In this document: positions 1 through 64,000 of the stretch, in pieces
Layout: each line of letters opens with the position of its first letter
Numbering within the stretch: the stretch's first letter is position 1
Origin: a candidate division KSB1 bacterium
GTDB taxonomy: Bacteria > Zhuqueibacterota > Zhuqueibacteria > Residuimicrobiales > Krinioviventaceae
Length of the DNA: 64,000 nucleotides
Assembly (NCBI GenBank): GCA_034521575.1
Contig: JAXHMJ010000005.1
Coordinates: forward strand, 1,736,001 to 1,800,000
Direction: 5' to 3'
Made by a program: the position numbers and the translations under genes
Notes under the pieces: generated by a model
Told to the model about the DNA's origin: nothing
Databases searched by the model: none
The model's input: the letters and a program-made list of their open reading frames with translations, nothing else

Positions 1-466
1 AGTTATGACATGATAATATGCATATCCTTCCAAAAGGCCTCTCAATAAAGATACAGCAGCAATAACAAGAAATACAATGAGTAGATCGTCAAGGTCATGC
101 AATTGAGTTCCGCTTTTTTCTCTGGTTAGCAAGTTATCCATCCAAATCCATAACAGAACAAAAAAAAGAAGTAACAACAAAACTGGTATTTTTATATAAA
201 AACCATGAAAAAAATCATAATCTGCTCCAAAGGAGCTTGGCAGTATTATTATATAAAGAAATAAAAGTATGATTGTATTTTCGACCGAAAATAATAACCA
301 ATATAATAAAGCAGCTGCCCCAATTAACCCAATAATATATAAATAACTATTAAAATGTAAATAAAAGAAAGAGAACCGCAACAAACAATAAATGAAAAAC
401 AAATAAAATAGTTTTTTTACCTTTATCAGGCTCTGTCAGGAAAGAGGTGTTTGCTAAAGACTTCAT
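1..466 (-). CDS. Multi-pass membrane protein, 3'-truncated by window edge; probable O-antigen polymerase/ligase
   Basis: On the minus strand an ATG at 466 (MKSLANTSFL...) lies 18 bases after the wzz stop. The first 18 codons end in a run of seven A (T7 at 412-418 on the plus strand), after which that frame stops within about 20 codons. The +1 frame from the same run stays open to the window edge and is very hydrophobic (at least four membrane spans, stretches such as LLYWLLFSVENTIILLF and VLLLLLFFVLLWIWM). Removing one A would join the two. Position downstream of wza-wzz suggests a Wzy/WaaL-type polymerase or ligase; no family motif is visible, so this rests on topology and context. The A-run could be a sequencing error or a slippery site. 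Confidence 0.55.
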
Positions 467-484
467 ATTTTTTATGATTATATT

Positions 485-1696
485 TTAGCTTTTGTAGAAT
501 CTAAAATCTTTTTTTAGCATTTTTGCCATCTCGACCAACTTTTCATATTCACCCGAGCTCTCATTCTTTTGATCATTAATATATTCAATAGTTAAAATGA
601 GTATTATGCTGATAATAATACTTATAATGCTCCAGAAAATTACAAATATTGATCTATGAGGCTTTGATCGTTTGATCGGCTTGACAGCTTTATCGAGCAC
701 TTGGAGTGTAGGCGTATCTTTAGCCTCCTGAATTTTTGCTTGTTCATATTGCGGTAAAATGAATTCCATAATTTTTTGCTGCAACATCACATCTCTCATC
801 AGTCTTGCATATTGAATCTGCAATTCAGGAGCTTTGCCTAAGGAAACAAATAATTCATCCTGATCTGTAAAGAAATCATCTAATTTATCCTTTAATGCGC
901 TTATTTGATTTTGGACACTCTTTACACGTAAATTCGACGGGCCAGCATTTTTTAATAATGCATTGAGTTCTATTTCTTTCAAAATGATCTGAGATTTGAT
1001 CTCAGCAGCAGCTGCTATAGTCGCATGGGTTTGTTGTTCAAAAGCGACTGTTTTATGCTTATTTTGAAAGGCTTTTAACTGTTCTTCAGCTTTATGCAGC
1101 TCATTGATATTCTGCATGTAGCGATTTTCAATAAAAATTCGATTACTCTTTGCACTTTCAATTTTCAGATTTTTATTAATACTATCCAATTTTTGTACAA
1201 ATAAATTGGTCATGTCTCGTGCAATTGTTTGAGCTTCAACAATATTACCTTTCTTGGGTATCCAATTTGTTTTCACCATACAGGCAACACTTAGGGTACC
1301 ATCATCATTGATATTTTCAGAAACATTTTCCCGAAGTATTTCTATAGCTTCTTCTATGTTTTCTACTTTATATCTTTCGACAAGATTATATTTTTCAATT
1401 ACAGATTCCATAATCGTTCTACTGTTCAAAATAGAAATAAATTGGTAAATTTCACTTGAAACCGAGCCTAGGCCCAATCCTGCCATGGGCATATTGCTCA
1501 GAAGAGAAGACAGGCCAAGTGGAGCAGCATCACTTTGCGGCGGTAAAATAGTTGTGTTTGCTTTATAGACATGCGGTAGTATTAAACTGATACCGGCGGC
1601 CAAAATGGCTACAATCAATAAATTAATAATAATCAATTTTCGCCATTTCATCATAATATAAATTAGGTCAATAATTTTTTTTTCTTTCTTACTCAT
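485..1696 (-). CDS. Wzz/GNVR-domain polysaccharide chain-length regulator
   Basis: Inner-membrane co-polymerase that controls polysaccharide chain length or couples to the Wza export channel. Of 403 residues, about 20-42 form a membrane segment followed by a Wzz motif region (VYKANTTILPP), a long periplasmic coiled-coil region (about 170-320, rich in E, K, Q, L), the proline-rich stretch before the second membrane span (KPIKRSKPHRSIF) and a C-terminal span at about 350-372. There is no fused tyrosine kinase domain. It starts at an ATG with AAGG six bases upstream and follows the wza gene by 22 bases, so the two are co-transcribed. The C-terminal tail is short and cytoplasmic. Family assignment is firm; which polymer it serves is inferred from the neighbours. 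Confidence 0.88.
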   Translation of the reverse strand: MSKKEKKIIDLIYIMMKWRKLIIINLLIVAILAAGISLILPHVYKANTTILPPQSDAAPLGLSSLLSNMPMAGLGLGSVSSEIYQFISILNSRTIMESVIEKYNLVERYKVENIEEAIEILRENVSENINDDGTLSVACMVKTNWIPKKGNIVEAQTIARDMTNLFVQKLDSINKNLKIESAKSNRIFIENRYMQNINELHKAEEQLKAFQNKHKTVAFEQQTHATIAAAAEIKSQIILKEIELNALLKNAGPSNLRVKSVQNQISALKDKLDDFFTDQDELFVSLGKAPELQIQYARLMRDVMLQQKIMEFILPQYEQAKIQEAKDTPTLQVLDKAVKPIKRSKPHRSIFVIFWSIISIIISIILILTIEYINDQKNESSGEYEKLVEMAKMLKKDFRFYKS

Positions 1697-1718
1697 CTCA
1701 CACCTTATTTAAATTAGA

Positions 1719-2993
1719 TCAATTCCCTATTACACCAACTGCTATAGCAGAAATTAGCAATGAAGATAAAGTAGATACGATACCAAAATAACCTTGAAAA
1801 TACTGTTCAAAAGTACGGGGCATATGCACCATATCTCCCGGATAGACTGGAGTTTCTGGGCCTCTCTCTTTTTTGCCTGTATCTTTATGGAGCACCCAAA
1901 CTCCATTCATTCGACCATTTGCACCAGCCATAATGACATAGTCACGAGCAGTCAAGTTACGTACATAATTGAATGCACCTTGCTGATCAACTTCGCCTCG
2001 GATATAGACATAATTGGAGGGCAAAATCACACGATCATTTGGTTTTAAGTAAAAAATTGAATCATTCTGAAAGGGATGAAATGTATTTTTTTTGCCAGTT
2101 TCCCGTTTGATAACAATTCGTGTATATTCTACATTTGGTTTATCCGCACCAACACGTTGTAAAAAATCCTTCAATGGTTCATCAGGATATGTTTGATAAG
2201 TGCCTGCAATTTCAACATCCCCTTCAAGCCGAATGGTGGCTTTCCCGACTAAATCCATTGCTGGAGCGACTATAACATCACCACTCTCTACATATGGATT
2301 GTTTTCCAGATCTCCTTCTTGTTCAAATCGATCCAAATTTATATGTAATGTATCGGAATCACGAATGATTCGAACACCGGCTTTCCAAGCCATATCAGTC
2401 ATTCCACCAGCACGAATGATCAATTCAGACACTCGGTCCATTGCAACTGCTGTAAAGGTACCGGGATATCTCACTTCTCCTGTTACATGAACCCTGAATT
2501 GTCTCGGTGTAACAAGAGAAAGAGATATTTGACAATTATCATAAGCCGGCTTGGCTATTGAAAACACTGAATCTTGGGCCTCAGCCAAAGTCAACTCGCT
2601 TATATTAATTTCACCCACTGTCGGTATCGATAAAAACCCTTCCGGGCTTATATACACCGTATAATGGGCTTCCAAAGCACCCCAAACATTAAAATCAAAA
2701 ACATCTCCCGGTCCGACTTTATAACTTTGGGGATTAATAGCTCTTTCAAGAACAGCCGCAGGTACAGCTTGCTGCTGTAACATTAATTGTCTCTGACGTT
2801 GTTTCTGAAGAAATTCTTCCCGATTAACAGTCTCTACCTCGAACATTTTTGAAAAGTCTATTGCCGTTGGTCCACTTCTTTTTTCTTCCTCTTCGATATC
2901 CATGTTGGATGAAACTCCGGGAATTTGACCAAATCCCACAACAACCAGAATTAAAAGACTAGTAATGATCTTGGACATTTCGTTAATGAACAT
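1719..2993 (-). CDS. Polysaccharide export outer-membrane protein (Wza-like, poly_export + SLBB)
   Basis: Outer-membrane/periplasmic export channel subunit for extracellular polysaccharide. The start is taken as the ATG at 2993, seven bases after AAGGTG; an in-frame TTG at 2999 is less likely. A signal peptide (MSKIITSLLILVVVGFG) precedes a Q/R-rich linker, the poly_export domain (about 90-165, YKVGPGDVFDFNVWG), then two SLBB-type domains (HVTGEVRYPGTF and RLEGDVEIAGTYQTYP) and a third related stretch (YIRGEVDQQGAFNYV). A hydrophobic C-terminal segment (about 400-424) follows. No lipobox cysteine is present, unlike E. coli Wza. It is first gene of the minus-strand wza-wzz-membrane protein unit. 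Confidence 0.9.
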   Translation of the reverse strand: MFINEMSKIITSLLILVVVGFGQIPGVSSNMDIEEEEKRSGPTAIDFSKMFEVETVNREEFLQKQRQRQLMLQQQAVPAAVLERAINPQSYKVGPGDVFDFNVWGALEAHYTVYISPEGFLSIPTVGEINISELTLAEAQDSVFSIAKPAYDNCQISLSLVTPRQFRVHVTGEVRYPGTFTAVAMDRVSELIIRAGGMTDMAWKAGVRIIRDSDTLHINLDRFEQEGDLENNPYVESGDVIVAPAMDLVGKATIRLEGDVEIAGTYQTYPDEPLKDFLQRVGADKPNVEYTRIVIKRETGKKNTFHPFQNDSIFYLKPNDRVILPSNYVYIRGEVDQQGAFNYVRNLTARDYVIMAGANGRMNGVWVLHKDTGKKERGPETPVYPGDMVHMPRTFEQYFQGYFGIVSTLSSLLISAIAVGVIGN

Positions 2994-3340
2994 AAACAAT
3001 CACCTTATTTCAAATTTATAAAAATTTTAAAAAACTTACCTTTAAAATTAAAAAAGATAAAAGTATAGTCAATAAATACAATAAAAATTGAAACCCAATG
3101 TACCTTTTTTTTAAAAAAAATCAAAGCATTAATCATTTACGTTTCATCTCGCGATAATAGATGCCGGGACCATTTTTACTAAATTTTTTAGTGAATAATA
3201 AAATTATGGGTTTACTGTAAGAAATATTGTTTGTATATTTAATTTTATGCTTCCATTTTTGGATGCATAATTGTTATGGAGTCAAGACTTGGATAGTAAT
3301 ATACTTTAAAAAATGAAAGAATTCACACAAAGGTTTGATA
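2994..3340. other. Divergent intergenic region between wza and the GT4 gene
   Basis: About 347 bases of very AT-rich sequence separate two divergent transcription units and must hold both promoters. Poly-A/T runs are dense (for example 3108-3120). I see no convincing paired -35/-10 boxes, no gene and no RNA fold. The Shine-Dalgarno for the plus-strand GT4 gene (AAAGG, 3329-3333) is at its right edge and AAGGTG for wza at its left edge. Confidence 0.5.
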
Positions 3341-4483
3341 ATGAATATTTGCATGTTTTTAATGACAGAATTTATTCACGACGCCCGCGTAACCAAAGAA
3401 TCCCGCTCTTTAATAAATGCAGGGAATAGTATAACCCTTATTGCATTGAAAGACGACACCGTTTCCGAATTTGAAATACGGGAATCCATCATTATCAGAC
3501 GTATAAAACTTTTCACACGGCACATATTACCAAAAGGAACTATCTTTTTCTTTATTAAATATTTAGAATTCGTTCTTAGATCGGTCTATAGCACTAAAAA
3601 TGCCACATTTGATGTATATCATGCACACGATCTCGAGACACTACCAATTGCTTTTATATTATCAAAACTAAACAACAAACCATTGATTTATGATTCCCAC
3701 GAATTGTATGTTGATTGCGTGCAACATGGTAAAGTACAGCGAATGGTCTGGTACCAGATTGAGAAGTTTCTGGCTCCGCGTACAACAATGAATATCATGG
3801 AGACCCAATCCAGAGCAAACGTATTTGCACAAAGATATAAAATTGCCTCTCCCCATGTAATTATGAATTGTCAATACCTGAACATAGAAAACAACACAAA
3901 TTTTCTAAGACAAAACTTGGGGATACCTGAATCAATAAAAATCATAATCTATCAGGGACAAATTGCGCCGAGCCGGGGAGTAGATATAATCATTGAAGCG
4001 GTCAAATCGCTTCCCGACGTTGTATTGGTTTTAATCGGTCATGGACCTTACAGATTTGAATTAAGAAAAAAAGTTGATCCCAAAGTTCTTGATAAAACTG
4101 TTTTTATCCTCGATCCAGTTCCTTGGGAAGAATTAGCTAAATATACTGCTTCCGCTGATCTGGGCATCTTTGCGTTACAAAATGATTCTCCACATTATTA
4201 TTATGCATTATCAAATAAAATTTTTGAATATCTTTCAGCTGGCTTACCTATTGTATTCAGTGATTTTCCAGAAATGCGCAAAGTAATCGTTGAAAACAAT
4301 GTTGGGCGAGTCGTAAATGAAAAAAAACCCTCTGACATTGCAGGAGCCATTAGAGAAATCCTATCTAATCCCAAATTATACCACCAAATGTCAGAGAATG
4401 CCATAAAAACTGTAAAAGAAAAATATAATTGGCATATTGAGAGCGAAAAATTACTAAATTTATATAATTCAATAAACTTATGA
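3341..4483 (+). CDS. Glycosyltransferase family 4 (GT-B fold)
   Basis: Transfers a sugar from a nucleotide donor during polysaccharide repeat-unit assembly. The start is the ATG at 3341, eight bases after AAAGG; the open frame extends to a TTG at 3335. The N-terminal domain has the usual Rossmann opening (MNICMFLMTEF) and a DVYHAHDLETLPIA acceptor-side motif; the C-terminal glycos_transf_1 domain shows IIYQGQIAPSRGVDIIIEAV, the VLIGHGPYR strand, and the donor-binding FEYLSAGLPIVFSDFPEM with its E-x7-type glutamate. Length of 380 residues is typical. It opens the plus-strand biosynthesis operon; the next gene begins eight bases after its stop. Donor and acceptor are unknown. Confidence 0.88.
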   Translation: MNICMFLMTEFIHDARVTKESRSLINAGNSITLIALKDDTVSEFEIRESIIIRRIKLFTRHILPKGTIFFFIKYLEFVLRSVYSTKNATFDVYHAHDLETLPIAFILSKLNNKPLIYDSHELYVDCVQHGKVQRMVWYQIEKFLAPRTTMNIMETQSRANVFAQRYKIASPHVIMNCQYLNIENNTNFLRQNLGIPESIKIIIYQGQIAPSRGVDIIIEAVKSLPDVVLVLIGHGPYRFELRKKVDPKVLDKTVFILDPVPWEELAKYTASADLGIFALQNDSPHYYYALSNKIFEYLSAGLPIVFSDFPEMRKVIVENNVGRVVNEKKPSDIAGAIREILSNPKLYHQMSENAIKTVKEKYNWHIESEKLLNLYNSINL

Positions 4484-4490
4484 GGCTGTA

Positions 4491-5595
4491 ATGAAAGTCA
4501 ATTTTATCGATCTCAAAGCTCAATACCAATCCATCAAACCGGAAATTGATAACGCCATTCAAAAGGTATTGCAAAGCTCCGCTTTTGCCGCAGGTCCTTT
4601 TGTCAAAGACTTTGAGAACGCATTTCGCCCAAAAACACAATACAGAATTCTGTGTCGGCGTTAACTCTGGAACAGCAGCCTTGCACGCTGTAATGATGGC
4701 ACTGGATATCAAAGCCGGAGACCAAGTTATTGTACCGGCCAATACCTTTTTCGCAACACCTGAAGCCGTATCCTTGAACAGTGCCGTCCCGGTTTTCGTT
4801 GACTGTGAACCGGATTTCTATAACATTGATCCGGAACTGATCGAAAAATCTATTACGTCGAAAACAAAGGCCGTTATTGCTGTTCATCTATACGGTCAAC
4901 CGGCTCAGATGGAAAGAATAAAGCAGATAGCCGACAAACATGACTTGTTTCTCATTGAGGACTGTGCACAGGCACATACATCACGTTATCACGATCAGTC
5001 AGTAGGAACATTCGGCATAGCCGGTTGCTTTAGTTTTTATCCGGGTAAAAATCTCGGAGCCTATGGCGAGGGCGGCGCTGTTGTTACCCGGGATGAATCG
5101 TTATATAAAAAACTGATGATGATCAGAGACCATGGCATGCAGCAGAAATATCATCATGATATTATCGGGCATAATTATCGCATGGAGGGAATGCAGGGAG
5201 CTGTTCTGGATGTCAAATTAAAGCATATCGATAAATGGACAGAAATTCGAAGGCACAATGCAGGGTTGTATAACAAATACCTCGGCGAATGCAAAGAAAT
5301 TATTCTGCCAAAAGAAATGGATGATGTTAAACATGTTTATCATCTTTACGTTATTCGCACTAAGAACAGAGACCAGCTTCAGCAGTATCTGAAGGAAAAC
5401 GGGATATTTACAGGTATCCATTATCCTATTCCCTGCCATTTGCAAAAGGCGTATAAAAATTCAGGTTATCAAAAAGGAGACTTTCCGGTCACCGAAGAAC
5501 AAGCAGATCAACTTCTGTCGCTGCCCATGTCTGAACAACTGACTGAAAAAGAAGTAAAATATACTGCAGAAAAAATTTTAACATATTTTAAATAA
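4491..5595 (+). CDS. DegT/DnrJ/EryC1/StrS sugar aminotransferase, frameshifted
   Basis: PLP enzyme that installs an amino group on a keto nucleotide-sugar. The true start is the ATG at 4491 (MKVNFIDLKAQYQSIKPEID), giving the standard N-terminus of the family. That frame ends in a stop near 4664, while the continuation (FAQKHNTEFCVGVNSGTAAL) is in another frame. One extra T in the TTT at 4623-4625 explains this: removing it yields a full-length protein of about 367 residues. The PLP lysine lies in FSFYPGKNLGAYGEGGA, preceded by the EDCAQAHTSRY motif. It sits between two GT4 genes, and with the downstream dehydrogenase and acetyltransferase would make an acetamido sugar. Either a recent frameshift or, more likely, a consensus error. 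Confidence 0.85.
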
Positions 5596-6789
5596 ATGGC
5601 TGTAGATTCGATGAATATATTAATGGTGCTGCAGAGCGATTATCCACCGGATGTTCGATTGACAAAGGAAATCAAGTCGCTTTATCAAAACGGTTATACC
5701 GTTTATTTACTCTGTAACAACCTCAACAAAAGTCCAAAAGTTGAAAAAATTGATAACGCTGTTGTTATTCGCATCAACAAACTGTTTTTTATCCCCCAGA
5801 AAATGAGAATATTATTTAATATTCCTCTTTTTTTTAATCCGGTCTGGCTGTTCAGCATCATCAGTTATTCCATAAAATGCAATATCAATTATATTCACGT
5901 ACACGATTTACCCCTTGCCTTTTCCGCTATTCTAGCCGGCAAATTACTCAACAAACCCGTTGTATACGATATGCATGAAAACTACCCGGCAGCCATGGAT
6001 ATCTGGTATAAAAAAAATCCTTATTATTTTCTTTTCAAAAATCCTTTTTTTGCAAAACAACTGGATTCCATCTGCATGCGACATGCTGAAAAATTAATTA
6101 CAACCATTGATGAACGTAAAAAATACCTAGAAACCCTTTTTAAATCTGACAAAATTCATATAGTAAGCAACACCATTGATCTGGAAAGATTCTGGTCATT
6201 CAGCATTGACCGGGATATTGTGGATACATATAGTAAAAAATATACCATTCTCTATATCGGTTTTTTCAGTTCAGAACGAGGATTGGATACCGTGCTTGAA
6301 GGCATGCCCATACTCATTGACAGAATACCTGAAATAAAGCTGCTTCTCGTTGGAAAAGGAAAATATACACCGCATTTGAAATCTCTTGTAAAAAAAATCT
6401 CACAACAACATATCGACATCATTGACTGGGTCCCCTTTGAACAAGTTCCCTCGTTTATACAGAGCGCTTCTGTATGTGTAGATCCCAGGCCATCGAATAA
6501 AGCCAATGACAGCACAATTTCTCACAAAATTTTTCAATATATGGCCATGGAAAAACCGATTGTCACATCGGATTCTATTCCATTTTCACGGATTATTGCA
6601 GAGTGCCGTTGCGGAGAAATATTCAAGTCTAATTCTCCGGCTGATTTTGCTGATGCCGTCACAAAAATATATAACTCTACCACACCTTTTGGAAAAAACG
6701 GCAAAAAAGCCGTCATAGAAAAATACAACTGGCAGGAAACCACAAAGGAATTATTAAAGGTATATAGTACACTCAAAAAAGGATCATAA
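5596..6789 (+). CDS. Glycosyltransferase family 4
   Basis: A second GT-B glycosyltransferase of the locus, 397 residues. The first ATG directly follows the aminotransferase stop; a second in-frame ATG at 5611 (MNILMVLQSDYPPDVRLTKE) is the more usual family start and neither has a clear ribosome site. Motifs are YIHVHDLPLAFSAI in the acceptor domain, YDMHENYPAAMDIWYKK typical of sugar-transfer enzymes that build surface glycans, LLLVGKGKYTPHL, and FQYMAMEKPIVTSDSIPF in the donor site. It resembles enzymes that work with WbpB/WbpD-type amino-sugar genes, as here. Substrate cannot be read from sequence. Confidence 0.87.
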   Translation: MAVDSMNILMVLQSDYPPDVRLTKEIKSLYQNGYTVYLLCNNLNKSPKVEKIDNAVVIRINKLFFIPQKMRILFNIPLFFNPVWLFSIISYSIKCNINYIHVHDLPLAFSAILAGKLLNKPVVYDMHENYPAAMDIWYKKNPYYFLFKNPFFAKQLDSICMRHAEKLITTIDERKKYLETLFKSDKIHIVSNTIDLERFWSFSIDRDIVDTYSKKYTILYIGFFSSERGLDTVLEGMPILIDRIPEIKLLLVGKGKYTPHLKSLVKKISQQHIDIIDWVPFEQVPSFIQSASVCVDPRPSNKANDSTISHKIFQYMAMEKPIVTSDSIPFSRIIAECRCGEIFKSNSPADFADAVTKIYNSTTPFGKNGKKAVIEKYNWQETTKELLKVYSTLKKGS

Positions 6790-6791
6790 TT

Positions 6792-7793
6792 ATGAATATT
6801 GCAGTCGTAGGTTTAGGTTACTGGGGGCCCAATCTGGTGAGAAATATCTATGAAGCCAAAATGTGCTCTGGTATTTATTGCTGTGACAAAGATCCGGCAA
6901 AAACCAAAACCATAAAAACAAAATACCCTGAAATCAATATTACCAATAACTATAAAGATATCTTGAACAATCAGGACATCGAAGCAGTGGTAATTGCCAC
7001 CCCGGTTTCCACTCACTATCCGTTGGGACTGGAGTTCCTGAATGCCGGAAAACACGTTTTTATAGAAAAACCCTTTGCCGCATCTACAGAGCAGGCAAAT
7101 GAACTTGTTAATACTGCGGAAAAAAGGAATAAAGTGATCATGGTCGGTCATACATTTGAATACAGTCCACCGGTGTTAAAAATCAAGGAATTAATCGACA
7201 AGAATGAACTCGGAGACATTTATTACATCAGTTCATCAAGAGTGAACCTGGGTCTGCATCAAAAAGATGTGAGCGTGATATGGGATCTGGCACCGCATGA
7301 TTTTTCATGTTTGTTCTTTTGGCTGAATGAAGATCCAATTCGCATTTCAGCCATGGGCAAGGATTATGTCCAAAAAGGCATCCCGGATGTCGCCTTTATC
7401 AATTTAGAATTCCCATCCGGCAGTTTTGCAAATGTTCAGGTAAGCTGGCTGGCACCCAGCAAATTAAGGAGAACAGCAATCATCGGAAGCGAAAAAATGC
7501 TCGTTTACGATGACACTCAGAATGTGGAAAAGGTAAAAATATATGACAAAGGCGTTGATTATGTGAATCCTGAATCCTTTGGCGAGTTCCAACTGAGCTA
7601 TCGCACTGGCGACATCATCAGTCCGCGTTTGGAAACCTTTGAACCGCTGAATCGTGAAATGCAGCACTTTGTTAACTGCTGCAAAACAGGGAAAACCCCG
7701 ATCAGCGACGGCAGAGACGGGCTTCGGGTTGTAAAAGCACTGGAGAGCGCGGAATATTCATTAAATCACAATGGTGAAAGTGTAGAGATTTAG
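6792..7793 (+). CDS. Gfo/Idh/MocA family nucleotide-sugar oxidoreductase (WbpB-like)
   Basis: NAD(P)-dependent oxidation of a nucleotide sugar, most plausibly at C3 of a UDP-HexNAc or related sugar so the aminotransferase can act. The 333-residue protein has an N-terminal Rossmann fold (VVGLGYWGPNLVRN), the VVIATPVSTHYPL strand-loop, the diagnostic catalytic lysine in HVFIEKPFA, and a C-terminal alpha/beta domain (SSRVNLGLHQKDVSVIWDLAPHD region). AAGGA lies eight bases before the ATG, and the next gene starts one base after its stop. Family call is firm; the exact substrate is inferred from the neighbours. Confidence 0.88.
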   Translation: MNIAVVGLGYWGPNLVRNIYEAKMCSGIYCCDKDPAKTKTIKTKYPEINITNNYKDILNNQDIEAVVIATPVSTHYPLGLEFLNAGKHVFIEKPFAASTEQANELVNTAEKRNKVIMVGHTFEYSPPVLKIKELIDKNELGDIYYISSSRVNLGLHQKDVSVIWDLAPHDFSCLFFWLNEDPIRISAMGKDYVQKGIPDVAFINLEFPSGSFANVQVSWLAPSKLRRTAIIGSEKMLVYDDTQNVEKVKIYDKGVDYVNPESFGEFQLSYRTGDIISPRLETFEPLNREMQHFVNCCKTGKTPISDGRDGLRVVKALESAEYSLNHNGESVEI

Positions 7794-7794
7794 A

Positions 7795-8466
7795 ATGGCC
7801 AAAGATAGAATCATTGAAGACAATGTGACCTGTTATGAAAATGTGAAAATAGGACAGGGTACGGTTATTGAAGTCCCCTCCATCATCGGTAAACCCCCGC
7901 GAGGTGCACTGCCGGGAGAACTGCCGCTTATTATAGGCAGAGAGTGTATCATTCGTCCGTTTACAACTCTATACGCCGGGTCGGTTATCGGCGATGATGT
8001 GCAAACAGGTCAGGGAGCATCTGTCAGGGAAAAAAATGAAATCGGAAATGATGTCAGTATTGGTACAAACGCTGTACTCGAATTCGGTAATAAAATTGGT
8101 AATCATGTACGAATACATTCGCTGTGTTTCCTGGAAATGGTTACCATCGAAGATCATGTCTTTGTGGGGCCCAATGTGGTTTTCACAGATGATCCCCACC
8201 CCATGAAATGTCCACGTTACAAGGATTGTCTGGGCGGAGTTACTGTAAAACGTCTGGCCCGAATCGGTGCAAATTCCACAATTCTTCCGGGCGTCACGAT
8301 CGGAGAAAACACATTGATTGGTGCTGGATCTGTTGTAACCAAAGATGTCCCGGATAATATGGTCGTTGCAGGTGCTCCTGCAAAAATAGTAAAGCATATT
8401 GATGAATTAAAATGTTATCCCGGCTTTTTTGAACGTCCTTATGTTTGGCCGCCTTATCAAGAGTAA
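7795..8466 (+). CDS. Left-handed beta-helix N-acetyltransferase (WbpD/hexapeptide family)
   Basis: Acyl-CoA dependent acetylation of the amino group made by the aminotransferase. The 223 residues carry repeated hexapeptide turns ([LIV]-G-x4 pattern: IIGRECIIRPFTTLYAGSVI, EIGNDVSIGTNAVLEF, ARIGANSTILPGVTIGENTL, IGAGSVVTKDVPDNMVVAG), the VFTDDPHPMKC loop with the conserved D-P-H, and the closing AGAPAKIVK that caps such trimeric enzymes. It directly follows the dehydrogenase, forming the classic oxidase-acetyltransferase order. No membrane span; cytoplasmic. High confidence in fold and role, moderate in substrate. Confidence 0.88.
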   Translation: MAKDRIIEDNVTCYENVKIGQGTVIEVPSIIGKPPRGALPGELPLIIGRECIIRPFTTLYAGSVIGDDVQTGQGASVREKNEIGNDVSIGTNAVLEFGNKIGNHVRIHSLCFLEMVTIEDHVFVGPNVVFTDDPHPMKCPRYKDCLGGVTVKRLARIGANSTILPGVTIGENTLIGAGSVVTKDVPDNMVVAGAPAKIVKHIDELKCYPGFFERPYVWPPYQE

Positions 8467-8476
8467 CGGAGGAATG

Positions 8477-9481
8477 ATGTCGAATCAAATCCAAATCGAT
8501 GATAATTTGATGGTTTCATTTGTCATCCCGATGCTGAATGAAAGGGACGCTATCGAGCGTTGTCTTGACTCTATATTGAGCCAAAATTATCCAGGCGATA
8601 AAATTGAAATATTGGTCATTGACGGTATGTCAGAGGATGGTTCCCGGGATATCGTAAAATCACTGGCAGAACGGTTTGAACAAATCAAGCTGTTTGATAA
8701 TCCTCGCAAACGAACACCTGCTTCGCTTAATATTGGCGCCCGCAATGCTCAGGGCGATATAGTGGTAATACTCGGTGCACATACCAAGATCCATCCTGAT
8801 TTTGTAAAAACCAATGTGCGATATATGAATGAACTGGGTGTAAAGTGTGTCGGGGGCACACAAATCAATGTGGGTGAAACCCCTATGCAAAAAGCCATCG
8901 GCATTGCAATGGGTTCTATATTCGGCATTCCAAGCGCACCTTATCGATTTTACAAGAAAAAAAAATATGTAGATACGGTGGTTTATGCCGCCTATAAAAA
9001 AGAGTTGTTTGAAAAAATCGGTTATTTTGATGAAGAGTTGCATATTTCTGAAGACGCAGAATTTAACTGGCGAATTCGTCAAGCAGGATACAAAATCTTT
9101 TATACACCTGAAATAATATCATATTATTACCCAAGAAAAAATTTGAAAACTTTATTCCGGCAATTTTATAATTATGGGATATTACGAGTCAATGTAATTA
9201 AAAAGCATTTTGATGCCTTTAAATTCATTCATATATTACCTCCGCTATTTGTAAGTCTATTGATAATTACTGCAATATCCGGAATTTTGATACCTAAAAC
9301 AAGCATATTCTTCCTTGTTTTAACCGTTATATATCTGGTTTATTTGATTATCGGTGCTTTAATCACAGCACAAAACACTCAAAAACCGGGATATACATTT
9401 AAACTCGTTGTAATTTTTATGACAATGCATACAAGCTGGGGCCTGGGATTCCTGCGCGGTCTATTTAAAACATACAATTGA
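8477..9481 (+). CDS. Glycosyltransferase family 2 with C-terminal membrane segments
   Basis: GT-A fold transferase. The open frame reaches back to 8429 inside the previous gene, but GGAGG at 8468-8472 and the family start (VSFVIPMLNERDAIERCLDS) point to one of two adjacent ATGs, 8474 or 8477; the second has the better spacing. Motifs are the N-terminal nucleotide-binding strand, LNIGARNAQGDIVVILGAHT with the GAH in place of the usual DxD region, and SEDAEFNWRIRQAGYKI, the acceptor-side ED. Two or three C-terminal hydrophobic helices (about 250-330) anchor it in the membrane. This layout matches succinoglycan-type (ExoA-like) enzymes. Confidence 0.87.
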   Translation: MSNQIQIDDNLMVSFVIPMLNERDAIERCLDSILSQNYPGDKIEILVIDGMSEDGSRDIVKSLAERFEQIKLFDNPRKRTPASLNIGARNAQGDIVVILGAHTKIHPDFVKTNVRYMNELGVKCVGGTQINVGETPMQKAIGIAMGSIFGIPSAPYRFYKKKKYVDTVVYAAYKKELFEKIGYFDEELHISEDAEFNWRIRQAGYKIFYTPEIISYYYPRKNLKTLFRQFYNYGILRVNVIKKHFDAFKFIHILPPLFVSLLIITAISGILIPKTSIFFLVLTVIYLVYLIIGALITAQNTQKPGYTFKLVVIFMTMHTSWGLGFLRGLFKTYN

Positions 9482-9483
9482 TC

Positions 9484-10887
9484 ATGTCAAAACGAATAGA
9501 AAAAGTTTTTTTAATACTCGTCGATTTCCTGACGATTAATCTGGCGTTTATGATTCTGGTGCGTCTGCGCAGCAGTCTGAATTTATTCACGGCAAGAGAT
9601 TTTATATTTGCAGCTAAACTATCACTCATTGTATATCTGTTCTGGCTGCTGCTGTTCTTATTCCGGGGCTTGTACCGGTCGTGGTACACGCAATCCCGCT
9701 TTGATGAACTGCTCTCTGTGTTCAAAACGACAAGTCTGGGAATGGTTCTGATTTTTGTTTTTACATTCGAACCGGAGCAGGATTTATCAGAAGCCCCTTC
9801 ACTGGGACGCATGATGATCCTCAGTTACTGGGTTCTCATGATGACGCTTGTGGGCGGAGGGCGTCTTGTTCTGCATACGATTGAGCGCAAGCTGCTCGAG
9901 TCCGGGATTGGTCAGCAGAACACCCTGATTATCGGCTGGAACGAGGAAGCCCGTGAGATGGTGGACCGGATTAAAAAATATCCTGCGCTGGGGTATCGGG
10001 TTATCGGTTTTGTCGGCATGAAAAAACAGGATTTGGGCAACAAATATAATTCAACCCCCGTTTTGGGCTGGTTGAAAAAACTGCCGTCCCTGGTCAACGA
10101 ACACCAGGTGGAGCAGGTTATTCTGGCCCCCGGCAAAAAGGCATCCACACAGACCGTCATGCGCATTATCGGAAAATGCGAAGATCTGCCGGTGCACATC
10201 AAAATAGAACCCAATATGTACGATATTGTGCTCGGTCACGCCAGGACGAATCAGATTTACGGATTTCCCCTGATCGAAATCCATCCCGAATTGATGCCGC
10301 CGTGGGAGAAACGCATCAAACGGCTCATTGACATTCTATTTTCATTCACCGGTCTGATCCTGCTTTCTCCGGTTTTGATCCTGTTTGCACTATTGATCAA
10401 AATAGACTCGAAAGGTCCGGTATTTTTTACTCAGGAACGCGTCGGCCGCAAAGGCAAAATCTTTTCCGTTTATAAATTCCGCTCCATGATCCGGGATGCC
10501 GAAAAATATACAGGCCCGGTATGGGCGGATGAAAATGATCCCCGAATCACCCGGATGGGTCGATTTATGCGCAAAACCCGAATCGATGAATTCCCGCAGC
10601 TTATTAACGTGCTCAAAGGTGATATGAGTCTGGTCGGACCGCGTCCCGAGCGTCCTTTTTTCGTAGAACAATTGAAAAAAGAATATCCGTTTTACAGTCG
10701 AAGACTGCGCGTCAAGCCCGGAGTCACGGGCTGGGCGCAGGTGAAAGGGAAATACGACACCACCATAGAGGCGGTGAAAGAAAAGCTGGAATTTGATTTA
10801 TATTACATTGACAACATATCACTGCGTCTTGATCTCCGGATCATGGTGTACACAATTATTGTCATGCTGAAATTCAAAGGTCAATAA
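9484..10887 (+). CDS. Polyprenyl glycosylphosphotransferase (initiating sugar transferase, WbaP/WcaJ type)
   Basis: Starts repeat-unit synthesis by moving a sugar-1-phosphate onto undecaprenyl phosphate. Start is ATG 9484; an in-frame TTG at 9478 overlaps the upstream stop. The protein has four to five N-terminal membrane spans (1-130), a CoA-binding-like cytoplasmic domain ([19 protein letters not shown]), then the C-terminal bac_transf domain: re-entrant helix near 275-300, [59 protein letters not shown] and the final [16 protein letters not shown]. All key motifs are intact. It closes the first polysaccharide operon, with serS 17 bases after it. Confidence 0.92.
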
Positions 10888-10904
10888 AATCACATGAGGA
10901 ATAT

Positions 10905-12170
10905 ATGCTGGATTTAAAATTTATTCGCGAGAATGCTGATGTCGTTAAAAAAGCTGTAAAAGATAAACACGAAAAAGCTGATGTGGAGCAGCTTTTAAAC
11001 CTTGACGTAAAACGCCGGGACATGATCAAAACTGTGGAAACCTTACGCGCGGAGCAGAACAAGGTCACTCGACAAATTTCGGAGCTAAAACGCGAGAAAA
11101 AAGATGCCTCGGACATTATAACCGAGATGCGCAAGCTATCCGATGACATTAAAGAAAAAAACACAGAGCTCAAACAAATTGAGCAGGATATCTATACGAT
11201 CCAGATCCACATTCCCAATATTCCCCATGAGGACGTGCCGGTCGGCGGTGAACAGGATAATGTTGAGGTGCGCAGCTGGGGGAAATTCGCTGAAAAAGAT
11301 TTCAAACCCGCGCCCCATTATGAACTGGCCGAACAGCGCGGCTGGATTGATTTTCAGCGCGGCGCCAACCTTTCCGGATCGTTCTTTGTCAGTTATCGCG
11401 GATGGGGCGCGAAACTGGAACGTGCGTTAATCAACTTTATGCTGGATATGCATACAGACAAGCACGGCTACACGGAGATATTTCCCCCCTTTATCACAAA
11501 ACGCGAGGTCATGTTTGGCACCGGCCAGCTTCCCAAACTGGAAGACGACATGTATCATATCGCAGAAGATGATTTGTTTTTGATCCCCACGGCAGAGGTT
11601 CCGGTCACCAACCTGCACGCCGGTGAGATGCTCAGCGCTAAAGATTTACCAATTAAATACACAGCCTATACACCCTGTTTCAGACGTGAAGCCGGGGCTT
11701 ATGGCAAGGATACCCGCGGCCTGATGCGGCTGCATCAATTTAATAAAGTCGAGATGGTGCGGTTTGTCAAACCGGAGGAATCCTATGCCCAGCTGGAAGA
11801 GCTTTTAGGCAATGCAGAGGATGTGTTGCAGGCTCTGGATTTGCCTTACCGGGTCCTGACGCTGGCCACCGGTGATCTGAGTTTTGCTGCTGCAAAATGT
11901 TATGATCTTGAAGTGTATGCACAAGGCATTGACAAATGGCTTGAGGTTTCCTCCTGCAGCAATTTTGAAGATTTTCAGGCCAGACGCGCCAACATCAGAT
12001 TCCGGCGTCAAAAGGGCGGCAAACCGGAATTTGTGCATACATTAAACGCCTCCGGTTTGGCGCTGCCGCGTACGGTCATCGCCATTCTGGAAAATTATCA
12101 GACAGACGAGGGCACAGTCATTGTTCCTTCCGTGTTACGCAAATATCTGGGTACGGATGTATTAAAATAG
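10905..12170 (+). CDS. serS: Seryl-tRNA synthetase
   Basis: Class II synthetase charging tRNA-Ser. GAGGA stands just before the ATG. Residues 1-105 form the antiparallel coiled-coil arm that grips the long variable arm of tRNA-Ser (K/E-rich, [20 protein letters not shown]). The catalytic core shows [15 protein letters not shown] (motif 1 region), motif 2 as [20 protein letters not shown] and motif 3 as [20 protein letters not shown]. The protein is 421 residues, the usual length. It lies in the same orientation as the polysaccharide operon with only 17 bases between, so read-through is likely. Confidence 0.97.
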
Positions 12171-12193
12171 GAGAAAAAAAAAGGAACAATGTT

Positions 12194-12691
12194 TTGGCAA
12201 CCAATCAAAAGATACGCCGTATCGGAATCATTTCAGACACACACGGCAAGCTCGATCCGGATGTACACAGAATTTTTGCAAATGTCGATACGATCATTCA
12301 TACCGGTGATATTGGAAAGGATGAAATTTTGACCGAACTGGAGTGTATCGCGCCGGTAAACGCCGTGTTTGGAAATACAGATCAGGGGCCGTTGCGCGAC
12401 CGGTTGAAAGCCGTTCTGATGTTATCATTGGGTACATACAAAATTTCAGTAACCCATTATCCGGAACATTTGCGGCGAATTCTCATCGATACCGAACAAT
12501 ACAACATCCAATGCGCCGGACATACGCATGAACCGCTCATCAAACAAGAACACAACCGTCTGTACATCAATCCGGGATCGGCAAGCCAGCCGCGCGGCGG
12601 ATACGAACCGAGTGTGGCATTATTGAATATAGACGGCATTGAACCCGAAGCAGAGATCGTGTTTCTCGGAACAGATATGGAGAATCCATGA
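12194..12691 (+). CDS. YfcE/MJ0936-type metallophosphoesterase
   Basis: Small calcineurin-fold phosphodiesterase, 165 residues. The start is a TTG at 12194 with AAGGA eight bases upstream; the nearby ATG at 12189 is out of frame. Metal-binding motifs are ordered as expected: GIISDTHGKL (D-x-H), THTGDIG-like IIHTGDIGKDE, FGNTDQG (GNxD), VTHYPEH and CAGHTHEP (GHTH) near the C-terminus. Overlaps the pyrFE fusion by four bases (ATGA), so the two are translationally coupled. Physiological substrate of this family is not established. Confidence 0.9.
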   Translation: MATNQKIRRIGIISDTHGKLDPDVHRIFANVDTIIHTGDIGKDEILTELECIAPVNAVFGNTDQGPLRDRLKAVLMLSLGTYKISVTHYPEHLRRILIDTEQYNIQCAGHTHEPLIKQEHNRLYINPGSASQPRGGYEPSVALLNIDGIEPEAEIVFLGTDMENP

Positions 12692-14100
12692 AGACAGCAT
12701 TTAATGAACGGGTGAATTCAGCGATCAAACAATCCAATTCATTGTTGTGCGTGGGACTGGACACGGATATCGCCCGGCTGCCCGAATCGATCCGGAGAGA
12801 AAAGGATGCACTATTTGAATTCAACAAACGAATGATCGATGCAACAATAGAATATGTGGCAGCGTACAAACTAAACCTGGCGTTTTACGAAGCTCAGGGT
12901 TACCAGGGATTTAAAGCGTGTGAAAAAACATTCCGATATATACCGGAAGACAAAATCAAAATAGCCGACGCCAAACGCGGAGACATCGGCAACACCGCTG
13001 AACAGTATGTTCGTTCTGTGTTTGACAATCTCGACGCGGATGCAGTGACTGTAAACCCCTACATGGGATATGATGCCGCCGTTCCGTTTATCAAACGCCC
13101 GGAATACGGTGTTTTTTTTCTGTGTTTGACTTCTAATAAAAGCTCAAAAGATTTTCAATATTTCTCAAATGGAAAGCAAACGCTTTACGAAAAAGTAGCT
13201 AAAACCGTCGGGTCCTGGAATACGCAGAACAATTGCGGTTTGGTAGTCGGGGCAACGCACCCTGAAGAGTTGGGAAAAATTCGCAAGATCGCGCCTGACC
13301 TGCCCTTTTTGATTCCCGGTATTGGAACGCAGGGCGGCAGTCCCGACAAATCCGTTTTGCAGGGAACCGATGCAAACGCCGGATCGGCATTGTTTAATTC
13401 CAGCCGATCTATCATTTATGCATCTTTATCAAATGATTTTGAGCAGGCAGCCCGGGAGGCGGCAAAAAATAGCAGAGACCAACTGAACACAGCACGACAA
13501 AACAAATTACGGAGAGAGGGTATGAAGGAAGCCAAGGCAATTGAACTGTTTGAAAAATCCGGGGCTTTGCTCAACGGACATTTTCAATTGACATCGGGAC
13601 TGCACAGTCCCCAATATTTCCAATGCGCCAAAGTTTTGCAATATCCGGACTATTCGGAACAATTTGCACAGGCCATTATCAAACATTTTAAAAGCGATCA
13701 TATCGACTGTGTGATTTCTCCGGCGGTCGGAGGAATTATTTTCGGCTATGAAGTGGCGAGACAGTTAAACTGCCGCAATATTTTTTCAGAACGCGTGAAC
13801 AACGTGATGACCTTGCGACGCGGTCTGCAAATCAACAACGATGAACGCGTATTGGTGATCGAAGATGTAATCACAACCGGCGGATCCGTCAAAGAAGTTA
13901 TTGAACTGGTCGAGGGCGCCGGCGCCGGGGTGGTCGGAGTGGGATCCATTGTTGACCGCAGCGGCGGCAAAAAATTGTTTGATGTGCCCTATTACTCGGT
14001 TTTCAATATGGATGTTGTAACCTACGAGCCGGAAACTTGTCCCCTGTGCGCAAAAGGAAGCAAACCCATTAAACCCGGCAGTCGACCGGCCAGGCAATGA
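12688..14100 (+). CDS. PyrF-PyrE fusion: orotidine-5'-phosphate decarboxylase / orotate phosphoribosyltransferase
   Basis: Carries the last two steps of UMP synthesis in one 470-residue chain. Residues 1-270 are a type-2 OMP decarboxylase (VGLDTDIARLP; catalytic ADAKRGDIGNT; VTVNPYMGYDA; PGIGTQGG). Residues about 280-465 are orotate phosphoribosyltransferase (GALLNGHFQLTSGLHSPQYF; PRPP loop VLVIEDVITTGGSVKEV). The order decarboxylase-then-transferase is the reverse of the animal UMP synthase. The linker (about 260-283) is basic and low in complexity. A strong ribosome site lies inside the linker (see separate entry), so free PyrE may also be made. Type and order are directly visible. Confidence 0.94.
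   Translation: MKTAFNERVNSAIKQSNSLLCVGLDTDIARLPESIRREKDALFEFNKRMIDATIEYVAAYKLNLAFYEAQGYQGFKACEKTFRYIPEDKIKIADAKRGDIGNTAEQYVRSVFDNLDADAVTVNPYMGYDAAVPFIKRPEYGVFFLCLTSNKSSKDFQYFSNGKQTLYEKVAKTVGSWNTQNNCGLVVGATHPEELGKIRKIAPDLPFLIPGIGTQGGSPDKSVLQGTDANAGSALFNSSRSIIYASLSNDFEQAAREAAKNSRDQLNTARQNKLRREGMKEAKAIELFEKSGALLNGHFQLTSGLHSPQYFQCAKVLQYPDYSEQFAQAIIKHFKSDHIDCVISPAVGGIIFGYEVARQLNCRNIFSERVNNVMTLRRGLQINNDERVLVIEDVITTGGSVKEVIELVEGAGAGVVGVGSIVDRSGGKKLFDVPYYSVFNMDVVTYEPETCPLCAKGSKPIKPGSRPARQ
13511..13524 (+). promoter_or_regulatory. Internal ribosome-binding site and ATG at the PyrF/PyrE junction
   Basis: The sequence GGAGAGAGGG (13511-13520) sits one base before an in-frame ATG at 13522, exactly where the orotate phosphoribosyltransferase part begins (MKEAKAIELFEKSGALL). 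The core GGAGAG is at a usable distance. It may be a relic of once separate genes or an active second start. Confidence 0.5.
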
Positions 14101-14108
14101 GAAAATAA

Positions 14109-15047
14109 ATGATTGTGAGCATACTTTTATTAATAGCCGGTTTATTTTTACTTTGGATCGGTTCAGAGTTTCTGGTAAAAGGCTCCTCCTCGCTGGCTTT
14201 GCATATGGGAGTGAGACCGATACTGGTCGGACTCACGGTCGTGGCCATGGGCACGTCTTCACCGGAATTGGCGGTTTCTTTAACCGCAGCGCTTCAGAAC
14301 AGCAAGGCTATTTCACTGGGCAATATTATAGGGAGCAATATCGCCAATATCGGCCTGGTTCTGGGAACCTGCGCTCTGATCAATCCTTTGAAAATTGAAC
14401 GGGCCACGCTTCGCAATGAAGTGCCGATTATGATCGGAGCTATTTTACTGTTTTGTTTTTTAAGTTTCGATGGTTTGCTGAGTTTTTGGGACGGTTTGAT
14501 ATTAGTTGCTCTGTTCCTCGGCTTTTTAATTCTGATCGCCAATCTGGCCAAAAAAGACCGAAAAAAAGCCAAAGAACTGGCCGTTGTAGATCAGACCGGA
14601 GAAAAACACTTGCTCAAAAACATTTTATTTATTATTTTGGGTCTGGCGGGACTGGTATACGGGGCAGTGCTTATTGTAAATTCATCCATCGACATTGCAA
14701 ACGCCCTGGGAGTCAGCCAAGCGGTTATCGCTGTTTCAATGGTGGCTGTGGGAACATCCCTGCCGGAATTGGCAATCTCGGCAGTGGCCTCGATTCGGGG
14801 AGAATCCGAACTGGCTGTTGGAAACGCAGTGGGAAGCAATATTTTCAACACCCTGTTTGTCATTGCCATCGTGGCCATGATATCGCCGATCCCGGTGAAC
14901 CGTGAGTTGTTTCAGCTCGATTATCCGGCAATGCTTGTCTTTACATTAATCACGGGGCCGCTGATGATGACAAGATTCCGTATAAGCCGACTTGAAGGAA
15001 TCTTTTTGCTGCTGCTTTACGTTGGTTTTATTTATTTGATCTTTTAA
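14109..15047 (+). CDS. Calcium/sodium antiporter, CaCA family (YrbG-like)
   Basis: Inner-membrane exchanger of 312 residues with about ten spans. The two inverted alpha repeats are clear: the first has VVAMGTSSPELAVSLTAAL followed by LGNIIGSNIANIGLVLGTC, the second VAVGTSLPELAISAVASI followed by VGNAVGSNIFNTLFVIAI. The acidic residues in GTSSPEL and GTSLPEL bind the cation. A short charged cytoplasmic loop (AKKDRKKAKEL) separates the halves. It starts eight bases after the pyrFE stop and ends one base before the convergent PorD-like gene. Confidence 0.92.
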   Translation: MIVSILLLIAGLFLLWIGSEFLVKGSSSLALHMGVRPILVGLTVVAMGTSSPELAVSLTAALQNSKAISLGNIIGSNIANIGLVLGTCALINPLKIERATLRNEVPIMIGAILLFCFLSFDGLLSFWDGLILVALFLGFLILIANLAKKDRKKAKELAVVDQTGEKHLLKNILFIILGLAGLVYGAVLIVNSSIDIANALGVSQAVIAVSMVAVGTSLPELAISAVASIRGESELAVGNAVGSNIFNTLFVIAIVAMISPIPVNRELFQLDYPAMLVFTLITGPLMMTRFRISRLEGIFLLLLYVGFIYLIF

Positions 15048-15048
15048 A

Positions 15049-15894
15049 TTAACGATTCAGAATATCCTGGTAAACACGTCTGTGATCCGGGTCCAGGACA
15101 ATCATGGTTTCCAGCGGGGATTTATCCAAAGCGCGCCGATAGACTTCAACAATTTCCTGGTAATGTGCACTGAGAAAATCCCTGGCATACTCGTTATCCG
15201 GATTGTCAGCCAGAATTCTATCCAGTTTGTCAATGGCGGTGGCCATATGTTTGCGGGCTTTGGCATTATCCTGTTTGACAAAGGACAGACCGTAAAAATA
15301 ATAATCGACCATTTCACGGAAGGGTTTGTGACGATTGCTTAAAAGATATTCTACCTTTTCCGTGCGTCGGTCCCATCCTTCGATATAACGCCCGAGACCG
15401 AACTTGGCCTGCTGAGCAATATCACGGGCTCTTTCATAATAGGGGGTGCCGTTCAATGTACCCCATTTATCCAGTTCGCCGCCCAGTATGAGAAACACAT
15501 AAAAATTGATCATGCTGGTAAAACTGTTTAGCTCTGTTTCACTATATTCAAGGATGTCACCGCTTTGATAGGCAAAACGCCAGTGAACATCGGTATACTG
15601 AATATCATAGCTGTTGCTGATCACAAGTTGACCTCTATAGCGTTCTTCGGCGTCTGTGGTCATATCCTCTAGTTTCAGTGTGGCTGTAATATAAACGGGT
15701 GTATCCCAGCGATCCTCACACCAGGGAGAATTGTTTAAATAATATCTGACGGCTTCGGCAAAATCCGCCAGTTTTTCCTGCTTTTCCTGAGGAAGCGTTT
15801 TGAGATTGGTATTGACTTCGGCATCAATGTATTGAGCGGCAACCCCGTTAAAGCACAATAACATAAAACCGAACATCAAAAAGGGGAAACGCAT
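15049..15894 (-). CDS. DUF4835 / PorD-like periplasmic protein
   Basis: Exported protein of about 281 residues. The open frame runs further upstream, but GGAGG five bases before the ATG at 15894 and a signal peptide (MRFPFLMFGFMLLCFNGVAA) fix the start. The mature part matches the DUF4835 pattern known from Bacteroidota: an opening YIDAEVNTNLKTLPQ, the long beta region with SEFELNS-type ETELNSFTSMINFYVFLILGG, then NGTPYYERARDI and LLSNRHKPFREMVDYY. Members are named PorD in type IX secretion systems, but this organism may use it for another envelope role. It faces a PorV/Q-like gene; a good promoter lies inside the apparent N-terminus of that gene. Confidence 0.78.
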   Translation of the reverse strand: MRFPFLMFGFMLLCFNGVAAQYIDAEVNTNLKTLPQEKQEKLADFAEAVRYYLNNSPWCEDRWDTPVYITATLKLEDMTTDAEERYRGQLVISNSYDIQYTDVHWRFAYQSGDILEYSETELNSFTSMINFYVFLILGGELDKWGTLNGTPYYERARDIAQQAKFGLGRYIEGWDRRTEKVEYLLSNRHKPFREMVDYYFYGLSFVKQDNAKARKHMATAIDKLDRILADNPDNEYARDFLSAHYQEIVEVYRRALDKSPLETMIVLDPDHRRVYQDILNR

Positions 15895-16816
15895 GAAAAC
15901 CTCCAATTTGAAAAATATAAAAGCCAGCATTTTTGATTTATACAATTTTACATTTTTTATACAGTTTGTCAAGCAAATAGTTCCGATTTCAAAAATTTCT
16001 ATAGTGTTAGGGTTAATGATCCAAACCCACGCATATGCTGTTTTTGAAGAAACAACCACCAGCGCCCGGTCAGCAGGAATGTGTAATGCCGCAACAGCTC
16101 AAATATGTGGCGGCCGAGGCGTCTTTTTTAATCCCGCTTCAGTGATGGATAAGCAAAACAGCATACAGATTCACATGTTCCATGCGCAGCCGTTTGGTCT
16201 GAAAGAACTGCAATTCAATTCTCTCGCCTTTTCCTGGTCTCCCTCCCCATTTGCCGTGGCAGCCGCTTTGAAGAGTATTACCAATCCGGCCTATCAAGAA
16301 TTTCAGTTTTATACGGCAATAGCCAAAAACCTGCCGGCAGGAATCGATATGGGCTGTTCGTTGAGATACGGCAATGTATCCATTCCCGGCTACGGCGATG
16401 CTGGCAGCTTTATGGTCGATCTGGGTCTTCAATGTGATATATCATCTCATATCCGCTACGGTTTCAGCGCCTCCAATGTAAATTACGCGCGCCTGGGAAC
16501 ATCCCGGGAAAAAATACCCCAGGTCCTGCGGACAGGAGTCATGATCACGGCAGGCGAGAACGCGATGCTATGCATGGACCTTGTAAAGGATTCACAATTC
16601 CCGCTGGATATCCGCGCCGGGGCGGAATATCATGTATTTGATTCTTTGTCACTCAGATTTGGATCAGCTGTGTATCCGTCAAGATGGTCCGCGGGATTCA
16701 CTTTAACAATTTGGGCATGGGCCATGGATTATGCATACAAATCCCATTCCGATCTGGGAATAACGCACTTGTTTTCTATCCAATTTGACTGGAGGATAGA
16801 AAATGATGAAAATTAG
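15893..16816 (+). CDS. PorV/PorQ-like outer-membrane beta-barrel protein (start uncertain)
   Basis: The conserved part begins about 16015 with a signal-peptide end (VLGLMIQTHAYA) and the barrel family opening SARSAGMCNAATAQICGGRGVFFNPAS, the same pattern as PorV/PorQ/FadL-like proteins. The rest alternates polar and hydrophobic residues as short beta strands. The only ATG that gives a full signal peptide is 15893, which shares CATG with the start of the opposite gene and would place a 54-residue N-terminus across that gene's promoter; ATG 16015 would cut the signal peptide. The N-terminus may therefore be wrong or frameshifted. Overlaps the next gene by 14 bases. Likely outer-membrane, partner unknown. 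Confidence 0.65.
   Translation: MKTSNLKNIKASIFDLYNFTFFIQFVKQIVPISKISIVLGLMIQTHAYAVFEETTTSARSAGMCNAATAQICGGRGVFFNPASVMDKQNSIQIHMFHAQPFGLKELQFNSLAFSWSPSPFAVAAALKSITNPAYQEFQFYTAIAKNLPAGIDMGCSLRYGNVSIPGYGDAGSFMVDLGLQCDISSHIRYGFSASNVNYARLGTSREKIPQVLRTGVMITAGENAMLCMDLVKDSQFPLDIRAGAEYHVFDSLSLRFGSAVYPSRWSAGFTLTIWAWAMDYAYKSHSDLGITHLFSIQFDWRIENDEN
15945..15972 (-). promoter_or_regulatory. Sigma-70-type promoter for the PorD-like gene
   Basis: On the minus strand TTGACA (15972-15967) and TAAAAT (15950-15945) are separated by 16 bases. Transcription from about 15938 would give a leader of some 44 bases containing the GGAGG ribosome site of the gene starting at 15894. Confidence 0.6.
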
Positions 16817-18747
16817 TTATATACTCATCCTGGTCATCACGGGTAATGTGATTGGGCAAACAGCAGACATTGAACACCTAATCGGTGATATTGAAGAGGC
16901 GGAACAAAATCCTGCCTATATCGAATATTTATATGATATCCTGGAAAACCCTTTGAATATCAACAAAGCATCCAAACAGGAGCTCGAGACGCTCCCCGGA
17001 TTATCTCCCGCCATGGCGGCGCGCATTCTTTACTACCGCAACCGGCGCGGGCGTATCCATCATCTCGATGAACTTGAATCTTTACCCGGCATGGATAAAA
17101 AATATGAAAAGATCAAACCCTTTATTGCAGTGCCAAAGCATCGGCCAACACATATTTCTATTCAGGGACGGCATCGAATACAGAGAAAACTCGCCCTGGA
17201 AAAGGCATACAAAGAACACAGCTATGCAGGAGACCCCAACAAAGTCTATTCCAGATTGCGTGGAGAGGTGAACGATCATATCGCATTCGGGGTCATCACC
17301 GAGAAAGACGCCGGGGAAAAGAAATGGAACGATCATACATCAGCACATATCAGTATAAAATTTGACCCGCTGAACACAAAACTGGTGCTGGGAGATTATT
17401 CCTTTAAAAGCGGATATGGTCTTGTTTTTGGAGGCGCCTTTCGGGTGTTCAAAGGAGCGACGCCGAAACGTCACGGCAACCTGAAAGAGTATATGAGCAG
17501 CAACGAAACCGCGTATTTCAGAGGAATAGGGATTGAAAGCCGCTTTTCACTTTTATCCATATCCGTCTTTAAAAGCCAAAAATTCATAGATGGCGAGATC
17601 ATAGATTCAACAATCTCTATCCTGCCGTCGACAGGATACCACCGCACCCAAACAGAATGCAAAAGACGGCGCAAAATCAAGGAAAAGGTATGGGGCGGAC
17701 GAATCAGTATAAACCCGATCCGTTCACTAGAAATGGGTCTAACGTATCAACATCATACGCTACCCCAGCAAAAATTAAACGACGATCTTGTGGATATCTT
17801 TAAAGTCCCCCGGAAAATCAACCATGTCACGGGATTGTACCTTGATTTTTCGATCAATAACACCACCTCTTTTGCAGAAATTGCCAGGTCAAAATCCAAA
17901 GGAACCGCTTTTTACGGAGGTGTCAGCTGTAACAGCTCTATCGCTGAAACCGTGATTACGTTGCGGTATTATGAGCCCGGATTTGACAATGATTTTTCCA
18001 ATGCATTTGCAGAATATAGTGAAACCCGCAATGAAAAAGGCGTGTATTGGGGATGCCGGGTCGACGTATCAGACCACACAGAACTATACGCCTATATCGA
18101 TGCCTATCAGGAGATATGGCCTTCAGCTGCAACCCGACTTTTAAGAAAAGGCGCCGAGTTTATGGTCAAATGCGAACAGGAAATGTCAAACCATATTGAT
18201 CTCCAACTGCGATATAAACGCATTCAGAACTATGAATTTATGAGTATACCGGATAAATTCGGCAACACGGTGAAAGAAGCATTTTGGCATTTAAATCATC
18301 GGGCCAGAGTTCAAATCGAACTTGATCGTTCTCCCTTTCGCTTGCGAACCCGGTTTGAATCACATTGGAATCAGCTCCAAAATCATACATCGCAAAATGC
18401 GCCTGTGGCAGACAGCATCAGCACTTTGATTTACCAGGATATCAGGCTCAAGTGCACTCGCACCTTATCACTTTACACCAGATGGACCGCATTTGACGCG
18501 CCCGTCTATCCGCTCCGGCTTTATCAATTTGAAAACGGATTGCCGGGGACCATGTCGATAAAAATGCTGAATGGCCGCGGCACCCGCTGGTATCTACTGT
18601 TTGTATACAAATTACCGCATGCTGCAGATTTCCTGCAAATACAGCCATACCCGCTACGATGACAGGACTGTTTCAGGGTCCGGCTATACCTTTGTGAATC
18701 AAGAACTGGACAATGCGTTCGCTGCACAGGTAGAATGGAAATTCTGA
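16803..18747 (+). CDS. Helix-hairpin-helix domain outer-membrane barrel protein, frameshifted at the end
   Basis: After a signal peptide (MMKISYILILVITGNVIG) come two helix-hairpin-helix motifs (residues about 50-105: LNINKASKQELETLPGLSP and IHHLDELESLPGMD) as in ComEA-like proteins, then about 500 residues of strand-rich sequence resembling an outer-membrane barrel. The frame ends at 18662, yet the other frame continues with strand-like sequence and stops at 18747 in VEWKF, a C-terminal aromatic typical of barrel proteins. One base seems lost near 18615-18620. GGAGG lies seven bases before the ATG. HhH domains normally bind DNA; here one is fused to a barrel, a layout seen in FCB genomes with no known function. 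Confidence 0.72.
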
Positions 18748-18810
18748 GAACTGTATCCGAAAACAGTCATTGATATTTTCCTAAATTGTTAGTACATTGT
18801 AAATTAATTT

Positions 18811-19362
18811 ATGATAAAGCAAAATAAAATGACCTTTTTGGAAAATACAGGCCGGGCCGTGGCTCTTTCATTTTTAACATTAAAGAGCCGCTTTAAAAAC
18901 AATCCGGAAAATTTCAAGAAAACCATCCGGAATACATCGCGAGTCTTCATTTGTTTGCCCGCAAATGAACAGGAACGCGATGCGGCTCAAAACTTGTTTC
19001 CCGAATGGAAAACTTGTTTCCCGAATGCAGAGATCATTGGAATGAATCCTGATTCGGAGCAAACGCCTACAGATAAACGCATCATTACTCTGGAAAAGCA
19101 TGACATCAACATCTGGGGCATTCCGGGCAAACGAATAAAAGATTTGCTTGTCGGAAAACCCGTTGATATCGCCATTGATCTGAACCGGGACTATGACGCC
19201 ATGTCCACTTTACTGGTACTGATGAGCCGGGCACACTTGAGAGCGGGTTATTTCCATGAAGAGAAAACCCGTTTATACAACTTTTTGCTGCGGACCTCGC
19301 CCGAGAAATCCACGCAGCACGCCATACAGGCTTTATTGACCTACTTTAAAACGATCCAATAA
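18811..19362 (+). CDS. Uncharacterised protein resembling part of a glycosyltransferase family 9 domain
   Basis: A 183-residue soluble protein with no firm family. Parts look like a GT9/heptosyltransferase N-terminal domain: FPNAEIIGMNP, VDIAIDLNRDYDAMSTLLVLMSRAHLRAGYF (the latter a typical substrate-side loop). It lacks the C-terminal nucleotide-sugar domain and is about half the normal length, so it is either a small relative (similar to a Bacteroidota DUF family) or a decayed enzyme. A 19-base direct repeat lies inside (see repeat). Position just before aspS suggests read-through. Function unknown. Confidence 0.55.
   Translation: MIKQNKMTFLENTGRAVALSFLTLKSRFKNNPENFKKTIRNTSRVFICLPANEQERDAAQNLFPEWKTCFPNAEIIGMNPDSEQTPTDKRIITLEKHDINIWGIPGKRIKDLLVGKPVDIAIDLNRDYDAMSTLLVLMSRAHLRAGYFHEEKTRLYNFLLRTSPEKSTQHAIQALLTYFKTIQ
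18989..19027 (+). repeat. 19-base direct repeat, period 20, inside the GT9-like gene
   Basis: AAAACTTGTTTCCCGAATG occurs at 18989-19007 and 19009-19027, identical, one base apart. The period is not a multiple of three, yet the frame stays coherent on both sides (LFPEWKTCFPNAEI), so the duplication is tolerated or ancient. Confidence 0.7.
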
Positions 19363-19417
19363 CGAAACCCGATCGTTTTCAGCAAACAGTAAACATTCAA
19401 CTTGAAGGCTTTGACTT

Positions 19418-21178
19418 ATGAACCTGAAAAGAACACATAATTGTGGTGAATTAAGACACTCCGATATTGATAAAACCGTGACGGTGATGGGATGGGTCGC
19501 AACCCGGCGTGATCATGGCGGTATCATTTTTATTGATTTACGCGATCGATGGGGCCTGACCCAGATCAATATTCGTCCGGAATCCAAAGCCTATGAAGAG
19601 GCAAAACGCCTGCGCAACGAATGGGTGGTGGCTTTTAGAGGAATTGTGGAATCCCGGCCGGACGGAATGATCAACAGCAAACTCGACACCGGTGAAATCG
19701 AGGTTCTCGCCCGGGAAATCGAGGTATTGAACAGCGCCGAGACCCCTCCCTTTAACATTACCGGTGACATTCAGGCCTCGGAGGATATCCGGCTCAAGTA
19801 TCGTTACCTGGATTTACGCCGAACCCGCATGCAGCATAACATCATCACCCGGCACCAGGCCGCTCAAACCGTACGCAATTACCTGTCCGGGCAGGATTTT
19901 CTGGAAATAGAGACCCCGTATTTGATGAAAAGCACACCGGAAGGCGCCCGGGATTATCTGGTGCCCAGCCGCGTCTCCAAAGGACGTTTTTTCGCATTGC
20001 CGCAATCCCCGCAGACTTATAAACAGCTGCTGATGATGTCCGGATTTGACCGGTATTTTCAAATTGTGCGGTGTTTTCGCGATGAAGACTTGCGCGCTGA
20101 CCGCCAGCCCGAGTTTACGCAGATCGATCTGGAAATGTCTTTTGTGGACGAAGAAGATGTCTACCAGATTGTAGAAGGACTCATGAAACGCGTTATGAAA
20201 GAGACTTTGAATATTGACATTCAGACTCCGTTCCCGCGCTTGTCCTACGACACCGCCATGCAAAAATACGGAACGGACCGTCCAGATCTGCGCTTTGGAC
20301 TCGAAATCGTCGATGTATCAGATATCGTCAAGGAATCGGAATTCAAAGTTTTTGCCTCTGCTGCAAAATCCGGAAAACTGGTCGCCGGCATTTGCGCTCC
20401 GGGCTGCGCCTCTTATTCGAGAAAACAGCAGGATGATCTGGCCGCCTGGGCGCGAAAACGCGGCGCCGGCGGACTCGCTGCGATCAAGATCGAAGAGGAT
20501 GGTATTGCCGGACCTCTGGCTAAATTTTTCAATGACACTCAGTCGCAGGCGTTAATCAAAGCGTTTGATGCGAATCCCGGAGACATGCTGTTTTTTTGCG
20601 CCGAAGAACGCGATCTCACCCGACAGATTCTGGCTGAATTACGAGTGGAACTGGCACACCGTCTGGAAATGATCGATGATAACGCTTATGCCCTTTCCTG
20701 GATTGTGGATTTTCCTCTTTTTGAATGGAGTCCGGAGCAGGGCCGCTATATTGCGCTGCACCACCCGTTCACCTCACCGGTTCCGGAGGATATTGAAAAA
20801 CTCACCCACGATCCGGACCATGTAAAGGCACGCGCCTATGATCTGGTTTTAAACGGGATGGAAATTGCAGGCGGCAGTATCAGGATTTCTGACCCGGAAT
20901 TGCAAAGCAAGATGTTCAAAGCGCTGAATATTCCCCCGGAAGAAGCAGAAAATAAATTCGGCTTTTTAATCAACGCGCTGAAATACGGCGCTCCGCCGCA
21001 TGGCGGCATTGCATTCGGATTTGACCGTCTGGCCATGATTCTCACACAGTCTTTATCTATACGTGATGTCATCGCATTTCCCAAAACGGCCAGCGCCACA
21101 TCGTTGATGGACGGCGCGCCGTCCGAAGTGGATATGCAGCAGTTGATTGAACTGGGATTGCGCATCCGCAAATCGTAA
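19418..21178 (+). CDS. aspS: Aspartyl-tRNA synthetase
   Basis: Class IIb synthetase of 586 residues, the bacterial length. The N-terminal OB fold binds the anticodon (VMGWVATRRDHGGIIFIDLR). Then FLEIETPYLMKSTPEGARDY, ALPQSPQTYKQLLMMSGFDR and RCFRDEDLRADRQPEFTQID form motif 2 and the aspartate site; a bacterial insertion domain (GAD, about 290-415) follows; motif 3 is HGGIAFGFDRLAMIL. The GAD insert and REDLRADRQPEF distinguish it from archaeal AspRS. An AAGG ribosome site is upstream. Whether it is discriminating or also charges tRNA-Asn cannot be read here. Confidence 0.97.
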   Translation: MNLKRTHNCGELRHSDIDKTVTVMGWVATRRDHGGIIFIDLRDRWGLTQINIRPESKAYEEAKRLRNEWVVAFRGIVESRPDGMINSKLDTGEIEVLAREIEVLNSAETPPFNITGDIQASEDIRLKYRYLDLRRTRMQHNIITRHQAAQTVRNYLSGQDFLEIETPYLMKSTPEGARDYLVPSRVSKGRFFALPQSPQTYKQLLMMSGFDRYFQIVRCFRDEDLRADRQPEFTQIDLEMSFVDEEDVYQIVEGLMKRVMKETLNIDIQTPFPRLSYDTAMQKYGTDRPDLRFGLEIVDVSDIVKESEFKVFASAAKSGKLVAGICAPGCASYSRKQQDDLAAWARKRGAGGLAAIKIEEDGIAGPLAKFFNDTQSQALIKAFDANPGDMLFFCAEERDLTRQILAELRVELAHRLEMIDDNAYALSWIVDFPLFEWSPEQGRYIALHHPFTSPVPEDIEKLTHDPDHVKARAYDLVLNGMEIAGGSIRISDPELQSKMFKALNIPPEEAENKFGFLINALKYGAPPHGGIAFGFDRLAMILTQSLSIRDVIAFPKTASATSLMDGAPSEVDMQQLIELGLRIRKS

Positions 21179-21216
21179 TTGGTTTTTATTTTTTTGAATG
21201 ATAACAAGGGAGCAAA

Positions 21217-21325
21217 ACCTAACGACGCCTTGCAGCAGATCGAAAAGGCACGCGGTCAAATTGGTATCAAAATGTCAGGCGCGGCGGCGCGCACCTTTTC
21301 GGCTGCTGAAGGCCAGCGGTTACAG
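21217..21325 (+). other. Long imperfect inverted repeat resembling an integron attC site
   Basis: Between aspS and rnhA an arm at 21227-21248 (GCCTTGCAGCAGATCGAAAAGG) pairs with 21294-21313 with a single unpaired G and a two-for-one mismatch, leaving a 45-base loop. The arms are flanked by ACCTAAC (21217-21223, fits the attC R'' consensus RYYYAAC) and by GTTACAG (21319-21325, only a partial fit to GTTRRRY). Unpaired bases in one arm are a hallmark of attC. No integrase or cassette array is visible, so it may instead be an unrelated RNA or repeat fold. Confidence 0.35.
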
Positions 21326-21353
21326 GACTAATTATTCAATTAGTCCTGTAACC
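21318..21353. repeat. Perfect 16-bp inverted repeat downstream of rnhA and aspS
   Basis: GGTTACAGGACTAATT (21318-21333) and its exact complement (21338-21353) flank a four-base loop. There is no U-tract on either side, so it is not a standard intrinsic terminator, but it sits between two convergent gene ends and could still stop or protect both transcripts. Confidence 0.7.
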
Positions 21354-21363
21354 ACAAACTCGA

Positions 21364-22068
21364 TCACCTCTCCAACCCTTTACCCCGGTTTTCATATCCT
21401 TCATCGATCTGATCTGCTGCTTCTCTGGCTGCTGTGACGGCAAGTGCATCGCAGCGTTCATTCTCTTTTTTCCCTCCATGCCCCTTTACCCATTCAAAAG
21501 TGACGGTATGCCTTTGAATTTGCTGCCATAACGTTTGCCAAAGATCAGCATTTGGAATCGTCTCACCCTTTTTTCTCCAGCGGTTTTGCTGCCAGTTATC
21601 CAAACGGCCTTTTAAAACCGCGTCCACTACATATTTAGAGTCGCTGCGCAGCAAAGCTTCTGATGGTTGTTTCAAACTTTCCAAAGCCGCAATACAAGCC
21701 ATCAATTCCATTCGATTGTTTGTCGTCAACCGATATCCGCCGGACAGTTCTTTTCTGCTGTCATGATACAATAAAACAGCGCCGTACCCGCCAGGTCCCG
21801 GATTATCCAGACTGCAGCCGTCGGTATAAATCAGCAGAATATCTTTCGGGGTTTCGGTTTCAGGTTTTATATGCTCATACTCTTTCGGAACTTTAATCCC
21901 CAGATATTCAAACCACGCCACTGCGTCCTCAAGATCATAAAAGCCTTTGTACAGAGCGGCAGGAAATCCTTCAACCTGCTGTTTAGCGCCTTGAGGGCCG
22001 GACCACTCGGTGTAAATTCCCGGTGTTTTTCCGCGCGCTACGGCATAGTATTTTCGCTTTTTCGGCAT
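21364..22068 (-). CDS. rnhA: Ribonuclease HI with N-terminal hybrid-binding domain
   Basis: Degrades RNA in RNA-DNA hybrids. Residues 1-55 are the RNase H1 hybrid-binding (viroplasmin-like) domain (YYAVARGKTPGIYTEWSG, ending near AVAWFEYLG), mostly seen in eukaryotic and some bacterial RNases H. After a linker, the catalytic domain has the four carboxylates: IYTDGCSLDNPGPGG, NNRMELMACIAALE, LRSDSKYVV and HGGKKENERCDALA. Length is 234 residues. GAGG precedes the ATG by four bases. A hairpin lies in the short space before the gene. Confidence 0.93.
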   Translation of the reverse strand: MPKKRKYYAVARGKTPGIYTEWSGPQGAKQQVEGFPAALYKGFYDLEDAVAWFEYLGIKVPKEYEHIKPETETPKDILLIYTDGCSLDNPGPGGYGAVLLYHDSRKELSGGYRLTTNNRMELMACIAALESLKQPSEALLRSDSKYVVDAVLKGRLDNWQQNRWRKKGETIPNADLWQTLWQQIQRHTVTFEWVKGHGGKKENERCDALAVTAAREAADQIDEGYENRGKGLER

Positions 22069-22101
22069 AAATCCTCATCATCGTTTATTTTCACAAACCT
22101 T

Positions 22102-22128
22102 CAACCAAAGCCTGTCCGGCTTTGGTTG
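22102..22128. repeat. Hairpin upstream of rnhA
   Basis: CAACCAAAGCC (22102-22112) and GGCTTTGGTTG (22118-22128) form a perfect 11-bp stem with a five-base loop. It lies 34 bases upstream of the rnhA start, beyond the SppA terminator. No U-tract follows. Confidence 0.5.
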
Positions 22129-22144
22129 TGGGTGAATTCAGCAA

Positions 22145-22171
22145 ACAGAAAAAGCGGGACGAACCCGCTTT
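22145..22171 (-). terminator. Intrinsic terminator of the SppA gene
   Basis: On the minus strand AAAGCGGG, a five-base loop, CCCGCTTT and then TTCTGTTT follow eight bases after the SppA stop codon. Stem and T-rich tail fit rho-independent termination. Confidence 0.75.
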
Positions 22172-22178
22172 CTGCCGT

Positions 22179-24569
22179 TCATTCACCGGTCAAGACAGCT
22201 TTATCCGGGTGTACCATAAACAACGGTTGATACGGATTGTCCAGCATCATACGGATATACTGATAAACCGGATCGGTTTCAGCCGGGGTTTGCAGGGGGG
22301 ACAGTTGACTGCCCAGATCAAACCATCCTTTATATTCAGGAATTTCAACAACCTCAACCAGTTGATCCGGATGAATACCGGCATCTTTTTTTGCCAGTTC
22401 AATGGCCGACAACAATCCGCCGATCTCATCGACCAGGCCGACCTGCATGCCGTCCAGACCGGAATAAACGCGGCCTTGCGCCAGAGAGCGAATACTATCA
22501 GCGTCCATGTTGCGGCCCTGCGCAACTTTGGCAATAAAACGATCATACATCGTAAGCACCAGTTTTTCAACCCGGGCGTTTTCTTCATCCGTCAAGGGAC
22601 GCCCGGGTATACGTCCCAGCAACGGCAGGGATACGCCGGCTATGGCATCAATATGTTCTCCGCGCTGGACATGGTCTGATGTCAGACCCAGCTTACTTCC
22701 AAACCCATCATCCCAAATCCAGCCGCCAATCACTCCAATAGAGCCGGTAATGGTATTGGGACCGGCAAGAATACGATCACCGTACATGGATATCCAATAG
22801 CCGCCGGATCCGGCCACCTCACCCTGGGTCACAATAACCGGTTTTTCTTTGGCGCATTGACGCAATTCCTCTGCCACGAGATCACTCGGCAAAGATTCTC
22901 CGCCGGGTGAATCCACACGAAACACCACAGCCTTGACCGAATTGTCTTTTGCCAGATTTCTAAATTGTTTGTGCAGCCAGCGTCCCCTAATGCCTTCATC
23001 CATGGCACAGACCCCGATTCCATAGACAAGCGCAATGCGCGGACGTTCCTTCCACTCATCTGTGATTAACGTGTGGTCCCGGAGCAAGGACGGTTTCAGA
23101 GGCATCAAATGTTTTCCATATTTGCTTTTCAATATGTCTTTCAAATCGATCCAGCGTGCCAGAGTATCCGTCAAACCCTGCTCCAGCGTTTCATCCGGCA
23201 ACAGCACGACTTTTTCATTCACCAGGTCATCAAATTGCCCGGATGAGAGCGAACGGGATTCGGATATCTCCTGGTGCAGAGTGCTATAAAAATCTTCCAA
23301 TAGCGCATTGAGCTGCTCCCGATCGCCGTCTGACATGTTCTCCCGGGAAAACATTTCAGCCGCGGATTTGTACTTGATAAAGCGCCATTCATCAAACTTT
23401 AGTCCCAGTTTTTCCAAAGTGCCTTTATAATACGTCCGATTGAACAAATAGCCGGGCAGCGTGAGCATCCCTTCAGGATCCATCACAATACGGTCGGCAG
23501 CGCTGGCAATCAAATACTGACTGGAGCCGCAGTTATCAATAAACGCGATGACTGATTTGCCTTTTTCCCGGATATCGGCAAGCGCAGTCCGGATTTCCCA
23601 GGCTTTTTCACTTCCCACACGCAGACCACTGATATTCAGAGCCACAACGTTTACACGCGGATCTGTTCCACACGCCTGAATATTACGCAGCACATCATAA
23701 AAGGCAACCTCATTGTCTTGTGATATTCGAAATGTCTGATAATTCACCGCGCCTCGCAGTTCAAGCGGGACATAAGAGCGATCGAGTCCCAGCAGCGGTG
23801 TGAACAAATTATCGCGCATCCCGCCGATTCTGATTTGGTGACTGTCATACATATGCTCCTGTTCTGCATCAAAATACTGTTGATGCGCATACGAAGACAT
23901 TCCAAAATCCAGGCTTAATCCAAGTGTAAATTGTTCGGTATCAAAATAACGCCCCACCAGATTGACGCCTTTTGCAACTTGCAGTGCGGCGCCGGCGCTC
24001 CATTGGCAATCATTGAACCGCGTATGATCATTCAGGTACAAATCACCGAAACATGTCAAAAACGAGGTACCAAAGGGGCGCACCCCCATTTCCAAAACAC
24101 CTTTTTTTTCATAATTCTCAGTCCCGTAATAACCGGCAGCGCCCAGCGAAAGATATTGCATCGGTCGCCATACAGCGCCGACAGACCATTCAGATTCGCG
24201 TGCAAATTGTTGGCGGTCACCGCGGGACCAGCCATAGCCCATACCCAATGCAAATGCCCGGTCTCCCCAAGCCGCTGAAACCTTGTAATCTGTGATCGAA
24301 TATCCATCCGAATGACGCTGACAGACTCCAAATCCCAGACCCTTCACCGCAGCGAATGCACCCCAATCGGTCTTTTTGTTGCGGGTGTTCCAATAATAAC
24401 GCGCTTCCGGCGCCTGCAGCAGGGCGCTGTTGGCCGGATTGATAAATCCCACCAGTCCCTGCTGGAAGGAACTGGAAGGCGCCATTGAAAAATCATAGCG
24501 GGAATACAAGGATTGACTCCACAACAGCGACGTTGCGGTCAATAGTATAAACAAAACAATTTTTTTCAT
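22179..24569 (-). CDS. SppA-family serine protease (S49) with N-terminal beta-barrel-like domain
   Basis: The open frame begins at 24704, but GAGGGGTG six bases before the ATG at 24569 and a signal peptide (MKKIVLFILLTATSLLWSQ) mark the true start, giving 796 residues. Residues 20-270 are strand-rich with many G, Y and W (FALGMGYGWSRGDRQQF, LSLGAAGYYG), like an outer-membrane barrel. The rest is a double SppA: the catalytic lysine in FIKYKSAAEMFSREN and the serine in GEVAGSGGYWISMYG, plus GSIGVIGGW. Standard SppA (about 600 residues) is an inner-membrane protein with no such domain. The fusion suggests an outer-membrane-linked protease, possibly still a signal peptide or lipoprotein protease. 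Confidence 0.86.
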   Translation of the reverse strand: MKKIVLFILLTATSLLWSQSLYSRYDFSMAPSSSFQQGLVGFINPANSALLQAPEARYYWNTRNKKTDWGAFAAVKGLGFGVCQRHSDGYSITDYKVSAAWGDRAFALGMGYGWSRGDRQQFARESEWSVGAVWRPMQYLSLGAAGYYGTENYEKKGVLEMGVRPFGTSFLTCFGDLYLNDHTRFNDCQWSAGAALQVAKGVNLVGRYFDTEQFTLGLSLDFGMSSYAHQQYFDAEQEHMYDSHQIRIGGMRDNLFTPLLGLDRSYVPLELRGAVNYQTFRISQDNEVAFYDVLRNIQACGTDPRVNVVALNISGLRVGSEKAWEIRTALADIREKGKSVIAFIDNCGSSQYLIASAADRIVMDPEGMLTLPGYLFNRTYYKGTLEKLGLKFDEWRFIKYKSAAEMFSRENMSDGDREQLNALLEDFYSTLHQEISESRSLSSGQFDDLVNEKVVLLPDETLEQGLTDTLARWIDLKDILKSKYGKHLMPLKPSLLRDHTLITDEWKERPRIALVYGIGVCAMDEGIRGRWLHKQFRNLAKDNSVKAVVFRVDSPGGESLPSDLVAEELRQCAKEKPVIVTQGEVAGSGGYWISMYGDRILAGPNTITGSIGVIGGWIWDDGFGSKLGLTSDHVQRGEHIDAIAGVSLPLLGRIPGRPLTDEENARVEKLVLTMYDRFIAKVAQGRNMDADSIRSLAQGRVYSGLDGMQVGLVDEIGGLLSAIELAKKDAGIHPDQLVEVVEIPEYKGWFDLGSQLSPLQTPAETDPVYQYIRMMLDNPYQPLFMVHPDKAVLTGE

Positions 24570-24615
24570 CAGAACACCCCTCATTTTGGTGTCAATTTTT
24601 TCAATGTTTTGAGAT

Positions 24616-25725
24616 TTATTCCCATTCAAATTTACAGGCAAGTCCAAGTTCATTACGCATCGTAACCATCTGTTGCTGCACCAAAGTCGGCAGCGGCACT
24701 CCACTTTTTATTCGTTCTGTACTGTGCCGGTATTCTTTCTCTCCATGCGTATAAATGCGATCAGCATGCTTTGCTTTTTGAGATGTACGCAGCGTCCGCA
24801 GGATATCACCCGTCGTGGCTTTAAACGCATCAATATCTGTAAACGCCTTGATATCAACGGCAATAAAAAAATGTCCCAGTCGAATGGGTATACGGTTTCC
24901 GTGTGTATCCAGACCGGATAACTGATTGAGGAATTGGCCCTGCTGCAAAGCGGTGGAAAGGATCTCCACCACAGTTGCAAATCCATAGCCCTTGTGACCG
25001 CCTGTTTCCTCTGTAATTCCGCCCAGAGGGGTTAAAGCGGCTTTTCCCGCACTCAACGCCTCAAGCGCCTGATCGGCGTCCAGAACCGGCTCTCCGTTCC
25101 TATCGACAACCCAACCGGATACCAGCTCTTTGCCTTCGCGTGCATATTGTTCAATTTTTCCCCGCTGACACATAGAGGTCGCATGATCATTGACAAAGGG
25201 AAATGCTTCATCCGACGGCATGCCGAAAACGAGCGGATTGGTACCCAGCAAATTCTGGACGCCAAAGGTCGGTGCAACAGAAGGTCGGGCATTGGTGCCT
25301 GTGATGCCGATCATATTATGCTCACAGGCCATCATGGGATAATACGCGGCAATCCCGTAATGGGTCGAGTTTTTTGCGATGACCATACCGATTCCATAGG
25401 TTCCGGCCTTTTCGATTGCGATATCCATACATTTTTTTGCAATAACCATCCCCATTCCGTTATGCCCGTCAATCACAGCGACAGCAGCGGTGTCTCGAAC
25501 CGTCTCAAAATTTGTTTCAGCGTTTTGGATTTTATACTTTATTACCCGATCGTAATAAATGGGTTTAAGTCTGCCAATCCCGTGCGAATCGATTCCGCGC
25601 AGATCGGCTGCATTTAATACATCGGCACAGATATCTGCATCTTCCGGGGGAACACCCATTCCTTTAAAAACATCATATTCATATTGTTTAAGGTCTGTCA
25701 AAGAAATTTTGATATGTGCTTGCAT
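24616..25725 (-). CDS. Ldh2/MDH2-family malate/L-lactate dehydrogenase
   Basis: NAD(P)H-linked 2-hydroxyacid/2-oxoacid oxidoreductase of the second malate/lactate dehydrogenase family, about 369 residues. The start is the ATG at 25725 with AGGAG five bases upstream; the frame continues 11 codons further without a ribosome site. Family motifs: ADLRGIDSHGIGRLKPIYY (catalytic H), VIDGHNGMGMVIAKKCM, GTNPLVFGMPS, DHATSMCQRGKIE (GKI lysine), GGHKGYGFATVVEILS. Members act on malate, lactate, ureidoglycolate or sulfolactate, which sequence alone cannot resolve. It is separated by about 47 bases from SppA. Confidence 0.88.
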   Translation of the reverse strand: MQAHIKISLTDLKQYEYDVFKGMGVPPEDADICADVLNAADLRGIDSHGIGRLKPIYYDRVIKYKIQNAETNFETVRDTAAVAVIDGHNGMGMVIAKKCMDIAIEKAGTYGIGMVIAKNSTHYGIAAYYPMMACEHNMIGITGTNARPSVAPTFGVQNLLGTNPLVFGMPSDEAFPFVNDHATSMCQRGKIEQYAREGKELVSGWVVDRNGEPVLDADQALEALSAGKAALTPLGGITEETGGHKGYGFATVVEILSTALQQGQFLNQLSGLDTHGNRIPIRLGHFFIAVDIKAFTDIDAFKATTGDILRTLRTSQKAKHADRIYTHGEKEYRHSTERIKSGVPLPTLVQQQMVTMRNELGLACKFEWE

Positions 25726-25925
25726 CCTCGCTCCTTTCTGGCAAAAATCAGTAATCAATTCTCGGGGAGAAATAAAAATAGCAAAAACATCTTACAATCA
25801 CAACCGGTTTTAGCCGCAACATCCCTCTAAGGTTCAGCGAACAACAGAATAAGGGTTATCCCGATTGTATGACACCTTTGCAAATGATATATTATGGTGT
25901 CAATTAAAACAATTCGGGAGGATTT

Positions 25926-26501
25926 ATGGATACGAAAAATGAACAACAACGGCAGGAATTTGAAAACGTAGCACTTGAACATATGGATTCTCTATACAGC
26001 ACAGCGCTTCGATATACACACAATGTTCAGGAAGCTGAAGACCTGGTACAGGATACTTATATGCGTGCATATCGTTTCTTTGACAAGTACCAGAAAGGCA
26101 CAAATTTTCGCGCATGGATTTTCCGAATCATGACCAATACATTTATCAACAAATACCGCAAAAAGAAAAGACAGCCGCAAAAAGTTGAACTTGACAAGGT
26201 GGCATTCAGCATCAAACAAAAAGATGAACAGAAAAAACTCGGTCAGTGGTATAAATATGACGAAAGCAGATATGACGGCTATTTCGATGATGAAGTTTCA
26301 AAGGCTTTATCAAAATTATCAGATTATTTTAGGATCGTTGTTTTATTGGCTGATGTTGAAGGATTTACCTACAAGGAAATTGCAAAAATAATCGACCGGC
26401 CGAATGGAACCGTCATGTCACGTCTGTTCCGGGGACGACGTATCCTGAAAAACATGCTCTCTGATTATGCCAAAGATGAAGGATATGCTTATAGCCGTTA
26501 A
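25926..26501 (+). CDS. ECF sigma factor (RpoE-like)
   Basis: RNA polymerase sigma factor with region 2 (LRYTHNVQEAEDLVQDTYMR, including the DLVQDTY core-binding helix) and region 4 (VLLADVEGFTYKEIAKIIDR plus GTVMSRLFRGRRIL, the helix-turn-helix that reads the -35 box). The 191-residue length lacks sigma regions 1 and 3 except a charged linker. GGGAGG sits five bases before the ATG. No anti-sigma factor lies next to it: the flanks are a convergent aldolase and a divergent dehydrogenase. A strong terminator follows the gene. It probably works in an envelope-stress type regulon, an inference from family. Confidence 0.93.
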   Translation: MDTKNEQQRQEFENVALEHMDSLYSTALRYTHNVQEAEDLVQDTYMRAYRFFDKYQKGTNFRAWIFRIMTNTFINKYRKKKRQPQKVELDKVAFSIKQKDEQKKLGQWYKYDESRYDGYFDDEVSKALSKLSDYFRIVVLLADVEGFTYKEIAKIIDRPNGTVMSRLFRGRRILKNMLSDYAKDEGYAYSR

Positions 26502-26550
26502 TGAGGGCGATACAGTCAAAACATGTATCATTTAAAAAAATCGGACAAAT

Positions 26551-26593
26551 GCCCTGATCTCTTGTTGATTGTGAGATTTCAGGGCTTTTTTTT
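26551..26593 (+). terminator. Intrinsic terminator after the sigma factor gene
   Basis: GCCCTGATCTC (26551-26561) pairs with GAGATTTCAGGGC (26573-26585) with a small bulge, followed by eight T (26586-26593). The U-tract stops the plus-strand sigma gene; the minus side has only a weaker T stretch for the convergent aldolase. Confidence 0.85.
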
Positions 26594-26599
26594 AAAATG

Positions 26600-27460
26600 T
26601 TATGCCTGATTATGGCTTTTAAACATTTCTATTTGTTCAGCTACAATCTGAGCAACCGCCGCCTTGATTTCCCGGATCATTTCCGGATAATCGTGATATT
26701 TTTTTTGATCCCGAGCCAGAAAAGACCGGGCCCCGGCCAGCGCGCGTTGAGACAGTCCCGTATAAAAATTGATTTTGCAAATACCCAGTCGAATAGCTTT
26801 TTGAAAATCCGAAAAAGACAATCCCGATCCGCCGTGTAACACCAGAGGAATATTGGCGTTTTTTTGAATTTTCGACAATCTGTCAAAATCAAGACGCGGG
26901 GTACCCTTGTACTGACCATGTGAATTTCCGATCGCGACCGCAAGGGCATCAATTTCCGTTTTTTTGACAAAATCCGCGGCTCGATCCGGATCTGTGAACA
27001 AATCGGGATCAGCTTCACTTGTCAGCCCGCCTTTACTGTCTCCGCCCACAGCTCCCAGTTCACCCTCCACCGTGATTCCCAGGGGATGGCATAACTCAAC
27101 ACAATGTCTGGTCTTTTCCACATTTTCGTCATAGTTGTACCCGGAAGCATCAAACATGACCGACGTAAACCCGAGTCGTATCGCTTTGAGGACAGCATTC
27201 AGGTCTTGCCCATGATCCAGATTCAAGGCAACAGGAATGCTCGATTGGACAGCCATTCGTCTTGCAGTATTACAGATCAGATCCAGGTTCAGGTACGGAA
27301 AATGCACTTGTGCAATATTCAATATCACCGGAGCATTCAAAGATTCCGCGGTTTCAATGATCGCTTGCAAAAAAGTGACATCGACAATATTAAAGGCGCC
27401 CACCGCATATTGGTTCTGAGAGGCATGATCCAGAATACGTTTCATATCACAAAGCGGCAT
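26600..27460 (-). CDS. Class II fructose/tagatose-bisphosphate aldolase family
   Basis: Zinc aldolase splitting a ketose 1,6-bisphosphate, about 286 residues. Start is ATG 27460 with AGGAG seven bases upstream; the open frame starts 11 codons earlier. The zinc-binding and catalytic motifs are present: LNLDHGQDLNAVLKAIRLG, SVMFDASGYNYDENVEKT, VEGELGAVGG, IDALAVAIGNSHG and LVLHGGSGLSFSDF. The short length and YKGTPRLDFDRL stretch are closer to GatY/KbaY or FbaA-type short enzymes than to the 350-residue FbaA. Which sugar it uses is unknown. No neighbouring sugar genes. Confidence 0.88.
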   Translation of the reverse strand: MPLCDMKRILDHASQNQYAVGAFNIVDVTFLQAIIETAESLNAPVILNIAQVHFPYLNLDLICNTARRMAVQSSIPVALNLDHGQDLNAVLKAIRLGFTSVMFDASGYNYDENVEKTRHCVELCHPLGITVEGELGAVGGDSKGGLTSEADPDLFTDPDRAADFVKKTEIDALAVAIGNSHGQYKGTPRLDFDRLSKIQKNANIPLVLHGGSGLSFSDFQKAIRLGICKINFYTGLSQRALAGARSFLARDQKKYHDYPEMIREIKAAVAQIVAEQIEMFKSHNQA

Positions 27461-27525
27461 GAATAATCTCCTGTAAAGCCGTTCGAAATGCAAATTTTCG
27501 ATTCATATTCCTCGCCCGGGTTTTT

Positions 27526-29223
27526 TTATTTCACGTGAATCATGCAAGCGGTCTCCGGACTTTCCTTATAACCATAGCGAATAGCTTTGCTGCGCAGCAG
27601 GGTTTTACCGCGGGGCAGACGCAGCGGTCCGGTCACCAGTTTCCAGTGCGGCGCCTCACCGGTTTCAGTGGTATAAACGATAGATGCACCCTCGGTTGCA
27701 CAATAAAATCCGATCATGGCGGGATATTGAAATTCTGCGCTATCCCCTTGTATACGTTCCCGGCCGCGGTTTGAAGGAGCATTGGGGATCAGCCAGACCC
27801 GCTGAGTGTGAGGCTGCACGCCTCCGGGCCACCAGCGATGTTTGAGTTCTGATTCGGGAATATCACCCAAATCTCCGGTACGACGGCGCCATGTTTCCAG
27901 TGTCGCCGACAGTTTTTCCATGATTTCAGAATACTCGGCGTCCCGGGCCAGATTGTTAATCTGATGCGGATCAGCTTGGCAGTCGTAAAGTTCTTCCGGA
28001 GGTCTTTTATCGCTGAACCATAATTTCTGCGGTCCTTTCAGAGCATTTTCCGCCTGCAGCCGCAGCATCTCCGTCATGATAGGACTGTTGTTGCGGTAAG
28101 GAACCCACAAGACATAGGGTTTGTTCGTGTAATAATTTCTGACGTACAAATAGCGTTTGTCACGTACCGAGCGCATCATATCATAGGACTCGTCGAACCG
28201 ATCCCGGTGCGAAAAGACCCATTGCCGTTTTTGACCTTTCTGATCTCCGAGGAATGCGCGTCCCTGCATATACGCCGGGATTTCTACATCAGCCATCGAC
28301 AACACGGTTGCTCCGAAATCGATGGAACTGATCAAATCATCATTTGTACTGCCGGATTTGAGTTGACCGGGCCATTTGATGATCAGCGGGATTCGGGTGC
28401 CGGAATCATAGAGCCAACGTTTGCCCCGCAGCAAACCGTCACCATGATCGCCCCAGAAAAAAACAATCGTGTTCTCTGCCTCTCCTTCCTGCTCGAGTTC
28501 TTTTAACAGGTTTCCCGCCCACTGGTCCATTTTATGAATCTGGTCGTACAAACGCGCAATGGCTTTGCGTACAGGTCGGGTATCCGGATAATAAGGCGGC
28601 ACGCTTACTAAATCCGGATCGGTCATGGACGGCTCCTGCCATGTTTTGCTTTCATGCGTCAGGGTGCTGTTAAATACGGCAAAAAACGGCTGATTCTTGT
28701 CCGGACGGTTCTTCCAGTGCGCCTGGTCGCTGCAATCATCCCAGATTGAAACGGGGGTATAACTAAAATCTGCAAATTGATAATCAGTTTTTTTATTGTT
28801 GGTACAGTAATATCCGGCAGCGCGCAGATATTCAGGAAAGGCTTTCACATGCGCCGGCGGGACTGTCTGGTAGGGTGTCGGCAATTCACCTGTACGTCCT
28901 TTATGACTGGTGCGCATATTATGGGTCCCGATTGTGGTCGGATACATACCTGTAATAATACCGGAGCGAACCGGGGCACATACCGGTGACGTGGTAAACA
29001 CGTGATCAAAACGCATTCCCTCGGCAGCTAAAGCATCCAGATTCGGAGTATCCGCGACGTTATCGCCATAGGATCCGATCCGGGGGCCGATATCTTCACA
29101 GGAAATCCAGAGTATATTCCACTTTTTCTCTGCAGCCGCCCGGGCTTTACCAAAAAACGACAAACCGCTCAAGGAAAACATTGACGCCGCTGCCCCGAGT
29201 TTTAAAAAATGTCTGCGTTGCAT
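27526..29223 (-). CDS. Secreted sulfatase (S1 family) with C-terminal CHB_HEX-like domain
   Basis: Exported by a Tat-like signal (MQRRHFLKLGAAASMFSLSG, twin RR). The formylglycine motif CAPVRSG (C-x-P-x-R) follows the metal-binding ISCEDIGPRIGSYGDN, and the catalytic core runs to about residue 490 (VFFWGDHGDGL, LYDCQADPHQINNLA). It belongs to the heparan N-sulfatase-like subgroup by the GDNVADTPNLDALAAEG start. The C-terminal 65 residues (ASIVYTTETGEAPHWKL) match the chitobiase C-terminal domain seen in glycan-acting enzymes. An anaerobic sulfatase-maturating enzyme is not in the window. The sulfated substrate is unknown. Confidence 0.9.
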   Translation of the reverse strand: MQRRHFLKLGAAASMFSLSGLSFFGKARAAAEKKWNILWISCEDIGPRIGSYGDNVADTPNLDALAAEGMRFDHVFTTSPVCAPVRSGIITGMYPTTIGTHNMRTSHKGRTGELPTPYQTVPPAHVKAFPEYLRAAGYYCTNNKKTDYQFADFSYTPVSIWDDCSDQAHWKNRPDKNQPFFAVFNSTLTHESKTWQEPSMTDPDLVSVPPYYPDTRPVRKAIARLYDQIHKMDQWAGNLLKELEQEGEAENTIVFFWGDHGDGLLRGKRWLYDSGTRIPLIIKWPGQLKSGSTNDDLISSIDFGATVLSMADVEIPAYMQGRAFLGDQKGQKRQWVFSHRDRFDESYDMMRSVRDKRYLYVRNYYTNKPYVLWVPYRNNSPIMTEMLRLQAENALKGPQKLWFSDKRPPEELYDCQADPHQINNLARDAEYSEIMEKLSATLETWRRRTGDLGDIPESELKHRWWPGGVQPHTQRVWLIPNAPSNRGRERIQGDSAEFQYPAMIGFYCATEGASIVYTTETGEAPHWKLVTGPLRLPRGKTLLRSKAIRYGYKESPETACMIHVK

Positions 29224-29558
29224 ACCTTTACCCTCAAGTTAATAAACAGGAATAAACTAAATTTACGTTTGGATCAAACCATAAAATAATACTCGGCTCC
29301 GTCTTTAAATTATTTTAATTGGCAGTGTATAATAGAGAGTTATCCTGAAAAAAGCAAATTTTTTCACAAAAAGATACACTTTAATAGAATTGAAAATGGA
29401 ATGAACCGCTTGTTTTTTATGTTTTTCATGAAAAAGTATCCGTATTTATTCACATCGTATTCATGTATTTGATTTTTTTAACAATCAGGTCTTTTTTTGC
29501 TTGCCTTTCACCCACTTGTTTAGTAAACTTTTGAAATAAAAATACAAAGGAGATAATT
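29224..29558. other. Divergent promoter region between the sulfatase and the membrane-protein operon
   Basis: About 335 AT-rich bases hold no gene that I can support. They must contain promoters for both directions. Candidate -10-like TATAAT variants occur (29327-29332, TATAAT) on the plus strand, but no clean -35 lies at a normal distance. AAGGAG at the right end is the ribosome site of the 29559 gene. Confidence 0.45.
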
Positions 29559-30083
29559 ATGCCTCAAAAAGTCATGTTTATCATAGGAATTATCCTGGTG
29601 TTGATCGGGCTGCTGTTTGTCGGCCCCACCCTCGGCCTGTTCTCAATTACCCGAACATGGCCTGTTATCTTGCTGTTGTTAGGTATCGGCTTTTTCTTTT
29701 CCGTAGCGGGAACTCCCAAGGTTTACGGCTTGTTGATGCCGGGTGCGATTCTCACCCTGTCCAGTCTGGTCCTGTTACGTTGCTCATGGACAGGTGACTG
29801 GGTGCAAATGGCGACACTCTGGCCCGTCTTTCTGATCTCCGTTGCAGTGGGTTTTTTCCTGATGTATCTTGTAGGCCCCAAAAACAAAGCGCTTTTAATT
29901 CCGGGGTTTATCATTGTCGGCGTGGGAATACTGGCATTCCTGATTTTTAACTATATCAATTTCCTGTTCCCGATCCTGTTTCTGGCTGGCGGACTCGTTT
30001 TGATATTGCTGTCTCTAAACAACCAGCGCCGCAATAAACTGGAAAAAGCCGCTGCTGAAACCCAAACAGAACCTGAAGAATAG
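29559..30083 (+). CDS. LiaI/LiaF-like small multi-pass membrane protein
   Basis: A 174-residue membrane protein with six predicted spans arranged as two repeats: VMFIIGIILVLIGLLFVGP, TWPVILLLLGIGFFF, GLLMPGAILTLSSLVLL, TLWPVFLISVAVGFFLM, LLIPGFIIVGVGILAFL, FPILFLAGGLVLILLSL. Such WP-containing repeats are found in DUF5668/LiaI-LiaF-type proteins. A charged tail (NKLEKAAAETQTEPEE) ends it. AAGGAGATAATT precedes the ATG, a very strong ribosome site. It is nine bases from the S46 peptidase gene and presumably in the same operon. Function not established. Confidence 0.8.
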   Translation: MPQKVMFIIGIILVLIGLLFVGPTLGLFSITRTWPVILLLLGIGFFFSVAGTPKVYGLLMPGAILTLSSLVLLRCSWTGDWVQMATLWPVFLISVAVGFFLMYLVGPKNKALLIPGFIIVGVGILAFLIFNYINFLFPILFLAGGLVLILLSLNNQRRNKLEKAAAETQTEPEE

Positions 30084-30092
30084 GATGATTCT

Positions 30093-32213
30093 ATGATGCG
30101 ATTGACAATTCTACTACTGCTGGCGAGTATTGTAACGTTTGCAAAGGAAGGAATGTGGCGACTGGATCAGCTGGAGCTTTTAAGCCTAAAGCAAGCCGGA
30201 CTGGATATTCCCGTTCAGGATATTTGGAATCCGGATGACGGCGGACTCTCCAAAGCCGTGATCAGTCTGGGCGGCTGCACAGCATCGTTTGTTTCAGAAA
30301 ACGGACTGATCATGACCAACCACCATTGCGCCTACGGAGCTCTGCAGCGCAACAGCACACCTGAGAATAATGTGCTTGAAAACGGATTTATTGCTGATAC
30401 CTATGACGACGAGCTGCCAACCCGCGGCACCCATGTTTATGTCCTCGAATCCTTTCGGGATGTGACAAATGAGGTTTTAAACGGCATCAGTGAGGGTATG
30501 GACGGCGAGAAACGCCAACGACGCATCAATGAAAACAAAAACAAACTCGTAAAACAGGTTACAGAAGAAAATCCAGAGTATGATGCGTATATCGCAGCAA
30601 TGTACTCGGGAGCTTCCTACATGCTGTTTATCAGTTTTGAAATCAAAGATGTGCGTATCGTCTATGCTCCGCCCAAAGATATCGGAAAATTCGGCGGAGA
30701 TATTGACAATTTTGAATGGCCCAGACAGACCGGTGACTTTAGCCTGCTGCGCGCCTATATCGGGCCCGATGGTAAACCTGCTCAACCCTCGGATGACAAT
30801 GTTCCTTTTCACCCGGGAAAATGGCTCAAGGTATCAACCGCCGGTTACAAACCCGGCGATTTCACGATGGTGCTCGGATATCCCGGGAGAACATATCGGT
30901 ACAGGACGTCTTTTAGTATAGATTATCTGCAATCCTTTTATTATCCCTGGCGGATTGAATTGTTTGAAAGTATTCTGGATCTGATCGAACAACGCAGTCA
31001 GGAAAACGATACCGCTGCCGTCAAACTCGCAAGTATCGAATCCTCCCTGAACAATTCACTCAAGAACAGCCGGGGACAGGTGGACGGGTTTGAACGGACG
31101 GGTCTTTTGCGCAAAAAGCTCGACCAGGAGGCCGAATTTATCAAGCGCTTATCAAACGATCCGGAACTGCGTGATGTCGTTCATGTCCTGCCTGCTATCA
31201 AGACAGAATATGAAGACTATAAAAGCATTGGTCCCAAACTGCTCTGGTATCGATATTATAGCTATCTCAGTCAAATGATGGGAGCCGCCAAAACCATTTA
31301 TGTGTGGAGCAAAGAAAAAGAAAAACCGGAGCAAGAGCGGGAGCCCGGATATATGGATCATGAAATGGAGCGCCGAAAAGAACGCTGGAAATACCGGCAC
31401 CGAAATTTCGATCCGGAATTTGAGAAAGCGGTTTTCAGACATTTTGTTCAAATCGCAGATGAACTGCCATGGAATGCCGTGATAAAAACGGTTGAACAGC
31501 TCCCGTCCGACGTTGTGGACAGCCTTTTTGCCCGTTCCGAGCTGGATAACCTGGCCAGCCGGTTAAATTATTTAAACCTCTCCCGTGAGGAGGTTTTAAA
31601 CCTTGATGATCCGCTGATCCAGTTTGCCGCCGACCTGCACGAGGAAATGCAAAGCGCTGATGATCAGTACAAAGCTTTCCAGAGCGCAATGTCTCAATGG
31701 CGTCCCCGGTATATCGAGGCCCTGGCCATTGACTCGTTGCTGTATCCGGATGCCAACAGTACAAAACGGCTCTCGTTTGGAAAAATTAAAGGTTATTCAC
31801 CGGCAGACGGCGTCAAATATCTGCCGTTCACCACAACAGACGGTCTGCTCGAAAAATACACGGGCTCCTATCCGTTTGATATCCCCGGGAATGCACTGGC
31901 ATTAATAAAACGCGGCCGGTTCGGAGCGTATATTGATCCCGTGACGAAAAAACTGCATGTCGATTTTCTCAGCACCCTGGATACAACCGGCGGCAACAGC
32001 GGCAGTCCTTCACTGAACAGCCGCGGTGAATTGACTGGTTTGTTATTCGACGGCAATTATGAAAGTATAGTAGCCGATTATATCTTTGATCCCGCGCTCA
32101 CCCGGTCGATCTGCATGGATATACGTTTTGCACTCTGGTATATGGATTACGTAGATCATGCCGATCACCTGATCAAAGAAATGGATATCATTGCTCCGGA
32201 TACCCGGCATTAA
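30093..32213 (+). CDS. S46-family dipeptidyl peptidase (DPP7/DPP11-like)
   Basis: Periplasmic serine exopeptidase that removes dipeptides from peptides, feeding amino-acid uptake. A signal peptide (MRLTILLLLASIVTFA) precedes a 706-residue chain. The chymotrypsin-type triad is visible: histidine in LIMTNHHCAYGAL, aspartate in the KFGGDIDNFEWPRQTGDF region and serine in TTGGNSGSPSLNSRG. After it, LLFDGNYESIVADYIFDPAL carries Gly where DPP11 has Arg, which is the DPP7 (hydrophobic P1) pattern. The middle part is a helical cap. S46 enzymes are known in Bacteroidota and relatives; the family call is firm. Confidence 0.92.
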   Translation: MMRLTILLLLASIVTFAKEGMWRLDQLELLSLKQAGLDIPVQDIWNPDDGGLSKAVISLGGCTASFVSENGLIMTNHHCAYGALQRNSTPENNVLENGFIADTYDDELPTRGTHVYVLESFRDVTNEVLNGISEGMDGEKRQRRINENKNKLVKQVTEENPEYDAYIAAMYSGASYMLFISFEIKDVRIVYAPPKDIGKFGGDIDNFEWPRQTGDFSLLRAYIGPDGKPAQPSDDNVPFHPGKWLKVSTAGYKPGDFTMVLGYPGRTYRYRTSFSIDYLQSFYYPWRIELFESILDLIEQRSQENDTAAVKLASIESSLNNSLKNSRGQVDGFERTGLLRKKLDQEAEFIKRLSNDPELRDVVHVLPAIKTEYEDYKSIGPKLLWYRYYSYLSQMMGAAKTIYVWSKEKEKPEQEREPGYMDHEMERRKERWKYRHRNFDPEFEKAVFRHFVQIADELPWNAVIKTVEQLPSDVVDSLFARSELDNLASRLNYLNLSREEVLNLDDPLIQFAADLHEEMQSADDQYKAFQSAMSQWRPRYIEALAIDSLLYPDANSTKRLSFGKIKGYSPADGVKYLPFTTTDGLLEKYTGSYPFDIPGNALALIKRGRFGAYIDPVTKKLHVDFLSTLDTTGGNSGSPSLNSRGELTGLLFDGNYESIVADYIFDPALTRSICMDIRFALWYMDYVDHADHLIKEMDIIAPDTRH

Positions 32214-32228
32214 GACAGGCGGCTTGTT

Positions 32229-33827
32229 TTGATCCTTTTGGAGCATATTCCGGATTTTTTTCTTTTTGTTATTGCTATTGCCTATGCGGAAATCCACTAC
32301 CGCATAGGCATATTGCCAAGCAGATATTTCATCAAAGAGCCGGAGATTATTGCAGATGTACCCAATCGGCTGCAAAAGGGACCTCTACTGCCCGTCGCCG
32401 TCGTTGTCAAAGATTCAGACAAGTATCCTGTCAAAATTCAACAAATAACCTGCCGAATCACTCAGCCATACCCGTTCTCTTGTATATTACCGATCGATCA
32501 AGTTCTGGAACGACATTTTTGGGCAATTTGTCCTGACGTACAACTGCCGGATGAAATGACAGGCTGCCTGTCAGTAGACATAATCATTGACTATGAATAC
32601 CGTGGGAAACAAAAGCGCTGCATCAATGACAATTATAAATTATTATCCCATCGCCCGTTCAGTGTTTTTGTTGATCCCGAGCCACTCCCCTGTGAAAAAG
32701 GCTGGGCTCTGGGAGATCTGCATACTCACAGTCATTTGAGCCGCGATCAGGTTGAATTTGGTGCGCCGCCGCACATCAGCCGCAAAATGGCAAAAGCAAT
32801 GGGTTTGTCCTATTTCGCGGTAACCGATCATTCATATGATCTGGACGACAGCCCGCACAATTACCTGGTCAACGATCCGTCTTTGCCCAAGTGGAATGAA
32901 TTATGGAACACCGTTTCTGAATTGAACAGCCAGGATGAACATTTTGTCATTATTCCGGGCGAAGAGGTATCTGCAGGCAATTGCAAATCACGCAATGTCC
33001 ATTGCCTGATTTTAAACAATCCTGATTTTATTCCAGGCAGTGGAGACAGCGCAGAGAAATGGCTGCACACCCGGCCGGAACATTCCATCACATATTGCCT
33101 CAGCCGAAAGCAGTCCTCCGCCGCCGTGATTGCCGCGCATCCCTTTGTTCCCATACCTTTTTTACAAAAAATGCTGGTTCGCCGCGATAAATGGCGCAAA
33201 CAGGATGTAATGCATGAACACCTGGACGGATTACAGCTCTGGAACGGCGATGATGAATATTTTATGGCAACGGGAATTCAGGAATGGATTCAACTGCTCC
33301 TCCAGGGTCGTCAAATCGGTTTGTTTGCCGGTACAGACGCCCATGGAAATTTCAACCGCTTCCGTCAAATCGGACTTCCGCACTTTAGTATGAAAGAGAG
33401 TGAAAAAGAAGTATTCGGCCGCGCGCATACCGGACTTTATATCGATCAAGAATTGTCGGTTGGCCGTATCATCAAAGCGATTCAGAGGCAGCACGCTTTT
33501 GTCAGCAACGGACCCTTTGCATGGCTCGATTTTAGAGCAAACGGAAAACGATTCATGGTAGGAGATAGATGCACTAAAAGATCGGGTGAAATTCAAATCA
33601 ACTGTAAAACAACAAAATCGTTTGGGGTTCTGAAAGCAGCTGTATTGATTATCGGGGACTGTGCTCTGCAACAAGAAGTCAATCGTCCCCTAAAAGTCAC
33701 GCAAGCCTGTTATAGAAAACGAGTGAGCCTGGATATAGCAAATTTACCGGAGAAAGGATATCTCAGGCTCAAGGTCGTAACCGATAAAAATTGCGTTGCC
33801 TATACCAATCCGATCTATCTTACATAA
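32229..33827 (+). CDS. CehA/McbA-type PHP-domain metallohydrolase
   Basis: A 532-residue hydrolase with an N-terminal beta domain (about 1-155) and a PHP domain. Metal ligands: GDLHTHSHLSRDQ (HxH), YFAVTDHSYDL, IIPGEEVSAGN, NVHCLILN, VIAAHPF and FAGTDAHGNFNR. CehA-like enzymes in this family hydrolyse phosphoesters or carbamate esters. The start is a TTG at 32229, 16 bases after the S46 stop; no strong ribosome site is visible. A perfect inverted repeat lies in codons 18-27. The last eight bases overlap the convergent R3H gene. Substrate not predictable. Confidence 0.82.
   Translation: MILLEHIPDFFLFVIAIAYAEIHYRIGILPSRYFIKEPEIIADVPNRLQKGPLLPVAVVVKDSDKYPVKIQQITCRITQPYPFSCILPIDQVLERHFWAICPDVQLPDEMTGCLSVDIIIDYEYRGKQKRCINDNYKLLSHRPFSVFVDPEPLPCEKGWALGDLHTHSHLSRDQVEFGAPPHISRKMAKAMGLSYFAVTDHSYDLDDSPHNYLVNDPSLPKWNELWNTVSELNSQDEHFVIIPGEEVSAGNCKSRNVHCLILNNPDFIPGSGDSAEKWLHTRPEHSITYCLSRKQSSAAVIAAHPFVPIPFLQKMLVRRDKWRKQDVMHEHLDGLQLWNGDDEYFMATGIQEWIQLLLQGRQIGLFAGTDAHGNFNRFRQIGLPHFSMKESEKEVFGRAHTGLYIDQELSVGRIIKAIQRQHAFVSNGPFAWLDFRANGKRFMVGDRCTKRSGEIQINCKTTKSFGVLKAAVLIIGDCALQQEVNRPLKVTQACYRKRVSLDIANLPEKGYLRLKVVTDKNCVAYTNPIYLT
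32280..32309. repeat. Perfect 10-bp inverted repeat within the PHP gene
   Basis: GCCTATGCGG (32280-32289) and CCGCATAGGC (32300-32309) flank a ten-base loop. It lies just inside the coding sequence of the PHP gene and could fold in the mRNA near the start. Confidence 0.5.
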
Positions 33828-34329
33828 GTTTTATCTTTTTAATGATGCGTTTTAATCCGCGTCCAAACATTTCAGGCTCGATTTCTATATGGCGGAATTC
33901 GCCTTCGCCGTGACTGCTGGTTTTGATTGTATCCAGATCCTTGAGAGTGCTGTGAACCACAAATCGTTCATAATTTGTCATGGGAGGCAACACAACTTTA
34001 TCCCTGTTTTCAATCGCTTCATCCGCTTTCTTTTTTGCAAACCGCTTTAAATTCCCCACGGGTACCACGCGCAATTCATAATCCTCACCATATCGATAGG
34101 TTTTGGTGACAATTTCCGGATTTCGGTCAAATTCGCGATGAATACATTTGCGCTCAAAGGCATTTAAATTTGGAATGACAATCGGTTCGATGGTATCAGA
34201 GAGTTCTGACTTTATTCGATCGATCAACTTGACAATCTTTTCGGGCTTTTCCTGATCATTCCTTTCTCTTCCTTTGCCGGGTTGATGTCTTCTGTTGCGT
34301 TCACGCGGGTTTCTGCGTTTGTCTATCAT
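33820..34329 (-). CDS. R3H-domain nucleic-acid-binding protein (Jag/KhpB-like, two R3H-like motifs)
   Basis: A 169-residue protein starting with a very basic tail (MIDKRRNPRERNRRHQPGKG). It then shows two copies of the R3H pattern: IPNLNAFERKCIHREFDRNP and LPPMTNYERFVVHSTLKDLD, each with R-x3-H. The second is followed by TSSHGEGEFRHIEIEP, the loop of single-stranded nucleic-acid-binding R3H domains such as Jag/KhpB. Jag also has a KH domain, absent here. KhpA, the usual partner of KhpB, is encoded at 46125. The gene is convergent with the PHP gene, overlapping eight bases. Role is likely RNA binding, inferred. Confidence 0.78.
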   Translation of the reverse strand: MIDKRRNPRERNRRHQPGKGRERNDQEKPEKIVKLIDRIKSELSDTIEPIVIPNLNAFERKCIHREFDRNPEIVTKTYRYGEDYELRVVPVGNLKRFAKKKADEAIENRDKVVLPPMTNYERFVVHSTLKDLDTIKTSSHGEGEFRHIEIEPEMFGRGLKRIIKKIKLM

Positions 34330-34359
34330 AGGTCTCCGTCCTTTTCCATATTCCTGACC

Positions 34360-35767
34360 TCATTTGAGGTGGGTTAATAGTTTTTTATGAATGTTACCAA
34401 AAGGTCCATTACTAAAGGTCACAATGATATCACCTTTATGGATATGCTTTTTGAGAAAAACGACCATTGTCTCAATATCCAGATGCTCCCCCACCTTTCC
34501 GGCCGCTTGAATATCGCGAGCCAGTGTTTGGCTGGAGAACAATTGATCTGCCGGGGCTTTTTCCGGGCGGTGAACAGGCGCCACAAGCACCGCATCTGCA
34601 GATTCAAAAGCTTTAGGCCATTCTTTCTGAAATATATTGCGGCGGCTGGTTGCCGAACGCGGTTCATACAAGGCCCAGATACGCTGTTTTGGATATTTTG
34701 ATCTCAAGGCAATCAGAGTTTCACGCACGGCCGTGGGATGATGACCAAAATCATTGTAAATTTTGACCCCGGCCACCGTTCCGACACGTTCAAGGCGCTG
34801 CTGAATTCCCGCAAATTGACTCAGCGCCGTGCAGATTGTATCTTTAGCAACTCCCAGCATGATCCGCCGTGATGATTGCCGCGAGTGTATTTTTCACATT
34901 ATGATTTCCGTACATCGGAATCGTGATACGTTTCCACAACTCGTTATTTTTTATAACCGTAAACGCTGTACCCTCATGATTTGTACTGACATCGGCAGCA
35001 TGCCAATCCGCTGCTGACGACAGCCCGAATGAAACGACGGGGCAAAATCCAAATTCTGAGATTTGCATGGCATGGCTGTCTTCATGCGAAACCACCAGCA
35101 AACCCGTTGAAGGAATAATATTGACAAAACGCCTGAATGCCAATTTAATATCATCCAGTGAATCGTAAATATCAGCGTGATCAAATTCAATTGAAGTGAT
35201 GATGCCAATATCCGGCAAATAATGTAAAAATTTGGCGGTTTTGTCAAAATAAGCGGAATCGTATTCATCGCCTTCCACAACGAATTCGTTTCCGGTTCCT
35301 ATTTGAAATCCCCGGCCAAAATGATTGGGAATGCCGCCGATCATAAAATTCGGTGAGCGTTCAGCGTATTCGAGAATCCAGGCGACCAATGAACTGGTGG
35401 TGGTTTTTCCATGAGTACCCGTCACGACAATGGAACGATGACCGCGAATACAAAATTCCCGCAGCGCATCGGGCAAAGACATGTAGGGGATGTGCTCATT
35501 CAACAGGGCTTCCAATTCAGGGTTGCCACGGGATACTGCATTTCCAACGATCACCAGATCCGGATCTGTTTTCAGATGTTCGGGGTCCCAGCCGCTGTAA
35601 ACAGGGATTCCCTGTTCTTTCAGGAACGTACTCATGGGGGGATAAACATCCTGATCAACGCCGTACACGTTATAGCCTTTACCTTTCAGCATAGCAGCCA
35701 AAGAGGCCATTCCGGTCCCACATACCGCTAAAAAATAGATTTTATGTATATCTTTATTGTTCAACAT
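34360..35767 (-). CDS. mpl: Mpl-type UDP-N-acetylmuramate:tripeptide ligase, frameshifted
   Basis: Recycles cell-wall tripeptide by ligating it to UDP-MurNAc. The first part (35767-34844) has AVCGTGMASLAAMLKGKGY, YPPMSTFLKEQGI (typical of Mpl rather than MurC), the ATP loop VVTGTHGKTTTSSLVAWIL, EFVVEGDEYDSAYFDK and MYGNHNVKNTLAAIIT. The second (34860-34360) begins with GVAKDTICTALSQFAG and has YNDFGHHPTAV and FSNGPFGNIHKKL. One extra base in the GGG at 34853-34855 separates them. With it removed a single protein of about 468 residues results. Probably a consensus error, as the downstream half is fully conserved. Confidence 0.88.
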
Positions 35768-35897
35768 AATCTTTCAGTATGAATATGAATCAATAAATAT
35801 AACCATTCACATTAAAAATTAAAAGCATCTTTTTTATCAGAGGGAGCAAAACAAAAGTGCACAGCCGTTACGCTTTAGAATAAAACAGTTTAAAAAA

Positions 35898-36494
35898 TCA
35901 GCTGCAAAATTCCAGCATGGATGAATAAAACCGGCTTAGAGGCAGTCCCACCACATTATAAAAACAGCCTTCGATACGTTTTACAAAGACCGCGCTTTCA
36001 TCCTGTATGCCATAGGCGCCAGCTTTGTCCATGGCATTTCCTGTTTTTATATAGGCATCAATTTCATCATCAGTCAAATCGCGGAACGTAACCAGAGTTC
36101 GATCGTAACTGGTCATGATATGGTTACCGGGACGATCCAGCAAGGCAAATCCGGTAAAGACTTCATGACTCTGTCCACTTAATTTTTTCAACATTTTACA
36201 GGCGGCAGTTTCATTCTCCGGTTTGCCCAAAATATCCCCGTTGATCACAACAATAGTATCCGCGCCAATGATGATAGCATCATCAACCGATTCACCCACT
36301 TTTCTGGCCTTTTTCACAGCCAACGTCTGGACATGCTGGTCCGGAATCGGAATATAAATATTCCGCTCATCAATATTACTGGGAGCTACTTTAAAAGATA
36401 ATCCGAGCAGTTTGAGTAAATCCGAACGTCTTGGTGATTTTGAAGCCAGGATCAATTCTTTTTTGACACAGTCTTTCAGCAATGGAGTACCCAA
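35898..36494 (-). CDS. maf: Maf family nucleotide pyrophosphatase
   Basis: House-cleaning NTP pyrophosphatase acting on dTTP/UTP or methylated nucleotides. Starts at a TTG (36494) with no clear ribosome site. Motifs are ELILASKSPRRSDLLKLLG (active-site SxR), IGADTIVVINGDILGKPEN (catalytic D), and GAYGIQDESAVFVKRIEGCF with the closing NVVGLPLSRF. At 198 residues it is the usual size. It is the last gene of the long nqr-apbE unit, 17 bases after the small NqrM-like gene. Confidence 0.9.
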   Translation of the reverse strand: MGTPLLKDCVKKELILASKSPRRSDLLKLLGLSFKVAPSNIDERNIYIPIPDQHVQTLAVKKARKVGESVDDAIIIGADTIVVINGDILGKPENETAACKMLKKLSGQSHEVFTGFALLDRPGNHIMTSYDRTLVTFRDLTDDEIDAYIKTGNAMDKAGAYGIQDESAVFVKRIEGCFYNVVGLPLSRFYSSMLEFCS

Positions 36495-36511
36495 TTAAAA
36501 GCGCGGCATTC

Positions 36512-36697
36512 TTAATAATGCAATTTCCGCGACGTACAGGTTGTTCCGTGTCCGGACTTTTCAGCGTGATTTGCACAATGACCGCCACCGCAGCAGCCGC
36601 TGTTTTCACCCCGCTTGTATCCGGACGCATAGAGAGAAATAAACATAATGCCCAGGGCCAGGAGAAAAAATCCAATTATGACAATATATTGAAGCAT
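36512..36697 (-). CDS. Small single-span Cys-rich membrane protein (NqrM-like)
   Basis: A 61-residue protein starting at 36697 (AAAGGA seven bases before). One membrane span (YIVIIGFFLLALGIMFISLY) is followed by a short loop and a cysteine cluster NSGCCGGGHCANH, then one more cysteine (TTCTSR). NqrM, the iron-insertion factor of Na+-NQR, has the same build: single span then GSCGG and further cysteines. Position next to apbE at the end of the nqr operon supports that role. The distal CxCxxPC-like part of NqrM is not conserved here, so this may be a divergent member. Function inferred from layout and neighbours. Confidence 0.62.
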   Translation of the reverse strand: MLQYIVIIGFFLLALGIMFISLYASGYKRGENSGCCGGGHCANHAEKSGHGTTCTSRKLHY

Positions 36698-36708
36698 GTA
36701 TAGTCCTT

Positions 36709-37749
36709 TCACTTTTTCATATACATTTCGAATTCAGGGGTCATTTTTTCCACAAACCCATCCTTCGATTTGATCAACAACAGAACCGGCAGGTTTTCTT
36801 TGACAGCCAGATCATATCCATCTTCCGGTCCCATGACATCAAGGGCAGTTGCATAGGCATCTGCAACTGTACAAGAATCATGAAGCACGGTCACGGCTGC
36901 CAGTTTGTGCTGTATTGGCCGTCCTGTTCTCGGATCGATCGTGTGGGAATATCGAACGCCGTTTTCTTCAAAATAGTTCCGATAGTCGCCGGAAGTGGCT
37001 ATTGCAATATTTTCGAGAGAAATGATTTTTTGAACCCGATTGCCGCCATCCGGAGACTGAATTCCGATTCGCCAGTTGACATGATTTTCATTTTTCCCGC
37101 GCGCCCGAATTTCTCCGCCTATCTCAACGAGATGATTTTCTGTGCCGGTTCGTTCAAGAAATTCAGATACTTTATCAACAGCATATCCCTTGGCAATCGC
37201 GCCCAGATCACACTGCAATCCTGCTACAGTTTTTTTCAATGCAGGCGGGTTGAACCGCACCCGGCAGTTCTCGTATCCAACAAAAGTCAGAGCAGAATCA
37301 ATGGCCTGTTGCAAAGGCACAGTGCGTATCGAATTTCCCGAACCAAATCCCCAGAGATTCACCAGGGGATTGACAGTGACATCAAACGCTCCCTCTGATT
37401 GTCGGCTGATGCGCAAAGCAGTATGAACCACGGATGCAAAATCCTCAGAAACAGACATCCATTGGTCTGCTTTAAAATCATTGAACCTCGAAATCTCGGA
37501 AGAATCAATATAGGTCGACATTTGCTGATTCACACGCTCAAGAATCGCGTGAATGCTATCCAAAAGCGCCGGGTGAGACTCATAGTACGAACCGGTTTCG
37601 ACCAGTTTGATCGAAAACGTTGTACCCATGGTATGACCGGCGTAGCTTTTTTCCCGCCGTTGTCTTGAAACTGAATTACAGCTCACAACCGCGCCAATTA
37701 ACAACAGGCTGAGAACCAGCACATGATGTTTATTGATGAATATGTTCAT
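36709..37749 (-). CDS. apbE: ApbE flavin transferase (lipoprotein)
   Basis: Attaches FMN covalently to threonine in NqrB and NqrC. The start is ATG 37749 with a lipobox signal (VLVLSLLLIGAVVSCNSV). Motifs: YAGHTMGTTFSIKL, DVTVNPLVNLWGFG, CDLGAIAKGYAVDKVSEFL (metal and substrate), HLVEIGGEIRARG, IATSGDYRNYF and YSHTIDPRTGRPI, then CTVADAYATALDVMG. Size 346 residues is typical. It lies downstream of nqrF and a small Cys-rich gene, and 11 bases before the NqrM-like gene, so the maturation factors travel with the pump. Confidence 0.92.
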   Translation of the reverse strand: MNIFINKHHVLVLSLLLIGAVVSCNSVSRQRREKSYAGHTMGTTFSIKLVETGSYYESHPALLDSIHAILERVNQQMSTYIDSSEISRFNDFKADQWMSVSEDFASVVHTALRISRQSEGAFDVTVNPLVNLWGFGSGNSIRTVPLQQAIDSALTFVGYENCRVRFNPPALKKTVAGLQCDLGAIAKGYAVDKVSEFLERTGTENHLVEIGGEIRARGKNENHVNWRIGIQSPDGGNRVQKIISLENIAIATSGDYRNYFEENGVRYSHTIDPRTGRPIQHKLAAVTVLHDSCTVADAYATALDVMGPEDGYDLAVKENLPVLLLIKSKDGFVEKMTPEFEMYMKK

Positions 37750-38017
37750 AGCGGCAGTTGGCACCCTCGGACAGGCAGCGGTGTTCAAATTGTGAACATT
37801 CCTTGACCACATGATACCCGCATTTTCGGGCATGCTGACACAGCTTGCAAAGAGACTGATCCCAGGCATGCCGGAACAAACCTGCATAATTTTCGATCCA
37901 GTGCATCACATATCCGCGCCCCGGATCGCGTTGAATCCCGCATCCTTCACACCACTTGTCAACCTTGATGCGTTTAAGCTGCACGCTCAGGAAACGGGCT
38001 CTGTTTTCTGAATCCAT
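37730..38017 (-). CDS. Unknown 95-residue Cys-rich protein within the nqr operon
   Basis: Start ATG 38017 has AGAGG six bases upstream; an ATG two codons earlier directly abuts that site. The protein has eight cysteines: CEGC, CKLC, then CQHARKC, CGYHVVKEC, CSQFEHRC and CLSEGANC, spaced like a zinc ribbon or small Fe-S protein, plus many His. There is no signal peptide or membrane span. It sits 17 bases after nqrF and overlaps apbE by 20 bases, so expression is tied to both. I recognise no family. A role in cofactor or metal delivery to NQR is inferred only from position. Confidence 0.62.
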   Translation of the reverse strand: MDSENRARFLSVQLKRIKVDKWCEGCGIQRDPGRGYVMHWIENYAGLFRHAWDQSLCKLCQHARKCGYHVVKECSQFEHRCLSEGANCRYEHIHQ

Positions 38018-38034
38018 TATCATCCTCTGATATT

Positions 38035-39270
38035 TTAAACTCCAAAATCGTCAAACATGATATTTTCAGGTTCCACGCCCAAATTGTCCAGCATATCCAG
38101 ACAGGCATTTAACATGGGCGGTGGACCGCAGATATAATACTCGGCATCCTCAGGTGCCGGGTGATCTTTTAAGTAATTCTCATAAACCACTTGATGAATA
38201 AACCCGGTCGGACCATCCCAGTTATCTTCTGGCAGCGGCTCGGACAGGGCCAGTGTCCAGTCAAAATTATCAAATTTCTCTTCAAGCCTATCAAAGTCTT
38301 TATTATAAAAACTTTCCCGGAAACTGCGGGCGCCATACCAGAATGTAATTTTTCGATCGGTGTTGATGCGTTTTAATTGATCAAAAATATGTGAACGCAT
38401 CGGCGCCATTCCCGCACCGCCGCCGACAAATACCATTTCATGATCTGTATCTTTGGCGTAAAATTCGCCATAAGGTCCGGATATAGTCACTTTATCTCCC
38501 GGTTTCAAACTGAAAATATAAGAAGACACTTCGCCCGGCGGAATATCCGGTTTATTCGGGGGCGGTGAGGCAATTCTCACATTCAGCATAATAAGACCTT
38601 TTTCTTCCGGGTAATTGGCCATGGAATAGGCGCGGTACACCGATTCATTCACTTTAGAGGTATACTGCCACATATCAAACTTGTCCCAGTCCTCTTGAAA
38701 TTCTTTGTCAATATCAAAATCTTTATAATGTACCGTATGCGGCGGTACTTCCAGCTGCATATACCCGCCGGCGCGGAAATTCACATCTTCATCCGGGGGC
38801 AGTTCGAGAACCAGCTCCTTGATAAAGGTGGCCACATTATCATTGCTTTTAACGGTGCATTCCCACTTTTTAATTTCAAATACTTCCGGGGGAACCTGTA
38901 TCTCCATATCCCCCTTGACCGGCACCTGGCAGGACAGACGATAGTTTTCACGCACCTGTTTGCGCGTCAGCTTGCCCTTTTCCGTAGCCAGAATATCGCC
39001 GCCGCCCGACTCTACAACGCACTTGCACTCTCCGCATGTTCCGCCTCCACCACAGGCAGAAGGCAGGTAAATACCCTGATCGCCCAACGTGGACAATAGC
39101 TTTCCGCCCAACGCGACTTTATAAGTATGCTCCGGATCATCATTGATCACCAGTTCCGCCGTTCCCTGCGGAACAAGCTTGGAGCGGGCTATTAAAATAA
39201 TAACAACCAAGCCAATAACAATGAGTATGAACATGACCACACCCAGTAAAACCAGTCCGATTCCTTGCAT
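38035..39270 (-). CDS. nqrF: Na+-translocating NADH:quinone reductase subunit F
   Basis: Entry subunit oxidising NADH. One N-terminal span ([18 protein letters not shown]), a ferredoxin domain with C-x5-C-x2-C ([14 protein letters not shown]) and a later C (RLSCQVPV), then FAD-binding ([13 protein letters not shown]) and NADH-binding ([44 protein letters not shown]) domains. 411 residues, normal length. It follows nqrE by nine bases. The R-A-Y-S FAD motif and GGGAG are intact. Confidence 0.96.
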
Positions 39271-39279
39271 GCCATTCCT

Positions 39280-39891
39280 CTATAACTGTATTCCAGAAAA
39301 TATCATAAACGCAATAGCCATCAAACCGACTGTAATAAAGGTAATTCCAAGACCCCGCAGTCCGGGCGGCACATTGCTGTATTTTAATTTTTCACGAATT
39401 CCGGCCAGTGCGATCACAGCCAGAGCAAAGCCCACACCGGAACCGAATCCAAACACCACACTTTCACCAAAATTATAATCCCGCTCTACCATAAATAACG
39501 AACCGCCGAGAATGGCGCAGTTTACTGTAATCAGCGGAAGAAAAATTCCGAGCGAGTTGTAAAGTGAAGGCACAAATTTATCCAGAAACATTTCCAGAAT
39601 TTGGACCAGCGCTGCGATAACGCCGATATAAGTAATCAATCCTAAAAATGTCAAATCAACATTGGGAAGGCCAGCCCAGGCCAGAGCGCCCTGCTTGAGC
39701 ACATTGGCATAGATCAAATTGTTCACCGGAACCGTGATGGACTGCACGACGATCACAGCAATCCCCAGACCTGTGGCGGTTTCTACCCGTTTGGAGATCG
39801 CCAGAAAGGTACACATGCCCAGAAAAAAAGCAAGCGCCATATTTTCAATAAAAACGGACTTTACAAATAATCCGAGATAATATTCAAACAT
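39280..39891 (-). CDS. nqrE: Na+-NQR subunit E
   Basis: Membrane subunit, 203 residues, with six spans, part of the inner-membrane 2Fe-2S/Fe site with Nqr[40 protein letters not shown] (the conserved C of the Fe site) and [20 protein letters not shown] (second C) are intact. It is homologous to RnfA and closely follows nqrD. NqrE rather than RnfA is assigned from the operon context (A-B-C-D-E-F). Confidence 0.95.
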
Positions 39892-39901
39892 AAGCAGATC
39901 C

Positions 39902-40522
39902 TCATTCCTCTTCTATTTGTTCCGGTTTCCATGTGCGAATGATCCAGATCAGCAAACCGATCAGGATAAAAGCGCTCGGAGACAGTAAAAACAATCCATT
40001 CGGCACATACCAGCCGCCTTCAGTCGCAACCGGAAGAATCTGGAAACCCAATAACTGACCGGATCCCAACAGTTCCCGGAAAAATCCGACATAAACCAGC
40101 ACAAAACTGTATCCGATACCGTTTCCGATTCCATCCAAAAAACTAAACAAGGGCTTGTTCTGCAGTGCGAACGCCTCAGCACGTCCCAGAATAATACAGT
40201 TTGTAATAATCAATCCCACGTAAACCGAAAGCTGCTTACTGATATCATAGGCAAATGCTTTGATCACCTGATCAGCTACGATTACCAATGACGCTATAAT
40301 CGTCATCTCTACCAGAATTCGAATGCTGCTGGACAAATGGTTGCGAATCGCGCTCACAGTTAGATTTGAAAAAGAAACCACAAATATAACGGCCAGAGAC
40401 ATGACAAGCGACGTCTCCAGTTTTGAAGTCACGGCCAGAGCGGAACAAATGCCCAATATCTGGTAGGCAATCGGATTATTATTAAATATGGGATCAAGAA
40501 GAAGCTGTTTAGCTCGTTTCAT
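39902..40522 (-). CDS. nqrD: Na+-NQR subunit D
   Basis: Membrane partner of NqrE. The start is taken as ATG 40522 ([21 protein letters not shown]) with AAGGAAGG nine bases upstream; a second ATG at 40531 is possible. Motifs: [15 protein letters not shown] (conserved C) and [18 protein letters not shown] (second C), six spans. It overlaps the nqrC end by 14 bases, indicating translational coupling. Homologous to RnfE. Confidence 0.94.
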
Positions 40523-41312
40523 GGGTCCCATCCTTCCTTTGATGTTTGATAAACGGTAAATAACCTTGCTCGCCCAGCCAAAACCGCACCGTGTTGTTGA
40601 CACCGCGCGTGGTAATGGTGGCGCCGGACAAACCGTCAATTTTATATTTCGAATTCGTATCAGAAGGATCGACCGTTCCTTTTATCACCTGAATACGCAC
40701 ATTTCCGTCCGGCCCATAGGCCATTTTGCCTTCCCATTGTTCTTTCCAGCTGGGATTGTCCACTTCACCACCCAGTCCGGGGGTTTCACCGTGATCATAA
40801 TAGGTAATGCCGCGGATCGTTTCCAAATCTCCGTCCAATGCCAGAAAGCCATACATGGTCGACCACAATCCCTTTCCATAAATCGGGAAAATATAGCGTT
40901 CAATGCTGTCTCCGGACTGTACCGCATAGACCGGCATGTATTTAGGCTGTTTTTTGAGATCAGCAATATCCTCAGAATCCGGGATCGCCTGAGTAAGCTG
41001 GGGATTACTTGCCATGGTCTTCACGTCCAGGGTTTTACTTTCAATAACCTGACGGTATGTCTCTTCAGGAACAGGTTCTCCGGTATCCAAATTAATAACA
41101 AGGGTTTCAATTCGTTCATTGAACACGTTTTGCAAATCAATGCCCGGCTCGTACAACTGTCCAGCTTGCAAAATATTTGAAAGTTTATCCAACTCTTGAT
41201 TGCGCACCTGTCTGGGTTTTAAGCCGACGGCCAAAGCGGACACAATCACGGCGCAAACCAGACAGACACCCAGGGTGACGATAATCATTTTCTTTGTGCT
41301 GTCATTCTGCAT
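40509..41312 (-). CDS. nqrC: Na+-NQR subunit C
   Basis: Periplasm-facing subunit with covalent FMN. Start ATG 41312 with AGGAG about ten bases upstream; one N-terminal span ([21 protein letters not shown]). The FMN attachment motif is [10 protein letters not shown], the last T of SGAT being modified by ApbE. Further conserved: [15 protein letters not shown] and [15 protein letters not shown]. The open frame reads on upstream into nqrB, but the ribosome site supports this start; it overlaps nqrB by 11 bases. Confidence 0.94.
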
Positions 41313-42503
41313 GGCGCAATTGTCTCCTTTTGATGTTGCGGTTAATAAAAATGCGGTCAATGATGGGGGAAAACACGTTCATGAACAAAATAGCAAGCAT
41401 CATCCCCTCCGGGAAGGCCGGATTAATCACCCGCACCATGATCACCAGAACACCAATGAGCAAACCGTATATCCATTTGCCCTGGGTTGTCATGGTTGCG
41501 CTGACCGGATCGGTTGCCATGAACACCGCCCCAAACGCATAGCCGCCGAATACCAAATGCATCCAGGGTGATACATTAAACATGGGATTGGTGTCACTGC
41601 TCACCCAGTTGAAAAAAAGAGCAGTGGCTAAAAGTCCGATTAAGGTAGCAAGCATAATCCGCCACGATCCAATTCGGGTCACAATGAGAATAAACGCGCC
41701 GATCAACGCCGCGATTACGGATGTCTCTCCCATAGAACCGGGTATCAATCCGATAAAGGCATCTTTCCAGGTGTATGTAAACTCAATTAACGGATCTGCG
41801 AGCTGCGCCAAGGCGGTAGCCTGACTCAATCCGTCAACAGCCACCCAGACCTTGTCTCCGGATATCTGGGCCGGATAGGCAAAAAACAAAAAAGCCCGGG
41901 CCGTCAAAGCCGGATTGAAAATATTCATCCCCACGCCGCCGAACACTTCCTTTCCGATGACGACGCCGAATGACACGCCGAGAGCAATCTGCCAATAAGG
42001 CAGTGTCGGTGGTGATATCAACGGAAAAAGCAGACTGGTTACGAGAAAGCCTTCATTGATTTCATGCTTGCGGATGACTGCAAAAAGCACTTCCCAGAAT
42101 CCGCCAACCGCAATGGTCACGATATAGACCGGCAGAAAAAACAACGCCCCGTGCAGAACATTGGCCCAAAAATTTGCCGGATCAAACGCCACACCGAGCT
42201 GCATCATAAGCTGTGTCTGCCAGAATGAGGTTTGAACATCAGCAATCTGGGACAATGCCAGATTGGCCTGGTATCCCGTATTGTACAGAGCCATCAACGT
42301 ACAGGGAACAAGGGCGTAAACCACAGTGATCATGGCACGTTTCATATCCAGTGCATCCCTCACATGCGGCGCTGCCGGAGTCGGCTTTGCGGTGGTAAAG
42401 AGTATTGTATCTACAGCCTCATAGAGCGGATGCAGACGTTCCAATTTGCCACCCTTTTGAAAATGCCTGGCCTGTTTATCCAGAAACGATCTTGGTAATT
42501 TCA

Positions 42504-42504
<1 letters not shown>
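41302..42504 (-). CDS. nqrB: Na+-NQR subunit B
   Basis: Largest membrane subunit, 400 residues and about ten spans, with covalent FMN, riboflavin and the quinone site. Starts at a GTG (42504) whose G overlaps the nqrA stop; AAGGAAGG precedes. Motifs: [33 protein letters not shown] and the FMN-attachment region [14 protein letters not shown]. Here the expected S-G-A-T pattern reads S-Q-A-T; the threonine is kept. C-terminal half matches [18 protein letters not shown] and [17 protein letters not shown]. The family is clear. Confidence 0.95.
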
Positions 42505-43853
<1,349 letters not shown>

Positions 43854-43909
43854 GCTGGTTCCTTCAATAAACTATCAATTTTCGGCATATTATTAAACTT
43901 ATAAAAATC

Positions 43910-43937
43910 TTTATATAAATCAAAACACTTTATTCAA
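43910..43937 (-). promoter_or_regulatory. Candidate promoter of the nqr operon
   Basis: On the minus strand TTGAAT (43937-43932), a 16-base spacer and TATAAA (43915-43910) lie 57-84 bases upstream of nqrA. Both match the sigma-70 consensus loosely, in a very AT-rich stretch, so chance is possible. Confidence 0.4.
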
Positions 43938-44059
43938 ACGGGGTGTATACAGGGCAACATTTCGGACACAAGAATACTTGAACACTGGGCAATTTTAAGG
44001 GTTCCGATCTTTTTTGCAATCAGTTTAGAAACGTTTATATAGAGGTTTCCCCGTCAGAT

Positions 44060-44084
44060 CACTCCGCCCAGGACGGGCGGAGTG
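44060..44084. repeat. 10-bp inverted repeat downstream of the M56-M23 gene
   Basis: CACTCCGCCC (44060-44069) and GGGCGGAGTG (44075-44084) form a perfect GC-rich stem with a five-base loop, about 25 bases after the stop of the minus-strand gene ending at 44107. No T-run follows on either strand. Confidence 0.5.
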
Positions 44085-44106
44085 GACTCGTATCAAAAAA
44101 CTGTTT

Positions 44107-45507
44107 TTAAAACGTGATGTATTTTTCCGGATTAACCCGCTCATCCCCGTCCCGGATTTCAAAGTGCAGATGCGGACCCGTTGACCGGCCGCTGCTGCCC
44201 ACAAGACCGATACGGTCTCCGGGATCAACTTGCTCACCGACCTGCACCAAAACTTTACTTAACTGGGTATAACGGGAGGTCAAACCGTCACTGTGCTTGA
44301 TTACAATAAAGCGACCGTTCCCCTTTCCGACCTCAACTTTTGATACAGCCTTAGTGACCACACCCGCATGAACCGCCAAAACCGGTGTGCCTTTGGGCGC
44401 TGCCAGATCGATGCCTTTGTGCATGCGTTCTTGCCCGGTAAACGGATCAGTCATAGGTCCGAATCCGGCACTGATGCGGTAGCTGCCGGACGGCAATGGC
44501 GTCACGAATTTGCCTGTGTCTTGATGATTGCGTGCAGCCGCCGGAAGAACGACGATTGCGATGAGCGCCAGCATGAGTAACTGTTTCCAGGTAAATGTCA
44601 TTTGCTTTTCCTTTATGTTTTGAATTCGTTTTAAAAGCGCCGATTTTTGGCCGCCGAACAATAAAACAGCTTTCGGCTGAATAGAATCGGCTGTTTTTAA
44701 CCAGGTAATCAGTCCCTGCCCGTACGTCTGCCGGCTGATGACGTTTTGAGCCAGAACCCTCGAGTCGCACATACACTCGCGCGCGTTATTCAGTTTATGT
44801 GCGGCTACCCATACGGCCGGATGAAAGAAAAACAGGATCTGAATGAGTGTTTGTCCTGTGATCTGCAAATCATCCAGCCGTTTTATGTGCGCACATTCAT
44901 GCGCCACAATCGATTTTAGGGAGTTTTTAGCTGACAGTCCGCTTCGAGGCAGCACAATAACCGGACGAAAGACTCCCATGGTAAAAGGTGAATGCACCTG
45001 CTCCGACACTCTGACACGAATTCGTCTGCGGACTTTAAACTCTGTCCTCCAGTATTCGACCAGAGATAAAACGGCTGTTTGACGAACAGACGGTGCAGAT
45101 GCAGCATGCAAACGCCATACACGTCGCTGATAAAAATAATGTGCCAAAAGAATAATGACTCCTGCAAGCCAAAGCGCCGTTATCGCACCGGTAAAGCTAA
45201 ACAGCGAGGCAGAATGATTCAATCCAATACCAGATGATGAAAAAGAGACAGGCGCCTGAACATAAACGGATTGATTGCCAGGTAAGACCATCCGAAGCAG
45301 GTCTTCAAATAGCCGTTGTATGGACAATAAGTGAATGATAACAGGCGGAAAAACCAGCCTTATGAAAAACAGAGACCACAAACTGTAATTCCAAAAGACG
45401 GAACGCCGTTTTAAACCATATGTAGCTGCAAATATAATCAGAAATAAAATCAAGCCGTTCAAAGAACGGGAGAATAATATATCATAAATCACATGCAGGT
45501 CAATCAT
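44107..45507 (-). CDS. M56 (BlaR1-like) sensor fused to M23 lysostaphin-type peptidase
   Basis: The N-terminal part is a BlaR1/MecR1-like membrane metalloprotease: three or four spans, a long loop and the zinc motif VAHECAHIKRLDD (HExxH), followed by HPAVWVAAHKLNNARECMCD. After another span (LLMLALIAIVVLPAAA) comes an M23 peptidoglycan peptidase domain: MHKGIDLAAPKGTPVLAV with H and D, and GPHLHFEIRDG. Start ATG 45507 overlaps the blaI stop by eight bases. Instead of a penicillin-binding sensor, the extracellular part is a peptidoglycan hydrolase fold. This suggests sensing or cutting of cell wall coupled to BlaI control. Confidence 0.87.
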   Translation of the reverse strand: MIDLHVIYDILFSRSLNGLILFLIIFAATYGLKRRSVFWNYSLWSLFFIRLVFPPVIIHLLSIQRLFEDLLRMVLPGNQSVYVQAPVSFSSSGIGLNHSASLFSFTGAITALWLAGVIILLAHYFYQRRVWRLHAASAPSVRQTAVLSLVEYWRTEFKVRRRIRVRVSEQVHSPFTMGVFRPVIVLPRSGLSAKNSLKSIVAHECAHIKRLDDLQITGQTLIQILFFFHPAVWVAAHKLNNARECMCDSRVLAQNVISRQTYGQGLITWLKTADSIQPKAVLLFGGQKSALLKRIQNIKEKQMTFTWKQLLMLALIAIVVLPAAARNHQDTGKFVTPLPSGSYRISAGFGPMTDPFTGQERMHKGIDLAAPKGTPVLAVHAGVVTKAVSKVEVGKGNGRFIVIKHSDGLTSRYTQLSKVLVQVGEQVDPGDRIGLVGSSGRSTGPHLHFEIRDGDERVNPEKYITF

Positions 45508-45880
45508 GGTGTTCGTCCTCCTGCAAGAGTTGTTCGAGTTCTTTAATTTCTTGTTCTGACAAAGTCTGATGCTCAGCGAACATGGAAACCACTTGGGACG
45601 CATCAATTTCCAGGAGATTTTGGGCAAAAAACTGCACAAATCGCGCAAGTCCGGCCGGACGGCTGATCATCGGCTTGTACACATAGACTCCATGAAATGC
45701 CTCTCGACACAGCAATTCTTTCTTTGTCATTCGATCCATTACTGTTTTGGTTGTGGTATACGCCCAGGCGTGCATAGACTGTAATTGATCATGTACTTCC
45801 CGAACACTGGCACGTCTTTTCTTCCACAACACACTCAGAATATCATATTCGGCTTTTGTTAATTCCGGTAAACTTTTCAT
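45500..45880 (-). CDS. BlaI/MecI/CopY-family repressor
   Basis: A 126-residue winged-helix repressor, usually cleaved when its M56 partner is activated. DNA-binding part: ELTKAEYDILSVLWKKRRAS, VREVHDQLQSMHAWAYTTTK (recognition helix region), VMDRMTKKELLCRE; then a C-terminal dimer domain with the leucine- and acid-rich tail. It overlaps its partner gene by eight bases. A BlaI-type operator lies just upstream of the gene at 45897-45911, so it likely represses itself. Confidence 0.9.
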   Translation of the reverse strand: MKSLPELTKAEYDILSVLWKKRRASVREVHDQLQSMHAWAYTTTKTVMDRMTKKELLCREAFHGVYVYKPMISRPAGLARFVQFFAQNLLEIDASQVVSMFAEHQTLSEQEIKELEQLLQEDEHHD

Positions 45881-45896
45881 AAAATTTCTCCTTTAT

Positions 45897-45911
45897 ACTA
45901 CATTGTAGTAA
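45897..45911. promoter_or_regulatory. BlaI-type operator
   Basis: TACTACA-T-TGTAGTA is a perfect inverted repeat with the TACA/TGTA core of BlaI/MecI operators, 17 bases upstream of the blaI start. A further TAGTA-ATGC-TACTA overlap (45907-45920) may extend the site. Confidence 0.75.
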
Positions 45912-45963
45912 TGCTACTAATATATAACATTAAAATGTTTTTGTCAAGAATTTATTTTTTTAC

Positions 45964-45990
45964 TTGACATTATATATTTTCCAGTATATA
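45964..45990 (+). promoter_or_regulatory. Candidate promoter of khpA
   Basis: TTGACA (45964-45969) and TATATT (45985-45990) on the plus strand; spacing of 15 is short, though TATTAA two bases later gives 17. The BlaI operator is 53 bases upstream, so cross-regulation is possible. Confidence 0.45.
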
Positions 45991-46124
45991 TTAAACTTAA
46001 CGCTAAAATCACAACCATACTGACAAGGGAGGTGAAAACGAGCGAGAATTTGAGAGAGAAAAGCCCACAGAATCTTCGAAAACTAATTCGGCTGGTAATT
46101 GAATCTTAGCTAAAGGGGTACGGG

Positions 46125-46355
46125 ATGAAAGAATTTGTTGAATACGTAGTAAAACATCTGGTAGACAGTCCGGAAGAAGTCAAAGTGACAGAAGTCGTTG
46201 GCGAAACAACTGTTGTTTATGAGTTACGTGTAAATCGTCCTGATATGGGTAAAGTCATCGGCAAAAACGGCAGAACAGCTCACGCGATGCGGGTCTTGTT
46301 AAGCGCTGTAGCTCGAAAAGCCGGTAAACACGCCACACTCGAGATTTTAGAATAA
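46125..46355 (+). CDS. khpA: KH-domain RNA-binding protein KhpA
   Basis: A 76-residue single KH-domain protein ([20 protein letters not shown], with the GxxG loop GKNG). It binds RNA and in other bacteria pairs with KhpB/Jag, the R3H protein; a double-R3H-motif protein is encoded at 33820. It normally lies in the rpsP-rimM operon, but here it stands alone with a 130-base leader and a strong terminator just after it. Confidence 0.92.
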
Positions 46356-46386
46356 AAAGATCTTTGGCGACAGGAGGGGAAAGGAC

Positions 46387-46416
46387 AAGTCCATCAAATT
46401 ATTGATGGACTTTTTT
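46387..46416 (+). terminator. Intrinsic terminator after khpA
   Basis: AAGTCCATCAA (46387-46397), loop ATTA and TTGATGGACTT (46402-46412) form a perfect 11-bp stem followed by T's (46411-46416). It lies between khpA and the ParB-like gene. Confidence 0.9.
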
Positions 46417-46436
46417 AATGAAATTACAGGAAATCT

Positions 46437-47396
46437 ATGCAATTTGAATTCAAAACGATCGAACTGGAGCACATCAATATCCAGGATACAATATTTCAGC
46501 TTGTTGATGATAAAACCAATGCGCATCTAACTGACTCGATGGCATCAACAGGCCTTACAACACCGGTCTGGCTGCAGCAGCTTACGAACAGCTATCGTAT
46601 TATCAATGGATTTCAGCGCATTCGTTCAGCTTTGAAACTGGGCTGGCAGCAAATCGACAGCTATATTTTTCCCGACACACTCACAGATCTTGATGTATTC
46701 AAGATTCTCCTGAAGGAAAAAGGCTTTACCGGTCTCAATCCGGTTGAAAGTAGCGCTGTCATCCGCAAGCTCGAAAGCCACTTTGGACTGTATCAGGAGC
46801 AGATCATCCGTTCTTTTTTCCCGCTCATGAAGCTGGCGAATCCACGTTTGTATGATTTGTATTATCCACTGATCAGCCTCTCTCCCGCGTGGCAGTCTGA
46901 TATTTCTGAGGGTCTTGTATCGCTGGATGCTGCCGCACAGGTTGCAGAAATGGAGAAAAGAGATCAGGATAGCGTACATGAACTGTTCACCCGGCTCAAA
47001 CCCGGAAAAAACAAACAACGGCAATTTCTCTCTCTATTGACCGATGTTTCAAGATTGGAAAATTGCTCCGTGCACGAGTTGATACAGTCGCAGGAATTTG
47101 AAACACTGTTTAAACAGCAGCCGTCCAACCCCTCACAACTCGCCGCCGCCGTCAAGGAACATCTGATGTGCAGACGCTATCCGCAGTACAGCAAAACAGA
47201 ACAACAGTTTCGCAGCCTGTTACAAAAGGCCAAATGCCCTCCCAATCTGCGCATTCAGCATCCGCCGTTTTTCGAAGGAGAAACCTTTAGCGTGTCTTTT
47301 ACGTTCAAATCCGAGCAGGACTATCAACAAATACTGCAAAAACTCGATTCTTTTCTCGACAACGGATTAATCAGTGATTTGAAAGACCTGGCATGA
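46437..47396 (+). CDS. ParB/sulfiredoxin-fold N-terminal domain protein
   Basis: A 319-residue protein with a ParB-like N-terminal domain: LEHINIQDTIFQLV, LTDSMASTGLTTPVWLQ and YRIINGFQRIRSALKLGW (the ParB GxRR-type box as GFQRIR). Helices about 95-230 follow without a recognisable helix-turn-helix; the C-terminal part (about 250-319) is strand-helix. It lies far from any parA or origin and overlaps the radical SAM gene by four bases (ATGA). ParB folds bind CTP or act as nucleases or kinase-like enzymes; which applies is unknown. The tight coupling implies joint function with the radical SAM enzyme. Confidence 0.75.
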   Translation: MQFEFKTIELEHINIQDTIFQLVDDKTNAHLTDSMASTGLTTPVWLQQLTNSYRIINGFQRIRSALKLGWQQIDSYIFPDTLTDLDVFKILLKEKGFTGLNPVESSAVIRKLESHFGLYQEQIIRSFFPLMKLANPRLYDLYYPLISLSPAWQSDISEGLVSLDAAAQVAEMEKRDQDSVHELFTRLKPGKNKQRQFLSLLTDVSRLENCSVHELIQSQEFETLFKQQPSNPSQLAAAVKEHLMCRRYPQYSKTEQQFRSLLQKAKCPPNLRIQHPPFFEGETFSVSFTFKSEQDYQQILQKLDSFLDNGLISDLKDLA

Positions 47397-48496
47397 CCCA
47401 AACTGCAAAAAAATTCACCCCTAAACGCATTTTCATTGAAAAGAGCGTTGCCGAGACTGAATTCACCCGGCGGATTTTAGACCAGTTCAAGGTTGCTCAC
47501 AAACACATCAATGATGCCAATGCCCTGTTGACCCGCAGTGCAATCTCGCGTCGACCGCATCTCTGGAAAAAAAGCTTGCTTTTGGCGCGTCAGCGCGGAC
47601 CGTTCATGCGCCTCTGCCCGGGCACTCAAAAGCATATTTGCTGTTTGTATCACAATCTGGATGTTGCGGCAGGCTGCAATCTTGGCTGCACCTATTGTTT
47701 TCTGCAGGGATATCTGAACACACCGCTCATCACCCTGTACGCCAATCTAAATGACATGTATACAGAGCTTGAAGACAAAATCGCAAAAAATCCGAAACGA
47801 TTTTTCAGAGTGGGTACCGGCGAACTGAGCGACAGTTTAACATTCGACGATTTTACCTGCCTGTCCCGGGAGCTGGTGGAGTGGTTTTCCGAAAAGTCCA
47901 ATGCCATCATCGAACTGAAAAGTAAAAACACCCATATCGAAAATGTACTGGATTTAAAACATAACGGCCGCAGTGTGATTTCCTGGTCCATGAATTCTCA
48001 GGCCATGGCAAACAGCGAAGAATCTTCAGCCACCTCGCGAAATGAACGCCTTCGAGCGGCAAAAGCGGTGCAGGATGCCGGATATCGTATCGGATTTCAT
48101 TTCGATCCGATGATCCATCATTCCGACTGGCAGACCGGCTATCGGGAAACCGTGGACAAAATCTTCAAAGTCATAAAACCCGAAACCATTGCCTGGATCA
48201 GCCTGGGCGCGCTACGTTATCCGGCCGGATTTGATTCTGTCATCCGTAAAAACCATCCGGAATCACGTATTGTACTGGGGGAACTGGTCCCCGGCCTTGA
48301 TCAGAAACTGCGGTACTTTAAAAAAATCCGTATCGACATGTTCAAACACATGTATTCCTGGATCAAATCTTGTTCACCGGATGTCTTTGTTTATTTATGC
48401 ATGGAGCGGGAGGAAATCTGGCGGCGGGCATTCGGCTGGTCGCCCCGGAACAGCGCCGAGTTGAAAACGTTACTCGATGCCCGGGTCAAGCCTTAG
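47393..48496 (+). CDS. Spore photolyase-like radical SAM enzyme
   Basis: A 367-residue radical SAM protein. The iron-sulfur motif is C-x3-C-x2-C in AAGCNLGCTYCFLQGYLN, exactly the SPL-family context; later RVGTGELSDSL, FSEKSNAIIELKSKNTH, SWSMNSQ, GFHFDPMIHH and YLCMEREEIWRRAFG match the family. Spore photolyase repairs the thymine spore photoproduct in spore DNA, but there are no sporulation genes here. Many non-sporulating bacteria carry such relatives of unknown substrate. Start overlaps the ParB-like gene's stop. Cytoplasmic. Confidence in family is high, in substrate low. Confidence 0.85.
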   Translation: MTQTAKKFTPKRIFIEKSVAETEFTRRILDQFKVAHKHINDANALLTRSAISRRPHLWKKSLLLARQRGPFMRLCPGTQKHICCLYHNLDVAAGCNLGCTYCFLQGYLNTPLITLYANLNDMYTELEDKIAKNPKRFFRVGTGELSDSLTFDDFTCLSRELVEWFSEKSNAIIELKSKNTHIENVLDLKHNGRSVISWSMNSQAMANSEESSATSRNERLRAAKAVQDAGYRIGFHFDPMIHHSDWQTGYRETVDKIFKVIKPETIAWISLGALRYPAGFDSVIRKNHPESRIVLGELVPGLDQKLRYFKKIRIDMFKHMYSWIKSCSPDVFVYLCMEREEIWRRAFGWSPRNSAELKTLLDARVKP

Positions 48497-48525
48497 GAAT
48501 TCCCCCTTAAAAGCAGACTCGACTT

Positions 48526-49944
48526 TTATTCCTGTTCTCCGGTCATATAACGGTGCATGGCCTCGGCAGCCTTGCGGCCGTCTCCCATAGCCAGAATGAC
48601 CGTCGCCGCGCCCTGCACGATATCACCGCCGGAAAACACACCCGGTATTGACGTTTCTCCGGTTTCGGGAGTGATTTGCAGCGTTCCTTTATCCCGGACC
48701 TGGAGTTCGGGAGTTTCCTTCAGCAGCAAAGGATTGGGGCGATTGCCGATGGCTACAATCACAATACCGCAGTCGATTTTGTACTCCGAATCCGGGATCG
48801 GAATCGGTCGTCGCCTGCCGGATTCATCAGGTTCACCCAACTGCATTTTGATCACCTGAATACCGGTCACCCAGCCCTGTTCATCGCCAAAAATTTCCAC
48901 CGGATTGCGAAGCAGATGAAATTCAATACCTTCTTCTTTGGCATGATGCACTTCCTCTTTTCGTGCAGGCAGCTCATCCAGAGAGCGTCTGTACACGATC
49001 ATGGAATGCTCTGCGCCCAGACGCCGGGCGGTACGGGCAGCATCCATGGCCACATTTCCGCCTCCGACAATCACGACGCGTTCATCGCGCAAAATCGGGG
49101 TGTCACTGTTCGGGAAATCATAAGCACGCATCAGATTGGCGCGCGTCAAATATTCGTTGGCTGAATAAACACCGAGCAGGTTTTCTCCGGGCACATTCAG
49201 AAACCGGGGCAACCCCGCTCCGGTACCGATAAACACCGTATCATATTCATCCCGGAGTTCCTGCAGGGTAAAGGTGTTGCCGATAATGGCATTATATCTG
49301 AATTGAACGCCCAGTTTTTCAAGATTTTCAACTTCCTGCTGAACAATCGCTTTGGGCAGACGAAATTCCGGAATGCCGTAAATCAATACACCTCCGGGTT
49401 TGTGCAGGGCCTCGTACACGGTCACGGAATGTCCTTTTTTTGCCAGGTCTCCCGCCACAGTCAATCCGGCAGGCCCGCTGCCGACAACAGCGGCTTTTTT
49501 GCCGGTTTTGGTTTCAACCCTCACCGTATTTTCTGTATAATGCGCCCGGTCCCAGTCTGCGACAAAGCGTTCCAGGCGGCCAATACCAACGGATTTGTCA
49601 ACATCTTTGTGAATTTTTCCCACCGTACACCGGCTTTGACATTGTTCTTCCTGCGGACAAACGCGTCCGCATATGGAGGGAAACACATTTTTCTCCTTAA
49701 CGGTCCTGACGGCGGCCGTGATATCACCTTCAGCAATCTGGCCGATAAAGCGGGGAATATCAATATTCACCGGGCAGTCTTCTACGCATTTTGGATTTTT
49801 ACACTGCAGGCAGCGCAGCGCTTCTCGTTTCGCCTGGTCCAGCGAGAACCCGAGGGGCACTTCTTTTTGATTATGAATTCGGGTTTCCGGCTCCTGTTCC
49901 GGCATTTTTACCGGATCAATTAAAAGTCGTTCTTTATTCTTCAT
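48526..49944 (-). CDS. NfnB / glutamate synthase small-subunit-like FAD oxidoreductase
   Basis: A 472-residue flavoprotein with two N-terminal 4Fe-4S clusters (CLQCKNPKCVEDCP and SICGRVCPQEEQCQSRC), FAD site (VVGSGPAGLTVAGDLAKKG) and NADPH site (VVIVGGGNVAMDAARTARRLG) and the closing GVFSGGDIVQGAATVILAMGDG. Together with the adjacent 278-residue protein it forms NfnAB, NADH-dependent reduced ferredoxin:NADP+ oxidoreductase; a GltD-type glutamate synthase role is the alternative but no gltB is nearby. Genes overlap by four bases. Confidence 0.88.
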   Translation of the reverse strand: MKNKERLLIDPVKMPEQEPETRIHNQKEVPLGFSLDQAKREALRCLQCKNPKCVEDCPVNIDIPRFIGQIAEGDITAAVRTVKEKNVFPSICGRVCPQEEQCQSRCTVGKIHKDVDKSVGIGRLERFVADWDRAHYTENTVRVETKTGKKAAVVGSGPAGLTVAGDLAKKGHSVTVYEALHKPGGVLIYGIPEFRLPKAIVQQEVENLEKLGVQFRYNAIIGNTFTLQELRDEYDTVFIGTGAGLPRFLNVPGENLLGVYSANEYLTRANLMRAYDFPNSDTPILRDERVVIVGGGNVAMDAARTARRLGAEHSMIVYRRSLDELPARKEEVHHAKEEGIEFHLLRNPVEIFGDEQGWVTGIQVIKMQLGEPDESGRRRPIPIPDSEYKIDCGIVIVAIGNRPNPLLLKETPELQVRDKGTLQITPETGETSIPGVFSGGDIVQGAATVILAMGDGRKAAEAMHRYMTGEQE

Positions 49945-50777
49945 AGTGTTTCATCAGTTTGATTTCTGAACAGTCTGCATTCATGATCCCGGTAAATATT
50001 TTGACGCTTGAGCATTTCATCCCAGTCCACCTGGTGCGCATCAAATTCAGGCCCATCCACACAGACAAATTTAGTCTCATCATTCACATGTATCCGGCAT
50101 CCGCCGCACATCCCGGTGCCGTCCACCATGATGGTATTCAGGCTCGCAACCGTAGATATGGCATGCGCCCGGGTGGTTTCAGCTGTCATTTTCATCATAA
50201 CGGGTGGACCAATTGTCACCACCTGATCAATGTGCTGACCGGACTCGATGATCTGTTTGAGCACATCGGTCACAAAACCTTTCTCACCCGCACTGCCGTC
50301 GTCAGTGGTAATGTACAGCTTTTTACTCAATTCCCGCATTTCCGGTTCCAAAATCAAAAGCTCTTTGGAACGCGCGCCCAAAATACCGGTAATTTGATTG
50401 CCTCTTTCCTTTAATCCGCGCGCAATCGGCAGCAACGGAGCCGCGCCGATTCCTCCGCCAATACAGACAACAGAGCCAAACATATCGAGATGGGTGGGCG
50501 TTCCCAGGGGGCCGGCAACCGCGAATAACGAATCCCCGGGCTGCAACGCAGCCATATCTGATGTGCTCTTGCCCACTTTTTGAAAAATAATCCGGATCAA
50601 TCCTTGTTCCTTGCGGCTTTCCACAATCGTTAATGGAATGCGTTCGGAATTTTCTGTTGTTTGAATAATAACAAATTGTCCGGGCCGGTGTTTATCAGCT
50701 ATGGCAGGCGCTTGAACAAACCACTGATAGACCCGGGGGGCCAGACATGTTTTTTCTACAATTTCATATAGTGACAT
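49941..50777 (-). CDS. NfnA / sulfide dehydrogenase-type FAD-NAD(P)-binding subunit
   Basis: A 278-residue ferredoxin-NADP reductase-like protein. FAD motif ERIPLTIVESRKEQG, NAD site VVCIGGGIGAAPLLPIARGL, and a C-terminal 2Fe-2S site with four Cys/Asp-type ligands (GTGMCGGCRIHVNDETKFVCVDGPEFDA). This is the electron-bifurcation partner of NfnB. Start ATG 50777 has only a weak ribosome site. It is the first gene of the two-gene unit, divergent from ligA. Confidence 0.87.
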   Translation of the reverse strand: MSLYEIVEKTCLAPRVYQWFVQAPAIADKHRPGQFVIIQTTENSERIPLTIVESRKEQGLIRIIFQKVGKSTSDMAALQPGDSLFAVAGPLGTPTHLDMFGSVVCIGGGIGAAPLLPIARGLKERGNQITGILGARSKELLILEPEMRELSKKLYITTDDGSAGEKGFVTDVLKQIIESGQHIDQVVTIGPPVMMKMTAETTRAHAISTVASLNTIMVDGTGMCGGCRIHVNDETKFVCVDGPEFDAHQVDWDEMLKRQNIYRDHECRLFRNQTDETL

Positions 50778-50900
50778 ATTTTACCATTTTTGTTTTTGAC
50801 AAGATACGAATTTTATATGTAAAATAAAATAGCATGCCTTTAAAACAGGCGCCGTGTTGCAAAATTTAGTTGAAAAAACAGCTAAAAACCGTTATTTTAG

Positions 50901-52937
<2,037 letters not shown>

Positions 52938-52944
<7 letters not shown>

Positions 52945-53726
52945 AAACTATCGCCGTATCATTATTTTATTCTGTCTGCTCTCTGCATTGTTCACAACAG
53001 TGTATGCGCAGAGCGGCAGTCTAGATTTTGTCACCATAGAAGAAGAGATGAACCTGAGCCGCGATGTGCGCACGCATGCGCCGCTGTATTTTCGATTGCT
53101 GCGCAACCGTACGGTCAACCGCTATTTTCAAGCCATGGCTGACTCGATCGGGCGCCATTCGGATTTGGGAGACTCTGGATTATAAAGTGTATATCATGAA
53201 CCGACCGGATATCCTGCATTTTTCGCTGCCCGGCGGTAATATCTTCATCAGCCGCGGATTGATCGAGTTGACGGAAACCGATTGTGAACTGGCTGCAGTC
53301 ATTGCGCACGAGGCGGTGCACAGTTCGCATCGTCACAGCGTGCAGCAGGTTGCCGACAAATACGCCTATGCTCTGGCTGCTCAGAAAATCGTTGGCGATA
53401 ATCCTGAAATCATCAAGACCGTCCTGGAATCGCTGTTTACCCGCGACACGATCCTCGATTATGGAAAAAAACTGGAATTCAGTGCAGATGAGCGCGCGCT
53501 GCTTTATATGCAGCAGGCCGGCTATGATCCGGACGGTTTGATGCGGCTTTTAACCAAAATAGACGAACTCTATGATTCGCGCGAATTTTTGATGAAGCAT
53601 CTACACCGCACGCATCAACTCCCCGGAAAACGGTTAAAGAAACTGCCGGAAGCGCGCGGCCCGCTGCCTCAACCTTCTACCGGCTACAGCCTGATGCGAC
53701 GGATGCTGGAACGCATCCCTGAATGA
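52938..53726 (+). CDS. M48-family metalloprotease, frameshifted
   Basis: Exported zinc protease. ATG 52938 overlaps the ligA stop by seven bases; signal peptide RRIIILFCLLSALFTTVYAQ. Mature N-terminus FVTIEEEMNLSRDVRTHAPL continues to ADSIGRHSD, after which one extra T (TTT at 53164-53166) breaks the frame; the other frame carries YKVYIMNRPDILHFSLPGG, VIAHEAVHSSHRHSV (HExxH) and EFSADERALLYMQQAGYDP (third zinc ligand). Total about 262 residues, similar to BepA/YcaL-type enzymes without TPR repeats. Outer-membrane quality control is the known role in E. coli. Confidence 0.86.
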
Positions 53727-53926
53727 GAATGATTCAACCCGGACTCTGCTCTCCGTTGCGCGCCTTAAAGCCAAACAGAAACAATCCAATTATCCAAAAG
53801 ACTCGGTTCGGTCCTGCATCTTTTTGCCTCCAGCGTTGATCGTGTCTGCGATGCACACGATCATGATGCGGAAACGATTTGAATAAAGAGACGTCAGTTG
53901 CCGCAAAACTTTCGGTTGAATACATT

Positions 53927-54997
53927 TTATTTCAAGCCGTGTCCGGTCAGAAACAGGATTGCGGTTTCATCAGCAGAGAGCATGTGCTCCACCTGCCGAG
54001 CGCCTGCGAGAGCCGCAGCGGCTGATAGCTCAACATAGATGCCCTGCCGTGCTGCAAAGTGTTTCGCGTCCAAAATTGCGTTTTCATCGACTTTGATGAC
54101 CATGCCGGAGCATTCCCGGAGTTCTCTTACGATTTGCTGCAGCCGTCTTGGGTGTGCCACAGCGATTCCGGATGCACATGTCCTGTTGCAAATCTGTCCC
54201 CCTGTTTGATGAAACGCTGCAAAAACAGGCGAAACCTGTTCAGCCTGCACAGCAATCAATCGTGGAAGCCGGTTAATTGCCCCCGTTTTTTTCAATTCCC
54301 GGAATCCCAAAGCGACGCCAAGCAGCAAAGAGCCGTTACCGACCGGCAATATCACGATATCCGGCGCTGTCCCGTCCAGCTGCTCCCAGCATTCAAAAGC
54401 GGCAGTTTTGGTGCCCTGCATGAACAGCGGATGCCAGACGTGACTGGCGTAAAACGAGGATTCTGCGGCTTTGAATGCCGCACACGCCGTGTCCTCTCTG
54501 GACCCGTTAACGGCAACCAACTGCGCGCCGTATGCTTTGATTTGTTCAAGTTTGGCAGGCGAAGCAGACGCCGGCACATAAATATCGCATCGAATACCCG
54601 CCCGTGCGCAATAAGCGGCTATGGCGCTGCCGGCATTGCCGGAACTGTCTTCCACGCAATGCGTGATCCCCCACTCTTTCATTTTGCTCACCAGAACCGA
54701 GGCGCCCCGGTCTTTAAATGAACCGGTGGGGAATAAATAATCCTGTTTGATAGTAATCTGACTGGAATCAAGGGTCATTTCGGTCAGCGGTGTAAACCCT
54801 TCTCCCAGACTGACAATATGGGCCGAATGTATTACCGGTAAACTCTCCTGATAACGCCACATATCCGGATATTGACCGGCCCAGACCTCCGGATGCAGTT
54901 TTGTTTCGGATGTCCAATCGAGCATTCCACCGCAGTCACAGCGCCAGCGCGGCCTAGCCGGTGAAAAAGATTTACCGCAGGTTTGACAAGCAAACAT
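53927..54997 (-). CDS. Threonine synthase-like PLP enzyme
   Basis: A 356-residue fold-type II PLP enzyme. A zinc-ribbon-like start (FACQTCGKSF, RWRCDCGGMLDW) precedes the PLP lysine in FPTGSFKDRGASVLVSKM, the phosphate-binding EDSSGNAGSAIAAYCARAG, LPVGNGSLLLGVALGFREL, and the C-terminal serine/aromatic region. Threonine synthases of the two-gene archaeal/bacterial group (ThrC, ~350 residues with zinc ribbon) match in layout, but cysteate synthase and others share it. The gene is alone in its orientation. Confidence 0.78.
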   Translation of the reverse strand: MFACQTCGKSFSPARPRWRCDCGGMLDWTSETKLHPEVWAGQYPDMWRYQESLPVIHSAHIVSLGEGFTPLTEMTLDSSQITIKQDYLFPTGSFKDRGASVLVSKMKEWGITHCVEDSSGNAGSAIAAYCARAGIRCDIYVPASASPAKLEQIKAYGAQLVAVNGSREDTACAAFKAAESSFYASHVWHPLFMQGTKTAAFECWEQLDGTAPDIVILPVGNGSLLLGVALGFRELKKTGAINRLPRLIAVQAEQVSPVFAAFHQTGGQICNRTCASGIAVAHPRRLQQIVRELRECSGMVIKVDENAILDAKHFAARQGIYVELSAAAALAGARQVEHMLSADETAILFLTGHGLK

Positions 54998-55119
54998 AAT
55001 ATCCGGTTCTGTAATGAATCAATTCAGAAATTTTTTAAACAATGATAAAATATACAATTTTTTCGGTCTTTTTCTTGCACCTTTCGCCTCTGCCGATCAT
55101 CTCAATCAGAAAACCAATC

Positions 55120-55150
55120 CACGCAGAGGGACAAAGGTCGCAAAGAAAAA
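55120..55150 (+). repeat. Copy 1 of a CGCAGAGG-CAAAGGTCGC repeat
   Basis: The segment CACGCAGAGGGACAAAGGTC continues into GCAAAGAAAAA. It is about 80 percent identical to the complement of 55261-55292. Repeats with this sequence are frequent in intergenic DNA of many bacteria; their origin is not settled. Confidence 0.7.
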
Positions 55151-55260
55151 CATGAGCTGTTTTATATTATACGTTCAAATAATTGAAAACAATGATCGAT
55201 CTAACTTTTACCAGTTGATTTATGAGCGTTTGTTTTGACATCAGCAGTTTATTTCTTGAT

Positions 55261-55292
55261 TTTTTCCTCCGCGACCTTTGCGCCTCCGCGTG
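55261..55292 (-). repeat. Copy 2 of the same repeat, opposite orientation
   Basis: Read on the minus strand it begins CACGCGGAGGCGCAAAGGTC, matching copy 1. The two copies face each other 110 bases apart. An open frame across this copy encodes HAEAQRSRRKK and is not a gene. Confidence 0.7.
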
Positions 55293-55498
55293 CAATGTTT
55301 CAATAATCAAATCACAGTTTTCTCTTTGACTTTTTTTCTTTACGCTTCTGCGCTTAATATCGACTCGGACTGGTAAAAAGCCTGATATTCTGAATACAGA
55401 GAAAAGTATGAAACATGAAACAAAAAACAAAATGAAATTTTATCAAATCATACAGCGTTATTTGGTGTAAACTTGCGACAAAACAGGAGTGGAACAGA

Positions 55499-56308
55499 AT
55501 GTCATACCATCTATTAAAAGGCAAAACAGGACTCATATTCGGCCCCTTAAACGAAAATTCGATTGCCTGGCAGGTGGCTGAACAGGTGTATCAGGAGGGC
55601 GGCAACTTTGTCATTTCCAATACCAAAGTTGCCGTGGAGCGCGGAGACGTTGGCACACTGGCACAGCAATGCGGCAATGCGCCCGTCATTGCCGCGGACG
55701 CCACGAAAACCCAAGATTTAAAACAGTTGTACAAAGAATACAGCACCCATTTTGACGGCATTGATTTTATCCTGCACTCCATCGGCATGTCGCCGAATGT
55801 GCGAAAAGACCGCGAATACACCGATCTCAACTATGAGTGGTTCCACAAAACTCTGGACATCTCGGCTCTGTCCCTGCACCGCATCATCACCGGCGCTTTG
55901 CCGCTGCTGAATGAAAACGCCAGCATCGTGGCGTTGACCTACATCGGCGCACAACGCATATTCAGTTCCTACGGCGATATGAGCGACGCCAAAGCGCTGC
56001 TGGAAACCATTGCCCGTAACTATGGAGCACATTTGGGAGAAAAAGGCGTCCGCGTCAATACGGTGTCTCAGAGTCCCACCCCCACCACCGCCGGCGGCGG
56101 CATCAAGGGGTTTGATACCATGTATGAATTCGCCGACCGATTGGCGCCGCTGGGCAACGCCTCTGCCAAAGAATGCGCCGAGTATGTAATCACTCTGTTC
56201 TCGGATCTCACACGCAAAGTCACCCTGCAGAACCTGTATCACGACGGCGGTTTCAGCTCCATGGGCATGAGCGAAGAGCTGTTCAATGGGATACGGGAAT
56301 CTATGTAA
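55499..56308 (+). CDS. fabI: Enoyl-ACP reductase (FabI, SDR family)
   Basis: Last step of fatty-acid elongation, NADH-dependent. The 269-residue enzyme has the FabI-type nucleotide motif TGLIFGPLNENSIAWQVAE (G-x5-S), VIAADATKTQDL, FILHSIGMSPNV, ALTYIGAQRIFSSYGDMSDAK with the Y-x6-K pair, and TVSQSPTPTTAGGGIKGF. The tail lacks nothing. Start ATG 55499 is preceded by AGGAG about 11 bases upstream. FabI is essential unless another enoyl reductase exists elsewhere. Confidence 0.92.
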   Translation: MSYHLLKGKTGLIFGPLNENSIAWQVAEQVYQEGGNFVISNTKVAVERGDVGTLAQQCGNAPVIAADATKTQDLKQLYKEYSTHFDGIDFILHSIGMSPNVRKDREYTDLNYEWFHKTLDISALSLHRIITGALPLLNENASIVALTYIGAQRIFSSYGDMSDAKALLETIARNYGAHLGEKGVRVNTVSQSPTPTTAGGGIKGFDTMYEFADRLAPLGNASAKECAEYVITLFSDLTRKVTLQNLYHDGGFSSMGMSEELFNGIRESM

Positions 56309-56493
56309 TGTTTGACCTGTTGACCATTATTGCCGAACACACGCTATTGACGGCTAAAATGCCGTTGTAATCCCGATGCAAAAAAGGATTCCCGGGATTG
56401 TTCAGATATGCTCAAACATCATGACTTTTTCAAATCACGGAATAAATAAAAGCGGCAGGGATTGATAATCTCCTGCTGCTCACAGGTGTTCTG

Positions 56494-56931
56494 TTATTCT
56501 TTTTCAATTTTATCAATGCGCCGCTGATGCCGGCCGCCCTGGAACTCGGCATCCAGCCAGGCATCCACGATCCGGATACCCTCCTCCAGCGACACCATGC
56601 GTCCGCCCAGGGCGATCACATTGGCGTTGTTGTGTTCTTTGGCCAGACGCGCGCTTTCCTCATCCCGGCACACGGCGCAGCGCACGCCGCGCACCTTGTT
56701 GGCCACGATGGCTTCCCCGTTGCCGCTGCCGCCGAAGACCAGTCCCAGATCGCAGTCACCGTCAGCCACACTTTCGGCAGCGGGACGGCAAAAATCCGGG
56801 TAATCCACAGACTCGCTGCTGTCTGTGCCAAAATCCACAATCTCGTATCCCCGGTTCTGCAGGTGCTCCTTTACGACCTGTTTGAGTTGAAACCCGGCAT
56901 GATCCGAACCGAGGGCAATTTTTTGAGTCAT
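56494..56931 (-). CDS. rpiB: Ribose-5-phosphate isomerase B (Mycobacterium-type, without catalytic Cys)
   Basis: Interconverts ribose-5-P and ribulose-5-P. Motifs: IALGSDHAGFQLKQVVKEHL, DFGTDSSESVDYPDF, and VFGGSGNGEAIVANKVRGVR. The last is where most RpiB proteins have C-G-T-G with the catalytic Cys; here FGGSGNGE lacks it and has a Glu, as in M. tuberculosis RpiB. The C-terminus (GRHQRRIDKIEKE) also resembles that group. 145 residues. No linked carbohydrate genes. Confidence 0.93.
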   Translation of the reverse strand: MTQKIALGSDHAGFQLKQVVKEHLQNRGYEIVDFGTDSSESVDYPDFCRPAAESVADGDCDLGLVFGGSGNGEAIVANKVRGVRCAVCRDEESARLAKEHNNANVIALGGRMVSLEEGIRIVDAWLDAEFQGGRHQRRIDKIEKE

Positions 56932-57143
56932 TTTTGCTTCTCCTGAATATTGTTTACCTTTTTAACCGACAAACGCAACCGTTCATTCCCGGCCATCCGA
57001 TCGGATGTCTGAGCAGAGTATAACAATAGAACACGGATGGCACGGATCAGACAGAGGGGCGAGTGCGTCAGCGCGCCCCGGATATCATACTTGAATGCTT
57101 TGTTTTTAAAAAACAGACCTTATGTTTAAAAAGTTATTGTAAA

Positions 57144-57205
57144 GACAGGTCCATTTCATTAACATATTACACATTCATCAATTTACAAAAATGAAAGGAC
57201 CTGTC
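57144..57205 (+). promoter_or_regulatory. Hairpin sequestering the transposase ribosome site
   Basis: GACAGGTCC-A-TTTCAT (57144-57159) is complementary to ATGAAAGGACCTGTC (57191-57205). The right arm contains the Shine-Dalgarno AAAGGA (57194-57199) of the IS110 gene starting at 57206. Transcripts entering from outside would fold and hide it. Confidence 0.65.
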
Positions 57206-57415
57206 ATGAAAAAGGTAAACAAACTAAGCTTCACAGACAAACATTTTTATATTGGTCTTGATGTTCATAAGAAACAATGGACCGTCTGTATTAGTGACAA
57301 TCAACTGATGATAGAAAATTACACAATGAATCCATCCCCACAGGAATTAAAAAAACATCTTGATAAACGTTATCCGGGAGCGACTTTTCACAGTACATAC
57401 TGGAGTATGTACTGA
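57206..57415 (+). mobile_element. IS110-family transposase remnant (N-terminal fragment)
   Basis: The N-terminal DEDD-type RNase H-like part is visible: HFYIGLDVHKKQWTVCISDN (catalytic D) and a SPQELKKHLDKRYPGATFHS end. The frame stops at 57415 after about 70 residues, whereas IS110 transposases have 300-400. Everything from the second catalytic residues on is missing. The break is at a short palindrome (57392-57413). Confidence 0.8.
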
Positions 57416-57615
57416 TCAAGGAGCACCCTAAAGTTATCAAAAATCTAACAGCAATATTGCGCAAATACCCAAGTATACATCTCACTGTGCGAATTTCTAC
57501 AAGCGGTAAAACCCATTTTGAGACAGAAAACAAAGCTCTTGCTAGTTTAGATCTACACCGAGCTATCTGGAATTTTGCATTACAGAGTATTCACTCAATT
57601 AGCTTTGCTGATTGA
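57367..57615 (+). other. Open frame of unknown origin replacing the IS110 C-terminal part
   Basis: In the frame next to the transposase a continuous stretch of about 80 codons ends at 57615: SQYILEYVLIKEHPKVIKNL, then TAILRKYPSIHLTVRIS and KALASLDLHRAIWNFAL. It has no start codon of its own with a ribosome site. It may be the tail of another gene joined to the IS fragment by deletion. No family recognised. Confidence 0.3.
57392..57413. repeat. Palindrome at the IS110 truncation point
   Basis: AGTACATAC and GTATGTACT, exact complements, lie around TGGA. They mark the place where the IS110 frame ends. Confidence 0.6.
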
Positions 57616-57713
57616 GGTCATAATAAACCGGTTATGCGGCCCTTACGGCTGCATAGGATTATGCGTACTCACCCTCCCGCTCCATTGCATCGTTCCATCC
57701 CTCCTCTTCAGAC

Positions 57714-57742
57714 TTGACTTTTTCTCAAAAATTATTTATATT
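57714..57742 (+). promoter_or_regulatory. Sigma-70 promoter of the His-rich protein gene
   Basis: TTGACT (57714-57719) and TATATT (57737-57742) with a 17-base spacer, 27 bases upstream of the TTG start at 57769 and its AAGGA site. Confidence 0.65.
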
Positions 57743-57768
57743 TTTTCTATTTTTTTTAAGGAATTCAT

Positions 57769-58133
57769 TTGAGACACCACAGCAAACAAACAATCGCCGT
57801 TCTGCAGCTGCTCATCATCATCTGGGCCCTGTTCAGCGTCGCGTACTTTTCCCACACGCATACGGACACGGCCGGCCGTTTGGTGGTGCACTCGCATCCG
57901 TTTCAACCGCATTCGAATAGCAAAACAACGCCTCACAGCCATTCGCAGCAAGAATTCAATATCTTGGCGCCGTTTATGAAGCGTTTTCCGCTTTTATGCT
58001 TGTTCTTTTTGTTGTTTTCTTTTTTCTGCAACCAAACCGCAACCTTGATGCTTTCACGCCTCTCATCAATCCCCAGCCTGTCCTGCCTTCGCGTGCCGAC
58101 CGCGCCCCGCCGCTGTCTCCGGTCTCCTTGTAA
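57769..58133 (+). CDS. Small His-rich membrane protein, frameshifted; probable metal-linked
   Basis: A TTG start at 57769 has AAGGA six bases upstream and a good promoter. The product begins with a span (IAVLQLLIIIWALFSVAYF) then FSHTHTDTAGRLVVHSHPFQPH and HSHSQQEF, a His pattern found beside TonB-type metal receptors in Bacteroidota. A base seems missing near 57961-57970: the next frame continues AVYEAFSAFMLVLFVVFFF with a second span and stops at 58133. Taken together about 121 residues with two spans. A zinc or copper role is inferred from its histidines and the receptor remnant following. Confidence 0.6.
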
Positions 58134-58210
58134 TATTGTTCTAAATCCATGCAGAACAGGTGTGTTTTCTGAATCTGCAAATCTCTGACCGGAAACTTGA
58201 GTTTCAATAC

Positions 58211-58506
58211 ATGAAACATCAATCCCTCTTTGCATCAACATTACTCTGTATCCTGTTAATCCTGTGTTTCGGATTGATTCTCTCGCACCAAAATCGTACC
58301 GCGACGCTTGATTGAACAAAAATGTTCGGTTAATCTGGCCGACGCGTTAGAGATGCAGACCGGTGTTCGCGTGGAAAACAATTGTCAAAAACATGATGAA
58401 TGCCTATCAGAAGGATATTGAAAAAGGAGCAGCCCGCAATCCGGCGTATATTTACAATCCGAGTCAGCCAAGGACCGTATACGCTGCGCTGCAAACAAAT
58501 TTCTGA
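58211..58506 (+). pseudogene. Deleted TonB-dependent receptor
   Basis: Three pieces of a receptor of about 700 residues are left. The signal peptide (MKHQSLFASTLLCILLILC) runs to 58315; then a plug fragment NLADALEMQTGVRVENNCQ (about 58332-58390); then, in another frame, the C-terminal strands PAYIYNPSQPRTVYAAL ending QTNF at 58506. The barrel and most of the plug have been removed. Unlike the many single-base breaks elsewhere, this is a true deletion. Confidence 0.82.
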
Positions 58507-58532
58507 TGCCACCCCTGAAAACACAAAAAAAA

Positions 58533-58559
58533 GGCCTGTCATTGACAGGCCTTTTTTTT
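58533..58559. terminator. Bidirectional terminator between the receptor remnant and tRNA genes
   Basis: GGCCTGTCA-T-TGACAGGCC is flanked by A runs on the left and T runs on the right, so it ends transcription in both directions. It serves the receptor remnant on the plus strand and the tRNA unit on the minus strand. Confidence 0.88.
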
Positions 58560-58560
58560 G

Positions 58561-58634
<74 letters not shown>

Positions 58635-58647
58635 ATCCGTTTGAAAC

Positions 58648-58672
58648 AAAAAAAAGGCCTTTCAGCCTTTTT
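58648..58672 (-). terminator. Hairpin with T-run between the two tRNA-Lys genes
   Basis: On the minus strand AAAAAGGC, a six-base loop and GCC followed by eight T form an intrinsic terminator or processing hairpin after tRNA-Lys(TTT). Confidence 0.65.
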
Positions 58673-58676
58673 AAAG

Positions 58677-58749
58677 TGAGGGCGCCGGTAATCGAACCCA
58701 GGACCGACGGCTTAAAAGGCCGTTGCTCTACCTAGCGAGCTACACCCTC
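58677..58749 (-). tRNA. tRNA-Lys (TTT)
   Basis: Minus strand, 73 bases. Acceptor GAGGGTG pairs with CGCCCTC; anticodon stem ACGGC/GCCGT with loop CTTTTAA gives TTT; T arm GGGTTCGATTACC. CCA is not encoded. It reads AAA and by wobble AAG. Confidence 0.95.
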
Positions 58750-58786
58750 GAAACGATGAATATAATATAAAGCTTTTTAAAAAGAC

Positions 58787-58808
58787 GCAATAAAAATATT
58801 TTTATTGC
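58787..58808. repeat. Perfect 22-bp AT-rich palindrome upstream of tRNA-Lys(TTT)
   Basis: GCAATAAAAAT and its exact complement meet without a loop, 38 bases before the tRNA gene on the minus strand. It overlaps the likely tRNA promoter region and may be an operator or only a chance AT palindrome. Confidence 0.5.
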
Positions 58809-58921
58809 CCCAACTTTTTTTCTTTTCAGTAAAAATATGTTTTTGTTGTATTTTTCAGTAAAGATGATTACCATTCACACTAAACAGGTAAAAAGAATGC
58901 CGCCTGACAAGTTTAACCAAA

Positions 58922-60800
58922 ATGAACCGTCGACCCAATAGTTTTATACTCTTTAGCGCGTTCCTCCTTGTCGCACTAATCATACGTCTGATCATGATCT
59001 CTATGCGCTGGATCAATCCGGATGAAGGCGCACATCTGATGGATGCCCGCCTGCTCCTTGAGGGTTTTTTACCCATCGTGGATTATGGGGCAAGGCAGCC
59101 TGTTTATGTGGGATTATTGGCGGGTTTGCTCAAACTGTTCGGCAACACACTCTCCGCGGGCCGATTGCTTCCGGTTTTATCATCAATGGCCGGAGGCGCT
59201 GTTCTTTTTATGATCGGAAAGCGTCTTTACAATCCACGCGCGGGCCTCGTCGCCGGTACGCTTTATCTGTTTCTCCCTCTGACGATGGTTTGGTCACCCG
59301 TGGTCAAAACAGAACCACTGACCATTGCTCTCACTTCTCTCGCCGTTCTGTTTGTCCTCGATTCCATACGCCAACCGCACCGGCTTTCCATGCTGTTTAT
59401 CGGAGGTGTGTTTGCCGGATGCGCCTTTTATGTGCGTCAGCCTTCTCTCTACATCCCCATTGCCGCTGTTTTGTTTTTCGCAACCGCCCCGGGTTACAAG
59501 CACCGGGCGCGCCTCACCCGCATCATCATCTTTGCCGGTGGTTTTCTGCGGTTGTCACTGTTACCCTCTTTTTACTTTACTATAGCCGGCATGACCGTAC
59601 AGGAATTTATGGCGTCTCAACTGAATCCTCTTTATCTGATCTGGAACCGGGTGCCGCATTTATTCAACATGCTGCCGGATCAGTACAAAGTTGTTGATTC
59701 AAGCGGATTCCGCGTCTGGTCAGGATGCAGCCTATACACTCCAGGCCTGGCGCCAGGCGGTTTTCTTTTCTCTGTTCCCCCTCACCAGCACCGCCCTGTG
59801 GATAAGCCGCAGACATTTTAGAAAACCGGGCTATCTTTTAACACTGTGGTTTGTTATCTCCATTATACTCTATATCTATCAATCTCTGAATAAAAGCTAT
59901 TACACCCAGTATTTTACCGAAAGCCTGCCTCCTCTGCTGCTGCTCACAGGCGCCTGTCTTTCCGGATGGTACAAGGACTATAAGGTCAACCATAAAGACG
60001 GGCGGATTCTTGCCGTCCTGGCGCTGTTTCCGGCGCTGTTTCTCCTGCAGCGGGCGTTCTGGCAGAGCTTCCACGGTATTCCTGTTTACATTGTCCTGTT
60101 TACGTTTTTATCCCCTTACCTGTTGTTGTGGCTGCGCCTGACTGATCTCAAAACATCGTTTCGATTGTCTCTGATCAACACGCTCATCATATCCAGTTTT
60201 GTTCTCCTGGCCCGGCTTGTCAACCTTGACCCGCTTTTACTAACCATTGCCGCCTTGTTTCTACTGTTTTACTCATCTCAGGCTGTTTTACAGTACTGGG
60301 GCCGCACTCTAAAGGAAAATCGGGGGAAAGTCGGGACTCTGCTGCTGATTTTTTCCTGGTGTTTCTCAGCCGCATTTTCCGGCCAGGTTATCGCGTTCAA
60401 TTATGAAACCGTCTGGTCACGCTCCACTCTCAAACAAGTGTCGGCTGTTTTAAAACAGCATTCCCAGGACAACGGATCGGTGCTCAGCGGCGGAATGATC
60501 TGGACATTCGAAAGCGGACTTTATCCTTTTGCCCGCGTTTCACATCCGACTGAATTTTTAAAAAAACGCCATCAGGATTTTGAATCCGAGTTTATTGCCA
60601 ACCCCCCGGAATTCATCATCCTTGACGGCTATACGCATCGCAAGTTCCAGCGTTATGAACTTTTTATACAACGCCAGATTGAACTCTATTACCAGCCCGT
60701 GGATACCGTCCAGGGCTCCCGCTATCCGGTCGAGATCTTACAGCTCACCGGGTATCCGCGGCAAGAGTCACATTTTCTATCCAAAACTGACCGTCCATGA
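58922..60800 (+). CDS. GT39/ArnT-like glycosyltransferase, frameshifted
   Basis: A large membrane transferase using a polyprenyl-linked sugar. The first part (58922 to about 59750) has multiple spans and the catalytic acidic loop RWINPDEGAHLMDARLLLEG. The frame shifts between about 59700 and 59765; then TLQAWRQAVFFSLFPL continues with more spans to ISRRHF and a C-terminal periplasmic part, ending at 60800. Together about 625 residues, as usual for ArnT/PMT-like enzymes. Overlaps the flippase gene by four bases. The substrate could be a lipid or glycan; unknown. Confidence 0.8.
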
Positions 60801-62248
60801 GTTTACGCAGTCAAACAATATCCGGGGTGCTATGGACCGGTATGGCCAAAATGACCATGCAGCTGATGCTGATCGCGGTTCAGCTTGTGTTGGCCCGGTT
60901 GCTCTCAAAAGCGGACTTTGGTATTGTGGGTATGGCCGGTCTCGTCACGGTAGCCATCGGCATGGTGAACGACAAAGGACTGGGTACATCAGTTATCCAG
61001 AAAAAGACAATCCGGGATTCCGAACTCTCGACCATGTTCTGGATCAGTCTGGTGTTTGGCTTATTACTTTACCTTGTGTCGTTTGCAGCTTCATTTCCCC
61101 TGTCGATATTTTTTCGCAATGACACGGTACAACCCGTCATCAGCGTGATCGCCCTCGGCTTTGTTATCGGCGGATTCGGTATTGTTCCCAAATCCATCCT
61201 CACCCGTGAGATGGCATTCAAAAGACTGGCTATCATCGAAATCATCTCTGTCTCACTGTCCGGCATTATTGCCGTAACTCTGGCGTTTCTCGGTTGGGGA
61301 GTCTGGAGCCTGGTCGCCAATGTACTGTTAAGAGACTCTTTTATGGTTATCGCGCTTTGGTTCGCCTGCCCGTGGCGGCCTCGTCTGCATTATTCACATT
61401 CCGAGTTTAAATCCTTTTTCCAATTCAGCGCCAACGTACTCTCCAATGATGTCATGATCTATTTGGTCATGAATGCGGACATTACCATTGTCGGCAGAAT
61501 CCTGGGAGAAACCGCCCTCGGACTTTATACCTGGGCGCTTTATATGGTCAAACTGCCGGTCCAACGCATATCCGGTATTGTCGCCAAGGTCGTCTTTCCG
61601 GCCTTTTCAAAGGTACAGGATGGCATCCAAACCTTCCAACGCGGCTACCTGCGCGCCATGACATATATTTCATTGATTACATTTCCAATTTTGATTATAT
61701 TAGGGGTCTATGCACAGGAATTTATACTCGTTTTTGTAACCGATAAATGGATAAACGTGGTTGTCCCGCTGCAAATTTTGATACCGATGGCCATGCTCAA
61801 ATCCGTTGGAACCATCAAAGGTTCTGTCCTCATGGCCGTCGGGCGTCCTGATATCGAGCTTAAATGGAACTGCTTTTACCTGCTCCCCCTTGCCGGCTGC
61901 GTATGGCTGGGCACCCGATGGGGGATCATTGGAGTGGCTGCAGCATTCACTGCGCTCTATGTGGTGACCTGGCCGGTCATTCAGGATATAACGAACCGTC
62001 AAATCAATGTAACACCGAAACTGTTTGGCAGTGCGTTCACCGCAACCGGACCGGCTTCACTGGTCTTGTTCGCAGGCGGTGGTTTTTTTCGTTATGTTCT
62101 TGTACATATATGGAACTGGCAGTCCGTTTTTGTTTTGATCGCTGGAGGTATTGTTTCTTCAGCCCTGTATCTGGCGATGATCTTTTGGCTGGATGCTTCC
62201 CTGTTGACAGAATGGAAAACCATGATCAAACAACGTAAGAAAATATGA
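60797..62248 (+). CDS. Wzx/WzxC-type polysaccharide flippase (MOP superfamily)
   Basis: Moves lipid-linked repeat units across the inner membrane. 483 residues, about 13 spans. The start GVLWTGMAKMTMQLMLIAVQ, LLSKADFGIVGMAGLVTVA, and NDKGLGTSVIQKKTIRDSEL match the PST/WzxC group; later FQFSANVLSNDVMIYLVMNAD and GETALGLYTWALYMVKLP are also typical. Overlaps both neighbours by four bases (ATGA), so this is a tight operon. Confidence 0.9.
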   Translation: MSLRSQTISGVLWTGMAKMTMQLMLIAVQLVLARLLSKADFGIVGMAGLVTVAIGMVNDKGLGTSVIQKKTIRDSELSTMFWISLVFGLLLYLVSFAASFPLSIFFRNDTVQPVISVIALGFVIGGFGIVPKSILTREMAFKRLAIIEIISVSLSGIIAVTLAFLGWGVWSLVANVLLRDSFMVIALWFACPWRPRLHYSHSEFKSFFQFSANVLSNDVMIYLVMNADITIVGRILGETALGLYTWALYMVKLPVQRISGIVAKVVFPAFSKVQDGIQTFQRGYLRAMTYISLITFPILIILGVYAQEFILVFVTDKWINVVVPLQILIPMAMLKSVGTIKGSVLMAVGRPDIELKWNCFYLLPLAGCVWLGTRWGIIGVAAAFTALYVVTWPVIQDITNRQINVTPKLFGSAFTATGPASLVLFAGGGFFRYVLVHIWNWQSVFVLIAGGIVSSALYLAMIFWLDASLLTEWKTMIKQRKKI

Positions 62249-63343
62249 AAATAGCAATAATGGGAATTCGCGGTATTCCGGCGAATTACGGCGGGTTTGA
62301 AACATTTGCAGAAGAACTGGCGCCGCGGCTGACAGACCGCGGGCATGACGTCACGGTTTACGGCCGGTCTCATTTTATTGATTATCAAGAACCGACGTAT
62401 AAAGGCGTCCATATTAAAGTTTTGCCGACGATCAGTCATAAATACCTGGATACGGTAGTTCACACACTGGTTTGTACACTTTATAGTTTTTTCAAGCCCT
62501 ATGATGTCGTGTTTATCTGCAACAGCGCCAATGCCGCATTCTGTTTCATACCGCGCCTGTGGAAAAAACCTGTGGTCCTGAATGTGGATGGACTGGAATG
62601 GAAACGGCAAAAATGGAACAGCGCCGGGAAAGTGTATTATAAAATTTCAGAATGGCTGGCCACCTTCATTCCGAACGCCATTGTTTCCGATGCGCGCGAT
62701 GTGCAGGCCTATTACGCCGGGAAATTTCACAAAACATCCACGTATATCCCGTATGGCGCTCGCTAAACCGGGTAACCCGGCACGGAATATTCTACAAGCA
62801 GTACAAGATCAATCCGGACGGATATATCTCGATGTCAGCCGCATGGAACCGGAAAACAATGCGCACCGGGTGATCAAGGCATTTGAACAGGTAAAAACGG
62901 CTAAAAAACTGGTGATGGTCGGTGACGCGCCGTACGCCACAGAATATATCAGGCAACTGAAAACCACAAAAGATCCGCGTATTCTCTTTACCGGCTATGT
63001 GTTCGGCAACGGTTATCGGCAGCTGCAAAGTCATGCCTATGCGTACATTCAGGCCACCGAAGTCGGCGGCACGCACCCGGCCCTGCTCGAAGGGATGGGC
63101 TATGGCAACTGCATATTGGCCAATGATGTACCCGAACACCATGAAGTGCTGGGCGAAACCGGGCTCTATTTTTCGAGAACAGATAATAATGACTTGGCCG
63201 ATAAAATTCAGTTTATTGTGGATCAGCCCGATCAGGCCCGCTCCTTCCGCAAAGCCGTACAAGAGCGCGTCCGTTCACGCTATCAATGGGACCGGATCGC
63301 TGATCAGTATGAACATTTATTCAAAAAGGTCGCCCGCTTATGA
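62245..63343 (+). CDS. DUF1972-type GT4 rhamnosyl/fucosyltransferase-like, frameshifted twice
   Basis: The N-terminal domain is DUF1972: IMGIRGIPANYGGFETFAEE, then VLNVDGLEWKRQKWNSAGK. The frame leaves near 62757 after TYIPYGA; a second frame carries VTRHGIFYKQYKINPDGY; a third begins near 62825 with YLDVSRMEPENNAHRVIKAF, then VGGTHPALLEGMGYGNCILA and the stop at 63343. Two indels explain this. Whole length about 365 residues is typical. Enzymes of this group often add rhamnose or an amino sugar in O-antigen synthesis; the donor is not evident. Confidence 0.82.
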
Positions 63344-64000
63344 ATCTAAAGCGCAAAAAAACGACCCCGATGTTGCTTGTCATTCTGCTTGTTGCAGCGT
63401 TTTTGAGGCTCTATGGAATTAATTTCGGAAAGCCTTTTTTGTATCATCCGGATGAAATCAAACTGACCGCTCAGGCCGGACGTATGCTGAGCACAAAGTT
63501 CATGGATAAGGACGCCTGATTTTGGGCATCCGGGTGTATCCGCCGTTCTATCCCGATATGCCGGCCTGCGTGCTGGCTGTTCAGGTTGGAACCGGTCTGG
63601 CAACCGGACAATATGACTCTGCTCCAGGATGTGCAAACCACCTTTGAACAGGACCCCTTTGTGTTTTTTCTGTGGAGCCGAATTTTTGTCGCTCTGCTGG
63701 GTGTTCTGACCGTGTTTTCACCTCTACCCTATCGGCAAAACTGTATAACCGCAATCTGGGTCTTTTGGCCGCCCTGCTCCTAAGTGTCAATTTTCTGCAT
63801 GTCCGCCATTCTCACTTTGGCACCGTAGATGTGCCGTCTGCTTTCTTCGGAGTGCTGTGTCTGTTCTTTTGCGCCTTGATGATGCAACACCGGAAAACGC
63901 GCTATACGATTCTGGCCGCAGCAAGCGTCTCGCTGGCAGTCGCTACAAAATTCAGCATGCTGTTTCTGGTTCTTCCGTTCCTGTGGGCGCATTTCAGCCA
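63340..64000 (+). CDS. GT39-family membrane transferase, partial and frameshifted
   Basis: ATG 63340 overlaps the previous stop. A span (MLLVILLVAAFLRLYGINFG) leads to PFLYHPDEIKLTAQAGRML, the catalytic DE loop of GT39. The frame stops near 63519; other frames continue with LQDVQTTFEQDPFVFFLWSR and, after another shift, LYNRNLGLLAALLLSVNFLH and HSHFGTVDVPSAFFGVLCLF to the window edge. At least two indels occur within 350 bases. The C-terminal part lies beyond the window. Confidence 0.72.

Follow-up and report, generated by a model that had tools for sequence, protein, structure and literature searches.

Two adjacent genes of a KSB1 bacterium, encoding a ParB-like protein and a radical SAM enzyme of the spore photoproduct lyase (SPL) family, probably form an undescribed two-protein system acting on DNA. 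The pair recurs in many anaerobic bacteria, almost always as direct neighbours; SAR324, which has separated the two genes, keeps or loses them together. Our preferred reading is that the pair works as one unit, in which a ParB-type clamp bound to a nucleoside triphosphate (NTP) would place the SPL-type enzyme on DNA for light-independent reversal of a lesion; we give it a probability of slightly under one half. Each protein family is known; their combination appears to be undescribed. The first-pass annotation of this DNA knew of no function for the pair, and we likewise found no description of it in the full text of open-licence papers. A 2025 survey of ParB-fold proteins mentions neither radical enzymes nor photoproduct (PMC12704722).

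Locus and gene layout

Both genes lie in the window, that is, the whole stretch of 64,000 nucleotides that was analysed, which belongs to a genome of 5.26 Mb. They are translationally coupled (Table 1): the four-base overlap noticed at first is present, as are the two motifs quoted with it, GFQRIRSALKLG at residues 58-69 of the ParB-like protein and CNLGCTYCFLQGYLN at residues 95-109 of the SPL-type enzyme. The gene just upstream, khpA (window 46125-46355), encodes a KH-domain RNA-binding protein. The usual setting of khpA is rpsP-rimM, and the window copy stands apart from that setting. A terminator had also been placed to the left of the unit. A hairpin with a T tract does lie between khpA and the pair, but the hairpin search returned 2 where 3.3 were expected in shuffles; by its position the hairpin is a plausible terminator, the count not being significant.

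Table 1. Features of the gene pair. Nucleotide positions are those of the window; residue numbers are those of the protein named.
Feature	Position	Strand	Details
Terminator-like hairpin between khpA and the pair	46387-46412	+	11 bp stem and T tract, consensus match
ParB-like gene	46437-47396	+	ORF of 319 aa (P0001)
ParB_N nucleotide-binding domain	residues ~1-99 of ParB-like protein		
GFQR box, equivalent of GERR (B. subtilis G77-E78-R79-R80)	46608-46619	+	Phe at the hydrolytic Glu position
ParB HTH-like domain	residues 100-210 of ParB-like protein		helical linker after it
ParB-type dimerisation domain, C-terminal	residues ~249-308 of ParB-like protein		
ATGA stop/start overlap of the two genes	47393-47396	+	
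SPL-family radical SAM enzyme gene	47393-48496	+	ORF of 367 aa (P0002)
CPGT...CC motif (C75, C83, C84)	47615-47644	+	87/88 members; precedes cluster motif
CxxxCxxC, [4Fe-4S] cluster ligands C95, C99, C102	47675-47698	+	88/88 members; aligned with Geobacillus (Gt) SPL C90/C94/C97
GTGE, Glu144 at the place of the SPL donor Cys (C140 Gt, C141 B. subtilis (Bs))	47813-47824	+	Glu in 88/88 members
CME motif (C336), C-terminal extension	48398-48406	+	87/88 members, the remaining one unaligned there

Elsewhere in the window, ligA (NAD-dependent DNA ligase, 50928-52944) is split by a frameshift near position 52500: frame 1 ends in GEHVARAAG and a stop, and the next frame carries on. This is probably an assembly indel error in an essential gene. 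An nqrA-like gene (42504-43853), read by eye from the ORF list, is apparently also in two frames (43077-43853 and 42504-42947), which seems to be a second sign of indel errors in this region. Inspection by eye also revealed a BlaI/MecI-like repressor (45500-45880), then a BlaR1-like membrane metallopeptidase (both within window 44107-45880). The C-terminus of the latter resembles, again by eye, a LytM/M23 peptidase instead of a penicillin sensor.

Co-occurrence and linkage of the two genes

The genomes compared are mostly drafts, and the counts were read from tables. Among 82 KSB1 genomes, 49 carry a window-type SPL gene. The ParB-like gene is present in 49 of these 49, although in three it was seen as a fragment or only at the locus. 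In about 47 of the 49, the two genes lie next to each other; one of the other two is cut by a contig end and the second is apparently unlinked. In the Syntrophobacteria, the class of Desulforhabdus, 42 of 49 genomes have the SPL-type gene, and all 42 have the ParB-like gene, adjacent in nearly all. The remaining Syntrophobacteria genomes hold neither gene (four), a long ParB-like match only (two) or a fragment only (one). Neighbouring copies of the two genes also occur in one Cloacimonetes, one 'Actinomycetes' and other deltaproteobacterial records, and the cultured sulfate reducers Desulfacinum and Desulforhabdus carry the pair. In SAR324 (40 genomes), the two genes are never adjacent, lying on separate contigs or 130 kb apart. 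Both are present in 24 genomes, the SPL-type gene alone in 1 (2 counting a weak variant), the ParB-like gene alone in 0 and neither in 14; the Fisher p for this co-occurrence is 1e-9 to 5e-9, uncorrected for shared ancestry.

When 82 linked loci from several phyla were compared, the genes overlapped or abutted in 59, with a median overlap of 4 bp. This exact overlap was found at 17 of 41 KSB1 loci and 10 of 35 loci of the Syntrophobacteria set. Distances within the ParB-like family track those within the SPL family (r 0.87 over 79 pairs, with at most 0.09 in permutations); this demonstrates that the two are inherited together, not that they touch. Around the pair, the other genes change from lineage to lineage but the partner stays, which is the opposite of the random neighbours that the first-pass annotation had named as grounds for giving up its idea. 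These 82 linked loci and the SAR324 co-occurrence are strong evidence that the two proteins are functionally linked, as the first-pass annotation had supposed.

In Syntrophobacteria, the pair usually lies behind a co-directional purC-like gene (named by eye; loci L146-L184). In part of KSB1 (L051, L052, L071-L077), a divergent ssb gene, or cytidine deaminase and nucleoside transporter genes, lie beside it. The neighbours are lineage-specific, with no constant third gene beside the pair and no constant parA-like neighbour. Hitch-hiking behind purC is possible in Syntrophobacteria, and the adjacency might then be an operon accident between functionally unrelated proteins. However, order and overlap are the same in separate phyla with other neighbours, and we give an accident next to no credence because the two genes co-occur unlinked in SAR324. 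Chance adjacency was rejected on the same observations.

Some KSB1 families depart from this pattern. Seven genomes of family f11 have the ParB-like gene without a window-type SPL: five of them hold a 430-480 aa SPL variant elsewhere, one has another SPL-family gene adjoining and one has none. In families f9 and f10, the 430-480 aa variant is present and the ParB-like gene absent; these variants that lack a ParB-like gene argue against our preferred reading. The SPL tree did not separate ParB-linked members from the 430-480 aa variants (support 0.11), and no monophyly is claimed. In the variants of the three families (L091-L097), GTGQ replaces GTGE and the CC and CME cysteines are kept. They carry an N-terminal domain of about 120 aa with no Pfam match, and no ParB-like gene adjoins them. 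The adjoining case (L098:425-3067) consists of a ParB-like gene, an 83 aa ORF and then a differing SPL-family gene, whose product is missing CPGT...CC and keeps GE and CME. A natural ParB-SPL fusion was considered at locus L062 and rejected, the 783 aa frame there overlapping the ParB gene in another frame.

Searches of viral contigs returned no copies of the pair, and plasmids and phages held only distant SPLs of other subfamilies. Viral or plasmid spread was rejected, as nothing nearer than these was found, and both genes behave as chromosomal core genes. An anti-phage defence system was rejected as well, with a marginal PADLOC match (E 0.009), a core-gene distribution and no viral copies found. 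A division of labour in UV repair was also considered. The window genome encodes a CPD-type photolyase; in KSB1, photolyase scored above cut-off in 18 genomes, nearly all of them pair-bearing, and more than 30 pair-bearing genomes have none. As photolyase occurs in the window genome but is missing from many genomes with the pair, such complementarity was rejected, and general UV repair received no special support as the role of the pair, a point against our preferred reading.

Fold and nucleotide pocket of the ParB-like protein

The ParB fold ascribed to the first protein was recovered by structure prediction. Its AlphaFold model (pLDDT 93.8) matches ParB-family PDB structures, although its ParB_N score (20.8 bits, E 4e-4) is below the Pfam gathering cut-off of 26.3. 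Family-based surveys can therefore miss the pair. Among the family members matched against Pfam, 23 of 26 matched ParB_N and 5 of 26 HTH_ParB. The best fold matches were PadC (Z 15.8, 97 residues), M. xanthus ParB (13.8), KorB (12.9) and Noc (11.3). Sulfiredoxin matched at Z 10.7; with PadC and ParB, it places the N-terminal domain in the ParB/Srx fold. PadC and M. xanthus ParB match the N-domain; KorB, a pNOB8-like ParB and Noc match the N-domain and the HTH. Aligned with hhalign to true ParBs of the same phylum, the family profile gave a probability of 99.4 over 260 columns and extended into the C-terminal dimer domain. Because of these fold matches and of a profile match reaching the dimer domain, we describe the protein as a divergent ParB with a predicted complete ParB architecture.

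A role as segregation ParB (ParABS) was rejected. A separate ParB gene is present elsewhere in the window genome, the ParA-binding motif [LFI]G[KR]G[LFI], present in all 15 true ParBs compared from the phylum, was found in 0 of 86 ParB-like members, and the GERR Glu is missing.

The Gly and the last Arg of the GFQR box are kept in 85 of 86 ParB-like members, the remaining one being a fragment. Glu at the second position was found in 0 of 85 readable members; Phe takes its place in 62, and Leu, Ser, Tyr, Val, Trp or His in the others. GERR itself is intact in each of the 15 true ParBs from this phylum. CTP binding by B. subtilis ParB depends on Gly77 and Arg80, and hydrolysis on Glu78; the E78Q mutant does not hydrolyse CTP, yet its DNA loading and entrapment persist (PMC8494293). 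PadC, with Phe at the Glu78 position, binds CTP with no hydrolysis (PMC8494293). Because Gly and Arg are kept and Glu is lost, mostly to a PadC-like Phe, we infer that the ParB-like protein is an NTP-binding, non-hydrolysing switch. The first-pass annotation had noted that ParB-fold proteins bind CTP or cut DNA; the pocket of this one resembles that of non-hydrolysing PadC and not that of a CTPase ParB. Neither sequence nor AlphaFold3 reliably predicts the nucleotide chosen by a ParB fold, and ATP or GTP binding is possible (PMC12704722).

The HTH recognition region is weakly conserved in the family. With a pI of 5.9, the ParB-like protein is acidic, and none of its domains is clearly basic. 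No shared upstream palindrome (parS-like or operator) stood above chance at 40 KSB1 loci, and 38 Syntrophobacteria-type loci gave weak GC-rich words only, the upstream sequence there being mostly the end of purC. These three properties speak against our preferred reading. The absence of a shared palindrome in both sets also counts against another explanation, in which the ParB-like protein would, like KorB, control how the SPL-type gene is transcribed and stay outside the reaction. In favour of this explanation, KorB appears among the fold matches, two-gene operons commonly contain an autoregulating partner gene, and splB of B. velezensis is directly preceded by a gene for a SplA-domain regulator. 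SAR324, however, keeps the ParB-like gene although it is unlinked, and we regard such a regulator as quite improbable.

Family and fold of the SPL-type enzyme

The window enzyme is a member of the SPL superfamily (PF20903, 113.5 bits against a gathering cut-off of 27) and scores about 118.5 bits in the TIGR04070 equivalog model, below its cut-off of 400. Its AlphaFold model (pLDDT 91.9) matches Geobacillus SPL (4rh0/4fhc) with Z 36 and an rmsd of 2.2-2.4 over 322-325 aligned residues. The next best radical SAM fold reached Z 15.1, and no other PDB family came near the Z of SPL among the matches listed. To our knowledge, the characterised activity of the SPL fold is on DNA. The first-pass annotation had called the enzyme SPL-like, which holds for the fold but not for SPL proper: since the Bacillus-type donor Cys and relay Tyr are absent, its residues mark it as an SPL-family enzyme of another type.

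SASP (PF00269) was not found in the window genome by a search that was positive on a B. subtilis control. This agrees with the non-sporulating host assumed at first; the bacterium is not the SASP-making host in which spore photoproduct forms. Because there is no SASP and the donor and relay residues are changed, spore photoproduct (5-thyminyl-5,6-dihydrothymine) is unlikely to be the substrate.

The substrate might also not be DNA at all but RNA, a nucleotide or a protein, with the ParB-like protein as an NTP-sensing partner or scaffold. ParB folds have other roles (SbnI, free serine kinase, sulfiredoxin) and may bind ATP or GTP (PMC12704722), and the ParB-like protein is acidic. Radical SAM folds acting on RNA or proteins match the enzyme too, far more weakly, and some pairs adjoin nucleoside salvage genes (KSB1) or lie behind purC (Syntrophobacteria). 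On the other side, DNA-clamping ParBs have HTH and dimer domains like those of the ParB-like protein, the resemblance of the enzyme to SPL extends along its entire chain, and the neighbours vary between lineages. We consider a non-DNA substrate rather unlikely.

Catalytic residues and cysteines

The roles of the SPL residues were taken from PMC3742179. At the position of the relay Tyr99(Bs), the 88 members have Ile (70), Val (10), Phe (6), Ala (1) or Tyr (1). Tyr101, at the position of Tyr97(Bs), is invariant, and Lys178 lies in an ELKxK motif. The DNA hairpin region is shorter than in Bacillus SPL, and the CME extension is absent from Bacillus SplB (B. velezensis SplB compared).

In profile alignments with 4rh0 and 4fhe, C75 aligns opposite residue 76 of Gt SPL, whether the engineered Cys is present or not. 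The PDB entry 4rh0 is the Gt SPL mutant C140A/S76C. This mutant reportedly regains activity, in work of Benjdia and co-workers from 2014. In C. acetobutylicum SPL, a conserved Cys at position 74 lies on the pocket side opposite Bs Cys141, and dinucleotide spore photoproduct is still repaired (PMC5368176). Because of the alignment to Gt residue 76 and the precedent of this Cys74, C75 would be the best candidate for the H donor. The loop to the first cluster Cys spans 20 residues from C75, 14 from Gt S76 and, by our own count, 17 in the phage protein; with loop lengths differing in this way, the equivalence of C75 to Gt residue 76 or to a Cys74-type donor is probable. C83, C84 and C336 could be donors instead, or ligands of a second cluster. 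Fusobacterium and phage proteins without Cys141 share a wider clade with the SPL-type enzyme (FastTree support 0.97).

That Glu invariably stands where SPL has its donor Cys suggests a changed reaction. This would suit a pair that modifies normal DNA bases (hypermodification or epigenetic marks), the enzyme being led to its sites by the ParB-like protein, and ParB folds fused to predicted DNA/RNA methyltransferase domains do exist (PMC12704722). The distribution as a core pair, with no constant modification or restriction gene in third place, no mobile context and no PADLOC match of weight, makes base modification unlikely.

Proposed mechanism

In the reading that we prefer, lesion reversal by a clamp-borne enzyme, the ParB-like dimer would bind NTP, probably CTP, without hydrolysing it, and close on DNA in the manner of ParB-family clamps. 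The clamp would then recruit or position the SPL-type enzyme, which would cleave SAM at its [4Fe-4S] cluster. Abstraction of an H atom from a damaged base, likeliest a covalently joined or otherwise modified pyrimidine, would allow the base to be restored in place, a cysteine of CPGT...CC returning the H atom as Cys141 does in Bacillus SPL. The differing donor and relay residues and hairpin length count against this scheme, as the reaction itself may differ.

We more tentatively suggest that the pair represents a separate kind of DNA maintenance, in which an NTP-gated, non-hydrolysing ParB-type clamp free of segregation would bring a radical SAM enzyme to DNA. It would perform light-independent reversal in non-sporulating anaerobes, with a relocated Cys donor like the engineered S76C. 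Should the enzyme indeed be carried by the clamp, this would be, as far as we know, the first ParB-type clamp to serve a radical enzyme. The pair makes two subjects testable: ParB-fold switches outside segregation, and SPL-family enzymes in non-spore-formers.

Comparison with known systems

The ParB-like protein resembles ParB, Noc and KorB clamps in domain order, fold and a 260-column profile match. Unlike them, it has no ParA-binding motif, no GERR Glu, a degenerate ENxQR and no constant parA-like neighbour. PadC of Myxococcus xanthus (6ryk) is the best match to its N-domain and shares the Phe at the hydrolytic Glu position. However, the part of PadC that matches, residues 290-387, is one domain within a larger protein, whereas the ParB-like protein adds HTH and dimer domains.

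The enzyme shares with SplB (4fhc, 4rh0; TIGR04070, PF20903) the fold over its whole length, CxxxCxxC, Tyr101 at the place of Tyr97(Bs) and Lys178 of ELKxK. In contrast to SplB, it has Glu for Cys141, Ile, Val or Phe for Tyr99, the added CPGT...CC and CME cysteines and a shorter hairpin region; it also has a ParB-like partner and a host without SASP, and falls below the TIGR04070 cut-off. SPL of the C. acetobutylicum type has likewise lost the donor Cys at position 141 and carries a Cys in the loop that precedes the cluster (PMC5368176). The loop from C75 to the cluster, however, differs in length from those of Gt SPL and the phage protein, the sequences used for this comparison.

SOS-linked SplB-like photolyase genes with ImuB-C or SRAP partners are also known (PMC3765255). 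Their partners are not ParB, and the TIGR03886-type proteins compared keep the donor Cys. What they have in common with the pair described here is an SPL-family gene joined to the gene of a DNA-associated partner, outside sporulation.
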